Source: Ralstonia sp. NFACC01
GTDB taxonomy: Bacteria; Pseudomonadota; Gammaproteobacteria; Burkholderiales; Burkholderiaceae
Assembly (NCBI RefSeq): GCF_900115545.1
Contig: NZ_FOWV01000003.1
Coordinates: 186,001 to 250,000, forward strand
Reading direction: 5' to 3'
Length of the DNA stretch: 64,000 nt
Every line of letters starts with the position of its first letter. Within the stretch, counting starts at the first letter, position 1. Of the stretch, positions 1-64,000 are shown in pieces. Made by a program: the position numbers and the translations under genes. The notes under the pieces are model-generated. The model worked only from the letters and a program-made list of their open reading frames with translations. It did not search any database and was not told the origin of the DNA.

Positions 1-159
1 GGTCAGGACGGTTACGGCTATACCGTCTTCGGCAAGGTGGTTGATGGCACCGACACCATCGACAAGATCAAGGCGGTGGAAACCACCACGAAGTTCCCGC
101 ACCAGAATGTGCCTGTGAAGCCGATCCTGATTGAATCGGCCACCGTCGTCTCCAAATAA
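1..159 (+). CDS. ppiA: Peptidylprolyl isomerase, cyclophilin type (C-terminal part)
   Basis: Only the last 52 codons are in the window, open from base 1 and ending with TAA at 157-159. The visible peptide contains the [19 protein letters not shown] stretch typical of the C-terminal half of bacterial cyclophilins. Cyclophilins catalyse cis-trans isomerisation of X-Pro bonds. The gene lies 29 bp before a second, complete cyclophilin gene, an order seen in beta-proteobacteria where the first copy (PpiA) is usually periplasmic. The signal peptide is outside the window, so export cannot be checked, and the PpiA assignment rests on the order of the two genes. Confidence 0.85.
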
Positions 160-188
160 CGCTTTTTGCCCCACCCAAGGAATTCACC

Positions 189-695
189 ATGACCCAAGTC
201 AAGCTGCACACCAACCACGGCGACATCACCCTGGCCCTGGACGCCGAGAAGGCACCCAAGTCGGTCGCCAACTTCGTCGCCTATGTAAAGGATGGCCATT
301 ACAACGGCACGGTGTTCCACCGCGTCATCAAAGGCTTCATGATCCAGGGCGGCGGCTTTGAGCCGGGCGAGAAGATGAACCAGAAGCCCACCAAGGCTCC
401 GATCGACAACGAAGCCAACAACGGCCTGAAGAACGAGCGCGGGGCCATTGCCATGGCACGCACCAACGATCCGCACTCGGCCACGGCGCAGTTCTTCATC
501 AACACGGTCGACAACGACTTCCTGAACCACACGTCGCCGACGCCGCAAGGCTGGGGCTACGCCGTGTTCGGCAAAGTGACCGAAGGCATGGACGTCGTCG
601 ACAAGATCCGCTCGGTGCGCACGGGCAACCGTGGCTTCCACCAGGACGTGCCGATGGAAGACGTGATCATCGAAAGCGCTGAAGTGATCGAATGA
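189..695 (+). CDS. ppiB: Peptidylprolyl isomerase B (cytoplasmic cyclophilin)
   Basis: The 168-aa protein is a single cyclophilin domain with no signal peptide. It shows the expected blocks: [14 protein letters not shown] (about residues 38-51) with the active-site Arg-Phe-Met-Gln residues, [13 protein letters not shown] (about 95-107) and the C-terminal [18 protein letters not shown]. An AAGGA ribosome binding site at 177-181 precedes the ATG. Its length matches cytoplasmic PpiB (E. coli 164 aa). The stop codon overlaps the lpxH start in an ATGA, suggesting translational coupling. Confidence 0.95.
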
Positions 696-1510
696 TTGAC
701 GCAGCGCACGCCTCACAGGCATCCGCGCTGAAGACACCGGTCCGGGTTTCCGGGCCGGTGTTTTTTATTTCGGATCTGCACCTGACGGCCAGCATGCCGG
801 CCACCGCCGCCGCGTTCGAGCGCTTCCTGCGCACGCGCGCCCGCGAGGCCCGCACGCTCGTCATCCTGGGTGACTTCTTCGAATACTGGGTCGGCGATGA
901 AGAATTGGCTGATCCGTTCCACCAGCACATCGCCAACCTGCTCGCTGAAGTTGCAGCGGGCGGCACGCGCGTGCTGTTCATGCACGGCAATCGCGACTTC
1001 CTGCTCGGCAAGCGTTTCTTGAAGGCTGCGCACGCTACGCTGCTACCTGATCCCACCGTGCTGGAAGCGGATGATGGCCAGCGCATCGTGCTCGCCCACG
1101 GCGACGCCCTCTGCACGCGCGACACGGCCTACATGCGTTTTCGCCACTGGACGCGCAAGCGCTGGGTGCAGCGGATATTCCTGACGATGCCGCTGCGCTG
1201 GCGGCTGAAGATCGCTCAAAAGATGCGCGCAGAGAGCGAAGCTGGCCGCGCCATGTCCGCCAACGTAGCGGGCGAACCCCGCGCCGCGGCGATGATGGGC
1301 GACGTCGCACCCGAAGCGGTAGACGCGTTGCTCAAGGCATCCAATACATCCACGCTCATCCACGGCCACACGCACCGCCCGCAATTGCATCACGAGCCGA
1401 GGGGCAGCCGCTGGGTACTTTCCGACTGGGATTTCGATCAGGCGCAACCGCGCGGCAGTTTTCTGAAACTGCAAGACGGCGCGCTCACGGTCGAGCAAGT
1501 GACGACATAA
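692..1510 (+). CDS. lpxH: UDP-2,3-diacylglucosamine diphosphatase LpxH
   Basis: LpxH hydrolyses UDP-2,3-diacylglucosamine to lipid X and UMP, the fourth step of lipid A synthesis, at the inner membrane. The 272-aa protein carries the calcineurin-like metal motifs in order: FISDLHL (about residues 25-31), [12 protein letters not shown] (about 58-69), HGNRDF, HGDALC and HGHTHRP near residue 226. It is about 20 residues longer at the N terminus than E. coli LpxH. The ATG at 692 overlaps the ppiB stop (ATGA), the only plausible start besides GTG at 758. An intrinsic terminator hairpin (734-766) lies within codons 15-25, so expression appears to need read-through. Confidence 0.93.
734..766 (+). 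terminator. Intrinsic terminator inside the lpxH 5' coding region
   Basis: A 12-bp stem pairs 734-745 with 750-761, containing one T-G wobble and a 4-base GTTT loop. It is followed by a run of T residues (TTTTT then ATTT). Shape and T tract are those of a strong Rho-independent terminator. It sits about 40 bp after the ppiB stop codon and inside codons 15-25 of lpxH. Ribosomes starting at 692 would cover it and prevent folding. Confidence 0.75.
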
Positions 1511-1532
1511 GCTGTCGCCACCGGCCCTTTGC

Positions 1533-2279
1533 TTACTTGAGCATCCGCTTCAGCTCGCTCGCATCGAACGGATCGTTCGGCGAGTTCTCCAGGTGCGCGC
1601 CCAGTCGATCAAGCGCAGAAAGAATCGACTCGATACGCTCCTGCTGAAGCTCGCTGTGGTCGATCAGCCGCTTGAGCGCCAGCGATACCGGATCATCCGC
1701 ATCCGGCGTAATGCCATACGCGGAAAACTCCTGCTTGAGCGCGGACCGGGCCTCGGTAGCGACATCGCGTTCGATGATGCGCGCCGGAATGCCAACCGCC
1801 GTTGCGCCCGGCGCCACCGGCTTAAGCACGACCGCGTTGGACCCAACACGCGCGCCATCTCCGATGACAAAACCGCCGAGCACCTTGGCGCCCGCGCTCA
1901 CCACCACGCCCTTGCCGAGCGTCGGGTGCCGCTTGGCCCCCTTGTAGAGCGACGTGCCGCCCAGCGTGACGCCCTGGTAGATCGTGCAGTCGTCACCGAT
2001 CTCGGCCGTCTCGCCGATCACGACACCCATGCCGTGGTCGATGAACACGCGCCGGCCAATTGTCGCGCCGGGGTGGATCTCGATGCCGGTGAGGAAGCGG
2101 CCAAGGTGCGAGAACCACCGCCCCAGCAATCGGAACCCGCCGTGCCAACACGCATGGGCAACCCGGTGGACGATGATGGCGTGAAGACCTGGGTAGCAGG
2201 TCAGCACTTCCCAGCGGCTGCGTGCGGCCGGGTCTCGCTCCATGATGGCGCCGATATCTTCGCGAATGCGTGTGAACAT
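1533..2279 (-). CDS. cysE: Serine O-acetyltransferase
   Basis: CysE transfers acetyl from acetyl-CoA to L-serine, giving O-acetylserine for cysteine synthesis. The 248-aa protein has an N-terminal helical part (residues 1-65), then the left-handed beta-helix with hexapeptide repeats including [18 protein letters not shown] and [19 protein letters not shown], whose His and Gly residues form the active site. A charged C-terminal extension follows the helix ([20 protein letters not shown]). It is shorter than E. coli CysE (273 aa) because the N-terminal helical domain is reduced. The ATG at 2279 is the only good start. A 17-bp inverted repeat lies 51 bp upstream. Confidence 0.95.
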
Positions 2280-2330
2280 CTTGAGGTGTGTGGATCGTTA
2301 TATCTATATGCGCAACGCGCTGAGGGCAGT

Positions 2331-2347
2331 GTAAGGCATTGCCTTAC
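2331..2347. promoter_or_regulatory. Inverted repeat upstream of cysE
   Basis: GTAAGGC-ATT-GCCTTAC is a perfect 7-bp inverted repeat with a 3-base centre, 51-68 bp upstream of the cysE start and downstream of trmJ. It has no T tract on the minus strand, so it is not a good trmJ terminator and fits a dimeric repressor or activator site better. The protein that would bind it is not known. Confidence 0.4.
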
Positions 2348-2426
2348 CGCGCTGCGGCAAGGGTTTTAACCAGACATGCGGGGGATGCCGCCCCGCTTGC
2401 TCAACAACGGGCGGCTTTCAGGGCGG

Positions 2427-3275
2427 TCAGCGACAGTCGTCGGCTGCGCCGGTGGGCGGCGTGGCTGCTTCGGCGTGGCGGCCGAGCATACGCTTGGCGA
2501 TCCCGCGCAGGATGTTGACCTCTTCGGCCTCCAACTGCGTGCGGGCAAACAGACGCCGCAGGCGCGGCATCAGCTTTTTCGGCTGGGCGGGGTCGAGAAA
2601 ACCGATCTCAACAAGGCCCTGCTCCAAATGTTCGAACATCCCGTCGATCTGCTCGGCGGTGGCCGGTTCGCCAACAAAGCCGACGCCCTCCATGCGGGTG
2701 TCCCCCGTGCCAGTGCCGGCCAGCAGCGCCATACGCACTTCGTACGCAATCAACTGCACCGCCTGCGACAGGTTCAGCGAGGCATACGCCGGGTTGGCTG
2801 GAATGTGCGTGACCACATGGCAGCGCTCCACCACCTCGTTGGGCAACCCGAACCGCTCATTGCCGAAGACGAAGGCGACGGTGGTGTCCGGCGCGGCCAA
2901 CAGTGCGGCCACTTCTTCTGCAGCGGCACGCGGGCCGATGCGGCGCGGCCCGAATTCGCGCGGGCGGGCGGTGAGCGCAATGGTGAGCGAGGCACCGACC
3001 AGCGCCTCGCCAATGTCGTCGACCACGCGGGCGGCGGCCAGCACATCATCGGCGCCGCTTGCCATGGCAACGGCATCGGTGTGACATTGGGCGTCCGCCT
3101 CGCGGGGGCGTACGAGCACGAAGCTGCCGGGCTCGCCGAACCCCATCGTCTTGAGCGCACGTGCCGTGGAGCCGACATTGCCGGGGTGGCTGGTCTCGAC
3201 CAGCACGAAACGACACCGCGCGGCGCGCTGGCGCAGCGTTTCCGGGTCGGTAGGAGTTGTGTTCGACGTGCTCAT
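2427..3275 (-). CDS. trmJ: tRNA (cytidine/uridine-2'-O-)-methyltransferase TrmJ
   Basis: The protein belongs to the SpoU/TrmH SPOUT family of 2'-O-ribose methyltransferases; TrmJ modifies position 32 of several tRNAs. The SPOUT motifs are NVGSTARALKTMGF near the N terminus, FVFGNERFGLPNEVVERC in the middle and NLSQAVQLIAYEVR near residue 165, which form the trefoil-knot AdoMet site. The ATG at 3275 (MSTSNTT) gives 282 aa; the reading frame stays open to 3326, but the extra Pro/Ala-rich residues do not look conserved. A C-terminal helical extension (about 200-260) matches TrmJ rather than shorter TrmL. It is divergent from suhB. Confidence 0.88.
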   Translation of the reverse strand: MSTSNTTPTDPETLRQRAARCRFVLVETSHPGNVGSTARALKTMGFGEPGSFVLVRPREADAQCHTDAVAMASGADDVLAAARVVDDIGEALVGASLTIALTARPREFGPRRIGPRAAAEEVAALLAAPDTTVAFVFGNERFGLPNEVVERCHVVTHIPANPAYASLNLSQAVQLIAYEVRMALLAGTGTGDTRMEGVGFVGEPATAEQIDGMFEHLEQGLVEIGFLDPAQPKKLMPRLRRLFARTQLEAEEVNILRGIAKRMLGRHAEAATPPTGAADDCR

Positions 3276-3375
3276 TGGCGCAATTCGCGGGGCGCCTGGG
3301 GCGGGGTTCATATACAATACGGCCACTCTTTTGACGGCGGGCAGGATCGCGAGATTGGCCCGCCGCTCGTTCTTC

Positions 3376-3381
3376 TACAAT
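3376..3381 (+). promoter_or_regulatory. Possible suhB -10 element
   Basis: TACAAT at 3376-3381 lies about 65 bp before the suhB ATG in the trmJ/suhB divergent region. A TTGGCC at 3355-3360 is spaced only 15 bp away, so the -35 assignment is weak. A second TACAAT occurs at 3313-3318. Confidence 0.3.
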
Positions 3382-3445
3382 TCGTTGTGTTGTTTCGCCT
3401 GCGGCCGCTTCCGAAAAATCGGCGCGCCAGGCGCGGAGATCCCAC

Positions 3446-4258
3446 ATGCATCCGATGCTCAATATCGCCGTCCGGGCTGCTCGCAAGGCCGGCACCGTCA
3501 TCAACCGCGCGTCCTTCGACGTCGATAGCCTGCGCACCGAGCGCAAACAACACAACGATTTCGTCACCGAAGTCGACCGCGCAGCTGAAGCGGCGATCAT
3601 CGAAGTCATCAAGACTGCCTACCCCGATCACGCGATTCTAGCGGAAGAGTCCGGCCAATCCTGGGCCGACGGCGAAACCGCCAGCGAAAACGTCTGGGTG
3701 ATCGACCCGCTGGACGGCACGACCAACTTCATCCACGGCTTCCCGCAATATGGCGTCTCGATCGCACTGATGCAGCGTGGCGTCGTCACCCAGGCCGTGG
3801 TGTACGACCCGACGCGCGACGAACTATTCACCGCCTCCAAGGGCGCCGGCGCGTTCCTGAACAACCGCCGCATCCGCGTCACGCGCCGCGACAAACTGGC
3901 CGACTGCCTGATCGGGACGGGCTTCCCGTACCGCGATCTGGAAGGCCTGTACGACTACACCCGTCTGTTTGCGACCATGACGGAAAACTGCGCTGGCCTG
4001 CGTCGCCCCGGCGCCGCCGCACTGGACCTCGCCTACGTTGCCTGCGGCCGCCTCGACGGTTTCTTCGAGCAGGGCCTGAGCAAATGGGACATGGCCGCCG
4101 GCTCGCTGCTCGTGACGGAATCGGGCGGTCTGGTGGGCAACTACACCGGCGAATCTGGCTACCTTGACCAGGGTGAAATCCTGGCGGGCAACCCTAAGGC
4201 CTTCGTGCAGATGATCAAGATCACCTCGCCGTTCTCGCGGTCGAAGGCTGAGGCTTGA
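3446..4258 (+). CDS. suhB: Inositol-1-monophosphatase family protein SuhB
   Basis: This 270-aa Mg-dependent phosphatase dephosphorylates inositol monophosphates; in E. coli SuhB also joins the ribosomal-RNA antitermination complex. Signature motifs are AILAEESG (about 63-70), the metal-binding [16 protein letters not shown] (about 85-100) and [15 protein letters not shown] near residue 215. The ATG at 3446 has GGAG 8 bases upstream, and the [16 protein letters not shown] start is the usual one for this family. It is monocistronic: a bidirectional terminator follows at 4284-4312. Confidence 0.95.
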
Positions 4259-4283
4259 TCGCTGCCAACCGGTAGCTGCCAAT

Positions 4284-4312
4284 AAAAAAGCCCGCGCGAA
4301 GCGGGCTTTTTT
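4284..4312. terminator. Bidirectional intrinsic terminator between suhB and the lipoprotein genes
   Basis: The arms AAAAAAGCCCGC and GCGGGCTTTTTT flank a 5-base GCGAA loop. A runs on the left and T runs on the right let it act on both suhB (plus) and the convergent lipoprotein operon (minus). Confidence 0.92.
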
Positions 4313-4320
4313 CTTCCAGC

Positions 4321-4779
4321 TTACTTCTTGGCGACCGGCGGCTGATTGGGCGCAAAGCTCAACGACGGCAGTTCGGCCTGTGCCTTTTCCGGGGTTTCAA
4401 GCTCTGGCACCACGCGGCCGACAATCAGACCCAGCGACGGCGACGTGCGCACGTACTTTGTCTCACCGGCGTCCAGTGCGAAGCTCAGCGTCTTCTCGGT
4501 CTCGGTGGCTGTTGACACGACATACTTGCCAGCCGGACGGTCAACGAAGAAGAAGCCGCCCGGTTTGGATTGGCCAATCACTTCGCTGTTCAGCTTGATG
4601 TCCGGCTGCAGTGCCGCGCCGATCAGCGACGACGAGCGGAAGAAGTACACGCGTCCCTCATCCTGCTTGAGCGTCGGAATCGACGAAGCCATCTCGGAAT
4701 ACTTCACGCCTGACGCGCAACCCGCCATCAGAACGGTGATACCGATGGCCGAAGCCAATGCGCGCAAAACTCCCTTCAT
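4321..4779 (-). CDS. DUF2846-type lipoprotein
   Basis: The 152-aa protein starts with a lipoprotein signal (hydrophobic residues 5-19, lipobox MAGC with Cys21). The mature part contains GRVYFFRSSSLIGAALQPDIKLN and GGFFFVDRPAGKYVVSTATE, a beta-rich pattern that I associate with DUF2846 proteins. No catalytic motif is visible and the molecular role is unknown; an envelope location is inferred from the signal. The ATG overlaps the stop of the upstream lipoprotein gene in ATGA, so the two are translated as a unit. It ends at the bidirectional terminator shared with suhB. Confidence 0.75.
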   Translation of the reverse strand: MKGVLRALASAIGITVLMAGCASGVKYSEMASSIPTLKQDEGRVYFFRSSSLIGAALQPDIKLNSEVIGQSKPGGFFFVDRPAGKYVVSTATETEKTLSFALDAGETKYVRTSPSLGLIVGRVVPELETPEKAQAELPSLSFAPNQPPVAKK

Positions 4780-5171
4780 TTTGATTCTCCTGTTGTGATG
4801 GATACAGCTGTGGAAAGCGGGGAGTACGCCTGCTCGCCGGGCAGGTAAAACCCGACCAGACGTTGACTGGCAATCACGAGGTAGGCTTCGTGAACCTGCC
4901 GGCCTTCAATGGTGAAGATCGTACCGACTGGGCGGTAGACAGCGCCTTGCGACAGCGTCCCCACGCGCTGCCAGTTGGAGCCGGCCGCAAGCGTGCGCGT
5001 ATAGCCGGTCTCCAGGCGGATCTCCGTTGCCGATTTCAGTTGAATCCGCGATGGACCCGTCGCGTTGTCGGTGGACAGCATGGCTGGCGCGGTAGATATC
5101 ATCGGCGCGCACGCGCTCAGGCAAGCCATGGCAATGCACGCCACGGCCCAATGCAGCATTGGCTTTCGCAC
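4776..5171 (-). CDS. Small predicted lipoprotein, unknown function
   Basis: The frame is open further upstream, but a GTG at 5171 with GGAGG five bases before it gives 131 aa beginning VRKPMLHWAVACIAMACLSAC. That is a proper lipoprotein signal: basic start, hydrophobic core, lipobox LSAC with Cys21. ATG at 5159 is the alternative but sits 14 bases from the same ribosome binding site. The mature part is short and beta-rich, with GTIFTIEGRQVHEAYLVI, and I do not recognise a family. It precedes and overlaps the DUF2846-type gene by 4 bp, so the products may act together in the envelope. Confidence 0.65.
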   Translation of the reverse strand: MRKPMLHWAVACIAMACLSACAPMISTAPAMLSTDNATGPSRIQLKSATEIRLETGYTRTLAAGSNWQRVGTLSQGAVYRPVGTIFTIEGRQVHEAYLVIASQRLVGFYLPGEQAYSPLSTAVSITTGESK

Positions 5172-5509
5172 AACTCCCTCCAGAATCTTTTTATCGGTAC
5201 CGAGGCGGCACTCTGTGGGGAGCGATCTTAATGAGATGACGTGACACTGACATCCCCTCAAACCGGGTTTTTCGTGGGGGTTGCAATGCACGTTGCTAAC
5301 AACCGATATAAGCGACGCTTAGTCCGCAGGTTAACGCCGCGCCGCCGAGGCCTTTCGTGTTGCGCGCGGAGGAGTCCGCCACCGAGGCATCGCCAAGCGT
5401 GGGGCCCAAGGCGCTAATGTCGCAAGACAAACCCTCGCCAGCCGCACGGCTTTTGCGAGCCGCGCCCCTCATTCACAATGTGCTTCGCCTCCAACCGTCA
5501 TCGCCTGCC
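5172..5509. other. 338-bp intergenic region, no gene recognised
   Basis: This region separates the minus-strand lipoprotein pair from the plus-strand amidotransferase and must hold divergent promoters. I see no convincing -35/-10 pair. A short GC hairpin (AAACCGGGTTT, around 5259-5269) and an open frame on the plus strand from 5357 are visible, but the frame lacks a ribosome binding site and family-like sequence before the ATG at 5510. Confidence 0.5.
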
Positions 5510-6214
5510 ATGAAAACCGCCCTCGCCCTGCGCCACGTTCCGTTCGAACATCTCGGCATCCTGCAGCCGCTGCTGGAAGGGCGCGGCTACACCGTTCGCA
5601 CCGTGGACGTGGGCGTGCAGCCCGTGCCCACAGACGACATGGCCGCGGCCGATTTGCTGATCGTGCTGGGCGGGCCAATCGGCGCATATGACGATGCAAC
5701 GTATCCGTTCGTGGGCGATGAAGCCGCCGCCATTGCGCGGCGACTGGCCGCACGCAAGCCGTTGCTTGGGATCTGCCTGGGGGCGCAGTTGATGGCGCGG
5801 GCACTGGGCGCGGCGGTCAAGCCGATGGGCGTGAAGGAGATCGGCTTTGCGCCCATCACGCTCACGGCCGAAGGGGCAGACTCGCCGCTCGCGCCGCTCG
5901 CAGACGGCACGCCGGTGCTGCACTGGCACGGCGACCGGTACGACTTGCCGCCGGGCGCGCGGCGGCTGGCATTCACGACAGTTTGCGCAGAGCAGGCCTT
6001 CGCCATTGGCAACCACGCCCTGGGGCTGCAATTCCATCTGGAGGCAAATCTGGAGGAGCTGGAAGCGTGGCTAATCGGGCATGCGGCGGAACTCGGTGCG
6101 GCAGGCATCGACCCACGCGCGCTGCGTACGCAAGTGCCGGCGATTGCGGGGCGCCTGTCGCAACGCGCGCGCGAAGTCTTCAACGCCTGGCTGGATCGCG
6201 CGGAGGCTGCATGA
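5510..6214 (+). CDS. Class I glutamine amidotransferase-like protein
   Basis: The 234-aa protein is a free-standing triad glutaminase domain. The nucleophile elbow is LGICLGAQLMARALG (about residues 84-98, Cys in GICLG) and the catalytic His is in LGLQFHLEANLEE near residue 170; LGGPIGAYDD near residue 50 forms the oxyanion region. No synthetase domain is fused, so the acceptor of the ammonia is unknown; similar proteins are annotated as GMP-synthase-like or gamma-glutamyl hydrolases. The frame extends upstream to 5357, but MKTALALRHV at 5510 fits the family start. Its stop overlaps the MOSC gene start. Confidence 0.85.
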   Translation: MKTALALRHVPFEHLGILQPLLEGRGYTVRTVDVGVQPVPTDDMAAADLLIVLGGPIGAYDDATYPFVGDEAAAIARRLAARKPLLGICLGAQLMARALGAAVKPMGVKEIGFAPITLTAEGADSPLAPLADGTPVLHWHGDRYDLPPGARRLAFTTVCAEQAFAIGNHALGLQFHLEANLEELEAWLIGHAAELGAAGIDPRALRTQVPAIAGRLSQRAREVFNAWLDRAEAA

Positions 6215-6915
6215 CGCTGCCCGACCCCATCCGCATCGATGCCCTCCTCACCGGGCGCGCTGTCGACTACACGCGCCCTGGCTCGCGCAGCGCCATCGAT
6301 AAGCGCCCCGTGAGCGGCGTGGTGAAGGTGGACATCAACGGCATTGTCGGTGACGAGCAAGGCGATCTGCGTGTGCACGGCGGCCCCGACAAGGCGATTC
6401 ACCACTACCCGTTCGACCACTACGCGGTTTGGCAAGCGGACATCGGCGCGCAGCCCGTGCTCGCACAGCCCGGCGCCTTTGGCGAGAACCTGAGCACGAC
6501 GGGCATCACCGAAGTGGACATCTGCGTGGGTGATCGCCTGCGAGCGGGCAGCGTAGTGCTGGAAGTGTCGCAACTGCGTCAGCCGTGCTGGAAGCTGAAC
6601 GACCGTTTCAATGCGCGCGACATGGCACGCCGGGTGCAAAACACAGGGCGCACGGGTTGGTACTACCGGGTGTTGGAAGGCGGCACACTGCGCGCGGGCG
6701 ATGCGCTCGAATGGCTCGAGCGCCCATGGCCGCAATGGCCGCTAGCGCGCGTGCTCGACGTGCTTTACCGCAACATGCTCGATCGTGCAGCGCTGGCCGA
6801 CATGCTGACGCTGCCGCTCACGCCGTCATGGCGGAAACTTGTTGAGGGTCGCCTCGCACGCGGCGAGGTGGAAAGCTGGGCCAAACGCATCGATGGCCCA
6901 GCACTTGATGCCTGA
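6211..6915 (+). CDS. MOSC domain-containing protein (YiiM-like)
   Basis: The 234-aa protein matches the YiiM-type MOSC fold: the MOSC core spans about residues 25-165 with GDEQGDLRVHGGPDKAIHHYP, GAFGENLSTTGITE and the conserved cysteine in LRQPCWKL (near residue 130). A C-terminal helical extension with WPLARVLDVLYRN follows, as in YiiM. MOSC proteins handle molybdenum cofactor-bound sulfur or reduce N-hydroxylated bases; YiiM acts on 6-N-hydroxylaminopurine in E. coli. It starts within the stop codon of the amidotransferase gene (ATGA), so the two form an operon. Confidence 0.88.
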   Translation: MTLPDPIRIDALLTGRAVDYTRPGSRSAIDKRPVSGVVKVDINGIVGDEQGDLRVHGGPDKAIHHYPFDHYAVWQADIGAQPVLAQPGAFGENLSTTGITEVDICVGDRLRAGSVVLEVSQLRQPCWKLNDRFNARDMARRVQNTGRTGWYYRVLEGGTLRAGDALEWLERPWPQWPLARVLDVLYRNMLDRAALADMLTLPLTPSWRKLVEGRLARGEVESWAKRIDGPALDA

Positions 6916-6927
6916 GCTCTCAACCGA

Positions 6928-8739
6928 TCAGAACGTTTCCCAATCGGCGTCGGAACCGCCACTGGCCACGGCCAGAGGTTGCTTGCGGGCAGGAGCAGAA
7001 ACGGCAGTGGCAGGCGCGACCGGCGCAGACGCCGCTGGCTGAGCAGCGACCTTCGCTTCAGGCTTGCGCGCAACCGCGCGCGCGGGCTTGGCGGCGCTAA
7101 CTGACTTTGCCGCGGCCTTGGCAGCGGGCTTGGCGACCTTCTCAAGTTTCTGCGCGGCCGTCGCAGGGGTCTCTGCCCCGTCCAACCGGAACTGCGACAC
7201 CACCTGCGAGAGGTTCTGCGCCTGTTCTTCGAGCGATTGCGCGGCGGCAGCCGCCTGCTCGACCAGCGCGGCGTTCTGCTGCGTCACCTGCTCCATCTCT
7301 GTTACGGCCTGGCCGATCTGCAGGATGCCCTGCGTCTGCTCGGCCGATGCCGAAGCAATGTCTTCAACGATATTGGCGACGCGGCGTACGGCCTCAACCG
7401 TCTCGGTAATGGTCTCGCCGGCCTGCGCGACTTGCGTGTGGCCCGCTTGCACGCGCGATACCGAATCGTCGATCAGCGTCTTGATTTCCTTGGCAGCGGC
7501 AGCACTGCGCTGAGCCAGCGCGCGCACCTCGCCAGCCACCACGGCAAAGCCGCGGCCCTGCTCGCCAGCGCGAGCGGCTTCCACGGCAGCGTTGAGGGCC
7601 AGGATGTTGGTCTGGAACGCAATGCCATCAATCACGCCGATGATGTCGGCCATCTTGCGCGAGCCCGCGCTGATATCGTCCATAGTGGCCACCACGCCGC
7701 GCACCACGTCGCCGCCGCGCGAAGCCAGGTCAGCCGCGTTCGACGCCAGCGCGCTGGCTTGGCGAGCGTTCTCGGAATTGTTGGTGACGGTGGAGGTCAT
7801 CTGCTCCATGCTGGCGGCGGTCTTCTCCAGCGAGGCCGACTGCTGCTCGGTACGCGAGGACAGATCAAGGTTGCCGCTGGCGATTTCGTGCGCGCCGGTG
7901 TTGACCGAATCCGAGCTGTTACGCACCTGACGCACGGTGTTCACCAAGCTCTCGCGCATGCGGCCCACGGCAGCCAGCAGGCTGCCCAGCTCATTGCGCC
8001 CACCCGTTTTGACGTGAACGGCCAAATCGCCTTCGGCCACGCGACTGAGTACAGTCACCGCTTCGTTGAGCGGCGTGATCACGAAGGCCTTGAGGCCGTA
8101 GAACACCACCACGATCAACGCGAGCGCCATGGCGATACCGAGCGCGACGAACTTCAGGATCGTTTCATAGCGCGAGCGGCCATTGTCAGCCTCGTCCTTG
8201 GACAGCTTCTTGACGAGCTGCTGGAAATTCTCGATCTGCACCGACCAGGCCGCACCGGTATCGGTCACGTCCTTGTAGTTGATCGGGGCATAGGCTGCGG
8301 CATCACCGGCGCGCAGGGCCGCAAGGGCGCGCTGCACGGCTTCGATGTGCGTCTGTGCGGCCTGGACGATTGCCTGGCGCAGCGACTCGTCAACACCTTC
8401 GATGGGCGGCGCATTCTTGAACGCCTCCACCTGTTCGATGGACTTCTTCAAGCCTTTCTCCGAGCTAGCCAGCGCAGCCGTCTTGGCCGTTTCATCCATG
8501 TTCTCGCGCAACACGCTGTACAAGCGCGACATGCCGGTGCGCGCGCGCTGCATGTCCTTGTACGCGTCATTCAACAGCATGCTGCGGTCGGAAATCTCAT
8601 GCACGCGCTCGGTGGCAGCGTTGGTGGTGCGCAAAGCCAGCACACCCACCGCCGCCCCGACCACGATCATCAGTGCAAAGGTGATCAGAATCGCCAGCAG
8701 GCCAGCGCGCACGCTGGTGTTCTTCAAAATGCGGTCCAT
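6928..8739 (-). CDS. Methyl-accepting chemotaxis protein (4HB-type sensor)
   Basis: The 603-aa chemoreceptor has TM1 (about 11-33), a helical periplasmic ligand domain of four-helix-bundle type (about 35-190), TM2 (about 193-213), HAMP (about 215-268) and the long cytoplasmic signalling hairpin with [31 protein letters not shown] split by its tip. The C-terminal tail is Ala/Lys/Pro-rich and ends in DADWETF, a tether for the methyltransferase CheR or CheB. ATG at 8739 is preceded by GGAGA four bases away; an upstream in-frame start lacks this. It lies 74 bp downstream of another chemoreceptor gene, probably in one transcript. Confidence 0.92.
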   Translation of the reverse strand: MDRILKNTSVRAGLLAILITFALMIVVGAAVGVLALRTTNAATERVHEISDRSMLLNDAYKDMQRARTGMSRLYSVLRENMDETAKTAALASSEKGLKKSIEQVEAFKNAPPIEGVDESLRQAIVQAAQTHIEAVQRALAALRAGDAAAYAPINYKDVTDTGAAWSVQIENFQQLVKKLSKDEADNGRSRYETILKFVALGIAMALALIVVVFYGLKAFVITPLNEAVTVLSRVAEGDLAVHVKTGGRNELGSLLAAVGRMRESLVNTVRQVRNSSDSVNTGAHEIASGNLDLSSRTEQQSASLEKTAASMEQMTSTVTNNSENARQASALASNAADLASRGGDVVRGVVATMDDISAGSRKMADIIGVIDGIAFQTNILALNAAVEAARAGEQGRGFAVVAGEVRALAQRSAAAAKEIKTLIDDSVSRVQAGHTQVAQAGETITETVEAVRRVANIVEDIASASAEQTQGILQIGQAVTEMEQVTQQNAALVEQAAAAAQSLEEQAQNLSQVVSQFRLDGAETPATAAQKLEKVAKPAAKAAAKSVSAAKPARAVARKPEAKVAAQPAASAPVAPATAVSAPARKQPLAVASGGSDADWETF

Positions 8740-8813
8740 CTTGTCTCCGGAATCCGGGCAGGCAAGCACGCGATTGCGCGCGTCAAATCAACGAGGTGAA
8801 AGTCAGTCGCGGG

Positions 8814-10670
8814 TCAGAACGTTTCCCAGTCCGAATCATCTCCGGCGGCCACCAGCGGCCTCGCTTTGGTCAGGCTTGCCGGTATGACTGCCGGTGCGGG
8901 CGCACTCTTCTCGGCCTGGGAGACCGGCTTGGCCGCCGCCTTGCGCAGCACAGGCGGCTTGCGTGAGGTCAGCCTGGGCTTGGCGGCATCGGTGCTCGGC
9001 TTAGCGGCATCGCGGCGCGGCGCTTCGTTCTTGGGTGCTACCGGCGCTGCAATTGCGACCGGCTTGACCGGCGCAACCACTGGCTCAACCTTGGCGACCA
9101 TGGCTGGAGCACGGAGCGCATGCGTATCGAGGCGGAATTGCGCCACCACCTGCGTCAGGCTCACCGCCTGCTCTTCGAGCGATTGCGCGGCTGCGGCGGC
9201 TTCCTCCACCAGTGCGGCGTTCTGCTGGGTCGCGTCATCAAGCTGCGTGACGGCGTGGCTGACTTCTTCAATACCCGAGCGCTGCTCCTGGCTGGCGGAC
9301 GAAATCTCGCCAACGATGTCGGTCACGCGCTTCACGCTCGCAACAATCTCGCGCATGGTCGTGCCGGCCTCTTCCACCAGCGCGCTGCCCGCATCCACGT
9401 TGACGACGGAATCGTCGATGAGCGCCTTAATTTCCTTGGCGGCAGCGGCACTGCGCTGCGCAAGGCTGCGCACTTCACCGGCCACCACGGCAAAACCGCG
9501 GCCCTGCTCACCGGCGCGGGCGGCTTCCACCGCGGCATTCAGCGCGAGGATGTTGGTCTGGAAAGCGATGCCGTCGATCACGCCGATGATGTCGACGATC
9601 TTGCGCGACGACGCGTTGATCGAGCCCATGGTCTCGACCACGCGCGTCACCACATCGCCGCCGCGCACGGCCACATCCGAGGCGGACGCGGCCAATTGGT
9701 TGGCCTGCTGGGCGTTGTCGGCGTTCTGCTGCACGGTCGACATCAGCTGTTCCATGGCCGAAGCCGTTTCTTCGAGCGAGCTGGCCTGCTGCTCGGTGCG
9801 CGACGACAGATCGAGGTTGCCGCTGGCGATCTCGCGCGTGGCGGTGCCAATGGTTTCCGAAGCGCCCTTGATGCGGCCGATGGTCTGCACCAGCGCGCCG
9901 CGCATGCGGCTCATGGCGTAGAGCAGGCTGTGGTTGTCATCGGCACGGGTGGCGATCTCGACGGTCAAGTCGCCGCCGGCGATGCGATTGGCCACATCGG
10001 CTGCGTAGGCAGGGTCCCCGCCGAGCGTGCGCTGCAGGCCGCGGTTCGCGATGCCGCCCAGCAACACCAGCAAGCCGCCCACCAGCACCAGCAGGCCGCC
10101 CGTCTGGTACAGCGAAGTCATGAATGCGGCATTGATGTCGTCCATGTAGACGCCGGTCGAGAAGACCCAGTCCCACGGCTCATAGCGCATTGCAAAAGCC
10201 GTCTTGGGCACCGGTTCCGTGCCACCGACCTTCGGCCAGACGTAGCTGGTGAATCCGCCCTTGGGATCTTTGGCCGCGTTGGTCAGGCCCATGTAGACCG
10301 CATTGCCTTGCGCATCCTTGAAGCCGGATTGGTCCTTGCCGATGAACTCGGGCTTGATCGGGTGCATCACCACCACGTTGTTGGAGCTCGTGATGGTGAA
10401 GTAACCGTCCTTGTCGTAGCGCAGCGCCTTGAAGCGGTCGAGCGCCTCCTTCTGCGCGGCGTCTTTGGTCAACGTACCGTTCTTGGTCAGGTCGTCGTAC
10501 TGCTTGGCCAGGTTCATGGCCATGGTCGTCACGCTGACGAGGTTGTTCTTGCGCTCCTCCACGCGGATCTCACGCGCCTGATACGCGTTGAATACCGAGA
10601 TCAAGGTCAGCGCGACAAGGCTGATGACCAACGGCAGCCAAAGCTTTTGGCGAAAGCTGAGCTTGCTCAT
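8814..10670 (-). CDS. Methyl-accepting chemotaxis protein with single Cache sensor
   Basis: The 618-aa chemoreceptor has TM1 (about 10-30), a periplasmic single Cache domain (about 35-185) recognised by [19 protein letters not shown] and [17 protein letters not shown]2 (about 188-210), HAMP and the signalling domain, which is nearly the same as in the downstream receptor around its hairpin tip ([18 protein letters not shown]). Single Cache domains of this kind often bind small carboxylates; the ligand here is unknown. The Pro/Lys-rich tail also ends in DSDWETF. A sigma28-like promoter lies about 80-108 bp upstream. Confidence 0.93.
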
Positions 10671-10750
10671 TCCAGAGTCTCCGGATGCGGAGCCGCGAGG
10701 CGCCGTTTGCGCAAATGCGGTTCCGCTATGGTTTTAGGGGTCCGGATGGT

Positions 10751-10778
10751 CTATCGGCAGGCGGAGCGCCAATCTTGA
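10751..10778 (-). promoter_or_regulatory. Probable sigma28 (FliA) promoter for the chemoreceptor pair
   Basis: Read on the minus strand, TCAAGATT (10771-10778) is followed after 12 bases by GCCGATAG (10751-10758). The E. coli FliA consensus is TAAAGTTT-N11-GCCGATAA, so 6 of 8 and 7 of 8 positions match and the spacing is one base longer. The predicted transcript start is about 75 bp before the receptor ATG. Confidence 0.6.
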
Positions 10779-10852
10779 GGGGGCACACCCGCGCGAGAGC
10801 CGGCCGCGGTGCATTTGCACCCATGCAGAGCGGACACCGCCGGCAGCGATCT

Positions 10853-10880
10853 TTGCAAATGGCGCCACATTAGGCAGAAT
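10853..10880 (+). promoter_or_regulatory. Candidate sigma70 promoter of the LysR gene
   Basis: TTGCAA (10853-10858) and CAGAAT (10875-10880) are separated by 16 bp, with the ATG 28 bp downstream. The match is moderate. Confidence 0.4.
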
Positions 10881-10908
10881 TCTTTTGATCTGGAATTGAC
10901 AATAAGCG

Positions 10909-11805
10909 ATGAAAACCACGCTCGAAGAACTGCTTGCCTTTCGCACCGTGGTCGACACGGGCTCCGTTACGGCCGCCGCCGAGCAACTCGGCCAGACCGT
11001 GTCGGGCGTAAGCCGTGCACTGCGCCGGCTGGAAGAGAAGCTGGACACCACCCTGCTCTCGCGCACCACGCGGCGGCTGGCGCTCACCGACGAGGGCGCG
11101 ACATTTCTGGCGCGGGCGCGCAGCATCCTCGCCGCCGTCGACGAGGCCGAGGAGCAGATGGCCCTGCGCCGCCAGCAGCCCGCAGGCCGTCTGCGCATCA
11201 ACGCTGCCATGCCGTTCATGCTGCATGTGGTGGCGCCGCTGGTGCCGGACTTCCGCGCGCAGTATCCGCAGATCGAACTGGAGCTGAACACCGACGACCT
11301 GATCATCGATCTGCTGGAAGAAGACACCGACGTGGCGATCCGCATCGGCCCGCTGCGTGACTCCACCCTGCGGGCGCGGCTGCTCGGCACGCGGCGGCTG
11401 CGCGTGCTGGCAAGCCCCGCCTATCTGAAAGCGCACGGCCGGCCCCGCAACGTGGATGACCTGCAGAAGCACGTCCTGCTCGGTTTCGGGCAGCCGGAAT
11501 CGCTGAATCAGTGGCCCTTGCGCGGCCCGCACGGCGACCGACTGCGTATCGAGCCCACGCTCAAGGCTTCAAGCGGTGAAACCCTGCGCCAGCTCGCACT
11601 GCAAGGCGCCGGCATCGTCTGCCTGGCTGACTTCATGAGCGCTGAAGACCGACGCACGGGCGATCTCGTACAGGTGCTGCCGGATGCCACGGTCGAGGTG
11701 CTGCAGCCGATTCACGCGGTGTACTACCGCAACACCCAGTTGGCTTCGCGGATTGCGTGCTTTCTCGACTTTCTGGAAGGCCGGCTTGCCGACGATGGAC
11801 GGTGA
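10909..11805 (+). CDS. LysR-family transcriptional regulator
   Basis: The 298-aa protein has the LysR winged helix-turn-helix in residues 1-60 (TGSVTAAAEQLGQTVSGVSRAL, then RLEEKLDTTLLSRTTRRLALT) and a substrate-binding domain from about 90 to 295. It resembles the CrgA/DsdC-like subgroup in its RLRINAAMPFMLHVVAPLVPDFRAQYP segment. It is divergent from the chemoreceptor pair and upstream of mutS, so no target is evident from context; the inducer is unknown. Confidence 0.9.
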   Translation: MKTTLEELLAFRTVVDTGSVTAAAEQLGQTVSGVSRALRRLEEKLDTTLLSRTTRRLALTDEGATFLARARSILAAVDEAEEQMALRRQQPAGRLRINAAMPFMLHVVAPLVPDFRAQYPQIELELNTDDLIIDLLEEDTDVAIRIGPLRDSTLRARLLGTRRLRVLASPAYLKAHGRPRNVDDLQKHVLLGFGQPESLNQWPLRGPHGDRLRIEPTLKASSGETLRQLALQGAGIVCLADFMSAEDRRTGDLVQVLPDATVEVLQPIHAVYYRNTQLASRIACFLDFLEGRLADDGR

Positions 11806-11902
11806 AGCCGCATCGCGGGTGTGCAACAATTGCGCGATTCAACACCTTCCGCGCGCGGCCTGATCGGATCACATCGGGCGGCGCGCTGCGCTTTGAGCAC
11901 TC

Positions 11903-14548
11903 ATGGCTGAACACTCCGCTCCGGTTCTGGAGATCGACCCGAAATACGGCCCTTTCGACAAGCACACTCCGATGATGCAGCAGTACCTTCGCTTGAAGGC
12001 TGGGCATCCGGACACACTTGTCTTCTACCGCATGGGCGACTTTTACGAACTCTTTTTTGAAGACGCCGAAAAAGCCTCCCGCCTGCTCGACATCACCCTC
12101 ACTGCACGCGGCAGTTCCAACGGGCATCCGATCCGCATGGCGGGCATCCCGTTCCACGCTGCCGAGCAATACCTTGCCAAGCTGGTCAAGCTGGGCGAAT
12201 CCGTCGCCATCTGCGAGCAAATCGGAGACCCTGCGACGACCAAGGGACCGGTCGAGCGCAAGGTCGTGCGCGTCGTCACGCCCGGCACGCTGACCGATGC
12301 TGCGCTGCTGTCCGACAAGGTCAACAACCATCTGCTGGCCATCGCGCACCTGCCCGGCAAGCGGGGCGCGGCACCGCTGATCGGCCTGGCGTGGCTCAAC
12401 CTCGTCGGCGGCGAATTGCGTGTGATGGAATGCAGCCCCGACCAGCTCGATCGTGAACTCGAACGCATTCGCCCCGCCGAAGTGCTGGCCGACGATGCGA
12501 CGCTCAACACCATCCAGGTGGATGTCGCCCGCACGCGCTTGCCCGACTGGCACTTCGACGTGGAAGCCGGCACCCGCCGCCTGCGCGAACAACTCGGCGT
12601 GGCCAGCCTCGTCGCCTTTGGCGCGGAAACGTTGACGGCCGCACTGGCGGCTGCCGGCGCGCTGCTCAATTACGCGGCGGCCACGCAGGGCCAATCGCTG
12701 CGCCACGTGATCGGCCTGACCGTCGAGCACGAAAGCGAATTCATCGGCCTGGACACCGCCACGCGCCGCAACCTGGAGCTGACCGAGACGCTGCGCGGGC
12801 AGGAATCGCCGACGCTGTTCTCGCTGCTCGACACCTGCGCGACCAGCATGGGTAGCCGCCTGCTGCGCCACTGGCTGCATCATCCGCTGCGGGATCGCGC
12901 CGTGCCTCAAGCGCGTCAGCAAGCGATTGAAGTGCTGCTCGGCAGCGATTGGCAAACGTTGCGGGCAACGCTGCGCACGCTGTCGGACGTGGAGCGCATT
13001 ACAGGGCGGCTGGCGCTGCTGTCGGCGCGGCCGCGCGATCTGTCGTCCTTGCGTGACACGTTGGCGCGCCTGCCCGAGATTCGCGAAGAACTGCCGCAGA
13101 GTGACGCGGCTCCGCTGCTGACCGAGCTGTACGCCGCGCTCAGCTTGCCCGAAGACGCCCACGCCCTGCTGCAGCGCGCCGTGATGGCCGAGCCGGCGGC
13201 CATGGTGCGCGACGGCGGCGTCATCGCCCGCGGCTACGACGCCGACCTCGACGAGCTGCGCGACATCTCGGAAAACTGCGGCCAGTTCCTCGTCGATCTG
13301 GAAGCCCGCGAACGCGAGCGCACCGGCATCGCGAATCTGCGCGTTGAATACAACCGCGTGCATGGCTTCTACATCGAAGTCACCAACGGCCAGGCCGCCA
13401 AGGTGCCGGACGATTACCGCCGCCGCCAGACGCTGAAGAACGCCGAGCGCTACATCACGCCCGAGCTGAAGGCGTTCGAAGACAAAGCGTTGTCCGCGCA
13501 GGACCGCGCGCTGTCGCGCGAAAAACTCCTCTACGAAGAATTGCTGCAGAAGCTGCTGCCGCATCTGGCCGAGTTCAAACGCATCGCCGCCGCCCTCGCG
13601 CAGGCCGATGTGCTGGCAACGCTCGCCGAGCGCGCGCATGCGCTGTCGTGGTCGCGCCCCGTGCTGACCGATGCACCGGGCATTGAGCTGACGCGCGCAC
13701 GCCATCCCGTGGTCGAACAGCAAGTCGAACAGTTCGTCGCCAACGACTGCATGCTGCAGGAAGCGCGCAAGCTGTTGCTGATCACCGGCCCGAACATGGG
13801 TGGTAAATCGACCTTCATGCGGCAAACCGCGCTGGTTGTGCTGCTCGCCTACGTGGGCGCATTTGTGCCGGCGGAAGCGGCCGTCATCGGCCCGATCGAC
13901 CGCATCTTCACGCGCATCGGCGCCGCCGACGATCTGGCGGGCGGCCGTTCGACCTTCATGGTTGAAATGACGGAGGCCGCCGCCATCCTGCACCGCGCAA
14001 CGCCCAACAGCCTGGTGCTGATGGACGAGATCGGCCGAGGCACGAGCACGTTCGATGGCCTGGCGCTCGCCTGGGCGATTGCGCGCCACCTGCTGTCGCA
14101 CAACCGCAGCCACACGCTGTTCGCCACGCACTATTTCGAGCTGACGCAACTGCCGCAAGAATTTGCGCAGGCTGCCAACGTGCATCTCTCCGCCGTCGAA
14201 CATGGTGACGGCATTGTCTTCCTGCATGCCGTGCAGGACGGTCCGGCCAGCCAGAGTTACGGCCTGCAGGTCGCGCAGTTGGCGGGCGTGCCGCAGCCGG
14301 TCATTCGCGCCGCGCGCAAGCGGCTCGCGTGGCTGGAGCAGCATTCCGCCGACACCGGCGCCACGCCTCAGTTGGACCTGTTCGCACTCGCTGCGGATAC
14401 GCCCATCGACGATGAAGACGACGACGCCGAAGCACCCGACAGCACACTGACGGATGCACTCGCCGGGATCGATCCCGATGACATGACGCCGCGTGAAGCG
14501 CTCGAAGCGCTGTACCGGCTCAAGGCGCTGGCGAGCCCATCCGCCTGA
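11903..14548 (+). CDS. mutS: DNA mismatch repair protein MutS
   Basis: MutS recognises mismatches and recruits MutL. The 881-aa protein has all domains: the mismatch-binding domain with the GDFYELF motif (Phe47 and Glu49 read the mismatch), connector, core and clamp, then the ABC ATPase with Walker [10 protein letters not shown] at about residue 629, Walker [13 protein letters not shown] near 704 and the FATHY switch near 745. The C-terminal tail is acidic (about 830-860, with the DDEDDDAE cluster) and ends with the dimer/tetramer helix. The metallophosphoesterase gene follows after 4 bp. Confidence 0.98.
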
Positions 14549-14552
14549 CCCG

Positions 14553-15629
14553 ATGACCCGGCCCGGCGCAGCTTCCCGCATGCTTCCATGCATCGCCTTG
14601 GCACTGGCGGTGCTGCTGCCGGGGGCTGCGCTGGCGGCGTCCAAGACCGCAAAGCCCGCAAATGACGCGCCGTCCGCCTTCGCCTTCACGGTCATCGGCA
14701 ACGTTCCCGAACGCCCCGAAGATGTCGCGACCGTGCGCACACTGCTCGACACCATCGACGCCGAACATCCGGCGTTCGTCGTTCACCTGGGCAACCTCAA
14801 GGGCCGCGATGAATCGTGCTCCGACACGCTGCTCGAAGCACGTCATGACCTGCTCGACAGCCTGATCGCACCGGTCATCTACATCCCCGGCGACCACGAC
14901 TGGAGCGACTGCCAGCGCCCCGCCGCCGGCAGCTTCGACCCAGTGGAACGCCTGTTGCGCCTGCGCGAGCTGTTCTACCCAGACGACAACACGCTCGGCC
15001 AGCGCACCATGACCGTCATGCGCCAGTCCGATCAGGCCAAGTTCCGCAGCTACCGCGAAAACACGCGTTGGACGATGAGCGACGTGCTGTTCGTCACCCT
15101 CAACGTGCCTGGCGACAACAACAACTACAAGATCGCGGGCGGCCGCAACGGCGAATACGAAGATCGCCTCGAAGCCAATCGCCAATGGTTAGCGCGCGCC
15201 TTTGCCGTCGCACACCAACGCAAGATGGCCGGCGTGGTCATCATGATGCAGGCCGATCCGCTTTTCGAAGACGGGTGGGAACGGCGCCGTGCGCCCAACC
15301 TGCTTGACGGCTTGCTGCGTCGGCGTTCGCATGACGGTTACCTGGCACTCAAGCGCCAGTTGCGAACGCTCACGCGCGACTACGACGGTGCAGTCCTACT
15401 CATCCACGGCGCCAGCCAGACCTTCATGCTCGACCGCCCGCTCAAGGACGAAGACGGGCGCCCGGACTCGCACGTCATGCGCGCACGCACTTATGGTTCG
15501 CCAGTGCTCGATCGCTGGCTGGAAGTGTCCGTCACGCCGGGCCGCACGCCGCTGTTCCATATCCGCAGCCGCCGTCTCGACAGCACTCCCGCGCCGGCGT
15601 CGGAAATCACGCCAGCGCCGGTGCAATAA
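14553..15629 (+). CDS. Secreted metallophosphoesterase-like protein
   Basis: The 358-aa protein starts with a signal peptide (hydrophobic core about 10-28, predicted cleavage after ALAA). The mature part has features of calcineurin-like phosphoesterases: FAFTVIGNVP, VVHLGNLKGRDESC, IYIPGDHDW near residue 112, and LLIHGASQTF near 287. Several canonical metal ligands are altered (GNLKG instead of GDxxD/N, HGASQ instead of HGHTH), so activity is uncertain. It begins 4 bp after mutS and is probably co-transcribed with it, though no functional link is known. Confidence 0.72.
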   Translation: MTRPGAASRMLPCIALALAVLLPGAALAASKTAKPANDAPSAFAFTVIGNVPERPEDVATVRTLLDTIDAEHPAFVVHLGNLKGRDESCSDTLLEARHDLLDSLIAPVIYIPGDHDWSDCQRPAAGSFDPVERLLRLRELFYPDDNTLGQRTMTVMRQSDQAKFRSYRENTRWTMSDVLFVTLNVPGDNNNYKIAGGRNGEYEDRLEANRQWLARAFAVAHQRKMAGVVIMMQADPLFEDGWERRRAPNLLDGLLRRRSHDGYLALKRQLRTLTRDYDGAVLLIHGASQTFMLDRPLKDEDGRPDSHVMRARTYGSPVLDRWLEVSVTPGRTPLFHIRSRRLDSTPAPASEITPAPVQ

Positions 15630-15652
15630 AAACGGGAGCCGAAGCTCCCGTT
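15625..15652 (-). terminator. Intrinsic terminator of slyD
   Basis: On the minus strand the 9-bp stem AACGGGAGC/GCTCCCGTT closes a stable TTCG tetraloop and is followed by TTTATTG. On the plus strand the same hairpin has only TTCTCG after it, so it is stronger for slyD than for the convergent phosphoesterase gene. Confidence 0.85.
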
Positions 15653-15676
15653 CTCGCATCTCGATGGACTTGCCGA

Positions 15677-16201
15677 TCAGTGCAGCGTGTGCGGCTTGTC
15701 GTCGTCTTCATCTTCGTCCACGACTTCGAGGCCGTTTTCACCGTGCACGTGGCCGTGCTCGATTTCTTCAGCCGTAGCTTCGCGAACTTCAGTGACCCGC
15801 AGCTCGAAGCGCAGTGCCATGCCGGCCAGCGGGTGATTGCCGTCCAGCACAACCTTGTCTTCCGCCACGTCGGTGACGGTGTAGACGATGGCATCTTCCT
15901 CGTCGCCATCTTCGGGCACGCCTTCGAACTGCATGCCAACTTCGAGCGGCTCCGGAAAGCGATCACGCGGCTCGATCTTGATCAGTTCTTGATCGTAGTC
16001 ACCGAAGGCGTCATCCGGCTCAAGCTGCAGTTTTGTCTCGAAGCCTTGCTCCTGGCCGTCCAGCGCTTCCTCGATCTTGGGGAACGTGCCATCATAGCCG
16101 CCGTGCAAATACACCATCGGCTCATCGGATTCCTCGATGACGTTGCCCTGCGCGTCGGACAGTTTGTAAGCCACCGACACCACCGTATTCTTCGCGATTT
16201 T
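15677..16201 (-). CDS. slyD: FKBP-type peptidylprolyl isomerase SlyD
   Basis: SlyD is a cytoplasmic prolyl isomerase and chaperone that also supplies nickel in enterobacteria. The 174-aa protein has the split FKBP domain (KNTVVSVAYKLSDAQGNVIEES; VYLHGGYDGTFPKIEEALDGQ) with the insert-in-flap domain around 70-120 (PLAGMALRFELRV) and a short acidic/His tail. The tail has few metal ligands compared with E. coli SlyD. I choose TTG at 16201 (giving MKIAKNTVV, GGAG eight bases upstream). The upstream in-frame ATG at 16231 lies inside the TATAAT promoter box, so it cannot be in the message. Confidence 0.93.
   Translation of the reverse strand, partial: KIAKNTVVSVAYKLSDAQGNVIEESDEPMVYLHGGYDGTFPKIEEALDGQEQGFETKLQLEPDDAFGDYDQELIKIEPRDRFPEPLEVGMQFEGVPEDGDEEDAIVYTVTDVAEDKVVLDGNHPLAGMALRFELRVTEVREATAEEIEHGHVHGENGLEVVDEDEDDDKPHTLH
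16186..16191 (+). promoter_or_regulatory. Candidate -10 element for the ribosomal oxygenase gene
   Basis: TATTCT (16186-16191) follows TTGTAA (16164-16169) by 16 bp, inside the start of slyD. The transcript would begin about 18 bases before the ATG at 16216. The match is moderate. Confidence 0.35.
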
Positions 16202-16215
16202 CAATTGCGCACTCC

Positions 16216-17445
16216 ATGAACGAAGTCCCATTATACGCTGCCGATGGCGGCGTCCAACCCGCCCTTCCGATAGAGCGTCCGGCGCAACTCCTGGGCGGGC
16301 TTTCGCCGCGCGATTTCATGCGCACGCACTGGCAGAAAAAGCCTCTGCTGATCCGGCAAGCACTCCCTCCGGAAGAGATGCGTGCACTGCACTTTCCACT
16401 ATCACCAGAACGTGTACTTGCCCTGGCTGCGCGTCCCGACGTCGAGTCCCGCCTGATTGCGCAATCGCGCGGGCGCTGGTCGTTCAACCACGGCCCCTTT
16501 GACGAACGTCCGCTGCCTTCCCGCAAGACGCGCAACTGGTCGGTGCTCGTGCAAGGCGCAAACCTCGTCGAGCCGGCAGTCGAGGCGCTCATGCAGCGTT
16601 TCCGATTCATTCCCGACGCGCGGCTCGATGACGTGATGATCAGCTTCGCCACCGACGGCGGCGGCGTCGGCCCGCACTTCGATTCGTACGACGTGTTCCT
16701 GCTGCAGGCCCACGGCAAACGCCGCTGGCGCATTTCCGCCCAGGACGATCTCACACTCGTCCCCGATCTACCGCTCAAAATCCTGGCCAACTTCCAGCCG
16801 GAAGAGGAATTTGTGCTCGAGCCCGGCGACATGCTGTATCTGCCCCCGCACTACGCGCACGATGGCGTGGCCGAGGGCGACTGCATGACGTACTCGATTG
16901 GTTTCCGCTCACCCTCGTACCGCGAGCTGGCCGGCCACTTCTTGGGCTTCCTGTCGCAAACGCTGGAAGACGATCCCAACTTCGAAGGCCGTTACGCCGA
17001 CCCCGAACAGAAACCCACGGCCCGCCCCGGCGAACTGCCGGCTGCCATGGTCAAGGCGCTTGCCCAGAAGCTCAACGCATTGCGCTGGACGCCCGAACTC
17101 GTCGGTGAATTCCTCGGCGCGTACCTTTCCGAGCCAAAGGATCACGTCGACTTCGTCACGCAGCCCCGTTTGCCGCTCGCCCGCTTCACAGCCCGGGCGC
17201 GCAAGGAAGGCATCGTGCTCGACGCCCGCACGCAGGCACTGTATGACGCGCACCACTTCTGGATCAACGGTGATACGTTCGAGCCTTCGGGAACGCTGCT
17301 TGCGTGGCTCTCCGCGTTGGCAGACGCACGTCGTGTCAGCGGTGCTTCTATTGATGCGGCGGCCGGCTTACCGGATCTGATGGATACGCTGCATGCATGG
17401 TACGAAGAAGGCTGGCTTAGGCTGGCCGGCCCCGCGCAGCGATAA
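16216..17445 (+). CDS. roxA: Cupin/JmjC-like ribosomal protein oxygenase (YcfD/RoxA family)
   Basis: The 409-aa protein is a Fe(II)/2-oxoglutarate-dependent oxygenase of the ROX family; E. coli RoxA (YcfD) hydroxylates an arginine of ribosomal protein L16. The iron ligands are the HxD of VGPHFDSYDVF (His154, Asp156) and His215 in LPPHYAHDG. A dimerisation region and winged-helix C-terminal domain (about 270-400) follow. The WQKKPLLIRQALP block near residue 40 is the family signature. No clear ribosome binding site precedes the ATG. It is divergent from slyD with only 14 bp between the two start codons. Confidence 0.85.
   Translation: MNEVPLYAADGGVQPALPIERPAQLLGGLSPRDFMRTHWQKKPLLIRQALPPEEMRALHFPLSPERVLALAARPDVESRLIAQSRGRWSFNHGPFDERPLPSRKTRNWSVLVQGANLVEPAVEALMQRFRFIPDARLDDVMISFATDGGGVGPHFDSYDVFLLQAHGKRRWRISAQDDLTLVPDLPLKILANFQPEEEFVLEPGDMLYLPPHYAHDGVAEGDCMTYSIGFRSPSYRELAGHFLGFLSQTLEDDPNFEGRYADPEQKPTARPGELPAAMVKALAQKLNALRWTPELVGEFLGAYLSEPKDHVDFVTQPRLPLARFTARARKEGIVLDARTQALYDAHHFWINGDTFEPSGTLLAWLSALADARRVSGASIDAAAGLPDLMDTLHAWYEEGWLRLAGPAQR
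16230..16257 (-). promoter_or_regulatory. slyD: slyD promoter
   Basis: Minus-strand TTGGAC (16252-16257) and a perfect TATAAT (16230-16235) are separated by 16 bp. The predicted start of transcription is near 16223, which puts the ATG at 16231 upstream of the message and supports the TTG at 16201. The whole promoter lies within the first 15 codons of the divergent gene. Confidence 0.75.
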
Positions 17446-17509
17446 TTCCGCGCTGAAACAGATCGTTACAAAAGCGTCTGAATCGCACGTGCGTCAGCCC
17501 CGACTCCGC

Positions 17510-17538
17510 TACACAGGGTAGGTAAAGCTCGCTATAAT
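17510..17538 (+). promoter_or_regulatory. Promoter of the alanine-rich lipoprotein gene
   Basis: A consensus TATAAT (17533-17538) is preceded at 17 bp by TACACA (17510-17515), a 4 of 6 match to the -35 box. The leader to the ATG would be about 140 bases and contains an 18-bp palindrome. Confidence 0.6.
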
Positions 17539-17614
17539 CCGACGCTAGCTTGCAGGCCGAGCAGCCCTCGTGCGACTTGGCTGCCAGCATAGAAGAAGGT
17601 GTAGTACCTGAGCG

Positions 17615-17632
17615 ATAATTACCGGTAATTAT
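17615..17632. promoter_or_regulatory. 18-bp perfect palindrome in the leader of the lipoprotein gene
   Basis: ATAATTACCGGTAATTAT reads the same on both strands. It is AT-rich in a GC-rich genome and lies about 52 bp before the ATG and about 76 bp after the TATAAT box. It fits a dimeric repressor operator or an RNA hairpin; the binding protein is not known. Confidence 0.55.
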
Positions 17633-17683
17633 TCATCGCCTTTCTGTTGTCCGCTTTCCATATTCAGTTTAAGGATCGAAAAA

Positions 17684-17932
17684 ATGAAAAAGTCTCTCCT
17701 GATCGCCTCGCTGATGGCTGCTGTGGCTCTGGCTGCTTGCGGTAAGAAGGAAGAAGCTGCTGCTCCGGCCGCCGCTCCGGAAGCGTCGGCTCCGGCCGCT
17801 GCTGCTCCGGCTGCTTCGGACGCTGCTGCTCCGGCCGCCCCGGCTGCTTCGGACGCTGCTGCTCCGGCTGCCTCGGACGCTGCTGCATCGGCTCCGGCTG
17901 CTGACGCTTCGGCTCCGGCTGCTAAGCAATAA
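17684..17932 (+). CDS. Alanine/proline-rich small lipoprotein with internal repeats
   Basis: The 82-aa protein has a clear lipoprotein signal (KKSLL start, hydrophobic core, lipobox LAAC with Cys20) followed by GKKEEAA and then a low-complexity chain of Ala, Pro, Ser and Asp with three PAASDAA units. About half of the mature residues are alanine. No folded domain is likely; such chains can act as extended spacers in the envelope. The ATG follows an AAGGA ribosome binding site at 17671-17675. It has its own promoter and strong terminator, so it may be well expressed. Function unknown. Confidence 0.8.
   Translation: MKKSLLIASLMAAVALAACGKKEEAAAPAAAPEASAPAAAAPAASDAAAPAAPAASDAAAPAASDAAASAPAADASAPAAKQ
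17807..17887 (+). repeat. Three 24-nt repeat units in the lipoprotein gene
   Basis: A 24-base unit beginning CCGGCTGCTTCGGACG occurs at 17807-17830 and 17840-17863 (identical), then at 17864-17887 with two changes. The last two copies are directly adjacent and the first is separated by 9 bases. All stay in frame. Confidence 0.85.
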
Positions 17933-17950
17933 TCGCGCTTCTCGCGAGAC

Positions 17951-17980
17951 AAAAAAGCCGACCTCCGGGTCGGCTTTTTT
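17951..17980 (+). terminator. Intrinsic terminator after the lipoprotein gene
   Basis: AAAAAAGCCGACC pairs with GGTCGGCTTTTTT across a 4-base TCCG loop, starting 18 bp after the stop codon. It is a textbook Rho-independent terminator. Confidence 0.92.
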
Positions 17981-18088
17981 CATGGGCGCAATCTGGCGCT
18001 GGAGCATTCTGGCTGCAACTCCGTGGCCCATCCGCCATTCAAAGTTGTTTCTGAATCTTACAAGCCGTTTCGATCGAACCTAGCGCCC

Positions 18089-18874
18089 TCAAACGGTGCG
18101 CCAGAGCAGCCCCTCTTCCTGATCCGCGATCGGCACGTCTTCCACACTAGCTCCCAGGGGCACGGCGATCGCCTCAGCAGCCAATAACGGCGTGTTGTTC
18201 TGCTTGGACAGATGCGCAGCCACCACCGTATGCAACGCGTCGTGGCGCACGCGCGTGAGGATCGCGGCGGCGATGTCATTGGCCAGGTGGCCAAAATCTC
18301 CACCGATACGACGCTTCAATGACCACGGATAGGCTGAATTGGCCAGCATCTCGCGGTCGTGGTTGCATTCGAGTACGAGGGCGTGCATGCCCACTAGACG
18401 GGTGCAGAGGTATTCCGTCGACATGCCGGCATCGGTCAGCACACCCAAGCGCCTCGCACCGTCATTGAAAACAAACTGCAGCGGCTCGCGCGCGTCGTGC
18501 GGCACGGTGTACGGCAATATCTGCAGATCGCCGACACAGAACATATCGTCAGCGCGGCAGAAACGCACTGCCGCCCGGTCGGCACCGCGCAGGTTTTCCG
18601 TGGCGCGATACGTGCCGTGGCTGGTCCAGACGGGGATATTGAATTTGGTGGCAACCGCATAGGCGCTGCCAACGTGATCGCTATGCTCGTGCGTGACGAG
18701 GATGGCGTCGAGGGATTCCGGCGTACAGCCCAAGCGTTCGAGCCGCTGAACGGTCTCGCGGATACCAAACCCGCAATCCAGAAGAATGCGCGTGCACGTC
18801 GCTCCGCTCGAGGATTCGACGAGCAGCGCATTCCCTTCACTGCCACTGCCAAGGCTGGCGAATCTCAGTGTCAT
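18089..18874 (-). CDS. MBL-fold metallo-hydrolase (YycJ/WalJ type)
   Basis: The 261-aa protein is a metallo-beta-lactamase-fold hydrolase. Metal ligands are in THEHSDHVG (about residues 55-63), VPHDA near 120, LTDAG near 146 and LECNHD near 166, an arrangement shared with the YycJ/WalJ exonuclease-like group and PhnP-like phosphodiesterases. The substrate is not known. ATG at 18874 (MTLRFASLGSGSEGN) is the family-like start, although the frame is open another 34 codons upstream. It is 34 bp downstream of bamC and is the last gene of the run. Confidence 0.87.
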   Translation of the reverse strand: MTLRFASLGSGSEGNALLVESSSGATCTRILLDCGFGIRETVQRLERLGCTPESLDAILVTHEHSDHVGSAYAVATKFNIPVWTSHGTYRATENLRGADRAAVRFCRADDMFCVGDLQILPYTVPHDAREPLQFVFNDGARRLGVLTDAGMSTEYLCTRLVGMHALVLECNHDREMLANSAYPWSLKRRIGGDFGHLANDIAAAILTRVRHDALHTVVAAHLSKQNNTPLLAAEAIAVPLGASVEDVPIADQEEGLLWRTV

Positions 18875-18908
18875 CGCCCACCCAGGCAGCCGTACTCCAT
18901 GATGCCGA

Positions 18909-20105
18909 TTACCGCAGTTGCTCGTCGAGCAGCGACAGGATGCGCTTGCCGATGTCGCCGGTCTGCGCCGAGCCATCGTCGTTCTGCACCAGAACCGTCG
19001 ACGACGTGCCCGCGTCCTTCACAACTACGCGGTAACGCTTGGCGCGTTTGAGGTCTTCGATCTTCGTGCCCGAGAACAGGCGCGAGAAGAAGCCCGGTGC
19101 GTTGGCTTCAGCACGCGTATCAGCATAGCGGACGAAGTACACGCCTTGCGAGCGGTCGCGATCATCCACGGTGAAGTTCACGCGGTCCAGTGCCAAGCCC
19201 ACGGTACGCCAAGCGCGATCGAAGGGCTCCGGCACCTGCAGGACCGGCTGGCCATTCGATTGCGTCAGCAACGACGGGCCGGTACGCGGCGCCGGTTCAG
19301 CCTTCGTGCCGTCTTGCACCGGGTGCGCAGCCTGTGTTTGCGCAAGCTTCTGCTGCGCAGCTTCCTTGCTGGCGCCCAGACGCTGCATCAGGCGCGAGAG
19401 GAATTCGGCTTCGAGTTCCGGATCGGCCGGACGCGGAGTCCACACGGTCTGGTCCTTGGACGAACCGACCAGTTGTTCCTGGGCGCCGCGGTGCGAGATG
19501 TAGACCTCGACCGAACCATTCGGACCCTTCTCAATGCGGGTGCGGAATTTGTCGCGCTCCGACGTCGAGTACAGGCCATCGAACACCTTGCCGACAGTGC
19601 GGCGGATGATGTCCTGCGGAATCTTCGCCCGGTTCTCCGCCCAATCGGTTTCCATGATGCCGGTCTCGGGCGAGTCGATCACCAGCAGGAAGCCGAGTTC
19701 TTGCCAGAACGTGCGCAATTGCGGCCACAGGGCGTCCGGCGTGGTCTTCACGACCAGCCAGCGCTGATTGCCATCGCGCTCGATGCGCATGTCAGACACG
19801 GCGGGCAGCACATTGTCGGTGCCCGAACCAGGCGTCGTGACCTTGGGCGCAGTCGACGTGTAGGCCGAGAGCGTGGTCGTGCCCGTATCAGGCGCGGCAT
19901 AGCGGCGGTCAGCCTGGATGCCGGTCAGGTCGGGCGGGACTTCAAGCGTCGGGCCTTTCTTTGCCTGCGATTTGTAATCGATGCGGTCCGGCTGCATCAC
20001 CTCATTGACGGTATCGCAACCGGAAATCAGGGCAACCGACAGCGCGGCCAGCAACAGTTGAGCGGACGTCGCCACAGCCCCGCGACGGGTTTGGTGCAGT
20101 TTCAT
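18909..20105 (-). CDS. bamC: Outer membrane assembly lipoprotein BamC
   Basis: BamC (NlpB) is an accessory lipoprotein of the BAM complex that inserts beta-barrel proteins in the outer membrane. The 398-aa protein has a lipobox ISGC (Cys30), the unstructured N-terminal segment with YKSQAKKGPTLEVPPDLT that binds BamD, and two helix-grip domains (about 115-235 and 290-395). The second contains VYFVRYADTRAEANAPGFFSRLF. An open frame continues upstream but lacks the signal. Order dapA-bamC is conserved in proteobacteria; the gap to dapA is 71 bp. Confidence 0.92.
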   Translation of the reverse strand: MKLHQTRRGAVATSAQLLLAALSVALISGCDTVNEVMQPDRIDYKSQAKKGPTLEVPPDLTGIQADRRYAAPDTGTTTLSAYTSTAPKVTTPGSGTDNVLPAVSDMRIERDGNQRWLVVKTTPDALWPQLRTFWQELGFLLVIDSPETGIMETDWAENRAKIPQDIIRRTVGKVFDGLYSTSERDKFRTRIEKGPNGSVEVYISHRGAQEQLVGSSKDQTVWTPRPADPELEAEFLSRLMQRLGASKEAAQQKLAQTQAAHPVQDGTKAEPAPRTGPSLLTQSNGQPVLQVPEPFDRAWRTVGLALDRVNFTVDDRDRSQGVYFVRYADTRAEANAPGFFSRLFSGTKIEDLKRAKRYRVVVKDAGTSSTVLVQNDDGSAQTGDIGKRILSLLDEQLR

Positions 20106-20176
20106 TGACTTGCGATCCTTCAGATGAGAACGATGGCTTAAGGGCCCAGAAGCGTCTGGAGGGGACCTTGAAACAA

Positions 20177-21061
<885 letters not shown>

Positions 21062-21179
21062 GGTTTCGAAAGCAGACAAAAGCGTGAACGTAAACAGTCG
21101 GATTGTACCGGATCGTCAGAACGGATTCGCCACATCTGAGACCCGCCAAGAGACGGGTAAGCCGCCGTCCTCAGCAACT

Positions 21180-21746
21180 TCAAAGTGCGTAGCGCGGCGC
21201 AACCGTCCCAGCAGGTTCTCGAACTGCGCAAACCCGCTGCATGTAAGCTTCTCGGGGTGACTCGAGAAAGCCATCCTCGTAGCCAATTACCCGCAACTGG
21301 CCGCGCACGGCGTCGAGCAGTTCGCCGGGCGCCAGCAGGAACGCAGGATTGGACGGCTTCCCGACGGTTTCGTTTCCGACGGCAAAGGTTTCGTAGATCA
21401 GGCGGCCGCCCGGCGCGACGGCCGCCAGCAAGCGCGGCCAGAGCGGTCGGTGCAAGTAATTCGTGACGACGACGGCATCGAAAGTGGCACCGGCGGGCAA
21501 CGGCCACGGGTTCCCTTCGATGTCGGCGACGATGGTTTGGGCGATGCCCGCCAGGCCCGAAAGCGCCGCCGTATCGCGGTCGATGCCCGTCACCTGCAGG
21601 CCGCGTGCAGCGAGCCAACGTACGTGGCGGCCGCTGCCGCAAGCCACATCCAGAACGGAGGTGCCGGCAGGCAGTTCAGCCGCCCAACGCGCCACCCACG
21701 GCGATGGCGCAGCCAGCGTGTGCGGATCCAATGCGACAGCAGACAT
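21180..21746 (-). CDS. Class I SAM-dependent methyltransferase (TehB-like)
   Basis: The 188-aa protein has motif I VLDVACGSGRHVRWLA (about residues 32-47), the acidic loop GIDRD, motif II FDAVVVTNYLHR and motif III GGRLIYETF. The pattern is that of small stand-alone methyltransferases such as TehB; the substrate is unknown. A GTG one codon upstream is an alternative start. It begins 10 bp after trpS in the same run of genes. Confidence 0.85.
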   Translation of the reverse strand: MSAVALDPHTLAAPSPWVARWAAELPAGTSVLDVACGSGRHVRWLAARGLQVTGIDRDTAALSGLAGIAQTIVADIEGNPWPLPAGATFDAVVVTNYLHRPLWPRLLAAVAPGGRLIYETFAVGNETVGKPSNPAFLLAPGELLDAVRGQLRVIGYEDGFLESPREAYMQRVCAVREPAGTVAPRYAL

Positions 21747-21756
21747 CACCGGCCCA

Positions 21757-22959
21757 TCAGCTATACGTCAGACCCATCGCCTCGCGCACCTCCCGCATGG
21801 TCTCTTGCGTGACCTTGCGAGCGTTGTCGCAGCCATCGGCGATGATGGCGCGCAGCAGGGACGGATCGTCCATGTATTTCTGCGCGCGTTCGAGCATCGG
21901 CTGCTGTTCGCGCAGAATGCCCTCGATCACGGGTTGCTTGCACTCCAGGCAGCCGATGCCGGCGCTGCGGCAGCCCTTCTGCACCCATTCTTTCGTGTCG
22001 GCGTCGGAGTAGACCTGGTGCAATTGCCAGACCGGGCACTTGTCCGGGTCGCCCGGATCAGTGCGGCGCACGCGGGCCGGGTCGGTCGGCATGGTGCGGA
22101 CCTTTTTCTCGACGGTTTCCTTGTCCTCGCGCATGCGGATCGTGTTGCCGTACGACTTGGACATCTTCTGGCCGTCGAGACCCGGCATGCGGGAAGCCTC
22201 GGTCAGCAGCACCTGCGGCTCAGGCAGGATGATCTTGCGGGCACCTTCCAGGTAGCCGAACAGGCGTTCGCGGTCGCCCATTGAAAGGCTCTGCGACTCG
22301 GCCAACAGCGCGCGCGCCTGCTCCAGAGCCTCGTCTTCGCCACGCTCCTGGTACGCGGTGCGCAGTTCCAGATACAGCTTGGCGCGCTTGCCGCCGAGCT
22401 TCTTGGCCGCTTCCAGCGCTTTCTCCTCGAAGCCCAGCTCGCGGCCATAGAGGTAGTTGAAGCGGCGGGCAACTTCGCGCGTCATCTCGACGTGCGGCAC
22501 TTGGTCTTCGCCCACCGGGACAAAACCGGCGCGGTAGATCAAGATGTCGGCGGCCTGCAGCAGCGGGTAGCCGAGGAAGCCGTAGGTGGAAAGGTCCTTC
22601 TCCTTGAGCTTCTCGATTTGATCCTTGTATGTCGGCACGCGCTCAAGCCAGCCCAGCGGCGTGCCCATCGAGAGCAGGAGGAACAGCTCGGCGTGCTCGG
22701 GCACACGGCTCTGGATGAACAGCGTGGCCTGTGTCGGATCGACGCCGGCAGCAAGCCAGTCGATCAACATTTCCCACACCGATTCCGCGATCACCTCGGG
22801 CGACTCGTAGTGCGTGGTCAGCGCATGCCAATCGGCGACGAAGAAGAAGCACGGGTATTCGGCTTGCAGCCGGACCCAGTTTTTCAGGACGCCGTGGTAA
22901 TGCCCCAGGTGCAGAGCACCGGTCGGACGCATGCCGGAGAGAACGCGGTCAGGAAACAT
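21757..22959 (-). CDS. trpS: Tryptophanyl-tRNA synthetase
   Basis: TrpS charges tRNA-Trp. The 400-aa class I synthetase has the HIGH-type motif in GALHLGHYHGVL (about residues 14-25), the tryptophan-binding region and the KMSKS motif in GQKMSKSYGN. It is about 65 residues longer than E. coli TrpS (334 aa), with an insertion around 165-240 rich in Glu and Ala, as in other beta-proteobacterial enzymes. It lies 21 bp downstream of the M50 protease gene. Confidence 0.97.
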   Translation of the reverse strand: MFPDRVLSGMRPTGALHLGHYHGVLKNWVRLQAEYPCFFFVADWHALTTHYESPEVIAESVWEMLIDWLAAGVDPTQATLFIQSRVPEHAELFLLLSMGTPLGWLERVPTYKDQIEKLKEKDLSTYGFLGYPLLQAADILIYRAGFVPVGEDQVPHVEMTREVARRFNYLYGRELGFEEKALEAAKKLGGKRAKLYLELRTAYQERGEDEALEQARALLAESQSLSMGDRERLFGYLEGARKIILPEPQVLLTEASRMPGLDGQKMSKSYGNTIRMREDKETVEKKVRTMPTDPARVRRTDPGDPDKCPVWQLHQVYSDADTKEWVQKGCRSAGIGCLECKQPVIEGILREQQPMLERAQKYMDDPSLLRAIIADGCDNARKVTQETMREVREAMGLTYS

Positions 22960-22980
22960 GTGGGAAATGGAGTTGAAGAC

Positions 22981-23646
22981 TCAGGAAAACAGCATCTGCA
23001 GCGGGCTCAGAATCCACTGCAGCAGTTGAAACAGCAGCGCCATGATTGGGCGCATCCAGACATTGGTGATGACGTTGGAAATGATCAACGCCATCACGAT
23101 GAAAAAACCGAACGGTTCGATGCGCGACAGGCCAAGCGCCATCCGAGGCGGCAGGAGTGCTGCCAGCACGCGCCCGCCATCGAGCGGGGGCAGCGGAAAC
23201 ATGTTGAACGCCGCCATCACCATATTGACGAGAATGCCAGCGCGAGCCATGCCAATCAGGAACGGCTCGTTCACCCCGCCCATCGCGAACACAACTGCCA
23301 GCACGCCCCAGAAGATCGCCTGGACAAAGTTGGTGGCCGGCCCCGCCAGGGCCACCCACATGCCATGCCAGCGCGGATCGCGTAGACGGCCGAAGCGCAC
23401 CGGCACAGGCTTGGCATAGCCGAACACGAAAGCGCCTTTTGTTGCGAAATAGAGCAGCAACGGCATCGCAATCGTGCCGATGGGATCGATGTGCCGCAGC
23501 GGATTAATGCTGATGCGGCCCATGACATAGGCCGTATCGTCGCCGAAATGCTTGGCGACATAGCCATGCGCCGCCTCATGCAGCGTGATGGCAAACAGCA
23601 CGGGAATCGCGTAAACCGCGATGTTTTGGATCAGTGTGGGGTCCAT
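22981..23646 (-). CDS. Site-2 protease family (M50) membrane metalloprotease
   Basis: The 221-aa integral membrane protein has the zinc motif HEAAHGY (about 22-28), NPLRHIDPIGTIAMP and the third ligand region FPLPPLDGGRV (Asp near 160), with about five to six hydrophobic segments. This is the short, PDZ-less class of M50 proteases (YwhC/FtsH-unrelated rseP relatives). The substrate is unknown. ATG at 23646 lies only about ten bases from a TGCTACAAT promoter box, so the message may be nearly leaderless. Confidence 0.9.
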   Translation of the reverse strand: MDPTLIQNIAVYAIPVLFAITLHEAAHGYVAKHFGDDTAYVMGRISINPLRHIDPIGTIAMPLLLYFATKGAFVFGYAKPVPVRFGRLRDPRWHGMWVALAGPATNFVQAIFWGVLAVVFAMGGVNEPFLIGMARAGILVNMVMAAFNMFPLPPLDGGRVLAALLPPRMALGLSRIEPFGFFIVMALIISNVITNVWMRPIMALLFQLLQWILSPLQMLFS

Positions 23647-23655
23647 AGGCGGGCT

Positions 23656-23664
23656 ATTGTAGCA
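23656..23664 (-). promoter_or_regulatory. Extended -10 promoter of the M50 protease gene
   Basis: TGCTACAAT on the minus strand is an extended -10 element (TGn plus TACAAT). The predicted transcript start is about 3 bases before the ATG at 23646. No clear -35 box is seen, as expected for this class. Confidence 0.5.
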
Positions 23665-23712
23665 AGCGCGCGCCACGGCACGGCGCCACCGAAGCGCGCG
23701 CCAAGGCCTCGC

Positions 23713-24336
23713 CTACAGGCCCACGCGGGCCGAATCACCCCGGCCCTGGCGCACGAGTTCAGGCTCGCCGCTCGTCAAGTCAATGACCGTAGTCGGTTCT
23801 GCCGGGGCCGGGCCGCCGTCGATGACGAGTTCGAGCTGCTTTTCAAGCCGATCCCGAATGGCCTCTGCCTCGTTGAGCGGTTCGTCGTCGCCGGGCAGCT
23901 GCAGCGTGGCCGAGAGCAGCGGCTCACCCAGTTCGGCCATCAGCGCGAGGGGAATCGCGTGTTCCGGTACGCGCAGGCCAATTGTCTTGCGCGACGGGTG
24001 CGAGAGCCGGCGCGGCACCTCCTTGGTCGCCTCCAGCAGGAAGACGAACGGCCCCGGCGTCGCCGCCTTCAGCACGCGGTACTGCTTGTTGTCGACGCGC
24101 GCAAACGTGGCCAGCTCGGAAAGGTCGCGGCACATCAGCGTGAGGTGGTGCTTTTCGTCGATGCCGCGCACGCGGCGCAGGCGCTCGACGGCCGATTTGT
24201 CGTCCAGATGGCAGGCGAGCGCGTAGCAGGAATCGGTGGGCAGCGCGACCAAGCCGCCGGCTCGGATGATCTCCGCGGCCTGGCGAATCAAGCGTCCTTG
24301 CGGGGTGGTCGGGTGAATTTGGAAGAACTGGGACAT
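23713..24336 (-). CDS. Sua5/YciO/YrdC family protein (threonylcarbamoyl-AMP synthase-like)
   Basis: The 207-aa protein has the YrdC fold: GGLVALPTDSCYALAC (about 27-42), RRVRGIDEKHHLTLMCRDLSE and PGPFVFLLEATKEVPRRL. Sua5/TsaC makes threonylcarbamoyl-AMP for the t6A tRNA modification. The lack of a Sua5 C-terminal domain and the HHLTLMCRDLSE segment point to the YciO subgroup, whose role is less clear. It follows the PHP phosphatase gene by 13 bp. Confidence 0.88.
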   Translation of the reverse strand: MSQFFQIHPTTPQGRLIRQAAEIIRAGGLVALPTDSCYALACHLDDKSAVERLRRVRGIDEKHHLTLMCRDLSELATFARVDNKQYRVLKAATPGPFVFLLEATKEVPRRLSHPSRKTIGLRVPEHAIPLALMAELGEPLLSATLQLPGDDEPLNEAEAIRDRLEKQLELVIDGGPAPAEPTTVIDLTSGEPELVRQGRGDSARVGL

Positions 24337-24349
24337 GGCCGCCGCGTGA

Positions 24350-25210
24350 TCAGGACATCCACCGGCTCCACACCGGCGTCAGGTTGTCGGGCAGCGGCGG
24401 CAGCGTGCCGAGTTCGACGCGGCCCTCGCCCGGGCCGTGGAAGTCTGAACCGCGTGACGCCAGCAGACCGTAACGGCGGGCCACGTCGGCGTACAACGCA
24501 TATTGGTCGGGCGTATGGCTGCCGGTGACGACCTCGACGCCCTCGCCCCCTAGCGCTTTGAATTCATCAAACAGCGCGCTGTGCTCGACCAGCGACAGCG
24601 TGTAACGCCCAGGATGCGCCATCACCGCGACACCGCCCGCGCCCTTGATCCAGTTGATCGCGTCGGCCAGGCGCGCCCAGCGATGCGGCACGTAGCCCGG
24701 CTTGCCGTCACCCAGGTAGCGGTCAAACACTTCATGGATGTCGCGGCAGTGGCCATGCTCGACCAGGAAGCGGGCGAAATGGGTGCGCGAGACCATGTCG
24801 GGATTGCCGGCGTAGCCCAACGCACCCTCGTAGGCGCCTTCGATGCCGAGCTTGGCAAGCGCAGCGCTGATGTCTTCGGCGCGCGCGCAGCGGCCGGAGC
24901 GCGTGCGTTCCAGCCCCTGGACCAGATCGGCGTTGTCCGGATCGATGCCCAGGCCGACGATGTGCAGCGTGCGCCCCGCCCAGGTCACGGAAATCTCTAC
25001 GCCCGAGAGGTAATCCATGCCCAAGGCCGTTGCGGCTTCGCGTGCGGCGGCCTGCCCACCCACTTCGTCGTGGTCGGTCAACGCCCAGAGCGTCACACCG
25101 TGGGCGGCAGCGCGCGCGGCCACTTCTTGCGGCGCAAGCATGCCGTCTGACACCGTGGAATGGCAGTGCAGATCGGCATTTCGGGCGGAGGCGGCAGAGA
25201 TGTTTGGCAT
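24350..25210 (-). CDS. rnm: PHP-domain phosphoesterase (RNase AM/YciV type)
   Basis: The 286-aa protein is a PHP metal-dependent phosphoesterase with LHCHSTVSDGML (about 14-25), ALTDHDEVGG, the GVEIS block, VMAHPGRYTL and a final SDFHGPGEG. Family members hydrolyse 3',5'-nucleoside bisphosphates and trim RNA 5' ends (E. coli RNase AM, gene rnm). The ATG at 25210 lies 6 bases after a TAAAAT box, so the transcript may be leaderless. It is divergent from the reductase gene at 25361. Confidence 0.88.
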   Translation of the reverse strand: MPNISAASARNADLHCHSTVSDGMLAPQEVAARAAAHGVTLWALTDHDEVGGQAAAREAATALGMDYLSGVEISVTWAGRTLHIVGLGIDPDNADLVQGLERTRSGRCARAEDISAALAKLGIEGAYEGALGYAGNPDMVSRTHFARFLVEHGHCRDIHEVFDRYLGDGKPGYVPHRWARLADAINWIKGAGGVAVMAHPGRYTLSLVEHSALFDEFKALGGEGVEVVTGSHTPDQYALYADVARRYGLLASRGSDFHGPGEGRVELGTLPPLPDNLTPVWSRWMS

Positions 25211-25216
25211 TCCGCC

Positions 25217-25222
25217 ATTTTA
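25217..25222 (-). promoter_or_regulatory. Candidate -10 of rnm, leaderless arrangement
   Basis: TAAAAT on the minus strand is followed after 6 bases by the ATG, so a start 7 bases downstream of the box would fall on the first base of the start codon. A 13-bp stretch including this box recurs before the DUF455 gene. Confidence 0.4.
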
Positions 25223-25360
25223 CTGCTGCGGCGCGCAACCGGGGGCCTCACCCCGCCAAGGAACGACATTCGGAAGACCCGACTGCCCATGGCGGTGTTC
25301 GCGGTGCGCCGCTTGCTGCAGGCTATAGTGGCCGCATTGTTTCGTTCTCGACGCTTTGCC

Positions 25361-26440
25361 ATGACTTCCGCCGCTACATTCGCCACCGATTTCCCTCAGC
25401 CCGTGGAGCAACGCATTGACGTGCTCGTCGTGGGTGCGGGGCCCGTGGGCCTATTTGCAGCCTTCCAGGCGGGCGTGCTCGGCATGTCGTGTGTGCTGGT
25501 GGATGCATTGGACCGCCCGGGCGGCCAATGCACGGAGTTGTACCCGGAAAAACCGATCTATGACATCCCTGCGCTGGTTTCGTGTACGGCGCAGGAACTC
25601 GTCGACCGGCTAATGGCCCAGTGCGCGCCGTTCAACTACCCCATTCTCTGCGGTCGCCGCGCGGAAACCGTGGAAACGCTGGAAAGCGAGCACGGCCAGC
25701 GCTTTCGCGTCACCACCAGCGCTGGCGACGTGTTCGATTGCGCCGCCGTACTCATCACGGCAGGCAACGGCGCGTTCACCCCACAGCGCGTGGCTTTGCC
25801 TGAAGCGGCCGCGCTGGAGGGCCGCCATCTGCACTATGCCGTGCGCGACACTGCGCGCTTTGCGGGCAAGCGCGTCATCATCGCCGGCGGCGGGGATTCC
25901 GCGCTCGACTGGGCGCTCGCGCTGCGAAAAGTGGCCGCACGCGTGACGCTGGTCCATCGGCGAGAGGGCTTCCGCGCAGCGGATGCGAGCGTCGCAGAAA
26001 TGCGCGCTGCCGTCGCCGCCGGCGAAATGGATTTCGTGCTGGGCATGCTTTCGCGTCTGGACAGCACGCCCGACGGCACACTCACCGGCGCGGCCATCCG
26101 GGGGCGCGATGGCGAAACCGTTCTGCCCTGCGATGAACTGATCGCGCTGTATGGTCTGGTTTCCGAGCCGGGCCCGATTGTCAACTGGGGGGTAGAGATG
26201 CGCGCGGGCCGCATCACGGTGGAAACGACGGCGTACGAGACGTCGCGCCCGGGCGTGTTCGCGGCGGGCGACATCGCGCTGTATCCGAACAAGCAGAAGC
26301 TGATTCTGTCGGGCTTCCACGAGGTGGCGATGGCGCTGCGCCGTGCGTACCGCTACGCGAATCCGGACAAGACGCTCGTGCATACGCATTCGAGCAACGA
26401 CGCGGGGCTGCAGACGAAGCTGCATGTGGCTGCCGAGTAG
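25361..26440 (+). CDS. Ferredoxin/flavodoxin-NADP reductase, thioredoxin-reductase-like type
   Basis: The 359-aa flavoprotein has the FAD motif VVGAGPVGLFAAFQAG (about residues 18-33), YDIPALVSC, the NADPH motif IIAGGGDSALDWALAL followed by VHRREGFRA, and a C-terminal GDIALYPNKQKLILSGFHE. It lacks the CxxC of thioredoxin reductase, so it belongs to the YumC-type ferredoxin-NADP reductases that pass electrons between NADPH and ferredoxin. The frame is open upstream to 25160; ATG at 25361 fits the family. DUF4166 and DCC genes follow on the same strand. Confidence 0.92.
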   Translation: MTSAATFATDFPQPVEQRIDVLVVGAGPVGLFAAFQAGVLGMSCVLVDALDRPGGQCTELYPEKPIYDIPALVSCTAQELVDRLMAQCAPFNYPILCGRRAETVETLESEHGQRFRVTTSAGDVFDCAAVLITAGNGAFTPQRVALPEAAALEGRHLHYAVRDTARFAGKRVIIAGGGDSALDWALALRKVAARVTLVHRREGFRAADASVAEMRAAVAAGEMDFVLGMLSRLDSTPDGTLTGAAIRGRDGETVLPCDELIALYGLVSEPGPIVNWGVEMRAGRITVETTAYETSRPGVFAAGDIALYPNKQKLILSGFHEVAMALRRAYRYANPDKTLVHTHSSNDAGLQTKLHVAAE

Positions 26441-26449
26441 GTCGTCCGC

Positions 26450-26995
26450 ATGCGCGCGCTATCGCTCTACGAAACCGTGCTCGGCGCGCGATACGCGCAA
26501 CTGGCGCCGGCGGTGCAAACGTTCCACCGAATGACCGGCGCAGTGACGCTGCACGGTGAAGTTGAAACAGATCCGCCCGCCTCGCGCCTCGCACGCGGGC
26601 TTGCTTGGTGCATCCGCACGCCGCGCACATCGACACGCGGCCCGATTCGCGTCACGCTCGACGCCGCTGCCATGGAAGAAACCTGGACGCGCCATTTCCC
26701 GCGCCACACGATGCGCTCAACGTTGTCGCTGCATGAGGGGCGCATCACGGAACGGCTCGGTGCGGCGCGTCTGTTCTTTGCGCTGGAGGCGGAGCACGGC
26801 GTGTTGCGGATGCGCCTGGAAGGTTTGCGCTTCCTCGGTGTCCCGTGCCCAGCGTGGCTGCGGCCGGCCGTGTTGGCAGAGGAATCCGGGAAGGGTGACC
26901 GCTTCCACTTCAACGTACGCGCCAGCGTGCCCTTGCTGGGCGTGGTTGCGGCATATCGAGGTTATCTCGACCTGACAACGGTGGGGCGCGAATGA
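26450..26995 (+). CDS. DUF4166 domain protein
   Basis: The 181-aa protein matches the pattern I associate with DUF4166: LYETVLGARYAQLAPAVQTFHR at the start, TRHFPRHTMRSTL and RLEGLRFLGVPCPAWL later. No catalytic motif or signal peptide is seen. It begins 9 bp after the reductase gene and overlaps the DCC gene by 4 bp (ATGA), so the three make an operon. The function is unknown; context suggests a redox-linked role. Confidence 0.75.
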   Translation: MRALSLYETVLGARYAQLAPAVQTFHRMTGAVTLHGEVETDPPASRLARGLAWCIRTPRTSTRGPIRVTLDAAAMEETWTRHFPRHTMRSTLSLHEGRITERLGAARLFFALEAEHGVLRMRLEGLRFLGVPCPAWLRPAVLAEESGKGDRFHFNVRASVPLLGVVAAYRGYLDLTTVGRE

Positions 26996-27381
26996 TCGTT
27001 GTCTACGATGCGCACTGCCTGCTGTGCAGCGGGTCCATCCAGTTTCTGCTGCGACATGATCGGCAAGGCGTGCTGCGTTTCGCATCTATGCAGGGCGCAA
27101 CCGGACGGCAACTGCTCGCCCAGGCTGGCGTGAATCCGGATGACGTGGATACCGTGCTCTTCGTGCGAGACGGCCGTGCATGGCGTGAAAGCGCCGCCGT
27201 CCTGCGCATCCTGCATGCGCTCGGCTGGCCGTGGCGGTTGGCATGGATCGGCTGGCTGGTCCCGGCAACGCTGCGCGACGCGTTGTATCGCCGTGTTGCT
27301 CGCAATCGCTATCGGTGGTTTGGGCGGTCAGACACTTGCATCCTTCCACCGCCCGGTGCGGCACAGCGATTTCTCGATTGA
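26992..27381 (+). CDS. DCC-family thiol-disulfide oxidoreductase-like protein (DUF393)
   Basis: The 129-aa protein has the DCC signature DAHCLLC (residues 6-12) followed by SGSIQFLLRHDR and the RESAAVLRIL block near residue 62, then RVARNRYRWFG near the C terminus. DCC proteins have a thioredoxin-like fold with a CxxC pair, but the physiological reaction is not established. It overlaps the DUF4166 gene by 4 bp and is last in the operon with the NADPH-dependent reductase. Confidence 0.85.
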   Translation: MIVVYDAHCLLCSGSIQFLLRHDRQGVLRFASMQGATGRQLLAQAGVNPDDVDTVLFVRDGRAWRESAAVLRILHALGWPWRLAWIGWLVPATLRDALYRRVARNRYRWFGRSDTCILPPPGAAQRFLD

Positions 27382-27390
27382 CCCTGCCGC

Positions 27391-28308
27391 TCAGCGCTGC
27401 AAACAGAACTCTTCGATCAGCGCGGCCACCTGTTCCGGCTGATCGTGGTGCAGCATGTGCCCCGCATCCGCAATCAGCACCTCACGGAAATCAGGAAACG
27501 CCGCAAAGCGCGTCTTGAACTCGGCCAGCGGCACATCGCCCGCGATGGCCTTCAAGGTGGGCGACTCGACTGCCTCGACGTGCAGCACGGGCGCGGCCAC
27601 ACGGCGCCAGATTTCCATCACTTCATCCAGCCGATAAAGCTGCGGATTGATGATCTTGTGCGCAGGGTCGCCAAGAATCTCCCAGCGGCCCTCGGCATTC
27701 TGGCTCGACCAGTGCTGCGCCAGAAATGCCGCCTTGTCGGCCGGCAGACGAGGATTGGTCTTCTGCAGGCGCGCGGCGACGTCGTCAACGGTGGCGTAGG
27801 TGTTGAGGCGCGGCTTGTCCTTCAGCTCGTCAAGCCAGCGCGCATAGCGGCGCGGCGCCTGCGATGCCTTCGACGCCGACATGCCGAAGCCCTCCAGATC
27901 CACGACGCGCCGCACGCGCTCGGGTCGGATACCCGCGTACAGGCAAACCACGTTGGCGCCCAGGCTGTGCCCCACCAGCGTCACCTGCCCCTCCGGCTGG
28001 TAGTGATCGATGATGGCTTCGAGATCGGCCACGTAATCGGCAAACCAATAGCTCTCGACGCCGGGCCCCTCGGTGGGCCGGGCGGTCTGGCCGTAGCCGC
28101 GCCAATCCGGCGCCACGATATGCCAGCGCTCGCGCAGCGCATCGACCAGAAACTGGAACGACGCCGACACATCCATCCACCCGTGAAACAGGAACAAGAT
28201 GGGCGCCCCCGGCTCGCCCCATTCGCGGATGTGGTAGCGCAGGCCGCGCACGGGTAGATAGGTCGAGCGGGAGGCCTGACGTGCGGCAGGCTGTGTGGTG
28301 GAGTCCAT
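27391..28308 (-). CDS. Alpha/beta hydrolase
   Basis: The 305-aa protein has the alpha/beta hydrolase fold: oxyanion HGWMDVSASF (about residues 42-51), nucleophile elbow VGHSLGANVV (Ser near 114), and C-terminal ADAGHMLHHDQPE with the catalytic His. Substrate unknown; esterases and epoxide hydrolase-like proteins share this pattern. ATG at 28308 is chosen over GTG at 28320. It is convergent with the DCC gene, 9 bp away. Confidence 0.87.
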   Translation of the reverse strand: MDSTTQPAARQASRSTYLPVRGLRYHIREWGEPGAPILFLFHGWMDVSASFQFLVDALRERWHIVAPDWRGYGQTARPTEGPGVESYWFADYVADLEAIIDHYQPEGQVTLVGHSLGANVVCLYAGIRPERVRRVVDLEGFGMSASKASQAPRRYARWLDELKDKPRLNTYATVDDVAARLQKTNPRLPADKAAFLAQHWSSQNAEGRWEILGDPAHKIINPQLYRLDEVMEIWRRVAAPVLHVEAVESPTLKAIAGDVPLAEFKTRFAAFPDFREVLIADAGHMLHHDQPEQVAALIEEFCLQR

Positions 28309-28387
28309 GGTTTCCGTCACCGAATAGAAATCGAACGATCGTTCTTTTTCCGGCGATTATAGCGGCGGATGGACAACCCCGTAGCGC

Positions 28388-29230
28388 TTAGAACGAGGCT
28401 TCCAGCGCAGCAATCTCATCGTCGTCGAAACCGGCCTGACGCCGCGCTTCAAGGTTGAACGGCCCGCGCAAACGCGGCGCACCGTATTGTTCGGCCAGCT
28501 TGCGATACGTCGGCACGGGGTCCAGCCCTGCGCGCTCGCAGAGCCAGCGGTACCACCGGTTGCCGACCGCGACGTGGCCAATCTCGTCCCGCAGGATGAT
28601 GTCGAGGATGCCTGCAGCCGCCATATCGCCAGCCTGCGCGAGCTTGGCGCGGATCGGCGGCGAAGCATCGAGCCCGCGCGCCTCCAGCGTGCGCGGCACG
28701 AGCGCCATGCGCGCGAGCGGATCGGCGGCGGTTTTCTCCGTCATTTGCCAGAGGCCGTCGTGGGCGGGGTGATCGCCGTAGCGGCAATCCAGCGTGGCCA
28801 GATGGGCGGAAAGCAGCGAAAAGTGCGTCGCCTCTTCCGCCGCCACGCGCGTCCAGTCTTGATAGAAGGCCACCGGCATGCCGGCAAAACGCCACACGGC
28901 GTCGAGCGCAAGATTGATGGCGTTGAATTCGATGTGCGCGAGCGCGTGCAGCAGCGCGCCCCGACCGCGTGGCGTATCGATCGCACGGCGACGCGGAACC
29001 TCGGCAGGCGGCACGAGCACCGGGGCCTCCGGCCGCCCGGGCACACCGCCTTCCGGTGCCGCAATGGCTTCGTCAATGCCCCAGCGCGCGGCGTCGACGC
29101 CCTTGGCACGCTCGCCCAGACGAAGGGTGGCGTCCACCTTGCTGGCCGGATCGGTGAGACACAGCGCGGCAAGGGCTGCATGACGGAGCGTGTCAGCGGG
29201 CGTTGGGTGGCGAGGTTGCGGAGCGGTCAT
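28388..29230 (-). CDS. DUF455 family ferritin-like protein
   Basis: The 280-aa protein is helical and has pairs of carboxylate/His motifs of a di-iron ferritin-like fold: HALAHIEFNAINLALD (about 104-119), WTRVAAEEATHFSLL (about 132-146) and DIILRDEIGHVAVGNRW (about 214-230). DUF455 proteins resemble the tRNA hydroxylase MiaE group, but their reaction is unknown. The ATG at 29230 fits the family; the frame continues 39 codons upstream without similarity. It is divergent from the gamma-carbonic anhydrase gene. Confidence 0.85.
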   Translation of the reverse strand: MTAPQPRHPTPADTLRHAALAALCLTDPASKVDATLRLGERAKGVDAARWGIDEAIAAPEGGVPGRPEAPVLVPPAEVPRRRAIDTPRGRGALLHALAHIEFNAINLALDAVWRFAGMPVAFYQDWTRVAAEEATHFSLLSAHLATLDCRYGDHPAHDGLWQMTEKTAADPLARMALVPRTLEARGLDASPPIRAKLAQAGDMAAAGILDIILRDEIGHVAVGNRWYRWLCERAGLDPVPTYRKLAEQYGAPRLRGPFNLEARRQAGFDDDEIAALEASF

Positions 29231-29345
29231 CAGCGTACAATTTGGACTTTCCGCCATTTTAATTCGACGCATCGGCCTGCCTCGCTCGGCAAGCTTGAAG
29301 ACGCGCCCATTTCCCCCATTTACGCAGATTCTGGAGACCGATCGC

Positions 29346-29873
29346 ATGGCCCTCTACCAACTCGGCGATGTTGCCCCGACCATTGACGCAAACGCCTATG
29401 TGGCCCCGGAAGCGACCGTCATCGGCCGCGTGGAGCTGAAAGCGCGCGCGAGCGTATGGCCCGGCGCCGTCATCCGCGGCGACAACGAGCCGATTACCGT
29501 GGGCGAGGCCAGCAACGTGCAGGAAGGCTCGGTGCTGCACACCGATCCGGGCTGCCCGCTGAACATCGGCGACCGCGTAACGATCGGCCACCAGGCCATG
29601 CTGCATGGCTGCACGATCGGCGAAGGCTCGCTGATCGGCATTCAGGCGGTGGTGCTCAATCGCGCGGTGATCGGCAAGAACTGCCTGGTGGGCGCGGGTG
29701 CGATCGTCACCGAGGGCAAGGTCTTCGAAGACGGCACGCTTATTCTGGGCGCGCCCGCCAAGGCTGTGCGCAAACTGACGGAAGACGACATCGCCAAGAT
29801 GCACTTGAACACCGAAACGTATGCGGTGCGCCAGGCGATGTACAAGCAGCAACTGAAACGGATCGATGGATGA
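29346..29873 (+). CDS. Gamma-carbonic anhydrase family protein (YrdA/PaaY-like)
   Basis: The 175-aa protein is a left-handed beta-helix with hexapeptide repeats (VIGRVELKARASVWPGAVIRGD, then NVQEGSVLHTD). The zinc ligands His in SVLHTD, IGHQAMLHGC are conserved, as in Cam/CamH and YrdA. Catalytic carbonic anhydrase activity is not certain in this subgroup. Its stop overlaps the hslO start (ATGA), forming an operon. Confidence 0.9.
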   Translation: MALYQLGDVAPTIDANAYVAPEATVIGRVELKARASVWPGAVIRGDNEPITVGEASNVQEGSVLHTDPGCPLNIGDRVTIGHQAMLHGCTIGEGSLIGIQAVVLNRAVIGKNCLVGAGAIVTEGKVFEDGTLILGAPAKAVRKLTEDDIAKMHLNTETYAVRQAMYKQQLKRIDG

Positions 29874-30883
29874 CTGACGAGCTGAAGAAATTTGTATTCG
29901 ACGCCGCGCCCGTGCGCGGTGAACTGGTGCGCCTGGAAGGGACGTGGCAGGAGGTGCTGGGCCGCCGCCGCTACCCTGCCCCGGTCAGTACTCTGCTGGG
30001 CGAGATGATGGCCGCCGCCGCGCTGCTGTCGGCCAACCTCAAGTTCAACGGCGCGCTCGTCATGCAGCTGCACGGCGACGGCCCGGTGCACATGCTGGTC
30101 GTGGAGTGCAACTCCGACCTGTCGATGCGCGCCACCGCCAAGATTGCCGAAGACGCTGAGATTGCCGACGACGCCACGCTGGCCGCCATGGTCAACGTGC
30201 ATGGCAACGGACGATTCGCCATCACGCTCGATCCGCAGGACAAGCTGCCCGGCCAGCAGCCGTATCAGGGCATCGTGCCGCTGTCGGACGAGAATGGACC
30301 GCTCGCGAGCATTACCGAGGTGCTTGAGCACTACATGCAAAGCTCCGAGCAGCTGGACACGCGCCTGTGGCTGGCTGCTGACAACAAGGTCGCTTCGGGC
30401 ATGCTGCTGCAGCGCCTGCCTTCATATGGCGGGGCAATGGAAGGCCGCACCGGCCATGCCCCCGCGCAGGTCGGTGAAACGGGCCAGCCGCTGCACAAGG
30501 ACGTGCAGGAGCAGGACCTCGACACGTGGGAACGCGTTTGCCAGCTCGGCAAGACCCTGCGCCGCGACGAACTGCTCGAGCAGCCGATCGACACGCTCAT
30601 CAAGCGCCTGTATTGGGAAGAAATGGAATCGGCCGGCATCCGCATGTTCGAGCCACAGAGCCCGCGTTTTCGCTGCTCGTGCTCTCGGCTGCGCGTGGGC
30701 TCCATGCTGCGTACGCTTGGCCAACCCGAAGTCGACAGCATTCTGGAAGAATGCGGCAAGGTGGAAATCGATTGCGAATTCTGCGGCCAGCACTACAGCT
30801 TCGATGCTGTGGATTGTGCACAGCTCTTCGCCCAAGAGACGGTCGCACAAGGCATTCAGGAAGCATCCGACCAGCGCCACTGA
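29870..30883 (+). CDS. hslO: Redox-regulated chaperone Hsp33
   Basis: Hsp33 is a holdase activated by oxidative unfolding in the cytoplasm. The 337-aa protein has the N-terminal substrate-binding domain (VSTLLGEMMAAAALLSANLKF; GIVPLS), the linker and the C-terminal redox switch with four zinc cysteines arranged as CSC (FRCSC, about residue 268) and CEFC (about 301). It is about 45 residues longer than E. coli Hsp33. ATG overlaps the upstream stop. Confidence 0.96.
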   Translation: MTDELKKFVFDAAPVRGELVRLEGTWQEVLGRRRYPAPVSTLLGEMMAAAALLSANLKFNGALVMQLHGDGPVHMLVVECNSDLSMRATAKIAEDAEIADDATLAAMVNVHGNGRFAITLDPQDKLPGQQPYQGIVPLSDENGPLASITEVLEHYMQSSEQLDTRLWLAADNKVASGMLLQRLPSYGGAMEGRTGHAPAQVGETGQPLHKDVQEQDLDTWERVCQLGKTLRRDELLEQPIDTLIKRLYWEEMESAGIRMFEPQSPRFRCSCSRLRVGSMLRTLGQPEVDSILEECGKVEIDCEFCGQHYSFDAVDCAQLFAQETVAQGIQEASDQRH

Positions 30884-30988
30884 ACACGGCGACATAGTAT
30901 GAAGTACGCGTGGCGCGCGGCACTTATCAGGGCCGCCCACGCTCTAAGTCGCCAGTTACCTCATCTGCCGCCTGCTGCGGAACGCACC

Positions 30989-31402
30989 ATGTCCGAGCCC
31001 ACGACTTCGTCCCTACGATCGTTGATTCTTTCACGCGCTGCCGCGCTGGCCTTGCCGCTCGGGGCGGCGCTGCTGGCTTCAGCCTGCGTTGCGGTACCGC
31101 GTGGCCCGGGCGGCACACCCTACACCGCCCGGCTGCCGGACGATACGCAGGCTGCGGCACCGGCACCGCTGTCGCCAGAAGAGCGCAAGAAGCTGGACGC
31201 GCTGAATGCCAAGGCGCTGCGCGAATCCGATCAGGCCATCCAGCGTGACGCCCAAGCGCGCGCTTATGCGGCCGCGCCCTACTACGCGCCGTATCCGTAC
31301 TACGGAGGCTATTCGGTGTATTACGGCAGCGGATGGCGCCACCGTGGGGGCTGGGGCGTCAGCTACGGTGCACCCGTCTGGGGCTATCCGTACTACTGGT
31401 AA
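30989..31402 (+). CDS. Tyr/Gly-rich small lipoprotein
   Basis: The 137-aa protein has a signal peptide with lipobox ASAC (Cys33), a Pro/Ala-rich segment with the charged stretch LSPEERKKLDALNAKALRESDQ (likely helical), and a C-terminal third dominated by Tyr, Gly and Pro (YYAPYPYYGGYSVYYGSGWR). The frame is open from 30899, but MSEPTTSS at 30989 with GGAA upstream gives the signal peptide. Envelope location is inferred; function is unknown. Confidence 0.7.
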   Translation: MSEPTTSSLRSLILSRAAALALPLGAALLASACVAVPRGPGGTPYTARLPDDTQAAAPAPLSPEERKKLDALNAKALRESDQAIQRDAQARAYAAAPYYAPYPYYGGYSVYYGSGWRHRGGWGVSYGAPVWGYPYYW

Positions 31403-31459
31403 ATCCGGGGAGTTGCCTTCAACACGAGCGCGTCTGCGGGACGCGTTCGCACGACAGCG

Positions 31460-31795
31460 TCAGTGATGCGCCTGCTGGCCCGCCGGAGGAGGCGGTGGCG
31501 GCGGGGTTTCGCTGGTTCTCGGGGCCGGTGCGACAAACTGCACGAAGCCTTCGTCGTCCTTGACCATCCCAAGCTCGTAGCGCGCGCGCTCTTCAATGGC
31601 GCCCGTGCCTTCCTTCAGGTCCTTCACTTCGCCTTCAAGCTTGGTGTTGCGCAGCTTCAGTTCAGCGTTGCGCTGATTCTGGGCCGTCACCTGCTTCTGC
31701 ATGTCCCACACGCGCAGCCAGCCACCTTTGCCCAGCCAAAGCGGGTACTGGATGGCAAGCAGCAACAGCAGCAAGAACAGCGTAATCAGGCGCAT
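31460..31795 (-). CDS. ftsB: Cell division protein FtsB
   Basis: FtsB links FtsL and FtsQ in the divisome at the inner membrane. The 111-aa protein has one TM helix (about residues 2-17), [17 protein letters not shown] and a coiled coil (about 30-65) ending with [18 protein letters not shown], the usual FtsB C-terminal block. A Pro-rich tail follows. ATG at 31795 is chosen; 13 upstream codons lack similarity. It lies downstream of eno, the usual order. Confidence 0.92.
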
Positions 31796-31886
31796 AGGGA
31801 CAAGCGTTGGCGGTGCTCGGGCTCCAAATACCATGCGACCGCCAGAGCGGCGGTCGCACAGTCATGCGGAGCAAAACTGCGAGGGA

Positions 31887-33224
<1,338 letters not shown>

Positions 33225-33515
33225 TTAAACGCCTTCGACCACGATCATGTTCATGTTGGCAGCCTTGGCGCGCGCATTGCGCGCAGCCAGGTATTCCTCG
33301 CTGTCGTAGAACGCCTTGGCGGCGTCATAGCTCGGGAACTTGAGCACGACGATGCGGGTAGGGTTCCACTCGCCCTCCAGCTGCTCGGTCTTGCCGCCGC
33401 GCACCAGCGGCTCTGCGCCGTGCGCTTGCATGGCTTTGGTGGACAGTGTCTTGTATTGCTCGTACTGCACGGGGTCTGTCACGTCCACGTACGCGAGGAT
33501 GTAGCCAGCGGCCAT
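33225..33515 (-). CDS. DUF1330 family protein
   Basis: The 96-aa protein has the ferredoxin-like fold pattern of DUF1330: GYILAYVDVTDPVQYEQY at the start and RIVVLKFPSYDAAKAFYDSEEY in the middle. No catalytic residues are established for the family. The ATG at 33515 has GGAGAGAG upstream. It sits between kdsA and eno, where many Burkholderiaceae carry it. Confidence 0.88.
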   Translation of the reverse strand: MAAGYILAYVDVTDPVQYEQYKTLSTKAMQAHGAEPLVRGGKTEQLEGEWNPTRIVVLKFPSYDAAKAFYDSEEYLAARNARAKAANMNMIVVEGV

Positions 33516-33602
33516 GTGTCTCTCTCCGGATGCGGAAACAAAAACTGAACTGAGCCGAACCGAAAACGACATCGGCGGCTGGTGGAGCCGCCGGTCGTCG
33601 GG

Positions 33603-33625
33603 AAAAAATCAGTCGAACTGATTTT
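33603..33625 (-). terminator. Hairpin overlapping the kdsA stop codon
   Basis: On the minus strand AAAATCAGT-TCG-ACTGATTTT is a 9-bp stem with a 3-base loop, followed by further T residues (six in a row, 33603-33608). The stem contains the last kdsA codons and its TGA stop (33609-33611). It looks like a weak intrinsic terminator between kdsA and the DUF1330 gene. Confidence 0.5.
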
Positions 33626-34463
33626 CCAGGAAACCGCTGCGCTTGGTGAGCGCATCCAGTTCTTTCAGTACTGACAGCAAGTCTTTCATGCGGCGCAGCG
33701 GCACAGCATTCGGGCCGTCTGATTTTGCGCATGCGGGATCAGGGTGCGTTTCCATGAAGACGCCCGACACGCCGGTGGCAATGGCTGCACGTGCCAGCAC
33801 CGGCACGAACTCGCGCTGGCCGCCTGAGCTGGTGCCCTGGCCGCCCGGCAATTGCACCGAATGCGTGGCGTCGAACACAACCGGCGCGCCCGTCTCGCGC
33901 ATGATCGCCAGCGAGCGCATGTCCGACACGAGATTGTTGTAACCGAACGAGGCACCGCGCTCGCAGGCCATGAAGTTGTCTTCCGGCAGACCGGCATCGC
34001 GGGCAGCGTGACGCGCCTTGTCGATGACATTCTTCATGTCGTGCGGCGCGAGGAACTGGCCCTTCTTGATGTTAACGGGCTTGCCGCTCTGTGCGCAGGC
34101 GCGGATGAAATCGGTCTGACGGCACAGGAACGCCGGCGTCTGCAAGACGTCCACGACTTCCGCCACGGGCTTGATCTCGTCGATCTCGTGGATGTCGGTC
34201 AGTACCGGCACGCCCACCTGGCGACGAACTTCCGCCAGAATGCGCAGCCCCTCTTCCATGCCCAGACCGCGGAACGAGGCGTCCGACGAGCGATTCGCCT
34301 TGTCGAACGACGACTTGTAGATGAACGGAATGCCCAGCTCGCCCGTGATCTCCTTGAGCGTGCCGGCGGTATCGATCGCCATCTGCTCGGATTCGATCAC
34401 GCAGGTGCCGGCAATCAGGAAGAACGGTTTGTCGAGGCCGACTTCGAAATCGCAGAGTTTCAT
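33609..34463 (-). CDS. kdsA: 3-deoxy-D-manno-octulosonate 8-phosphate synthase
   Basis: KdsA condenses phosphoenolpyruvate with arabinose 5-phosphate to make KDO-8-phosphate for lipopolysaccharide. The 284-aa TIM barrel has [14 protein letters not shown] (about 50-63), TDIHE, the PEP-binding loop [11 protein letters not shown] near 138 and [12 protein letters not shown] near 198. An Asn replaces the metal-binding Cys in KKGQF, so it is of the metal-independent class by my reading of IKKGQF-type loops. It follows pyrG by 23 bp. Confidence 0.96.
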
Positions 34464-34486
34464 CGTATTTCCCGTGCGCCAGCGCG

Positions 34487-36154
<1,668 letters not shown>

Positions 36155-36176
36155 CTAGCTTGCCGGGGAAAGCCGG

Positions 36177-36185
36177 ATTATAGCA
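36177..36185 (-). promoter_or_regulatory. pyrG: Extended -10 promoter of pyrG
   Basis: TGCTATAAT on the minus strand, with the start predicted near 36170, about 20 bases before the ATG at 36151. No clear -35 box. Confidence 0.6.
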
Positions 36186-36242
36186 AAGGTCCCCTCTCCG
36201 ATCCGTGACAGAACAGTGGAATTTGCCCCGAGGCAGCCTCGC

Positions 36243-37064
36243 CTATGCGGCGTGCCGCATGGCGCCTGCGTTGGCGCGCATTTCGTTGATCAACTCGCGG
36301 ATCAACTGGGCCGTTTCGAGCGGCTTTTCCATCGGATAAAGATGACTGCCTTCGATCCAGCGCAGCCGCCCGCCCACGACGCGCCGGGTCGCGCCCAGTC
36401 CGACTTGGCGAATCTCGCGCGAACGCGTGCCAGCCACAAAGCTCACCGGGAATGCCGTGCCGCCAGCGACTTTGCGCCCCATGTTGGTCGGCAATGTCCG
36501 ATAGATTTGGTATTCGATTTCGCGCGAGAAGCGTAGTGTGCGCTCGCGGTCACGGCCCGTGGGCTCGGTGCCATGCTCGACATAGTCGCGCAGCACGTCT
36601 TCATCCCAACGATCGAACTTGCGCTTGGCCTTGAAGTGGCTCCAGACGGCGTCGAGATCGGGCCACAGATGGCGCCGGTTCTTCGTCGCTGCGGCAGGCG
36701 ATTGGCTCTCGTCGATGTCCAGCCATTGCGCTACGCGCAGCAGCTTGGCGCGCCATCCCGCGATGATCGGCGAATCGAGCATCACGACGCCACGCACGCG
36801 CTCGGGCCGGCGCAGCGCCGCCATCAAACTCAAGAAGCCGCCCAGCGAATGACCCACCAGCCAGACCGGCTCGGGCTGCGCGTCGATTTCGGCGAGCAAC
36901 TCCTTCACAAGACCGGGCCAGGAACGGGTCACCGGAAAATGCGGATCATGCCCAAAACGCTCCACGGCGCGGATGTCGAATTCGTCACTCAGCACGCCCA
37001 GCATCTTGCGATACGTTCCCACGGGAAAGCCGTTGGCATGCGAAAAAAGCATCACATCGCGCAT
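36243..37064 (-). CDS. Alpha/beta hydrolase next to the Anbu peptidase
   Basis: The 273-aa protein has LFSHANGFPVGTY (oxyanion, about 6-18), nucleophile elbow VGHSLGGFLSLM (Ser near 72) and C-terminal IEGSHLYPMEKP with the catalytic His near 244. Substrate unknown. It begins 18 bp after the Anbu gene stop on the same strand, so it is probably the last gene of that operon. Its place there could mean an esterase or amidase step, but this is only inference. Confidence 0.87.
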   Translation of the reverse strand: MRDVMLFSHANGFPVGTYRKMLGVLSDEFDIRAVERFGHDPHFPVTRSWPGLVKELLAEIDAQPEPVWLVGHSLGGFLSLMAALRRPERVRGVVMLDSPIIAGWRAKLLRVAQWLDIDESQSPAAATKNRRHLWPDLDAVWSHFKAKRKFDRWDEDVLRDYVEHGTEPTGRDRERTLRFSREIEYQIYRTLPTNMGRKVAGGTAFPVSFVAGTRSREIRQVGLGATRRVVGGRLRWIEGSHLYPMEKPLETAQLIRELINEMRANAGAMRHAA

Positions 37065-37082
37065 CGCAGGTCCCTGTGCCGC

Positions 37083-37985
37083 TCAGTGCGACTTCTGCGA
37101 TCCGCCGGCCACGCGCTGGATCGTGGAAACCTGCTCCAACGCAGGACCGGGCGCGCGTTCCGGCACGGCTGGCGCGTCGGCGGCGGGCGGCGCAATGCGC
37201 ACGGGTCCGACCTCCGCGGAAGGATGGCCTTCGCGGCGCAGCGGGTATAACGGCGAAGTGCCGGTTTCCCAATCCGGATCGTCGATTTCTGCAAACACCT
37301 GGCGCAGACGCTTGCCCCATGTGCCCCGAATCATCGCGAAATATGGGTTCTCTTCGTCGATGGCGACAAAGCGCGTCACACGCAGGGAGTCGGCCTCATA
37401 GACCAGCAGATCCAGCGGCAAGCCCACGGAAATATTCGATTTCAGCGTTGAATCCATCGAAATCAGCGCGCATTTTGCAGCTTCGTCCAGCGGCAGCCCC
37501 GGGCTGACCACGCGGTCGATGATCGGCTTGCCGTACTTGGCTTCGCCGATCTGGAAATAGCAATTCTCGGGCGTGGCTTCAATGAAGTTGCCTGCCGCAT
37601 AGACGTTGAACAGGCGCGGCCGCTCTGCGCCGATCTGCCCGCCGAAGACGATGCTGACGTTGAAGTCGATTTTGGCCTTGGCCAGCGCTGCCGCGTCGCG
37701 GTCGTAAACGTCGCGCACGGCCTCGCCAACAATCGTGGCGGCCTCGAACATGTCCCGTGCCGTCCACAGAGAGCGCGGCTTGCCGCGCGCTTCGGTCAGC
37801 ACTTGGCGCACCGCCTGACTGATCGCCAGATTGCCGGCCGTCAGCAGCACCATGACGCGATCGCCTTCGCGCTCGAAGACGGTCATTTTGCGGAACGTGG
37901 AAATGGCGTCCACTCCCGCATTCGTGCGGGAGTCGGACAGGAACACAAGGCCTGCGTCCAGGCGCATGGCGACGCAATAAGTCAT
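37083..37985 (-). CDS. Proteasome-type protease, Anbu family
   Basis: The 300-aa protein belongs to the Anbu (COG3484) group of Ntn hydrolases related to HslV and the proteasome beta subunit. After removal of Met1, Thr2 of MTYCVAMRLD would be the nucleophile, and the N terminus continues with the beta-subunit-like pattern GLVFLSDSRTNAG (Asp/Ser/Arg region) and VMVLLTAGNLAISQAV. The C-terminal 60 residues are Pro/Ala-rich and hydrophilic, an extension beyond the usual length near 240-250. It lies 83 bp after the transglutaminase-like gene in a conserved cluster. Confidence 0.9.
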   Translation of the reverse strand: MTYCVAMRLDAGLVFLSDSRTNAGVDAISTFRKMTVFEREGDRVMVLLTAGNLAISQAVRQVLTEARGKPRSLWTARDMFEAATIVGEAVRDVYDRDAAALAKAKIDFNVSIVFGGQIGAERPRLFNVYAAGNFIEATPENCYFQIGEAKYGKPIIDRVVSPGLPLDEAAKCALISMDSTLKSNISVGLPLDLLVYEADSLRVTRFVAIDEENPYFAMIRGTWGKRLRQVFAEIDDPDWETGTSPLYPLRREGHPSAEVGPVRIAPPAADAPAVPERAPGPALEQVSTIQRVAGGSQKSH

Positions 37986-38068
37986 GGGCGAAGCAACAAA
38001 CGGAAACGGTGGTTTGAAGGCATTCTAGCGCGCCGATCGCAACCCATCCGCGCGCTTGGAAGAGGTGC

Positions 38069-38914
38069 TCAATTCACTCGGGTAGCCTCGGCGGGCAACG
38101 GCTCAATGGAAATGCTGACATCCAGCGACTCCGCGCCCCCGCCCTGCCGCACGCCGCGCACCGGCGCCGCAGACTGGTAATCGCGCCCGACCGCCAATCG
38201 GATGTGGCGAGCATCGGTAAAGCACTGGTGGGTGACGTCGATGCTGCACCACGTGTGCGATTCGGCATCGAGGCAAACGTCGGCCCACGCGTGGCTGGCG
38301 AGGTCCTCTTCGCCCACGGCGTGGAAATAGCCGCTGACATAGCGTGCCGGCACGCCCAGCGCCCGGCAGCAAGCAACCATCACCTGCGCCTGGTCCTGGC
38401 ATACGCCCGTGCCCAGGCCGAACGCCTCCGCAGCGGTGGTGCCGACGTGGGTGGTGTTCGGTTTGTAGCTCACGCGCGTAGCGATGGCTTGCGCAAGGCG
38501 CACTGCAGATTCCGCGTCGCCTTGCACCAGCCTGTGCTCTCGCGCAAAGTTGATCATTTCCGGCGGCGCGGAAGTCAGCGGTGTGGCACTCAGAAAGTAC
38601 AGCGGCGAAACGCGATAGCGCCCTTGCCCCGGCGCATCGACAAACCGTTGGCTGCCGGGGGCGCCCGCAGGAAACACCTCAACAATGCCACGCGCGTCGA
38701 TGATGACGTCATCCGTACGGCTGCCAAGGGTGAAGTGATGGACGACGTTGCCGAAACCGTCGGTGGCGCGCGTGAGGTTGCCGGGCGCGTGGATCTGCCA
38801 GCTGTCCACCTGCTGCAGCTCGCCGCTGCGAGGTGTCAGCCGCAGCTCATGCACGCTGTGGCGCAGCGGCTCGGCATAACGGTAGACCGTCGTGTGTCGA
38901 ATTTGGTATTTCAC
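38069..38914 (-). CDS. Transglutaminase-like protein (Anbu cluster)
   Basis: The 281-aa protein has an N-terminal beta-rich domain (YQIRHTTVYRYAEPLRHSVHELRL), then a transglutaminase-like cysteine peptidase core with GLGTGVCQDQAQVMV (Cys172), EDLASHAWADVC (His208) and TWCSIDVTH (Asp226). Bacterial proteins of this type are thought to act as peptidases or amide-bond transferases. The start is a GTG. It follows the alpha-E gene by 57 bp. Confidence 0.9.
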   Translation of the reverse strand: MKYQIRHTTVYRYAEPLRHSVHELRLTPRSGELQQVDSWQIHAPGNLTRATDGFGNVVHHFTLGSRTDDVIIDARGIVEVFPAGAPGSQRFVDAPGQGRYRVSPLYFLSATPLTSAPPEMINFAREHRLVQGDAESAVRLAQAIATRVSYKPNTTHVGTTAAEAFGLGTGVCQDQAQVMVACCRALGVPARYVSGYFHAVGEEDLASHAWADVCLDAESHTWCSIDVTHQCFTDARHIRLAVGRDYQSAAPVRGVRQGGGAESLDVSISIEPLPAEATRVN

Positions 38915-38971
38915 GATGACACGGGCGCTACCCGAAAGTGGCGCCCCGATGTATGCACATTGTCCTGCACG

Positions 38972-39922
38972 TCAGGCCACCTCGAGCGGCACCAGGAAAT
39001 CCTGGCTGATGCCGTTGCCCAGGTCGCCGATCCGCTCCAGGAAGTTGGTCAGCCAAGCATGCAGGCCGACCGCAAAAATATCTTCGATGCGGGCGTACCG
39101 CAGATCGGCGTGCAGTTTACCAGCGCGACGCTCGGTCTCTGCCGATTGACTGTTGCGCACAGTCGAAAGAATCTCAACCACTTCGTCCATGCTGGCCAGC
39201 AGCGAGCGCGGCATATCGCTGCGCAGAATCAGCAACTCCGCCACACGCGTCGGCGTGATGACATTGCGATAGATCTTGCGATAGACCTCGAAGCCTGACA
39301 CCGAACGCAGCGTGGCGGCCCAATGGTAGAAGTCGCCCTGCTCCGCCGCGGTTTCATCGCGCGTGGGCGTGGACTGAAACTTCACGTCAAGCAGCCGTGC
39401 AGTGTTGTCGGCACGTTCCAGAAAGGTGCCCAGGCGCATGAAATGGAACGCGTCGTCCGTCAGCATGGTGCCGACCTGCACGCCGCGTGACAGATGCGAG
39501 CGGAACTTCACCCATTCAAAGAATTGCGATGGATCGTCGCGCAACATGCCTTCGGCAATCAGGCGCTGCACATCCAGCCACGTGGTGTTGATGGTTTCCC
39601 ACACCTCCGTTGTGAGGGAGCCGCGCACGGCTCGGGCGTTTTCGCGCGCGCCGCGCAGGCAGCTCATGATCGACGACGCGTTGGTCATGTCGCGCACCAT
39701 GAAGTCAATCACGTCGTCGCGCGAAAGCAGGCCGTAGCGGTCGGCAAAAACCCGGGTGAGTTCGGAAATATCGAGCATTGCCCACCAGCCCTGCTCCGCC
39801 ACTTCGGCCGATTGCGGCATCAGCGAGGTCTGGTAGTTCACGTCGAGCATGCGGGCGGTGTTCTCGGCGCGTTCGGTATAGCGCGCCATCCAGAAAAGGT
39901 GGTCTGCGGTGCGGCTGAGCAT
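38972..39922 (-). CDS. Alpha-E domain protein (DUF403)
   Basis: The 316-aa protein is almost wholly helical and begins MLSRTADHLFWMARYTERAENTARML, the signature of the alpha-E superfamily (COG2307). RDEVDFMVRDMTNASSIMSCL-like blocks and LGTFLERADNTARLLDVKF repeat the helical motif. No enzyme activity is known; the domain is found fused or adjacent to circularly permuted ATP-grasp proteins. It lies 65 bp after the ATP-grasp gene. Confidence 0.9.
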   Translation of the reverse strand: MLSRTADHLFWMARYTERAENTARMLDVNYQTSLMPQSAEVAEQGWWAMLDISELTRVFADRYGLLSRDDVIDFMVRDMTNASSIMSCLRGARENARAVRGSLTTEVWETINTTWLDVQRLIAEGMLRDDPSQFFEWVKFRSHLSRGVQVGTMLTDDAFHFMRLGTFLERADNTARLLDVKFQSTPTRDETAAEQGDFYHWAATLRSVSGFEVYRKIYRNVITPTRVAELLILRSDMPRSLLASMDEVVEILSTVRNSQSAETERRAGKLHADLRYARIEDIFAVGLHAWLTNFLERIGDLGNGISQDFLVPLEVA

Positions 39923-39987
39923 GGCGTTCCCTTCTACGTATTCGATATGCGATTGATCGACTGCCAGTTGCGACAATGCGCGAGCGT

Positions 39988-41472
39988 TCAGCGCTCCAGC
40001 ACCCACGTATCCTTCGTCCCGCCTCCCTGCGACGAGTTGACCACCAGCGAGCCCGCCCGCAACGCCACACGCGTGAGGCCACCGGGCACCATGCGCACAT
40101 CCTTTCCGGACAGCACGAACGGCCGCAGATCAATATGGCGCGGCGCGATGCCGGCTTCCACATACGTTGGGCAAGTCGACAACGCCAGCGTGGGCTGGGC
40201 AATGTATTGCTCCGGACGGGCCTTCACCACCTCACGGAAAGCAGCAATCTCTTCCTGCGTCGCGGCCGGGCCGACCAGCATGCCGTAGCCGCCCGCACCG
40301 TGCGTTTCCTTGACCACCAGCTCTCCCATGTGGTCGAGCACGTATTGCAGGTCGTCCGGTCGACGGCACATGTACGTCGGCACGTTATTGAGGATCGGCT
40401 CCTCGCCGAGGTAGAAGCGGATCATGTCCGGCACGTACGGATAGATCGACTTGTCGTCTGCCACGCCGGTGCCGATCGCATTGCAAATGGTGACGTTGCC
40501 CGCGCGATAGACCGACAGCAGCCCTGCCGCACCCAGGGAAGAATCCGGCCGGAACACCAGCGGATCGAGGAAGTCGTCGTCCACCCGGCGATAGATGACG
40601 TCGATGCGCTGGGGGCCCTGCGTCGTGCGCATGTAGAGATGATCGTCCTGCACGAAAAGGTCGTGCCCCTCCACCAGCTCAACGCCCATCTGCTGCGCAA
40701 GGAACGCGTGCTCGAAATACGCCGAGTTGTACATGCCCGGCGTAAGCACCACCACCGTCGGGTCGGCAATGTTCTGCGGCGACACGCTGCGCAGCATGTC
40801 GAGCAGCATGTCGGGGTAATGCGCGACCGGCGCCACACGATTGCGTGCGAACAACTCCGGAAACAGCCGCATCATCATCTTGCGGTTTTCCAGCATGTAC
40901 GAGACCCCCGAGGGCACGCGCAGATTGTCTTCCAACACGTAGAACTCGCCCTCCCCAGCACGCACGATGTCGATGCCGGCCACGTGGGCGTAGATATCGC
41001 GCGGCACGTCCACGCCGAGCATGTCGGGGCGGTATTGGGCGTTGTTGTAGATCTGATCGGGCGGAATGACACCAGCACGCAGAATGTTCTGCTCGTGATA
41101 GATGTCGTGCAGGAAGCGGTTGAGCGCATCAACGCGTTGCCGCAGGCCGCGCTCGAGCGTCGCCCACTCGCTGGCCGGGAAGATGCGCGGAATGATATCG
41201 AACGGAATCGTACGCTCGGTGCCGCTATTCGACTCGTCCTTGTCGCCGTACACGGCAAAAGTGATACCGACACGGCGGAAGATCAGATCTGCCTCGGCGC
41301 GCTTGTTCTGCAGCGTTGTGGCGGACTGCGCGCCCAGCCATTCAGCGAAACGTCCGTAGTGGCCGCGTACCTCACCCTGTTGGACGAGTGCTGCCGGGGC
41401 CGGTTCGGCGGCATGGGGGTTGCGGTCCCCATCATGCCAGCTGAGCATTTCATCGTAGAACCGGACTGCCAT
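39988..41472 (-). CDS. Circularly permuted ATP-grasp protein (CP_ATPgrasp_2)
   Basis: The 494-aa protein matches COG2308: LQNKRAEADLIFRRVGITFAVYG near 55-77, FDIIPRIFPASEWATLERGL near 90-109, AGIDIVRAGEGEFYVLEDNLRVPSG near 165-189 (metal and ATP ligands) and VVKETHGAGGYGML near 380. ATP-grasp enzymes form amide bonds through acyl phosphates; this permuted class is predicted to make peptide-like linkages. ATG at 41472 has GGGGAG six bases upstream. An open frame further upstream is a shadow of comEC. Confidence 0.92.
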   Translation of the reverse strand: MAVRFYDEMLSWHDGDRNPHAAEPAPAALVQQGEVRGHYGRFAEWLGAQSATTLQNKRAEADLIFRRVGITFAVYGDKDESNSGTERTIPFDIIPRIFPASEWATLERGLRQRVDALNRFLHDIYHEQNILRAGVIPPDQIYNNAQYRPDMLGVDVPRDIYAHVAGIDIVRAGEGEFYVLEDNLRVPSGVSYMLENRKMMMRLFPELFARNRVAPVAHYPDMLLDMLRSVSPQNIADPTVVVLTPGMYNSAYFEHAFLAQQMGVELVEGHDLFVQDDHLYMRTTQGPQRIDVIYRRVDDDFLDPLVFRPDSSLGAAGLLSVYRAGNVTICNAIGTGVADDKSIYPYVPDMIRFYLGEEPILNNVPTYMCRRPDDLQYVLDHMGELVVKETHGAGGYGMLVGPAATQEEIAAFREVVKARPEQYIAQPTLALSTCPTYVEAGIAPRHIDLRPFVLSGKDVRMVPGGLTRVALRAGSLVVNSSQGGGTKDTWVLER

Positions 41473-41575
41473 GCTTTTCTCCCCTGACGGCGCCGCGCGG
41501 TGTACGCGGCACGTGGTTTTTATAGCACAGCGGTTTTGACCCCCACAATGGGGCCAACCCGTTATGCCACCAAGT

Positions 41576-44098
41576 TTACGGCTGAGCGTCGAAGGCGCCG
41601 GTGGCCGTTGCCAGGGGTTCCACTTCCTGCGAGGAAGACCAGTACCGCAGGCGCATGGTGCGCGCGGTCTGGACGTCCAGCACATTGCCGTCGGTCTCGA
41701 TGACGACGGCACCGGTCTTGTCCGTGCGCAAACCGTCGATGTCGCGCGCCACGTAGCGCTGCCAGACCTGCGGATGCGGATGTCCGTACCGATTGCGGTA
41801 GCCGACCTGGAAAACCGCCACCTGCGGAGAAACTGCGTCCAAAAACGCGCCGCTGGAGCTTGTCTTGCTGCCGTGATGCGGCACAAGCAAGATGTCTGCC
41901 ATCAGTCGCTGCGGCGTTTCGGCAGCGATGAGGGCGCTTTCCTGGGCGGCTTCGATATCGCCGGTCAGCAGCGCAGCGTGGCGGCCATTGGCGATGCGCA
42001 GTACACAGCTGCGGGCGTTGCTGGACACGCGCTCGCTTTTTGCGGGCAGGCGCAGCGGGTGCAGCACTTCAAAGACGACGCCGTCCCACGCCCATGCTTG
42101 CCCAGCCAAACAATCGGTGAAACGGATGCCGTTTTCATTGGCCACGCTGCGCAGGGCATGCCCCTGGGGCAAAGACGCCAACATGGTGCGCACTGGCACC
42201 GCGTCGATCACCGTTTCGGTGCCACCGGCGTGGTCGCTGTCTTCGTGGCTGACGACGAGCGTGTCGAGTGATTCGGCGCCATGGCCGCGCAGGTAGGGAG
42301 TGATGACGCGGGCGGCAGCATCCGCATGGTCACCGTACCGCGGGCCGGTGTCGAATAGAAGGCGATGGCTGGCTGTTTCGACCAATGCCGCTGCACCTTG
42401 GCCGATATCGAACGCGACAAGCCGAAATTCACCCGGCCCTGGTGCTGGCTCGCGCGCCAGCACCAGCGGCAAGAGGAGCAAGGCGCCTTGAGCGCGCCAT
42501 GCCCATGCACGCATGCCGCCGGGCAGCAGCAATAACGCCACGCCAACCATCGACAGCACCAACGCCCACACGGGCGCGACCGGCGCAATCCACACCGCCC
42601 ACCGCGGCTGTGCCAGCCACTCAAGCCAAGTGGCCAGCCAGCGGAAGCTCGCGTCGGCTAACACCAGCACCAGCTGCGCAAGCGGATCTGGAAGGGCCGC
42701 CCCGATCAGCGCCAGCGGTGTCGTCACGAAACTCACGGTGGGAATCGCCAGCCCGTTGGCCACCGCGGAGACCACCGAGGTCTGCTGGAACAACAGCAAG
42801 GTCAATGGCAACAGGCCGAATGTGACCGCAAGCTGGATCCGCGTACCGCCCGCCAATGCACGCTGGGCGCGTTCGATCCAGCCGCTTATTTTGTCATCGC
42901 GCCGCCCGTCGAGAGCCATCTGCGCGGCGATGAATATGATCGCCACCGCGCCGAATGACAACCAGAACCCGGCCGACATAACCGCCCACGGGTCCACCAC
43001 CGCTACCACGGCGGCCGCCCAGCAAAGCGACAGGCTGGCCGGCACATTGCGATCGGTCAGCCTGGCGATGGCGACAGTGGACAGCATCAGCAGCGTGCGT
43101 TGCGCGGGCACGCCCATCCCAGCAAGCAGGCAGTAGCCAAGCGCAGCCAGCATGGCCGCGATGGCGCCTGCGCGCGGGGTAGGCATGCGCAACGGCAACG
43201 GCGTGCGCAGCCAGCGCGCCAGCCCAAACGACCGGCGCCACAACGCCATCCACAACGCAGCAAACAGCCCGGCGATCATCGTGATGTGCAAGCCCGAAAT
43301 GCTGGCGAGGTGGCTGATGCCTGTGCGGCGGAACAGGTCCCAGTCGTCGCGGGCGATGCCGCTTTGGTCGCCCACCACGAGCGCCACCATGACGGCCGCG
43401 TAGCGCGCATCGGGCAAGGCATCGAGGATGTGGCGCCGCACGCTGGCACGCCAGCGCTCTACGTCAACGCCGAAACCGGTGCCGGCCTCTTCCAGCGCGA
43501 TGTTCTGGGCGCGTTTGCCCGTGCGCACATAGCCGATGGCGCGGATGTTGTCGGCCAGCATCGCGTATTCGCCATCGAAACCGCCGGGGTTGGTCAGGCT
43601 GTGCGGGCGCTTGACGCGCAGCGTCAGTTGCCAGCGCTGGCCGGGTTGCAGATCAGGGATGCCGGCACGTCGGTCGGGCTTTGCGCCCTCCTCGCTTACG
43701 TTGTCCCAGGTTCGTGCGCCATACCAGGACAGGCGCACGCGCGGTGGCACGGCATCACCCGCATTGCTGGATTCAATGTGGAAGAGAAAACGCGTGGCGT
43801 CGTCGCCGTTCTGCGGCAGCTCGGCCACCACGCCGGTCGCGATGATGTCCTTGCCTTCCCACGCGGGGCTGAGGGCCACGGCCATGCGCTGCTGTGCGCG
43901 CCAATCGCTCCAGCCAAACCCCGCCGCGATGGTGCTGGCGACCAGCAACCCGGGAAACAGCATCGGCCGACGCCGCAGAAAAGCTACCAGCAGCAGACAG
44001 AGCAGCAACACGCCCAGCGGCTGCCACACCGGCGCCAGCGCCGCCTGCATCTGCAATGCCATGCAGCCGGCAACAAAGCCGATCAACCACAGACGCAC
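41576..44098 (-). CDS. comEC: ComEC/Rec2 DNA-uptake channel protein
   Basis: ComEC carries single-stranded DNA across the inner membrane during natural transformation. The 840-aa protein has N-terminal membrane segments, an extracellular OB-like region, the competence domain with RTGISHLASISGLHITMIAGL near residue 260, further TM segments, and a C-terminal MBL domain with SHEDSDHAGG near 615 and VPHHGSKTSSS. The start is a GTG with no strong ribosome binding site. Ralstonia is naturally transformable, so a full-length gene is expected. Gap to tatD-type gene is 9 bp. Confidence 0.95.
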   Translation of the reverse strand: MRLWLIGFVAGCMALQMQAALAPVWQPLGVLLLCLLLVAFLRRRPMLFPGLLVASTIAAGFGWSDWRAQQRMAVALSPAWEGKDIIATGVVAELPQNGDDATRFLFHIESSNAGDAVPPRVRLSWYGARTWDNVSEEGAKPDRRAGIPDLQPGQRWQLTLRVKRPHSLTNPGGFDGEYAMLADNIRAIGYVRTGKRAQNIALEEAGTGFGVDVERWRASVRRHILDALPDARYAAVMVALVVGDQSGIARDDWDLFRRTGISHLASISGLHITMIAGLFAALWMALWRRSFGLARWLRTPLPLRMPTPRAGAIAAMLAALGYCLLAGMGVPAQRTLLMLSTVAIARLTDRNVPASLSLCWAAAVVAVVDPWAVMSAGFWLSFGAVAIIFIAAQMALDGRRDDKISGWIERAQRALAGGTRIQLAVTFGLLPLTLLLFQQTSVVSAVANGLAIPTVSFVTTPLALIGAALPDPLAQLVLVLADASFRWLATWLEWLAQPRWAVWIAPVAPVWALVLSMVGVALLLLPGGMRAWAWRAQGALLLLPLVLAREPAPGPGEFRLVAFDIGQGAAALVETASHRLLFDTGPRYGDHADAAARVITPYLRGHGAESLDTLVVSHEDSDHAGGTETVIDAVPVRTMLASLPQGHALRSVANENGIRFTDCLAGQAWAWDGVVFEVLHPLRLPAKSERVSSNARSCVLRIANGRHAALLTGDIEAAQESALIAAETPQRLMADILLVPHHGSKTSSSGAFLDAVSPQVAVFQVGYRNRYGHPHPQVWQRYVARDIDGLRTDKTGAVVIETDGNVLDVQTARTMRLRYWSSSQEVEPLATATGAFDAQP

Positions 44099-44107
44099 GC
44101 GCGGCCG

Positions 44108-44920
44108 TCAGACTGGCAACAGCGCTGCCAGGCGAGGAATGGCTTCGATGCTGTTGCGGCGGGCCTGGGCAGCAAGCGCCTCGATGGGGATGCCACGCAA
44201 TTGCGCCATCGCGTCGGCGATACGCGCGACCTCCGTGGGTGCATTGCGCACTCGGCCCTGCTCGCCAAACTGATCGTCGGCCAGCCAAGCGGGGGCCAGG
44301 TCGGGCGCGTCGGTTTCCAGCACGATCGACTCGATCGGCATGTCCTGCGCCAGTCGACGCACGCGATTGGCGCGCGAGAAGGTAAAGACGCCGCCAAACC
44401 CCAGCTTGAAACCGGAATCGACAAAGCGACGCGCCTGTTCCGGGCTGCCGTTGAACGCATGCGCAATGCCGCGCACCCCCGCCTTGGCGGCAGCGCTGTG
44501 CACTTGGTCCTGAGACTTGCGCACGTGCATCAGCACGGGCAAGTCAAATTCACGAGCGATGCGTAGTTGCGCGCGGAACACGGCGGTCTGCCGCGCAACG
44601 TCGTAGTCGGGAATGAAGAAATCGAGGCCGATCTCGCCAACGGCCACAAAGCGCGGATCGTCCATTGACGCGGCGATCTGGCGGCGCAGTTCGAGCAAGT
44701 CATCGTCACTGGCCTGCGCCGCGTAGATCGGATGAATACCCAGCGCATAGCTGCAGCCGGCATGCCGATGTGCCAACGCCCGCACCGTATCGAGATTCCA
44801 GCGGGCAACCGCCGGCACGACGATGTGGTTGACGCCCGCCGCATGCGCCTGCGCGACGACCGCATCGCGGTCGGCATCAAAGTCGCTGGCATCGAGGTGG
44901 CAATGGGTGTCGATCCACAT
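44108..44920 (-). CDS. TatD-family metal-dependent hydrolase
   Basis: The 270-aa TIM-barrel protein has IDTHCHLDASDFDAD (His6, His8 region), ALGIHPIYA, VGEIGLDFF, LMHVRKS, HAFNGSPEQA and ETDAPDLAPA, the full set of TatD metal ligands. Relatives are 3'-exonucleases or D-aminoacyl-tRNA deacylases; the actual substrate is not evident. It ends 9 bp before comEC and may be co-transcribed with it. Confidence 0.93.
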   Translation of the reverse strand: MWIDTHCHLDASDFDADRDAVVAQAHAAGVNHIVVPAVARWNLDTVRALAHRHAGCSYALGIHPIYAAQASDDDLLELRRQIAASMDDPRFVAVGEIGLDFFIPDYDVARQTAVFRAQLRIAREFDLPVLMHVRKSQDQVHSAAAKAGVRGIAHAFNGSPEQARRFVDSGFKLGFGGVFTFSRANRVRRLAQDMPIESIVLETDAPDLAPAWLADDQFGEQGRVRNAPTEVARIADAMAQLRGIPIEALAAQARRNSIEAIPRLAALLPV

Positions 44921-45004
44921 AGTCCGTTCTGCGTTGGAAAAGGCGGCAACGTACCGGAAAGCGCGGCATTCAGGAATCCGTCTTTTCCGATTGTGCCGCC
45001 CGGC

Positions 45005-45733
45005 TCAACGCTCTTGGTGCAAATGGCCTTCCCGCAGGCGGAAAATGCGGTCGCAGCGGCCTGCCAGTTCGATATCGTGTGTGACGATGACGAAGCTGGT
45101 GCCCAGCGTGCGTGTAAGTTCCAGCATCAGGTCAAACACTTCACCGGCGGTGTGGTCGTCGAGATTGCCTGTAGGCTCATCAGCCAGCACGCAAGCCGGA
45201 GACCCGACCAGCGCGCGCGCAATCGCCACGCGTTGGCGCTCGCCGCCGGATAGCTCGCCCGGACGGTGCGCCGTGCGCGGGCCCAGCCCCACGCGTTCGA
45301 GCATCGCTTGCGCGGTGTGGCGCGCTTGCGCCTCTTCCACGCCACGAATGCGCAGCGGCATCGCGACGTTGTCCAGTGCGGTGAATTCCGGCAGCAGATG
45401 GTGGAACTGATAGACGAAGCCCAGCGCCTGGTTGCGCAGCGTATTGCGCTCGCGCTCTTTCATTGCGGTGAAAGGCTTGCCGAGCAGCGAGACGCGCCCC
45501 GACGTCGGCTCATCCAGCCCGCCCAGCACATGCAGCAACGTGCTCTTGCCCGAGCCCGAAGCGCCGACAATGGCGACCTTCTCGCCCACGCCGATGCGGA
45601 TGTCCACGCCCTTGAGCACGTCGACATTCAAACCGCCCTGATGAAACGACTTGGAGAGTCCTTCGGCCTGCACCACCACGCCCTGCGGCGCGGCGGCCGG
45701 CGCTTCCATGGAAGTCATGACGGCCTCACTCAT
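45005..45733 (-). CDS. lolD: Lipoprotein-releasing ABC transporter ATPase LolD
   Basis: LolD powers release of outer-membrane lipoproteins from the inner membrane. The 242-aa protein has Walker [10 protein letters not shown] (about residue 54), the LolD-type [18 protein letters not shown], signature LSGGERQR and Walker [13 protein letters not shown]. It starts 8 bp inside the end of the permease gene. Codons for a short N-terminal extension precede the core. Confidence 0.96.
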
Positions 45734-46976
45734 AGCGCAGCGCCTCCGCCGGATTCACGCGCGAGGCGTGCCAGCTTGGATACAGCGTCGCCACTGACGC
45801 AAGGATGAAGGAAATGATGCCAATGGTCGCAATGTCGTTCACGCGGGGGTCCGAGGGCAGTTCGCTGATGAAGTAAATGTCACGCGGCAGGAATTGCACG
45901 TGGAAGAGACGCTCGATGAAAGGCACGATCACGTCGATGTTGTATGCGATGAGCGTGCCGAAGCCGACGCCGAGCAACGTGCCGATAAACCCGATCGCCA
46001 CGCCCTGCACAATAAAAATCTTCATGATTGAACTCGGCTGCGCGCCCATCGTGCGCAGGATGGCAATGTCGGCCTGCTTGTCCGTCACCGTCATCACCAG
46101 CGTGGACACTAGGTTGAACGCCGCCACGGCGATGATCAGCGTGAGGATGATGAACATCATCTTTTTCTCGGTCTTCACAGCGGCAAACCAGTTGCGGTTC
46201 TGGCGCGACCAGTCGCGGATGTACAGCTCGCCGGTCAGCGTGCGTGACAGGGCTTCGGCCACCTGCGGGGCGCGGTCCATGTCCACCAGCTTCAGGCGCA
46301 CGCCGGTCGGGCCGTCCAGGCGGAACAGGCGCTCGGCGTCTTCCATATTGACCAGCGCCAGCGAGCTGTCGAACTCGTAGTGACCCGATTCGAAGATGCC
46401 CGTCACAGTGAACTGCTTCAGACGCGGCAACACGCCCGCCGGGGTGATGGTGCCCTGTGGTGCCACCAGCGTGACCTTGTCCCCCTGGTGCACGCCCAGG
46501 CCGTTGGCCAGTTGGCTACCCAGGGCGATGCCGAATTCGCCGGGTTTCAGATCGTCGATCGTGCCAGATTTGAAATCCTTGGCAATGTCCGACACCTTCG
46601 GCTCGTCCGCCGGCGACACCCCGCGCAGCAGCACGCCGCGCACCGCCTCGTCCCGCGTGATCATGGCCTGCGCGCCCACGTATGGCGCCGCGCCGATGAC
46701 TTCCTTGTTCTGCATCGCCTCATTGGCGGTACGCTGCCAGTCCGGCAGACTGTTCGGCGCCATCACTTCGATATGCGCCAGCACCGACAGCATGCGGTCC
46801 CGCACTTCCTTCTGGAAGCCGTTCATGACCGAAAGCACGATGATCAGCGCTGCCACCCCCAGCGCAATGCCGAGCATGGAGATGAGCGAAATGAAAGAGA
46901 TGAAGCTGTTGCGGCTGGCGCGCTTGCTTGCGCGTGTATACCGCCAGCCGATCTGCCATTCGTATGGAAGTTTCAA
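45726..46976 (-). CDS. LolC/LolE-type lipoprotein-releasing permease
   Basis: The 416-aa permease has four TM segments (near 26-50, 270-295, 320-345 and 380-400) and a large periplasmic domain, the MacB/FtsX-like architecture. [28 protein letters not shown] is the family start and [19 protein letters not shown] is a later conserved part. TTG at 46976 with GGGGAA upstream gives [13 protein letters not shown] at 47012 has no ribosome binding site. Only one such permease is next to lolD, so a homodimer (LolF-like) is likely. Confidence 0.88.
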
Positions 46977-47047
46977 AGGGGGTTCCCCGTGGGTGTGATT
47001 TGTCCGGCTCACTGGCCGACGAGCCGGAAGTTTACAATCTCGGAGCC

Positions 47048-48127
47048 ATGATTCCTGAACTCACCCTGATTGTCCCGTTTTGCGCGCCCGCTGCCGAGGT
47101 GGCCGACGACGCTTACCGTCAATTGACCTTGCCAGGCCTGGAAAGGTTGCTCGCCCGTGCGCGCGAGGCAGAACGCGAGCGCCACGACGACGCCTACCTG
47201 CCCACGCTGCCGCACGAGCGCTGGCTGGCTGCGCATGCCGGGGTGCCCATTTCTCCGCTGCCGTCGGCGCCGTACATGCGCCTGGCGGACGGCGGCAGCG
47301 CCGACACGCGCACCTGGGCCTGCCTGCAGCCGGTCCACATCCACGCCGCCCGGGACCATCTGGTGATGCTCGACCCGGCCCAGCTCCGCCTGGAAGCCGC
47401 CGACGCCGAAGCGCTGCGCGCCGCCATCGCTCCCCTGGTTGACGAGATGGGCATCACGCTCGATGCCACGCACGCCGCGCGCTGGTACGTCGCCGACTCG
47501 CCCTTTGGCGACCTGATTGCCGCCGCGCCGCAGCGCGCCACCGGCCACAACATCGACATCTGGATGCACAAAGGCGAGCAGGAGCGCGCCTGGCGCAAGT
47601 TCCAGAACGAAATTCAGATGACGTGGTACGACCACCCCGTCAACCAAGCGCGCGAGGCGCGTGGGCTGCTTCCGGTCAATTCGGTCTGGCTGTTTGGCCA
47701 GGGCGCGCTGGTCGATGCCCGCCCGATTGCTGAACGCATGATCGGCGCAGATCCGTTCTTCGCCGGCCTGTGTCACGCCGGCAACGCTACCGAGCTGTGC
47801 GCGGAAATGCTGGCCGCCGTGCCGTTCGACGACACAAGCGCCGCCGCGCTGCTGGGCGACGCCGGCAAGCCGTATCTCTCCGCCAACTGGTACGACTGGA
47901 TCGAAGCCCTGCGCGCGTACGACCGCGACTGGTTCACCCCCGCCGCCGATGCGCTGGCCGACGGCCGAATCGACGCCGTCTCGCTCGTGCTGACCGGCGA
48001 CTCGCACTACGCCCACTACCGTGTCACCCGCCGCGAACTCGCCATTGGCCCGTTTGGTTGGCTGCGCCGCTTCAGTCGTCCACGCACCTTGCGTGATGCG
48101 CTCTCCCCGCTTTCCATGGCCGCTTGA
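47048..48127 (+). CDS. RpfE/COG4255-like protein of unknown function
   Basis: The 359-aa protein begins MIPELTLIVPFCAPAAEVADDAY and contains ADTRTWACLQPVHIHAARDHLVM, NIDIWMHKGEQERAWRKFQNEIQMTWYDHPVN and the closing TGDSHYAHYRVTRRELAIGPFGWLRRF. I associate this with uncharacterised COG4255 proteins, sometimes annotated RpfE-like or phosphoglycerate mutase-like; I am not certain. No signal peptide or TM is visible. It precedes recJ by 12 bp. A TACAAT box at 47033-47038 puts the likely transcript start next to the ATG. Confidence 0.65.
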   Translation: MIPELTLIVPFCAPAAEVADDAYRQLTLPGLERLLARAREAERERHDDAYLPTLPHERWLAAHAGVPISPLPSAPYMRLADGGSADTRTWACLQPVHIHAARDHLVMLDPAQLRLEAADAEALRAAIAPLVDEMGITLDATHAARWYVADSPFGDLIAAAPQRATGHNIDIWMHKGEQERAWRKFQNEIQMTWYDHPVNQAREARGLLPVNSVWLFGQGALVDARPIAERMIGADPFFAGLCHAGNATELCAEMLAAVPFDDTSAAALLGDAGKPYLSANWYDWIEALRAYDRDWFTPAADALADGRIDAVSLVLTGDSHYAHYRVTRRELAIGPFGWLRRFSRPRTLRDALSPLSMAA

Positions 48128-48139
48128 GCCTGATCCTGC

Positions 48140-49834
48140 ATGACCCGCATCGCTGTCCGTTCGCATTCCGCTGACGCCGCCACCACGCTGGCCGGCCACG
48201 GCATCCACCCTGTGCTCGCACGCATCCTCGCCGCCCGGGGCGTCGCCCGGCCCGACGAACTGTCGACCGAGCTGATCGACCTCCTGCCGCCCGCGCAACT
48301 CAAGGGCATTGACGACGCAGCGCGTTACCTCGCCGACGCCATCGCCGCCGGCAAGCGCCTGCTGATCATTGCCGACTACGACTGCGACGGCGCCACCGCC
48401 TGCGCCGTCGGCATGCGCGGCTTGCGCATGCTCGGCGCACAGGTCAGCTACATCGTCCCGAACCGCTTTGAATACGGCTACGGCCTGTCGCCCGAAATCG
48501 TGGCACTGGCCGCGCGCGAGAAGCCGGACGTGCTGGTCACCGTCGATAACGGCATCGCCGACGTGGCGGGCGTGGCTGCGGCCAATGCGCTGGGCATCGA
48601 CGTTGTCGTGACAGACCACCACATGCCCGGGGCGCACTTGCCCGAGGCGCGCGTGATCGTCAACCCGAACCAGCCGGGCTGCGGCTTCCCGAGCAAGAAT
48701 CTGGCAGGCGTTGGCGTGATGTTCTACGTGCTGCTGGCGCTGCGGGCGGAGTTGCGCAAGCGCGGCGTATTCACTCCGCAGGATCAGCCGCGCTTGGATG
48801 CGCTGCTCGATCTGGTGGCACTCGGCACCGTGGCCGACGTGGTCAAGCTCGACGCCAACAACCGCCTGCTGGTCGCGCAAGGCCTCAAGCGCATGCGCGC
48901 GGGGCGGATGTGCCCGGGCATTGCCGCGCTGTTCCGCGTGGCTGGCCGCGAGGCGCGTCGCGCGTCGACGTTCGACCTGGGCTTCGGCCTGGGCCCGCGC
49001 CTGAACGCCGCCGGGCGCCTGGCCGACATGTCACTGGGCATCGAATGCCTGCTCACCGATGACTACGACCGCGCCATGGCCATCGCCGCCGAACTCGACG
49101 GCATGAACCGCGAGCGCCGCGAGATCGAAGCCGGCATGCAGCAGGAAGCGCTCGCCATCCTTGACAGCATGAACGCCCTGGATGGCGCGGGCCGCCACAC
49201 CATCGCGGTCTACAACGAGACGTGGCACCAGGGTGTGATCGGCATCGTCGCCTCTCGCATCAAGGACAAATTCCACCGCCCCGTCTTCACCTTCGCGCCC
49301 GGCGACGACGGCGTCATCAAGGGCTCGGGCCGTTCGATTCCCGGCTTCCACCTGCGCGATGCGCTGGACGCCGTACACAAGCGCAGCCCGGGCCTGATCG
49401 TGAAGTTCGGCGGCCACGCCATGGCGGCAGGACTCACGCTGCGCGAAGACGGTTTCGATGCATTCGTCTCCACCTTCGAGGCCGTCGGCCGCGAATGGCT
49501 GACCGAGGCGCTGCTCTCACGCGTGCTCGAAACCGACGGCGAGGCGGACCCGGAATGCTTCACACCGCAGTTCGTCGAGCTGCTTGAAACCCAGGTCTGG
49601 GGTCAGGGCTTTCCGGCACCAAGCTTCTGCGGCGAATTCGATGTGCTCTCGCAGGCCGTGCTGAAAGACAAGCACCTGAAGCTCAAGCTCGGCCGCGGCA
49701 AGCAGCATTTCGACGCGATCTGGTTCAACCACGCAGAGCCGCTGGGTGCCTCGGCGTATGTGGCCTACCGGCTCGACAACAACACCTTCAACGGCATCAC
49801 GCGCGTGCAGATGGTGATCGAGCATGCGCAATAG
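48140..49834 (+). CDS. recJ: Single-stranded-DNA-specific exonuclease RecJ
   Basis: RecJ is a 5'-3' single-strand exonuclease in recombination and mismatch repair. The 564-aa protein has the DHH-family metal motifs LIIADYDCDGATA (about 75-87), VTVDNGIAD, VVTDHHMPG (about 156-164) and the DHHA1-domain GSGRSIPGFHLRDAL near 394, GGHAMAAGLTL near 424. Length and domains match E. coli RecJ (577 aa). It follows the RpfE-like gene by 12 bp. Confidence 0.97.
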   Translation: MTRIAVRSHSADAATTLAGHGIHPVLARILAARGVARPDELSTELIDLLPPAQLKGIDDAARYLADAIAAGKRLLIIADYDCDGATACAVGMRGLRMLGAQVSYIVPNRFEYGYGLSPEIVALAAREKPDVLVTVDNGIADVAGVAAANALGIDVVVTDHHMPGAHLPEARVIVNPNQPGCGFPSKNLAGVGVMFYVLLALRAELRKRGVFTPQDQPRLDALLDLVALGTVADVVKLDANNRLLVAQGLKRMRAGRMCPGIAALFRVAGREARRASTFDLGFGLGPRLNAAGRLADMSLGIECLLTDDYDRAMAIAAELDGMNRERREIEAGMQQEALAILDSMNALDGAGRHTIAVYNETWHQGVIGIVASRIKDKFHRPVFTFAPGDDGVIKGSGRSIPGFHLRDALDAVHKRSPGLIVKFGGHAMAAGLTLREDGFDAFVSTFEAVGREWLTEALLSRVLETDGEADPECFTPQFVELLETQVWGQGFPAPSFCGEFDVLSQAVLKDKHLKLKLGRGKQHFDAIWFNHAEPLGASAYVAYRLDNNTFNGITRVQMVIEHAQ

Positions 49835-50012
49835 TGGATTGGTCAAACCTTGCGCCAACGCATAAACACATGCCAAAACTGTCTGACGGCGCACGGATGA
49901 CGCTGCGGTCGGGCACGGCCGGTGCGTTACAATGCGGGATTGCCGGCATGGGGACGCACAAGCATCCATGGCCGCGCGCCCCACGAATTCCTAGCTTCAA
50001 CTTCCAAGCGAA

Positions 50013-50342
50013 ATGACTCACGTCGTTACCGAAAGCTGTGTCCGCTGCAAGTACACCGACTGCGTGGACGTCTGCCCCGTCGACTGCTTCCGTGAAGGCC
50101 CGAACTTCCTGACGATTGATCCGGACGAGTGCATCGACTGCGCCGTCTGCGTGGCCGAGTGCCCGGTCAACGCCATCTATGCCGAAGAAGACGTGCCCGC
50201 TGATCAGCAGAAATGGATCGCCATCAATGTCGAGCTTGCACAAGCCGGCTGGCCGTCCATCACCAAGACCAAGCAACCCTTGCCCGACGCCGACGACTGG
50301 AAGGACGTGAAGGACAAGGAGCAGTACCTCGACCGCGGCTGA
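50013..50342 (+). CDS. fdxA: 7Fe ferredoxin FdxA
   Basis: The 109-aa protein has [18 protein letters not shown] at residues 9-26 and [12 protein letters not shown] at 40-51, the cysteine pattern of a [3Fe-4S][4Fe-4S] ferredoxin of the FdxA type; the extra Cys spacing supports the 3Fe cluster. The C-terminal half (residues 60-109) is the FdxA-specific extension ending in [13 protein letters not shown]. It could be an electron partner of the reductase at 25.4 kb, but nothing links them directly. Confidence 0.95.
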
Positions 50343-50397
50343 ACTAGTTGAGTGAACTTGCCCGGCACATTTTTTGTAGTGCATCGCAAAAAAGGTG

Positions 50398-50427
50398 TTG
50401 ACGGGCAGATCGGAAACTAGCTAGAAT
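50398..50427 (+). promoter_or_regulatory. Promoter of tRNA-Asn
   Basis: TTGACG (50398-50403) and TAGAAT (50422-50427), 18-bp spacer, 25 bases before the tRNA 5' end. Good match to the sigma70 consensus. Confidence 0.75.
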
Positions 50428-50451
50428 TCATTTCTTCGCTGTTGCAGCGAT

Positions 50452-50527
50452 TCCCCGATAGCTCAGTCGGTAGAGCGCCGGACTGTTAATCCGTAGGTCC
50501 CTGGTTCGAGCCCAGGTCGGGGAGCCA
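50452..50527 (+). tRNA. tRNA-Asn (GTT)
   Basis: 76 nt with CCA encoded. The acceptor arms TCCCCGA/TCGGGGA pair, the D loop has the usual GG, the anticodon loop CTGTTAA gives GTT and the T loop is GGTTCGAGCC. A promoter and a terminator flank it. Confidence 0.97.
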
Positions 50528-50534
50528 AAATAAC

Positions 50535-50563
50535 AAAACGCCTCGCTTCGTGCGGGGCGTTTT
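50535..50563 (+). terminator. Terminator after tRNA-Asn
   Basis: AAAACGCCTCGC pairs with GCGGGGCGTTTT (one T-G wobble) with a 5-base loop, followed by a T-rich stretch. It separates tRNA-Asn from tRNA-Leu. Confidence 0.85.
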
Positions 50564-50607
50564 CATTTGTGGCGTCGGTGTCGTGTATTGTTTTGCACCC
50601 GCCCCAA

Positions 50608-50698
50608 GCCCGAGTGGTGAAATTGGTAGACACCGCGGACTTAAAATCCGCTGCGCCCTAATCGGCGCGTGCCGGTTCGATCCCGGCCTCGGGCACCA
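50608..50698 (+). tRNA. tRNA-Leu (TAA)
   Basis: 91 nt with CCA encoded. Acceptor GCCCGAG/CTCGGGC, long variable arm, anticodon loop CTTAAAA (TAA) and T arm GCCGGTTCGATCCCGGC identify a type II tRNA-Leu. Confidence 0.97.
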
Positions 50699-50740
50699 AT
50701 CCTTTCTTCGCCTCCCCTCGCGCCCTTCCCCTCCAGCGCC

Positions 50741-51475
50741 TTACGATGCGCAGCACGCATGCGCCTTCGGTGCTTCTTCGTATTCGTCGTGACGGCGCAC
50801 CCATGACAAGGGGCCGGCTTCGTTGCGGCCGAGCGGCGCGCGATCGAGCAGTAGCAGCGTACCCACCATGTCTTCCAAGCCGCGCGCATAGGTCGAGTAC
50901 GTGTGGAAGATATCGCCCGCCTCGTCCTTGTAAAACGCGCTTAATCCGGGCAGCTCGTCATGAGCTTCTTCGCGGGGCGTAGCGGTGTAGTTGTAGTCGA
51001 CCGAGCCGCTAGCGAGTTCGTCTTGCGAGAAGCTCACGCGATAGTCGTGATTGAACGTTGTGCCGAACGACGACACCCACGGGAATTGCCAGCCCATGCG
51101 CTTCTTGTAAGCCGCGATTTTGTCCATCGGCGCGCGCGACACGGCGACGAACGTCACGTCATGGTGGTTCAGATGCGTGAGCATGCCGCCAACATGGTCG
51201 GAGAAGAAGGAGCACCCTGGGCAGCCCGCATCCCAGTCGGGCCCGAACATGAAGTGGTAGACCACCAACTGGCTACGGCCGTCGAACAACTCGGCCAGCG
51301 TCTTCTTGCCTTCCGATGATTCAAATACGTATTCCGTGTCGACCTTGACCCACGGCAGCGCCTGGCGCTCGGCGTTGACGGCGTCGCGCAGGTGGATGGC
51401 CTCTTTCTCGCGCGCCAGCAACGCTCGGCGCCTGATGAGCCATTCGTCTCTTGAAACTACGGGATGCGTTTGCAT
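50741..51475 (-). CDS. DUF899 family thioredoxin-like protein
   Basis: The 244-aa protein belongs to the DUF899 group of AhpC/TSA-like folds: WLIRRRALLAREKE at the start, LFDGRSQLVVYHFMFGPDWDAGCPGCSFFSDH (about 62-93) with two cysteines, FVAVSRAPMDKI, and PGLSAFYKDEAGDIFHTYSTYARGLE. Catalysis is not established. The ATG has GAGGGG upstream. It ends 43 bp from tRNA-Leu and is convergent with it. Confidence 0.87.
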   Translation of the reverse strand: MQTHPVVSRDEWLIRRRALLAREKEAIHLRDAVNAERQALPWVKVDTEYVFESSEGKKTLAELFDGRSQLVVYHFMFGPDWDAGCPGCSFFSDHVGGMLTHLNHHDVTFVAVSRAPMDKIAAYKKRMGWQFPWVSSFGTTFNHDYRVSFSQDELASGSVDYNYTATPREEAHDELPGLSAFYKDEAGDIFHTYSTYARGLEDMVGTLLLLDRAPLGRNEAGPLSWVRRHDEYEEAPKAHACCAS

Positions 51476-51623
51476 GGTTGCCCCTCTGTCTAAGACTCAG
51501 GACTTCATACTAGGCGGCCTCACTCGAATGAAAAGCCGCGGCGCGCAAGTCGCCACCCGGATGCGACTTACGCGCCATCGAAGAGAATCAGCCGTCTCTG
51601 CACATGCAACTGCAGGTGCCGGA

Positions 51624-52727
51624 TCAGCCCACCAGCCAGCGCACGCCCACGTTGATAAGCGCGCCGCCGCCTACCAGCCCGACCCACAACACAGCGGCGC
51701 ACAGCAGCGGTCGCACGCCGGACTTCAGCAGCATCGGCACATGCGTTTGCGTGCCGATAGCAAACATCGCACAGGCCAGCATGGCAGTGTCGATGGCGTC
51801 GATGGGGGCATGCCATGCAGCGGGGATCGCACCGGCGGAATTGAGCAGCGTCACAATCAGCAGCCCAACCGCAAACCAGGGCATGGCTTTCCATGCGTGG
51901 CCGGCGGCTTTGCGAAGCGCTTTCCCCGGAGACATCGAAGCAGGACCCTGAGCTTCACTGGGGGTTGTGCACGCCAGCACAACCAGCAAGGGGGCCAGCG
52001 CCAGCACACGCACCATCTTGCTGACGACCGCCGCGTTGGTGGCGTCGTCGCCCAGCGGACGCGCTGCGGCAATCACCTGCGCAACTTCGTGCATCGTCGA
52101 ACCGATGTAGACGCCAAAGTGCTCCGGTGTGATGGCCACCCCGGCATGCGCCACAAGCGCGTACAGCCACGGGTACAGAAAGATGCCGATCGTGCCGAAC
52201 AGCACCACGCTAGCGATCGCCACGGCCGTTTCGCGTGGTGAGGCCTTCACCGCTGGCGCAACAGCCAGCACAGCCGCCGCCCCACATACTGCACTGCCTG
52301 CTGCCACCAGCACAGCTTGTGAGCGCGTGAGGCGAAACCAACGCGTGCCGATCCACGTGCCGGCCAGCATCGTCGCAGCCAACACCACCAGCGGAATCAC
52401 CACGCCCGAAGTACGCAGATCCTGGATCTGCGCCAGCGTCAGCCGGGCGCCGTAGAGAATCACGCCAGCGCGCAGCAGCGTATGGCGTGCAAACTGGATT
52501 GCCCCCGGCGTCAGCCAACGCTGGTGCCCCGGCACATGACCCACAGCCATGCCGAGCAGGATAGCGAGCGTCAGTGCGCTCAAGCCAAGATGCCCTGCCC
52601 ACGGCATTGCCCCGAGCACCACCGCAGTCCCCGCACACCCGAACAACACCGCCACGCTGGCGAGCGTCCACCCATCAAATCCCGCCGTCACGCCTTGGGG
52701 CGCCAACTGCTTCTGTGCAATCGTCAT
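51624..52727 (-). CDS. yeiH: YeiH family putative sulfate exporter (UPF0324)
   Basis: The 367-aa integral membrane protein has about ten TM helices and family blocks LLRAGVILYGARLTLAQI (about 84-101), SAVCGAAAVLAVAPAV, GSTMHEVAQVIAA and AMFAIGTQTHVPMLLKSG. Transport substrate is not established; sulfate or sulfur-acid export is only predicted. ATG at 52727; a GTG upstream is an alternative. It is divergent from a LysR regulator. Confidence 0.92.
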   Translation of the reverse strand: MTIAQKQLAPQGVTAGFDGWTLASVAVLFGCAGTAVVLGAMPWAGHLGLSALTLAILLGMAVGHVPGHQRWLTPGAIQFARHTLLRAGVILYGARLTLAQIQDLRTSGVVIPLVVLAATMLAGTWIGTRWFRLTRSQAVLVAAGSAVCGAAAVLAVAPAVKASPRETAVAIASVVLFGTIGIFLYPWLYALVAHAGVAITPEHFGVYIGSTMHEVAQVIAAARPLGDDATNAAVVSKMVRVLALAPLLVVLACTTPSEAQGPASMSPGKALRKAAGHAWKAMPWFAVGLLIVTLLNSAGAIPAAWHAPIDAIDTAMLACAMFAIGTQTHVPMLLKSGVRPLLCAAVLWVGLVGGGALINVGVRWLVG

Positions 52728-52746
52728 CACATCCGCCTTGCTTATT

Positions 52747-52762
52747 CGTTATACGCATAACG
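52747..52762. promoter_or_regulatory. Inverted repeat in the yeiH/LysR divergent region
   Basis: CGTTATACGCATAACG is a near-perfect 16-bp inverted repeat (6-bp arms CGTTAT and ATAACG), about 57 bp before the LysR ATG and 20 bp before the yeiH ATG. It fits a LysR operator at a divergent promoter. Confidence 0.5.
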
Positions 52763-52819
52763 ATATGCGGACCGTGATAACATGTAAAACAGGTAATTTT
52801 TGTAATTCCAACCAGTTTT

Positions 52820-53746
52820 ATGGATAACAAAGCGCCTCGCGTCACCCTCCGGCAATGGGCCGTTTTCGCCACCATCGCACGCAGTGAGACGACCACCGCG
52901 GCCGGCGACGCTCTTGGCTTGTCGCAATCGGCCGTTAGCGCAGCGCTGGCAGAGCTGGAATCCACACTCGGACATCCGCTGTTTGACCGGCATGCCCGCC
53001 GCCTGCATCTGAATGCGCTGGGCCGGCAGCTTCTGCCACAAGCGCAGGCGCTGCTGGATCATGCCGATGCGTTGGAACACGCAACCGCTCAGCCAAACGT
53101 GCGCCTGAAGCTCGCGGCCAGCAGCACGATCGGCAATTACGTGCTGCCCGCCCTGCTGGCGGGCTTCCGGCACGAGATCGCACCCGACAGCCAGCTCGAC
53201 GTGCTGATCGGCAATACGCAGGACGTGGTCGATGCCGTGCAGCGTTTCGAGGTCGACATCGGCCTGATTGAAGGCACGTGTCGCGGCGAGGCGTTGGAAA
53301 TCGAAACATGGATCGACGATGAGATGGTGATCGTGGCCGCGCCCGGGCACCCGCTCACCCAAGGAACAGGGCCTGTCTCACACGCAGCGCTGCGCGAAGC
53401 GGGCTGGCTGATGCGCGAACCGGGCTCCGGCACGCGCGAACTGATCGATAGCCGCATTGCTTCGGTGGTCGGGCCGCTGCATGTGGCGCTCGAACTTGGC
53501 CACTCCGAAGCCATTCAGCGCACGGTGGCAGCCGGCTACGGCATCAGTTGCCTGTCGCGTCACGTGGTGGCCGACGCCTTGCGCGATGGCCGCTTGGTCG
53601 AGGTCGCCAGCGGCCTGCCGCGCATCGCCCGACCGCTGCTGATCGTGCGCCATCGCGACAAGCACCCGACGTACGGACTCACGCAATTCATCGACGTGCT
53701 ACGCAGTCGCAGCGCCGATTCGAAAAAAATTCGCGCAAAGGACTAG
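52820..53746 (+). CDS. LysR-family regulator, YeiE-like
   Basis: The 308-aa protein has a LysR helix-turn-helix (TLRQWAVFATIARSETTTAAGDALGLSQSAVSAALAEL split over residues 9-46) and the effector domain with LAASSTIGNYVLPALL and MREPGSGTRELIDSRIA. This last block is typical of the CysB-like/YeiE group. The adjacent yeiH gene on the opposite strand is the likely target, sharing the inverted repeat at 52747-52762. It is followed by tRNA-Lys. Confidence 0.92.
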   Translation: MDNKAPRVTLRQWAVFATIARSETTTAAGDALGLSQSAVSAALAELESTLGHPLFDRHARRLHLNALGRQLLPQAQALLDHADALEHATAQPNVRLKLAASSTIGNYVLPALLAGFRHEIAPDSQLDVLIGNTQDVVDAVQRFEVDIGLIEGTCRGEALEIETWIDDEMVIVAAPGHPLTQGTGPVSHAALREAGWLMREPGSGTRELIDSRIASVVGPLHVALELGHSEAIQRTVAAGYGISCLSRHVVADALRDGRLVEVASGLPRIARPLLIVRHRDKHPTYGLTQFIDVLRSRSADSKKIRAKD

Positions 53747-53785
53747 CGCGATCCAAAAAAGGTTGATATAGTCTCGTTTCTTCGC

Positions 53786-53861
53786 GGGGCGTTAGCTCAG
53801 TTGGTAGAGCAGCGGACTCTTAATCCGTAGGTCGAGTGTTCGAGTCACTCACGCCCCACCA
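53786..53861 (+). tRNA. tRNA-Lys (CTT)
   Basis: 76 nt with CCA encoded. The acceptor stem is GGGGCGT/ACGCCCC, the anticodon loop CTCTTAA gives CTT, and T loop GTTCGAGTC is normal. A terminator follows. A TATAGT -10-like box lies at 53767-53772. Confidence 0.97.
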
Positions 53862-53869
53862 GAATATGG

Positions 53870-53900
53870 AAGGCCCGACAGGCAACTGTCGGGCCTTTTT
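53870..53900 (+). terminator. Terminator after tRNA-Lys
   Basis: AAGGCCCGACAG and CTGTCGGGCCTT pair over a GCAA tetraloop and are followed by TTT. This is a strong Rho-independent terminator. Confidence 0.93.
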
Positions 53901-53941
53901 CATTTGTGCGATTTGCGACGCGCTTTCGCTTCAGTGCGCAG

Positions 53942-53976
53942 AAAACAAATCGGCCGACGCTCGTGCGCCGGCCGAT
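53942..53976 (-). terminator. Probable terminator of the hydroxycarboxylate transporter gene
   Basis: On the minus strand ATCGGCCG and CGGCCGAT pair, with inner CGC/GCG around an ACGA loop, and TTGTTTTC follows. The stem starts about 27 bp after the gene's stop. Confidence 0.65.
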
Positions 53977-54002
53977 GCTCCCCCAGAATCCCTGCCCCCT
54001 GC

Positions 54003-55325
54003 TTAATGCAGCAGCTTGAGTAGGATCGTCGCGATCACCACCGTCGCCGCCCCGCCGATACGCGTCGAAATCTGCGCGAACGGCATCAGACCCATACGAT
54101 TCGACGCCGAGAGAATCGCCACATCACCCGTGCCACCCAATCCGCTATGGCACGCGGTCACGATGCCGGACTCCACCGGATACATCCCCAGCCATTTGCC
54201 GACAAAGAAGCCTGACGCCACCAGCGCCAGGACCGTCGCCGCGCAGATCGCGAAATAGCCAGGCGTGAACGCCGCCACCAGCCCCTTCCACGACACGAAC
54301 AGCGCGCCGAGGCCGACGAGAATCGCGAACGTCAGGTTGGTCGAAACGAACTTGTACATCTGATAAGCGCCGAGCTCCATGTTCTGCGGCAGCACCTTCG
54401 ACACCTTCAGCAGCGCCGCGCTGATGATCATCAGGATCGGACCGGGAATCCCCGTGAAGCGCGACAGCAGCGCGCCGAAGATGAAGAACGCGCAGCTGAT
54501 CAGCAGGCCGGCGCCCATCAGGCCCAGATTGACCGGCGCCTCGTTGTGATCATTGCACAGCAGATCGGTGTCGCTGCCCGATCTGACGAGATCACCATTG
54601 CCGGTCAGGTGCGGCCGCTTGTCGCCCAGCGACTTGAGCACGCCGCTCGACAAGATGGCAACAACGTTGCCCAGCAGCGCCGCCGGCACCAGCATGGCAA
54701 TCAACTCTGCCTGCGGCCGACCGAGAATCTCGGAATATCCGATCGACAGCGGCAGGATGCCTTCACCGATACCGCCCCCGACGATCGGGATGACGATGAA
54801 GAAGAACGTGTGCTTGGGGTCATAGCCAAAGAACAGCCCGACCGTCACCCCCGCCACGATGGCCGCCAGCGTACCGATCAGCAGCGGAATGAACATCCGC
54901 ATGAAGCCCTGCACCAGCACGCGATGGCTCATCCCCAGGATGCTGCCCGCCACCAGGCAGGCGATGTACAGATATTGCAGGTTGGCCGTCTTCATCGTCG
55001 TCGTGAGCGCCTTCAACATCTCGGGGTCGATCACCTTGTAGCCGACCAGCGCCGACGGCACGAACAGGCACAGGATGGCCGCGCCACCAATGTGTTTGAA
55101 CACCGGCAGCCGCGCACCGATTTCGCCCAGCAGGAAACCGAGCAGCATCAGCACGGCCAAGCCGCCGATCATGTCGTCGGGCAGCTTCTTGTTGAACGCG
55201 GCTAGCAGCGTGATGACGGCAATCGTGGCGTACACGGGAAGAGGCAACGGCCCGATCCTGTACCCGCTGAGCGTGCGCCAAAGGCCCGCGCGCGCGTCTT
55301 CCTGCGCCCGAATGGATGCTTCCAT
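54003..55325 (-). CDS. 2-hydroxycarboxylate transporter family permease
   Basis: The 440-aa membrane protein belongs to the 2HCT family (CitS, CimH, MaeN), which import citrate, malate or lactate-type acids with Na+ or H+. It has about eleven hydrophobic segments and two re-entrant loops with GGGIGEGILPLSIGYSEILGR (about 178-198) and ACHSGLGGTGDVAILSASNRMGLMPFAQISTRIGG split over 390-424. The substrate cannot be read from sequence. AGGAGA is a good ribosome binding site. It lies 98 bp downstream of the leuD-like gene; leuC-leuD-transporter are probably one operon. Confidence 0.9.
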   Translation of the reverse strand: MEASIRAQEDARAGLWRTLSGYRIGPLPLPVYATIAVITLLAAFNKKLPDDMIGGLAVLMLLGFLLGEIGARLPVFKHIGGAAILCLFVPSALVGYKVIDPEMLKALTTTMKTANLQYLYIACLVAGSILGMSHRVLVQGFMRMFIPLLIGTLAAIVAGVTVGLFFGYDPKHTFFFIVIPIVGGGIGEGILPLSIGYSEILGRPQAELIAMLVPAALLGNVVAILSSGVLKSLGDKRPHLTGNGDLVRSGSDTDLLCNDHNEAPVNLGLMGAGLLISCAFFIFGALLSRFTGIPGPILMIISAALLKVSKVLPQNMELGAYQMYKFVSTNLTFAILVGLGALFVSWKGLVAAFTPGYFAICAATVLALVASGFFVGKWLGMYPVESGIVTACHSGLGGTGDVAILSASNRMGLMPFAQISTRIGGAATVVIATILLKLLH

Positions 55326-55423
55326 GATGTCTCCTGATCAGCCGCGCGGCGCGCCTCGTCTTCACGCGAGATGAACAAGCGCCGGCGTCGCTGTGTGGGG
55401 TTGCGAAAACGTATTGGGAAAAT

Positions 55424-56086
55424 TCAGAGGCTGCCGCTCGGCGCCATGGCAGACAGACGTGCACGGGTAGTGGCCGCGATGTCGCGCAGCCACGGGCGCG
55501 TCTTCCAATGCGCCTGCTGGAACGTGTCGATGTCGCTCCAGCGTGCGAGCGTCGCGCCGATCATGTCGAGCCCGTGCAGGAACATGTGGCGGTGGCGCTC
55601 GGACAGCGTGAACGACGCCTCCACGCTATGGCTGCGCACGGTCATCGATTCCACGTCGATGGCGATGCGGCTCGTGGCCGCGTCCGACACGTCGGCCAGG
55701 ATGCGTGCCACCGTCGCCTCGTCGAGCATCACGAGCAGCAGGCGGTTGTTCATGGCGTTGCTGTAGAAGATCTCGCCAAAGCTGGGCGCGATCACGGCGC
55801 GGATACCGAATTGCTGCAGCCCCCACACCGCGTGCTCGCGGCTGGAGCCGCACCCGAAGTTGCTGCCGCCCACGAGGATGGACGCGCCCTGATACGCCGG
55901 CTGATTGAGCACGAAATCGCCGCGCAACTGGTGATCGGCGTCGTAACGCAGGTCGTAGAGCAGCCCCTTGTCGAGCCCCGATTTGTCGATACCGCGCAGG
56001 AACTGCTTGGGCATGATCTGATCGGTGTCGAGGTTGGGCGTGGGCAGCGGTGCCGCCGTGCCATGGATGTGTTTGGTGTCAGACAT
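55424..56086 (-). CDS. leuD: LeuD-like dehydratase small subunit
   Basis: The 220-aa protein is the swivel-domain small subunit of the isopropylmalate isomerase/aconitase superfamily: LDTDQIMPKQFL (about 19-30), YQGASILVGGSNFGCGSSREHAVWGLQQFGIRAVIAPSFGEIFY split over 67-107. The GCGSSREHA block is the substrate loop. It overlaps leuC by 8 bp. Given the neighbouring hydroxy-acid transporter and regulator, and no leuB nearby, the real substrate may not be isopropylmalate. Confidence 0.88.
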   Translation of the reverse strand: MSDTKHIHGTAAPLPTPNLDTDQIMPKQFLRGIDKSGLDKGLLYDLRYDADHQLRGDFVLNQPAYQGASILVGGSNFGCGSSREHAVWGLQQFGIRAVIAPSFGEIFYSNAMNNRLLLVMLDEATVARILADVSDAATSRIAIDVESMTVRSHSVEASFTLSERHRHMFLHGLDMIGATLARWSDIDTFQQAHWKTRPWLRDIAATTRARLSAMAPSGSL

Positions 56087-57515
56087 GGGCAGCCTCCGCT
56101 TGTGCCGGGTGCGTCTGCAGTTTGCGGACGTCGGTGATGCGGCCGATGATGGCCGCCGCCGCCGCCATGGCCGGGCTCATCAGATGCGTAATGCCGCCCC
56201 GCCCCTGACGCCCTTCAAAGTTGCGATTTGTGGTGGAGGCGCAGCGTTCACCGGGGGCAAGAACGTCGTCGTTCATGGCAAGGCACATCGAGCAGCCGGG
56301 CTGGCGCCATTCAAAGCCGCTGGCGATCAGGATGTCGGCAATCCCCTCTTGCTCCGCCTGCACACGCACGGCGCCAGAACCCGGCACGACCATGGCGCGC
56401 ACCCCCTGCGCCACCTTGTGGCCCTTGACGATGCCGGCCACGGCGCGCAGGTCTTCAATCCGGGCGTTCGTGCACGAGCCGATGAACACGCGCTGCACGG
56501 GCACGCCCTCGATGGCGGCGCCGGCCTGCAGGCCCGTATAGCGCAATGCCCGGGCCGAGGCGGCGCGCGCCGCCGCGTCGTCTCCCCCGTCGGGTTGCGG
56601 AATCTTGCCGGTGATGGGAATCGCCTGATCGGGGCTGGTGCCCCATGTCACGTACGGGGCAACGTCGCGCGCGTCAAACGCGTGCTCGACGTCGAAATGC
56701 GCCTGTGCATCGCTGAACAACTGCCGCCAATCCGCCAGCGCGGCGCTTACATGGGTATGCGCCACGTCGCGCGCATGTTCGAGCACGTAGCGCGTGGCCT
56801 TGGCGTCGGGCGCGATCAGTGCGCCGCGCGCGCCGGCCTCGACAGCCATGTTGCACAGGGTCATGCGCGCCTCCATCGAAAGCGCGGCAATGGCACTGCC
56901 CGTGAACTCGACCACATAGCCGCGGGCGCCCTGCGCGCCGATGCGGCTGATGATGTGCAGGATGAGGTCTTTTGCCGTGGTGCCAACGGGCAGTTCGCCC
57001 TCTACACGGATGCGCATGTCCTGCGCCAGCCGGTAGACCAGCGTCTGCGTCGCCAGCACGTGCTCGACCTCAGACGTGCCGATACCGAAACCGAGCGCGC
57101 CGAACGCGCCATAAGTGGTCGTGTGGCTGTCTCCGCAGAGCACCACCATGCCCGGGCGGATCATGCCCAGCTCGGGCGCAATCACATGCTCGATACCCTG
57201 CAACGCATCGTTGGTGTCGAACAGGACGATGCCGTGCTCGCGGCAGTTCTTTGCCAGGTTGGACGCCTGCAGCGCAGACGCTGGGTCCTGGATGACCCGC
57301 ACGCGCACGGGGTGCGTGGGGATGATGTGGTCCACCACCGCCATCTGCTGGCCGGGCGCAGCCACCGTGCGGCCCGCTTCCGCCAAGCCGGCAAAGGCCT
57401 GCGGGCTGGTGTACTCGTTCATGATGTGCAGGTCTGCGTAGAGCAGTACGTTCTGCGCGTCGAGGTGGGCAACGGTGTGCGATTCGACCAGCTTCTGATA
57501 CAGCGTCTTCGCCAT
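56079..57515 (-). CDS. leuC: LeuC-like dehydratase large subunit
   Basis: The 478-aa protein is the iron-sulfur large subunit with CGDSHTTTYGAFGALGFGIG near 130, VFIGSCTNARIEDL near 345 (first cluster Cys) and EWRQPGCSMCLAMN near 405-418 (second and third Cys). It differs from E. coli LeuC, where YIDRHLVHE and MDHNV are seen: here YADLHIMNE and VDHII occupy these positions. This suggests a second, divergent copy that may act on a related 2-hydroxy acid. ATG at 57515 has GGAGG four bases upstream. Confidence 0.88.
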   Translation of the reverse strand: MAKTLYQKLVESHTVAHLDAQNVLLYADLHIMNEYTSPQAFAGLAEAGRTVAAPGQQMAVVDHIIPTHPVRVRVIQDPASALQASNLAKNCREHGIVLFDTNDALQGIEHVIAPELGMIRPGMVVLCGDSHTTTYGAFGALGFGIGTSEVEHVLATQTLVYRLAQDMRIRVEGELPVGTTAKDLILHIISRIGAQGARGYVVEFTGSAIAALSMEARMTLCNMAVEAGARGALIAPDAKATRYVLEHARDVAHTHVSAALADWRQLFSDAQAHFDVEHAFDARDVAPYVTWGTSPDQAIPITGKIPQPDGGDDAAARAASARALRYTGLQAGAAIEGVPVQRVFIGSCTNARIEDLRAVAGIVKGHKVAQGVRAMVVPGSGAVRVQAEQEGIADILIASGFEWRQPGCSMCLAMNDDVLAPGERCASTTNRNFEGRQGRGGITHLMSPAMAAAAAIIGRITDVRKLQTHPAQAEAAHV

Positions 57516-57628
57516 GCTTCCTCCGATTCGCGTGGCCGGCCGTATCAATCGAAACCGGACGACCACTGGCGAGAGGAAGTGTAGATATGCACGATGAATT
57601 TATAATTGGCGCACACCTTTATCTATTC

Positions 57629-57643
57629 TTCATTTCATCTGAA
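57629..57643. promoter_or_regulatory. LysR-type box before the leuCD-linked regulator
   Basis: TTCATTTCATCTGAA holds TCA/TGA half-sites in a T-N11-A frame and ends 2 bp before the LysR ATG. A TATAAT lies at 57601-57606 in the same intergenic region. It fits an autoregulatory operator. Confidence 0.4.
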
Positions 57644-57645
57644 TA

Positions 57646-58560
57646 ATGGATCGCGTATCGGATCTGGAATTTTTCACCCAACTCGTCAAGCAGGGCTCGC
57701 TCGCGGCGCTGGCGCGCGAGCTTGGTGTGACGCCACCCGCCATTACCGCGCGCCTGGCGCAGTTGGAAAAGCGACTGGGCGTGCGGCTACTGAACCGCAC
57801 CACGCGGCGGCTGAGCGTCACCCACGAAGGTGAAATCTATCTGGCCACCGGCGCACGCTTGCTCGAAGAGCTGCAAGAGCTGGAGCAGACCGTCTCCAGC
57901 AGCCGTGGCACGCCCAAGGGTCTGCTGCGCATCAACGCCACGTTCGGCTTCGGGCGCCAGCATGTGGCGCCCGCCATTGTAGAATTCGCGCGACGGTATC
58001 CGGAGGTGGAGGTGCAGCTTGAACTGACCGACCGCTCTGTCAACCTGACCGACAAGGCGTTCGACATCGGCATCTGGTTTGGCACGGTGCCCGATTCGCG
58101 CATGGTGGCGCGCAAGATCGTGAGCAATAAGCGCATGCTGTGCGCCTCGCCCGATTATCTGAGGCGTGCAGGCATACCGCAGGTGCCGCGCGATCTGCAA
58201 TCTCATCAGTGCATCGTGCTGCGCGAGAGTGACGCCGCTTACGGCACGTGGTATCTCACGCGCGGCAGCCGACAGGAAACCATCAAGGTGCGCGGCGTGC
58301 TCAGCACGAACGACGGCGAAACCGGCGTGCTCTGGGCTCTGGCCGGTTATGGCATCCTCATGCGATCGGAATGGGATATCCACGAGCATGTGCGCGCGGG
58401 CCGGCTGGTGCCGGTCCTGGCGGACTGGGCGCTCCCCGTGGCGGACATCTTCGCGGTGTATCCGGAACGCGCCCACCTGTCGGCCAAGGTGAGCGCATTC
58501 ATCGACTTCCTCACGGAGTGGTTCGGCAAAGAAGCTTCGTGGGCCGGCGAGCGCCGCTAA
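57646..58560 (+). CDS. LysR-family regulator divergent from leuCD
   Basis: The 304-aa protein has a LysR DNA-binding domain (residues 4-62, GSLAALARELGVTPPAITARLAQ followed by KRLGVRLLNRTTRRLSVT) and a CrgA-like effector domain from about 88. FDIGIWFGTVPDSRMVARKI and GETGVLWALAGYGILMRSEWDI are the typical effector-domain motifs. It is divergent from the leuC-leuD-transporter genes across 130 bp, so those are the likely targets, with a hydroxy acid as inducer. Confidence 0.92.
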   Translation: MDRVSDLEFFTQLVKQGSLAALARELGVTPPAITARLAQLEKRLGVRLLNRTTRRLSVTHEGEIYLATGARLLEELQELEQTVSSSRGTPKGLLRINATFGFGRQHVAPAIVEFARRYPEVEVQLELTDRSVNLTDKAFDIGIWFGTVPDSRMVARKIVSNKRMLCASPDYLRRAGIPQVPRDLQSHQCIVLRESDAAYGTWYLTRGSRQETIKVRGVLSTNDGETGVLWALAGYGILMRSEWDIHEHVRAGRLVPVLADWALPVADIFAVYPERAHLSAKVSAFIDFLTEWFGKEASWAGERR

Positions 58561-58574
58561 CGCCGCGTCGCACT

Positions 58575-59510
58575 TCAGGCCGTCGTTTCGATGCGCAATT
58601 GCATGCGCATATGCAGCGTCTCGCCCGGCGCCAAAGCGCGCAGGCCCGTACCTCCCCATCCCTTGGCCGCCAAGTTGATCGCGTCGGCCACGTGCGAAAT
58701 GGGCTCCAGGCAGAAATACGGCTGCGCGTGTGGCGCGTGGAGGATGAAGTGATCGAGCGGGCCATCGGCGCTGAGCGTCAGCACACCACCCGCGCACGAC
58801 ACCACGGCACGCTGCTGCCATTCGCTGTAGTAGACACTGAGTGCTGCATCCGGCAATGCGCGGGCGTGACGGAAATCTTCCCGCGGCGTGATCCGCTCGC
58901 GACGGACGGCAACTTCACCGGCGTCGGTCGGCCACATCGTTGCAGCATCGAACTGCACGCGTGTATCGGGCGTGCGCGCGAAGTACGGATGAAAGCCGCC
59001 ACCCGCCGGCATGCTGCTGTCGCCGTCGTTGCGCAGGGTCATGACAGCCTCCAGACCGGATTCGCCCAGCACCAGCGTTTGCGTGGCGGTGAACGGCCAG
59101 GGCCAGTTGTCTGCCTCCGGCACATAGCGCAAGCCGAGTTCGATCGACGACGCTGTCACGTGCTCCACCGTCCAGGCGCGTGCATGCGCCAGTCCATGCA
59201 TGGCATGCGCCTGGCCGGGATGCGGCGCGAGACGGACCTCGCGGCCATCCCAATGGAAGCGCCCATCGCGGATGCGGTTGGAGAACGGCAGCAGCGGATA
59301 GCACCCGGCCTTGGGCCATGCCAGCCCCTCGAAGCCGTCGCGGAGGGACTCCGCCGACATCGGCGCGAGCCAGTCGACACGCCGTCCGCCCTCGCCGGCC
59401 GAAGCCAGCGAGGCAATGCGGCCACCTGCCGCCGGCGCGACGACCATCGTCAACGCGCCGGCCCGCAGCGTGTGCACCGGCCCGGGCGCAAGCCAGGTCT
59501 GGCTATGCAT
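58575..59510 (-). CDS. Aldose 1-epimerase family protein
   Basis: The 311-aa protein has the mutarotase fold: GGRIASLA near residue 30, LLPFSNRIRDGRF near 74 and HAMHGLAHARAW near 101 (catalytic His pair region), then GGGFHPYFAR near 171 and the acid/base Glu in FCLEPISHVADAINL near 266. Aldose 1-epimerases interconvert alpha and beta anomers of sugars. Its ATG shares one base with the porin stop (TGATG), so the genes are translationally coupled. It is last in the carbohydrate operon. Confidence 0.88.
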   Translation of the reverse strand: MHSQTWLAPGPVHTLRAGALTMVVAPAAGGRIASLASAGEGGRRVDWLAPMSAESLRDGFEGLAWPKAGCYPLLPFSNRIRDGRFHWDGREVRLAPHPGQAHAMHGLAHARAWTVEHVTASSIELGLRYVPEADNWPWPFTATQTLVLGESGLEAVMTLRNDGDSSMPAGGGFHPYFARTPDTRVQFDAATMWPTDAGEVAVRRERITPREDFRHARALPDAALSVYYSEWQQRAVVSCAGGVLTLSADGPLDHFILHAPHAQPYFCLEPISHVADAINLAAKGWGGTGLRALAPGETLHMRMQLRIETTA

Positions 59511-60718
59511 CAGAACGAATGCCGAATGCCGACCATGCCCACAAACTGGCTGCGTCCATTCGACGGCGTACCGTTCTGCGAGTCGCCCACCGACGCCACC
59601 GCATCCACGATGGAGGTGCTCGTCCCGGAAGCGCGCAGCGTCTGGCCATTGGCGCGCTGATACGCCTGGATCGCATAGAACGCGGTGCGCTTGGACAGCG
59701 AATACAACTGTTCCATCGAGAACTGGTTGTACTTGGCCGGCGAGCCGATGCCGTTACGTGCCTTCTCAGCCGTGTAGCTGTAGCCAAAAGCGAGCCGCAA
59801 TGCGGGCGTCAGATCGTAGGTGGCAATCGCGCCCACCGTATTGAACGTGGCCGATTGCGTGAACAGCGACAGCGCGCCCGGCTTGTACTGAACATTCGAG
59901 TAGTTCAGGCCAACCATCAGCTTGCCGAACGTATAGCGCGCTGCCGTGGCGATGAGCTGCGCGGAGTCTGCCGTGGCATAGCCGGAGTTGACCGGCGAGT
60001 TGTTGGCGAACGTCCCGACGTTGCTGAAGTTGCCGGCCGTCGTGCCGGTCGACACGTTCTTCAGACGCGTATAGCCGACGCCCCACGAAAAGGCCTGGTA
60101 GTCGTAGCGCAACGCGGTGCTCACACTGCTGCCGTTCGAAACGCTGCCGGCTTGCTCGCCAAAGCCGTATTGCACGCCGGCTTGCAGACCACCCCACACC
60201 GGCGTGGTGTAGGTGATGGAGTTATTGAAGCGCAGCGTGGTATCCAACGCATCCACATCGCCGGGGTGCGCGCCGGTGGCACCCGTCAGCACGTTGGTCG
60301 GGCCCAGTGATGCGACGTACTGGAAGTACGGTGTGTACGCACGGCCCAGCGTGACCTGCCCATAGTTCGTGTTGCTCAGGCCGACGTAGGCCTGACGGTT
60401 GAAGATGACCCCGGCTTGGGCTTGTTGACCCGTATCCGCATTGAAGCCGCTCTCCAGCCGGAACAGCGCCGTGTTGCCGCCACCCAGGTCTTCCGTGCCG
60501 TACAAGCCGAACTTGCTGGCCAGCAAGGCGCCCGAATTGATGTAGGTGTTGGAGCGGCCGCCCTGGTTGCTCGAATAGGCAAAGGCATTGTCAACCACGC
60601 CATACAGCGTGACCGACGTTTGCGCTGCGGCGTGCATCGAAGCGCCCGCGCAAAGCAGCGCAACCGACGCATAGACCGGCGTGAGGGAACGGGAACGTTT
60701 GGCTCGTGTGGTTTTCAT
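59510..60718 (-). CDS. Gram-negative porin (OmpC-like, beta-proteobacterial type)
   Basis: The 402-aa protein has a signal peptide (about residues 1-33, cleaved near HAAAQ), then the porin start SVTLYGVVDNAFAY. Alternating beta strands follow and it ends in GMVGIRHSF, the C-terminal Phe needed for BamA recognition. The conserved GNTALFRLESGFN and RQAYVGLSNTNYGQVTLGR (constriction-loop region) are present. It lets small solutes through the outer membrane; co-location with GH31 and an MFS permease suggests sugars. Confidence 0.93.
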   Translation of the reverse strand: MKTTRAKRSRSLTPVYASVALLCAGASMHAAAQTSVTLYGVVDNAFAYSSNQGGRSNTYINSGALLASKFGLYGTEDLGGGNTALFRLESGFNADTGQQAQAGVIFNRQAYVGLSNTNYGQVTLGRAYTPYFQYVASLGPTNVLTGATGAHPGDVDALDTTLRFNNSITYTTPVWGGLQAGVQYGFGEQAGSVSNGSSVSTALRYDYQAFSWGVGYTRLKNVSTGTTAGNFSNVGTFANNSPVNSGYATADSAQLIATAARYTFGKLMVGLNYSNVQYKPGALSLFTQSATFNTVGAIATYDLTPALRLAFGYSYTAEKARNGIGSPAKYNQFSMEQLYSLSKRTAFYAIQAYQRANGQTLRASGTSTSIVDAVASVGDSQNGTPSNGRSQFVGMVGIRHSF

Positions 60719-60812
60719 CGTTGTTATCTCGGAAATCTCCTGCACCAAGGGAAACACCGCGCATCACGGAGTCTCTGCGGACCCGATCGTGATGCGCAGC
60801 GAGAATGCGGCA

Positions 60813-63224
60813 CTAGGCCAGCAATTGCAACGTCAGGCGGCGCCAGCCACCCACAACAACGGTTTCCAGCACGCGGGCATGCGGCGTCTGCACCTGCCGC
60901 GCATCACTGGCGGGCAGATGAATCTCCACCGTGTCGGTCGGCGTCGGCATCTTGCCTTCGCGCGATACGTGCAGCGTGATGGATTGCGCGTCTGACATCG
61001 CACGCACGCTCCAGCGGCCCTGCTCGCCGTCGCGCCACGCTTCGGTTTCGCCGTCGTCTTCAACACTGCCGCCAGCGGTCTCACCAACACCTTGCATGGG
61101 CACGACAAGGAAGCCGCGTTGATCGGCGCGCTGGTCGAAATGCTGTTCCGCCACGTTCAGCGCGATCACGCCGCCTTCGCGAATCAGCATGACGGGTTGG
61201 TCCCACGGCGAAGGCAGCGTGATGGTCTGTCCGCCCTCGAATGCTTCCCCGCTCCAGTACGAGACCCAGCGCGCGCCGGCTGGCAAATAGACGGTGCGTT
61301 CGGTCTGCCCTTCGTCCACGGCCGGCGCCACCAGCAGTGACGAGCCGAGCATCATGTCATCGCACTCGGCGTAGCAGCGGCGGTCGTGCGGGAACTCGGC
61401 AAATGTAGGACGCAGCACCGGCTCGTAGGCCTGCGTGGATTGCCACAGCAGTTCGTACAGATACGGAATCAGCCGATAGCGCAGCTTGATCAGTGAGGCG
61501 ATTTGCGAGGTGACCTGCGGATACATCCACGGTTCGTTGACGGTCTTGTCATCGTTCCACGAGTGGATGGAGAAGCGCGGCATGAACACGCCAAACGCCA
61601 CCCAGCGCACCAGCAGCTCCGGCGACGGCGCCGGGCCCGCAAACCCGCCGATGTCGTGACCGATGTTCGAGACGCCCGACAGCGCGAGCCCCAAGCCCAT
61701 CTTCAGGTTGTAGCGCAGCGTTTCCCACGACGTGTAGTTGTCGCCAGACCACGTCTGCACGTAGCGCTGCATGCCCACACCGCCCGAGCGCGACACCAGG
61801 AACGGCCGACGCTGTGGCGCGAACTCAAGCTGCGCTTCGCGCGAGGCGCGCATCATCAGCATCGTGTGCAGCACCTTGGCTTCGCGGATGGGCGCCTTCT
61901 TGCCGAACCCGTGCGCGAACGCGTCGGGCGTCCAGACTTCGAACTCGTTGTTGTCGTTCCAGGTCGACGCCATGCCGTATTCAAGCAGCGCGCTCTTGAC
62001 GTTGGCCTTCCACCAGTCGAGCGTTCTCGGGTTGGTGAAGTCGAGATACGCGCCAACTTCATCCCAGAATTGCACCCAGGCCGGCTCGCCGTTTGCGTCA
62101 CAAATCAGCAAGCCGGCGTCCCTGGCTTCTTCAAACTTCGGGTGATCGCGCAGCAGGCACGGCTTGATGTTCGGACAGAGGCGAATGCCTGCGTCCAGAT
62201 AGCTCTGGACGAAGCCGCGTGCATCCGGAAACTTGTCAGTGTTCCAGTTGAAGACGTAGCGTTTGGGGCCGATCGACGTATAGCCCGACGACAGATGGAA
62301 CGAATCGCACAGGATGTCGTGCTCACGGCACCCCTTGATGAACTCGGCCATCTGTTCCTGCGCGTTGGGCGCGTCGGTGTACGTCATGGTCGAGCCGGAA
62401 TAACCGAGGCCCCATTTCGGCATCCACGCGGGGCGGCCGGTCATCCACGTAAAGCGGCGCGTGGCGTCGAGCGGCGTGTCGGGCGAGGCGATGAAGTAGT
62501 AGTCGAGATCGCCGTGCGGCGCGACAAAGTAGCGATAGAGGCCGTGATAGTTATCCAGCTCGCGGCCCATGTCGAAGCTGCAATCGGACAGCGTGTCGTA
62601 GAACAGCCCGAAGCCGGTGCGGTTTTCCGGCTGCCACGTCACGTAGAACGGGATGTGCTTGTACAGCGGATCGGTCGTGCGCGCGCTGTAGCCCATCGCA
62701 TCGATGTTGCGCATCTCGTAGCGCTGGTGCGCACGGTTCATATCACCAGCGCGCTCGCCCAGGCCGAAGTACATCTCGCCGGATTCGCGGCGCACGTAGT
62801 GGTAGACCTGCTCGTCCCAGTAGCCAAAGTTGTAGGCCTGCGTGGGGCGATCATTCAGCACGGTCTGCCATTCGCCAGCCCCGCGGATCTGCCATGTGCA
62901 AAAACCGCCGGCGAGCGCAACGCTCAGGCGGACCTTGCTGGTTTCCACGCGCAGCGTGTCGGCATCGCTGTGCAACTGGAATGCTGGGAGCGAGAAGCCA
63001 GCGAGGTCACGGCGGTCGCGCCCTTCGAGCGGCGTGTCGTCACTGCCGGGGGCGATCGACCACGTGGCCGGGCCGCGCAGGTCGCCCTGCGGCAGCACGA
63101 GCACGCGGATGATGTCTTCTTCCAGCACGAAGAGTTCAATCGCAGCGCCGGCGCTGCTGGCCAGACGCAGCCGGTTGCCTTCGTGCGCCTGGAGTTCGAA
63201 TCGGGGGGGATGCAACATGGACAT
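60813..63224 (-). CDS. Glycoside hydrolase family 31 (alpha-glucosidase/alpha-xylosidase)
   Basis: The 803-aa protein has an N-terminal beta-sandwich, the catalytic TIM barrel with KWGLGYSGSTMTYTDA near 280, WNDNNEFEVW with predicted nucleophile Asp424, and SGVSNIGHDIGGFAG near 515 with the acid/base region, then the C-terminal beta domains. GH31 enzymes release glucose or xylose from alpha-linked substrates. No signal peptide is seen, so it acts in the cytoplasm. ATG at 63224 is chosen; the frame is open to 63281. It begins 10 bp after the MFS gene stop. Confidence 0.93.
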   Translation of the reverse strand: MSMLHPPRFELQAHEGNRLRLASSAGAAIELFVLEEDIIRVLVLPQGDLRGPATWSIAPGSDDTPLEGRDRRDLAGFSLPAFQLHSDADTLRVETSKVRLSVALAGGFCTWQIRGAGEWQTVLNDRPTQAYNFGYWDEQVYHYVRRESGEMYFGLGERAGDMNRAHQRYEMRNIDAMGYSARTTDPLYKHIPFYVTWQPENRTGFGLFYDTLSDCSFDMGRELDNYHGLYRYFVAPHGDLDYYFIASPDTPLDATRRFTWMTGRPAWMPKWGLGYSGSTMTYTDAPNAQEQMAEFIKGCREHDILCDSFHLSSGYTSIGPKRYVFNWNTDKFPDARGFVQSYLDAGIRLCPNIKPCLLRDHPKFEEARDAGLLICDANGEPAWVQFWDEVGAYLDFTNPRTLDWWKANVKSALLEYGMASTWNDNNEFEVWTPDAFAHGFGKKAPIREAKVLHTMLMMRASREAQLEFAPQRRPFLVSRSGGVGMQRYVQTWSGDNYTSWETLRYNLKMGLGLALSGVSNIGHDIGGFAGPAPSPELLVRWVAFGVFMPRFSIHSWNDDKTVNEPWMYPQVTSQIASLIKLRYRLIPYLYELLWQSTQAYEPVLRPTFAEFPHDRRCYAECDDMMLGSSLLVAPAVDEGQTERTVYLPAGARWVSYWSGEAFEGGQTITLPSPWDQPVMLIREGGVIALNVAEQHFDQRADQRGFLVVPMQGVGETAGGSVEDDGETEAWRDGEQGRWSVRAMSDAQSITLHVSREGKMPTPTDTVEIHLPASDARQVQTPHARVLETVVVGGWRRLTLQLLA

Positions 63225-63234
63225 CGGTTTCAAC

Positions 63235-64000
63235 TCAGTTTGAAGCAGACAGACGCATCTGACGCGCGGCACGTTCTTCATGCGACTGGCCGCGAATCAG
63301 CACAATCAGCAACGCAGCGCCAATCAGGTCAAACGCGCCGAGCAGGCCGAACAGCGGACCATAACCGACCTTGTCAGCCAGCGCGCCCACCAACAGCGAG
63401 AAGCCCAGGCCGCCGATCCACGCCGCCATGCCGGCAAAGCCGCTGGCGGTACCGACCTCTTCCGGATCGAAGACGTCCGCTGACAACGTGTTGACCAGGC
63501 CGGAGATCATCTGGTGCGCAAAGCCACCCACGCAGAACAACGCAATCGCCGTATAGGGAGACGCCACGAGCCCGACGCACGCCGGACCAATCATCATGAA
63601 GGCACCCAGCACGACCCCGCACACTCGCGACCACACCAGCGGAATGCGGAAACGCTTGATCAGGAACGGCGACAGGTAGCCGCCCACCAGCCCGCCCAGG
63701 TCGGCCGCCAGGAACGGCAGCCACGCGAACATGGCAATCGCCTTCAGATCGAGGTGACGCTCGTTGACGAAATAAAGCGGAATCCAGAAACTGAACGTCT
63801 GCCAGGCCGGCTCGGCAAAGAAGCGCGCCAGCGCAATCGCCCAGAAGCGGCGCGACGTCACAACATCCTTGACCGGCCGCTTGCCGCGCTCGGCACTGAC
63901 GGGACGAAGCTGCCCGCCAATGATCTTTTCGCGCTCGGCGTCGGACAGCGCGGCGTGGTCCTTCGGCGAACGGTAGAACGCGAACCACAACGCGGCCCAC
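63235..64000 (-). CDS. MFS transporter (C-terminal part, cut by window end)
   Basis: The frame is open to the window edge and covers the last 254 codons plus stop. WFAFYRSPKDHAALSDAE matches the cytoplasmic loop of anion:cation symporter (ACS)-type permeases that carry hexuronates or sugar acids. Hydrophobic segments follow at about 6 places (from SFWIPLYFVNERHLD to LIGAALLIVLIRGQS). The N-terminal half lies outside. It is the first visible gene of the GH31 operon and may bring the substrate into the cell. Confidence 0.88.
   Translation of the reverse strand, partial: WAALWFAFYRSPKDHAALSDAEREKIIGGQLRPVSAERGKRPVKDVVTSRRFWAIALARFFAEPAWQTFSFWIPLYFVNERHLDLKAIAMFAWLPFLAADLGGLVGGYLSPFLIKRFRIPLVWSRVCGVVLGAFMMIGPACVGLVASPYTAIALFCVGGFAHQMISGLVNTLSADVFDPEEVGTASGFAGMAAWIGGLGFSLLVGALADKVGYGPLFGLLGAFDLIGAALLIVLIRGQSHEERAARQMRLSASN

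Follow-up and report, generated by a model that had tools for sequence, protein, structure and literature searches.

The locus at positions 36243..41472 of the window (the whole analysed stretch, 64,000 nucleotides from Ralstonia sp. NFACC01) is almost certainly the known four-gene Anbu operon, vertically inherited in the Ralstonia/Cupriavidus line and flanked by comEC and, on the pyrG side, by an unrelated hydrolase gene. The genes for ATP-grasp, Alpha-E, the transglutaminase-like protein and Anbu lie in this order on one strand, which is the arrangement defining the four-gene Anbu operon. All five minus-strand open reading frames of the initial annotation were recovered at its coordinates, with gaps of 18–83 bp (65, 57, 83 and 18 bp in order); comEC lies 103 bp upstream and pyrG 91 bp downstream. 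The operon most likely serves ATP-driven amide ligation followed by hydrolysis by Anbu, which in Ralstonia would be decoupled from nitrogen limitation; for anatomy, mechanism and regulation together, the probability of this account is about 0.55. The features are as follows.

41576..44098, minus strand: upstream flank, putative ComEC-like gene
41519..41548, minus strand: candidate operon promoter TTGTGG-N18-TATAAA, with TG one base ahead of the second hexamer
39988..41472, minus strand: circularly permuted ATP-grasp, 494 aa (PF14403, CP_ATPgrasp_2/1, 1e-171; solved relative 3n6x, 2e-217)
38972..39922, minus strand: Alpha-E, 316 aa (Pfam Alpha-E, 8.5e-97)
38069..38914, minus strand: transglutaminase-like protein, 281 aa, GTG start (Bact_transglu_N and Transglut_core; Cys172, His208, Asp226)
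38022..38027, minus strand: TAGAAT, possible internal promoter upstream of Anbu
37083..37985, minus strand: Anbu, 300 aa (Pfam Proteasome; PDB relatives; Thr1 after Met, D17, K32, G50)
36243..37064, minus strand: alpha/beta hydrolase, 273 aa (Abhydrolase_6), part of a comEC-hydrolase-pyrG-kdsA-eno block
34487..36151, minus strand: downstream flank, putative pyrG (CTP synthase)

The Anbu operon families presumably correspond to COG numbers 2308, 2307 and 3484. In NCBIfam, four of the five proteins received no name and all matches of the hydrolase were below cut-off. The only solved relative found for ATP-grasp is 3n6x, deposited as a putative glutathionylspermidine synthase. The predicted model of Alpha-E is all-helical (mean pLDDT 93), and its halves (cut at 153/154) align over 95 columns (98.6%, E 5.6e-16), revealing an internal duplication in which each repeat bears one ER(A)xNTARxLDV motif; a fold search with Alpha-E gave no significant match, and the VIA-align rows fell inside the helical-bundle background. 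The transglutaminase-like protein matches Bact_transglu_N (PF08379, 4e-22) and Transglut_core (PF01841, 5.5e-20), and the predicted Cys/His/Asp triad is present in the window protein; among 50 fetched copies, His and Asp are found in all and Cys in 47 (one Ser, one Ala and one gap in the others).

Anbu matches the Pfam Proteasome family narrowly (7.4e-5, 22.9 bits versus a cut-off of 22.4) and has five PDB relatives up to E 0.01 (4e-94 to 5e-65, from residue 1 or 2 to residues 234–240). Entries 5loy, 5nyj and 5nyf are Anbu or designed Anbu, and 5nyw and 5lox are deposited as 'Peptidase', the latter being treated as Anbu in PMC8665760. The N-terminal Thr noted initially is borne out, with T1, D17 and K32 present in the window protein and in all 60 fetched copies, whose loci represent 59 of 73 genomes that carry Anbu, the window genome not counted. 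The window protein also has all residues of the Anbu-1 type S1 pocket (T20, F30, T48, L52, S55; positions from PMC5666114), whereas among the 60 family copies F30 is found in only 30, T48 in 23 and S55 in 27. HslV and 20S proteasome beta subunits share with Anbu the Pfam Proteasome family and Thr1/Asp17/Lys32-33; unlike in these systems, all five PDB matches of the window protein (E ≤ 0.01) are Anbu-type entries and there is no AAA+ ATPase among the five profiled proteins.

Assignment of the four families and their co-occurrence by the initial annotation agrees with published work (PMC5666114; PMC6376114, both citing Iyer 2009). The operons of Pseudomonas, Yersinia and others have the same four families, order and strand as the window (order: PMC6376114), and the window shares the catalytic and S1-pocket residues of Anbu-1 type. 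Unlike those operons, that of the window sits between comEC and the pyrG-side hydrolase gene, has a longer, variable Anbu tail and, in the Ralstonia genomes tested, has no sigma-54 site.

The alpha/beta hydrolase had been proposed as an extra operon member; a check of gene order shows that it does not adjoin Anbu in 55 of the 74 Anbu-bearing family genomes (it does in 19), an outcome that the initial annotation had itself named as refuting. It belongs to the comEC-hydrolase-pyrG-kdsA-eno housekeeping block, outside the Anbu operon. All 57 non-adjacent copies directly precede pyrG, with comEC ahead of the hydrolase in 56, and the hydrolase adjoins pyrG in all 76 genomes that have it (57, 18 and the window genome), even where Anbu is elsewhere. 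It matches Abhydrolase_6 (1.3e-12), Ser73 and His241 are present in 38 of 38 fetched copies, and a PDB sequence search gave weak matches only (best 5e-5). A five-gene unit, in which the hydrolase is a true new pathway member in Ralstonia and Cupriavidus and acts on the Anbu product, is highly improbable. In its favour, the gap from Anbu to the hydrolase is 18 bp in the window and, between aligned ends, 19–26 bp in nine other Ralstonia, and the two genes are neighbours in 19 of 120 family genomes and 23 of 27 named Ralstonia/Cupriavidus-group loci. However, the presence of the hydrolase is independent of that of Anbu (both, Anbu only, hydrolase only, neither: 51/23/25/21 in the 120 family genomes; p = 0.12), which together with the 57 copies preceding pyrG led to its rejection as an operon member. 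In addition, it is absent beside a kept Anbu operon in two of nine sampled Cupriavidus and in three of 26 named loci reaching far enough, and is found in none of 53 other named loci (some with a partial neighbourhood only). Dropping it as a candidate prevents a false lead.

In both the species-marker tree and the operon tree, g1, g3, g5 and g24 group together (91/88, not starred; SH-aLRT 99); the 11 of the 60 loci that have no ATP-grasp or Alpha-E match were not used for the operon tree, nor were L110 and L113. We do not claim that the operon was inserted once into the comEC–hydrolase gap: in nine further loci comEC lies 133–338 bp ahead of ATP-grasp with no hydrolase, so that losses from an older arrangement are equally likely.

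The distribution of Anbu follows that of the ATP-grasp/Alpha-E pair. In 120 family genomes, Anbu and Alpha-E occur together in 74, Anbu alone in none, Alpha-E alone in 17 and neither in 29 (p = 3e-16); a partial 20-bit Anbu match in G118 was left out, giving 74 Anbu genomes instead of the 75 of the tally. In 299 genomes of the phylum, Alpha-E is present in 101 of 102 Anbu genomes, one of which (G274) has a 42-residue fragment; G219 has Anbu with neither Alpha-E nor ATP-grasp. The two samples share six Anbu genomes. ATP-grasp and Alpha-E are found in an identical set of 156 of the 299 genomes, and in relatives they form a single open frame (e.g., G077:C4, 869 aa). Anbu is separate from the trio in 10 of the 60 fetched loci, with Alpha-E elsewhere in those genomes. 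DUF2126 was considered as an alternative to Anbu: it is present in all 17 family genomes with Alpha-E and no Anbu, but 33 genomes carry both, and the idea was dropped. The DUF2126/ATP-grasp–Alpha-E fusion cluster of relatives shares the ATP-grasp, Alpha-E and transglutaminase families with the window; unlike it, the window genome lacks DUF2126 and carries only one Alpha-E. Burkholderia cenocepacia I35_5080-83 looks like this fusion cluster type.

In the literature examined, no substrate of Anbu is known despite the solved structures, and its near-absolute dependence on Alpha-E and ATP-grasp (in the 120 and 299 genomes) makes the product of the ligase pair a candidate. ATP-grasp, with its constant partner Alpha-E, would activate a carboxylate and join it to an amine, and the transglutaminase-like protein would act on bonds of the same type. 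The ligated product or a tagged protein would then be cleaved by Anbu, an Ntn hydrolase that has Thr1 and assembles into an open ring. If so, Anbu would need the ligase pair and the pair would be independent of Anbu. These reactions and their product we infer, and the odds that ligation by ATP-grasp/Alpha-E is followed by cleavage of the product by Anbu are slightly below even; the original suggestion of ATP-driven amide-bond formation followed by trimming is fair as predicted chemistry. Against it, purified Anbu proteins had no detected peptidase activity and no specific interaction was found among the Yersinia operon proteins (PMC6376114), and PMC5666114 favours protein degradation over peptide synthesis. 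A more specific version is doubtful: Anbu may be the hydrolytic arm of the ligase and not a free-standing protease, the duplicated, pseudo-twofold Alpha-E may form one composite site from its two ER motifs, Anbu may have substrate only where the pair has acted, and the Ralstonia module, off sigma-54 control, may be housekeeping.

Two other readings of Anbu bear on the same evidence. Anbu may degrade proteins generally and without ATP, as a turnover protease (e.g., in nitrogen starvation), the trio forming a pathway of its own that shares only the regulation. Binding of epoxomicin and MG132 to Thr1 of Pa-Anbu, the ring shape and the view of the authors (PMC5666114) agree with this, as does the occasional location of Anbu apart from the trio; it is nonetheless rather unlikely given the near-strict dependence on Alpha-E (74/74 and 101/102 genomes) and the inactivity toward standard substrates (PMC5666114; PMC6376114). 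Unlikely as well is a pathway in which ATP-grasp/Alpha-E make a small metabolite (a glutathionylspermidine-like amide), Anbu is an amidase and no protein is tagged. The deposited name of 3n6x and the nitrogen link in relatives (PMC5491218; PMC8050072) point to it, but that name is annotation only, and the proteasome-like S1 pocket and ring of Anbu favour a peptide substrate (PMC5666114).

For the preferred account of ligation followed by Anbu hydrolysis, regulation appears to differ within the lineage. In many relatives the operon probably has a sigma-54 promoter and functions in nitrogen limitation, and Ralstonia probably has a sigma-70-type promoter instead, judging from upstream sequences; expression itself we infer. 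No site with a sigma-54 score of at least 10 was found in the 350 bp upstream of ATP-grasp in any of 16 Ralstonia genomes, and TTGTGG-N18-TATAAA is common to 15 of the 16. The consensus scan did not list this element, whose first hexamer matches at only three of six positions; it yielded one promoter-like sequence versus 0.9 expected and five terminator-like sequences versus 5.1 expected. TAGAAT ahead of Anbu is identical in all 10 Ralstonia sequences aligned, which may leave room for an internal promoter and a second transcript.

A strong sigma-54 site lies ahead of ATP-grasp in nine of nine sampled Cupriavidus loci and in all 20 named Cupriavidus-group loci. Of the 46 family loci whose upstream region is complete, 21 score at least 10, compared with 2.5% of random windows (L089, L114 and L116, with incomplete regions, were left out of 49), as do 19 of 29 phylum loci outside Ralstonia (the best 29 of 156 ATP-grasp genomes), compared with 4.6%; among these best 29, 14 of 24 loci in Anbu genomes and five of five in genomes without Anbu have the site. 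The phylum loci are ATP-grasp loci, some not adjoining Anbu, and Ralstonia loci overlap among the family upstream scan, the fusion survey and the named-locus survey. The site is also missing in other genera (g11, 0/4 complete; g13, 0/5; g16, 0/2). 'Burkholderiaceae bacterium PBA' (g5) has no sigma-54 site ahead of ATP-grasp, and that of g24 is inside comEC by coordinates; Cupriavidus may thus have regained the site. The window genome keeps NtrC (632 bits), and a sigma-54 site is retained ahead of a urtA-type gene. In that genome the exact sigma-54 pattern occurs at only 16 sites versus seven in the reversed control. The promoter contrast between Ralstonia and Cupriavidus is a natural test of a role in nitrogen starvation.

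Since 39% of random windows contain an NtrC site with one mismatch, perfect palindromes alone are meaningful. Perfect GCAC-N7-GTGC is present in four of five Achromobacter/Bordetella-group loci and in none of the loci checked from the Ralstonia group (six), Cupriavidus (seven of the 20 Cupriavidus-group loci) and PBA (one); NtrC control in Cupriavidus is therefore not claimed. Searches, with most subscription papers outside their scope, returned nothing for Anbu with NtrC, which does not prove absence, and only PMC12316311 for Ralstonia with 'proteasome-type protease'. Published observations on relatives include increases of 4.4 and 4.0 log2 for Pseudomonas putida PP_2685 and PP_2688 on nitrate versus ammonium (PMC8050072), an NtrC regulon of B. 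cenocepacia that includes DUF404/407, DUF403 and transglutaminase genes (PMC5491218), COG3484 in a survey of predicted sigma-54 regulons (PMC12316311), a Bradyrhizobium CP_ATPgrasp gene listed with an RpoN-type site (PMC13207237) and a correlation, across marine metagenomes, between DUF403/404/407 and domains of urea metabolism (PMC3597751).

The Pro/Ala-rich C-terminal extension of Anbu described in the initial annotation is real and comprises the last 58 residues (243–300), with 10 Pro and 9 Ala. It is about 90% identical in nine other Ralstonia, with no conservation past the genus: in nine Cupriavidus, 74% of the tail is unaligned despite 82% identity of the core, which indicates that the tail evolves fast.

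A known system is well preserved at this locus; one gene had been assigned to it by mistake, and one regulatory difference is open to testing. Five minus-strand open reading frames lie in the window (genome size, 5.37 Mb) at the positions given in the initial annotation, and the family assignments of all five proteins agree with Pfam:

41472–39988, minus strand, ATP-grasp protein
39922–38972, minus strand, Alpha-E protein
38914–38069, minus strand, transglutaminase-like protein
37985–37083, minus strand, Anbu
37064–36243, minus strand, alpha/beta hydrolase

The intergenic gaps along this run are 65, 57, 83, and 18 bp, and the flanking genes, which we take from their sequences to be comEC and pyrG, lie 103 bp upstream and 91 bp downstream, respectively.

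The four-gene operon is already known and is not new: the set of ATP-grasp, Alpha-E, transglutaminase, and Anbu genes is described in the available text of two papers, and the co-occurrence of these families noted in the initial annotation was thus previously published (PMC5666114, PMC6376114). Both papers credit Iyer 2009 with the idea of peptide synthesis or tagging, and neither names a physiological substrate of Anbu in that text. The conserved gene order of the operon is given in PMC6376114, in which Ralstonia eutropha Anbu was expressed. The sequence-based assignment of the fourth gene to Anbu is firm, because the five PDB sequence relatives found up to E 0.01 are titled Anbu, designed Anbu, or 'Peptidase' (5lox is treated as Anbu in PMC8665760) and because T1, D17, and K32 are conserved in 60/60 fetched Anbu copies. 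The S1-pocket residues (T20, F30, T48, L52, S55) are identical to those reported for Pa-Anbu, of the Anbu-1 type, in the available text of PMC5666114.

Judged from gene content, Anbu is dependent on the ligase pair (ATP-grasp and Alpha-E), and the pair is not dependent on Anbu, as indicated by co-occurrence and by the location of Alpha-E where Anbu stands apart. In the family sample (120 genomes), Anbu was found in 74, leaving out a 20-bit fragment in genome G118 that would be the 75th. Alpha-E is present in all 74 and in 17 genomes without Anbu (p = 3e-16); DUF2126 is found in each of these 17 and in 33 Anbu-bearing genomes. In the phylum sample (n = 299), 101 of 102 Anbu genomes contain Alpha-E, the sole exception (G219) having neither Alpha-E nor ATP-grasp, and the latter two occupy an identical set of 156 genomes. 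Anbu is separate from the ATP-grasp, Alpha-E, and transglutaminase-like trio in 10/60 fetched loci (L084, L085, L093, L094, L095, L109, L111, L112, L118, L121), with Alpha-E located elsewhere in those genomes. The two proteins also occur as natural fusions; on contig G077:C4, for example, ATP-grasp and Alpha-E matches fall within a single 869-aa frame. The most useful pointer to the Anbu substrate is the dependence of Anbu on the ligase pair. ATP-grasp and Alpha-E would form an amide link, the transglutaminase-like protein would act on related bonds, and Anbu would hydrolyze the ligase product; given the families, co-occurrence, and fusions, this scheme is the most likely one. In addition, 5/16 Ralstonia genomes, not including that of the window, encode a second, distant ATP-grasp in a frame of 861–945 aa (contigs G077:C4, G087:C12, G123:C2, G124:C2, G125:C34), with an Alpha-E match and DUF2126 beside it in G077 and G087.

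Profile comparison indicates that Alpha-E is an internal duplication, as its N- and C-terminal halves (window 38972–39922) match each other (98.6%, E 5.6e-16) and each contains an ER-A-x-NTAR-x-LDV motif. The protein is predicted to be all-helical (AlphaFold2, 49 sequences; mean pLDDT 93). A PDB sequence search at E 0.1 found no relative, and fold searches, which gave no significant match, are uninformative on fold novelty.

The alpha/beta hydrolase, proposed initially as an extra operon member, is instead a neighbor linked to pyrG. Its orthologue (above 200 bits) is present in 76/120 family genomes independently of Anbu (both, 51; Anbu only, 23; hydrolase only, 25; neither, 21; p = 0.12), and adjoins Anbu in 19 (Ralstonia, 10; Cupriavidus, 7; 'Burkholderiaceae bacterium PBA', 1; genus g24 of the sample, 1). 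All 57 non-adjacent places were fetched (20 + 37). Among the tested genes, pyrG directly follows the hydrolase in 57/57, as it also does in the 19 Anbu-adjacent genomes (18 loci and the window), and comEC precedes it in 56/57, no tested gene preceding it at the remaining locus (L312). The Anbu operon is kept and the hydrolase gone in 2/9 sampled Cupriavidus loci and in 3/26 named loci of the Ralstonia/Cupriavidus group whose sequence extends far enough. Co-transcription of the hydrolase with the operon is likely in Ralstonia because so small a gap separates them (18 bp in the window). A function shared with Anbu is unsupported by co-occurrence or neighborhood.

The four Anbu-adjacent groups (Ralstonia, Cupriavidus, PBA, and g24) fall on one side of a branch in the PyrG+KdsA+Eno tree (91/88), and the same split is recovered from a concatenation of ATP-grasp, Alpha-E, and Anbu (SH-aLRT 99). 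This agreement makes vertical inheritance of the operon at the comEC–pyrG place most likely. The comEC neighborhood may be older, because comEC lies 133–338 bp before ATP-grasp, with no hydrolase match, in nine other loci, mostly Burkholderiales metagenome bins (L242, L245, L250, L253, L261, L270, L273, L281, L282), which suggests an old linkage of comEC and the Anbu operon.

Sigma-54 sites (invariant GG-N10-GC, at least 10/12 matches) occur within 350 bp upstream of ATP-grasp in 21/46 family loci with a full upstream region, compared with 2.5% of random windows: Cupriavidus 9/9, g21 7/7, g17 2/2, g10 2/3, and g24 1/1, with none in Ralstonia, PBA, g11, g13, g14, g16, g18, or g22. Among named loci, the site is present in 20/20 of the Cupriavidus group and 0/6 of the Ralstonia group. 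Of the phylum loci outside Ralstonia, the 29 with the highest scores have it in 19 cases (400 bp; random windows, 4.6%), comprising 14/24 Anbu genomes and 5/5 Anbu-less genomes. These sites agree with published data, as given in the available text: Anbu and ATP-grasp genes are upregulated on nitrate in P. putida (PMC8050072), the cluster of B. cenocepacia depends on NtrC (PMC5491218), and sigma-54 sites are predicted for COG3484 (PMC12316311) and a Bradyrhizobium CP_ATPgrasp gene (PMC13207237).

In the genus Ralstonia, the site is absent upstream of ATP-grasp in all 16 genomes, and TTGTGG-N18-TATAAA is common to 15 of them. The window genome still encodes NtrC and keeps an exact sigma-54 site upstream of a UrtA-family gene, although its exact sites total only 16, compared with 7 in the reversed control. 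The operon's site may have been lost by Ralstonia or regained by Cupriavidus. Both directions are retained because PBA has no site, the coordinates of the g24 site place it inside comEC, and in the two Cupriavidus loci read (L071, L076) an rpiR-like regulator gene and two ORFs, presumably edd-like and gluconokinase-like, separate comEC from the operon. In four Achromobacter loci (L278, L279, L284, L287), a perfect NtrC-like palindrome (GCACC-N5-GGTGC) accompanies a strong sigma-54 site upstream of ATP-grasp.
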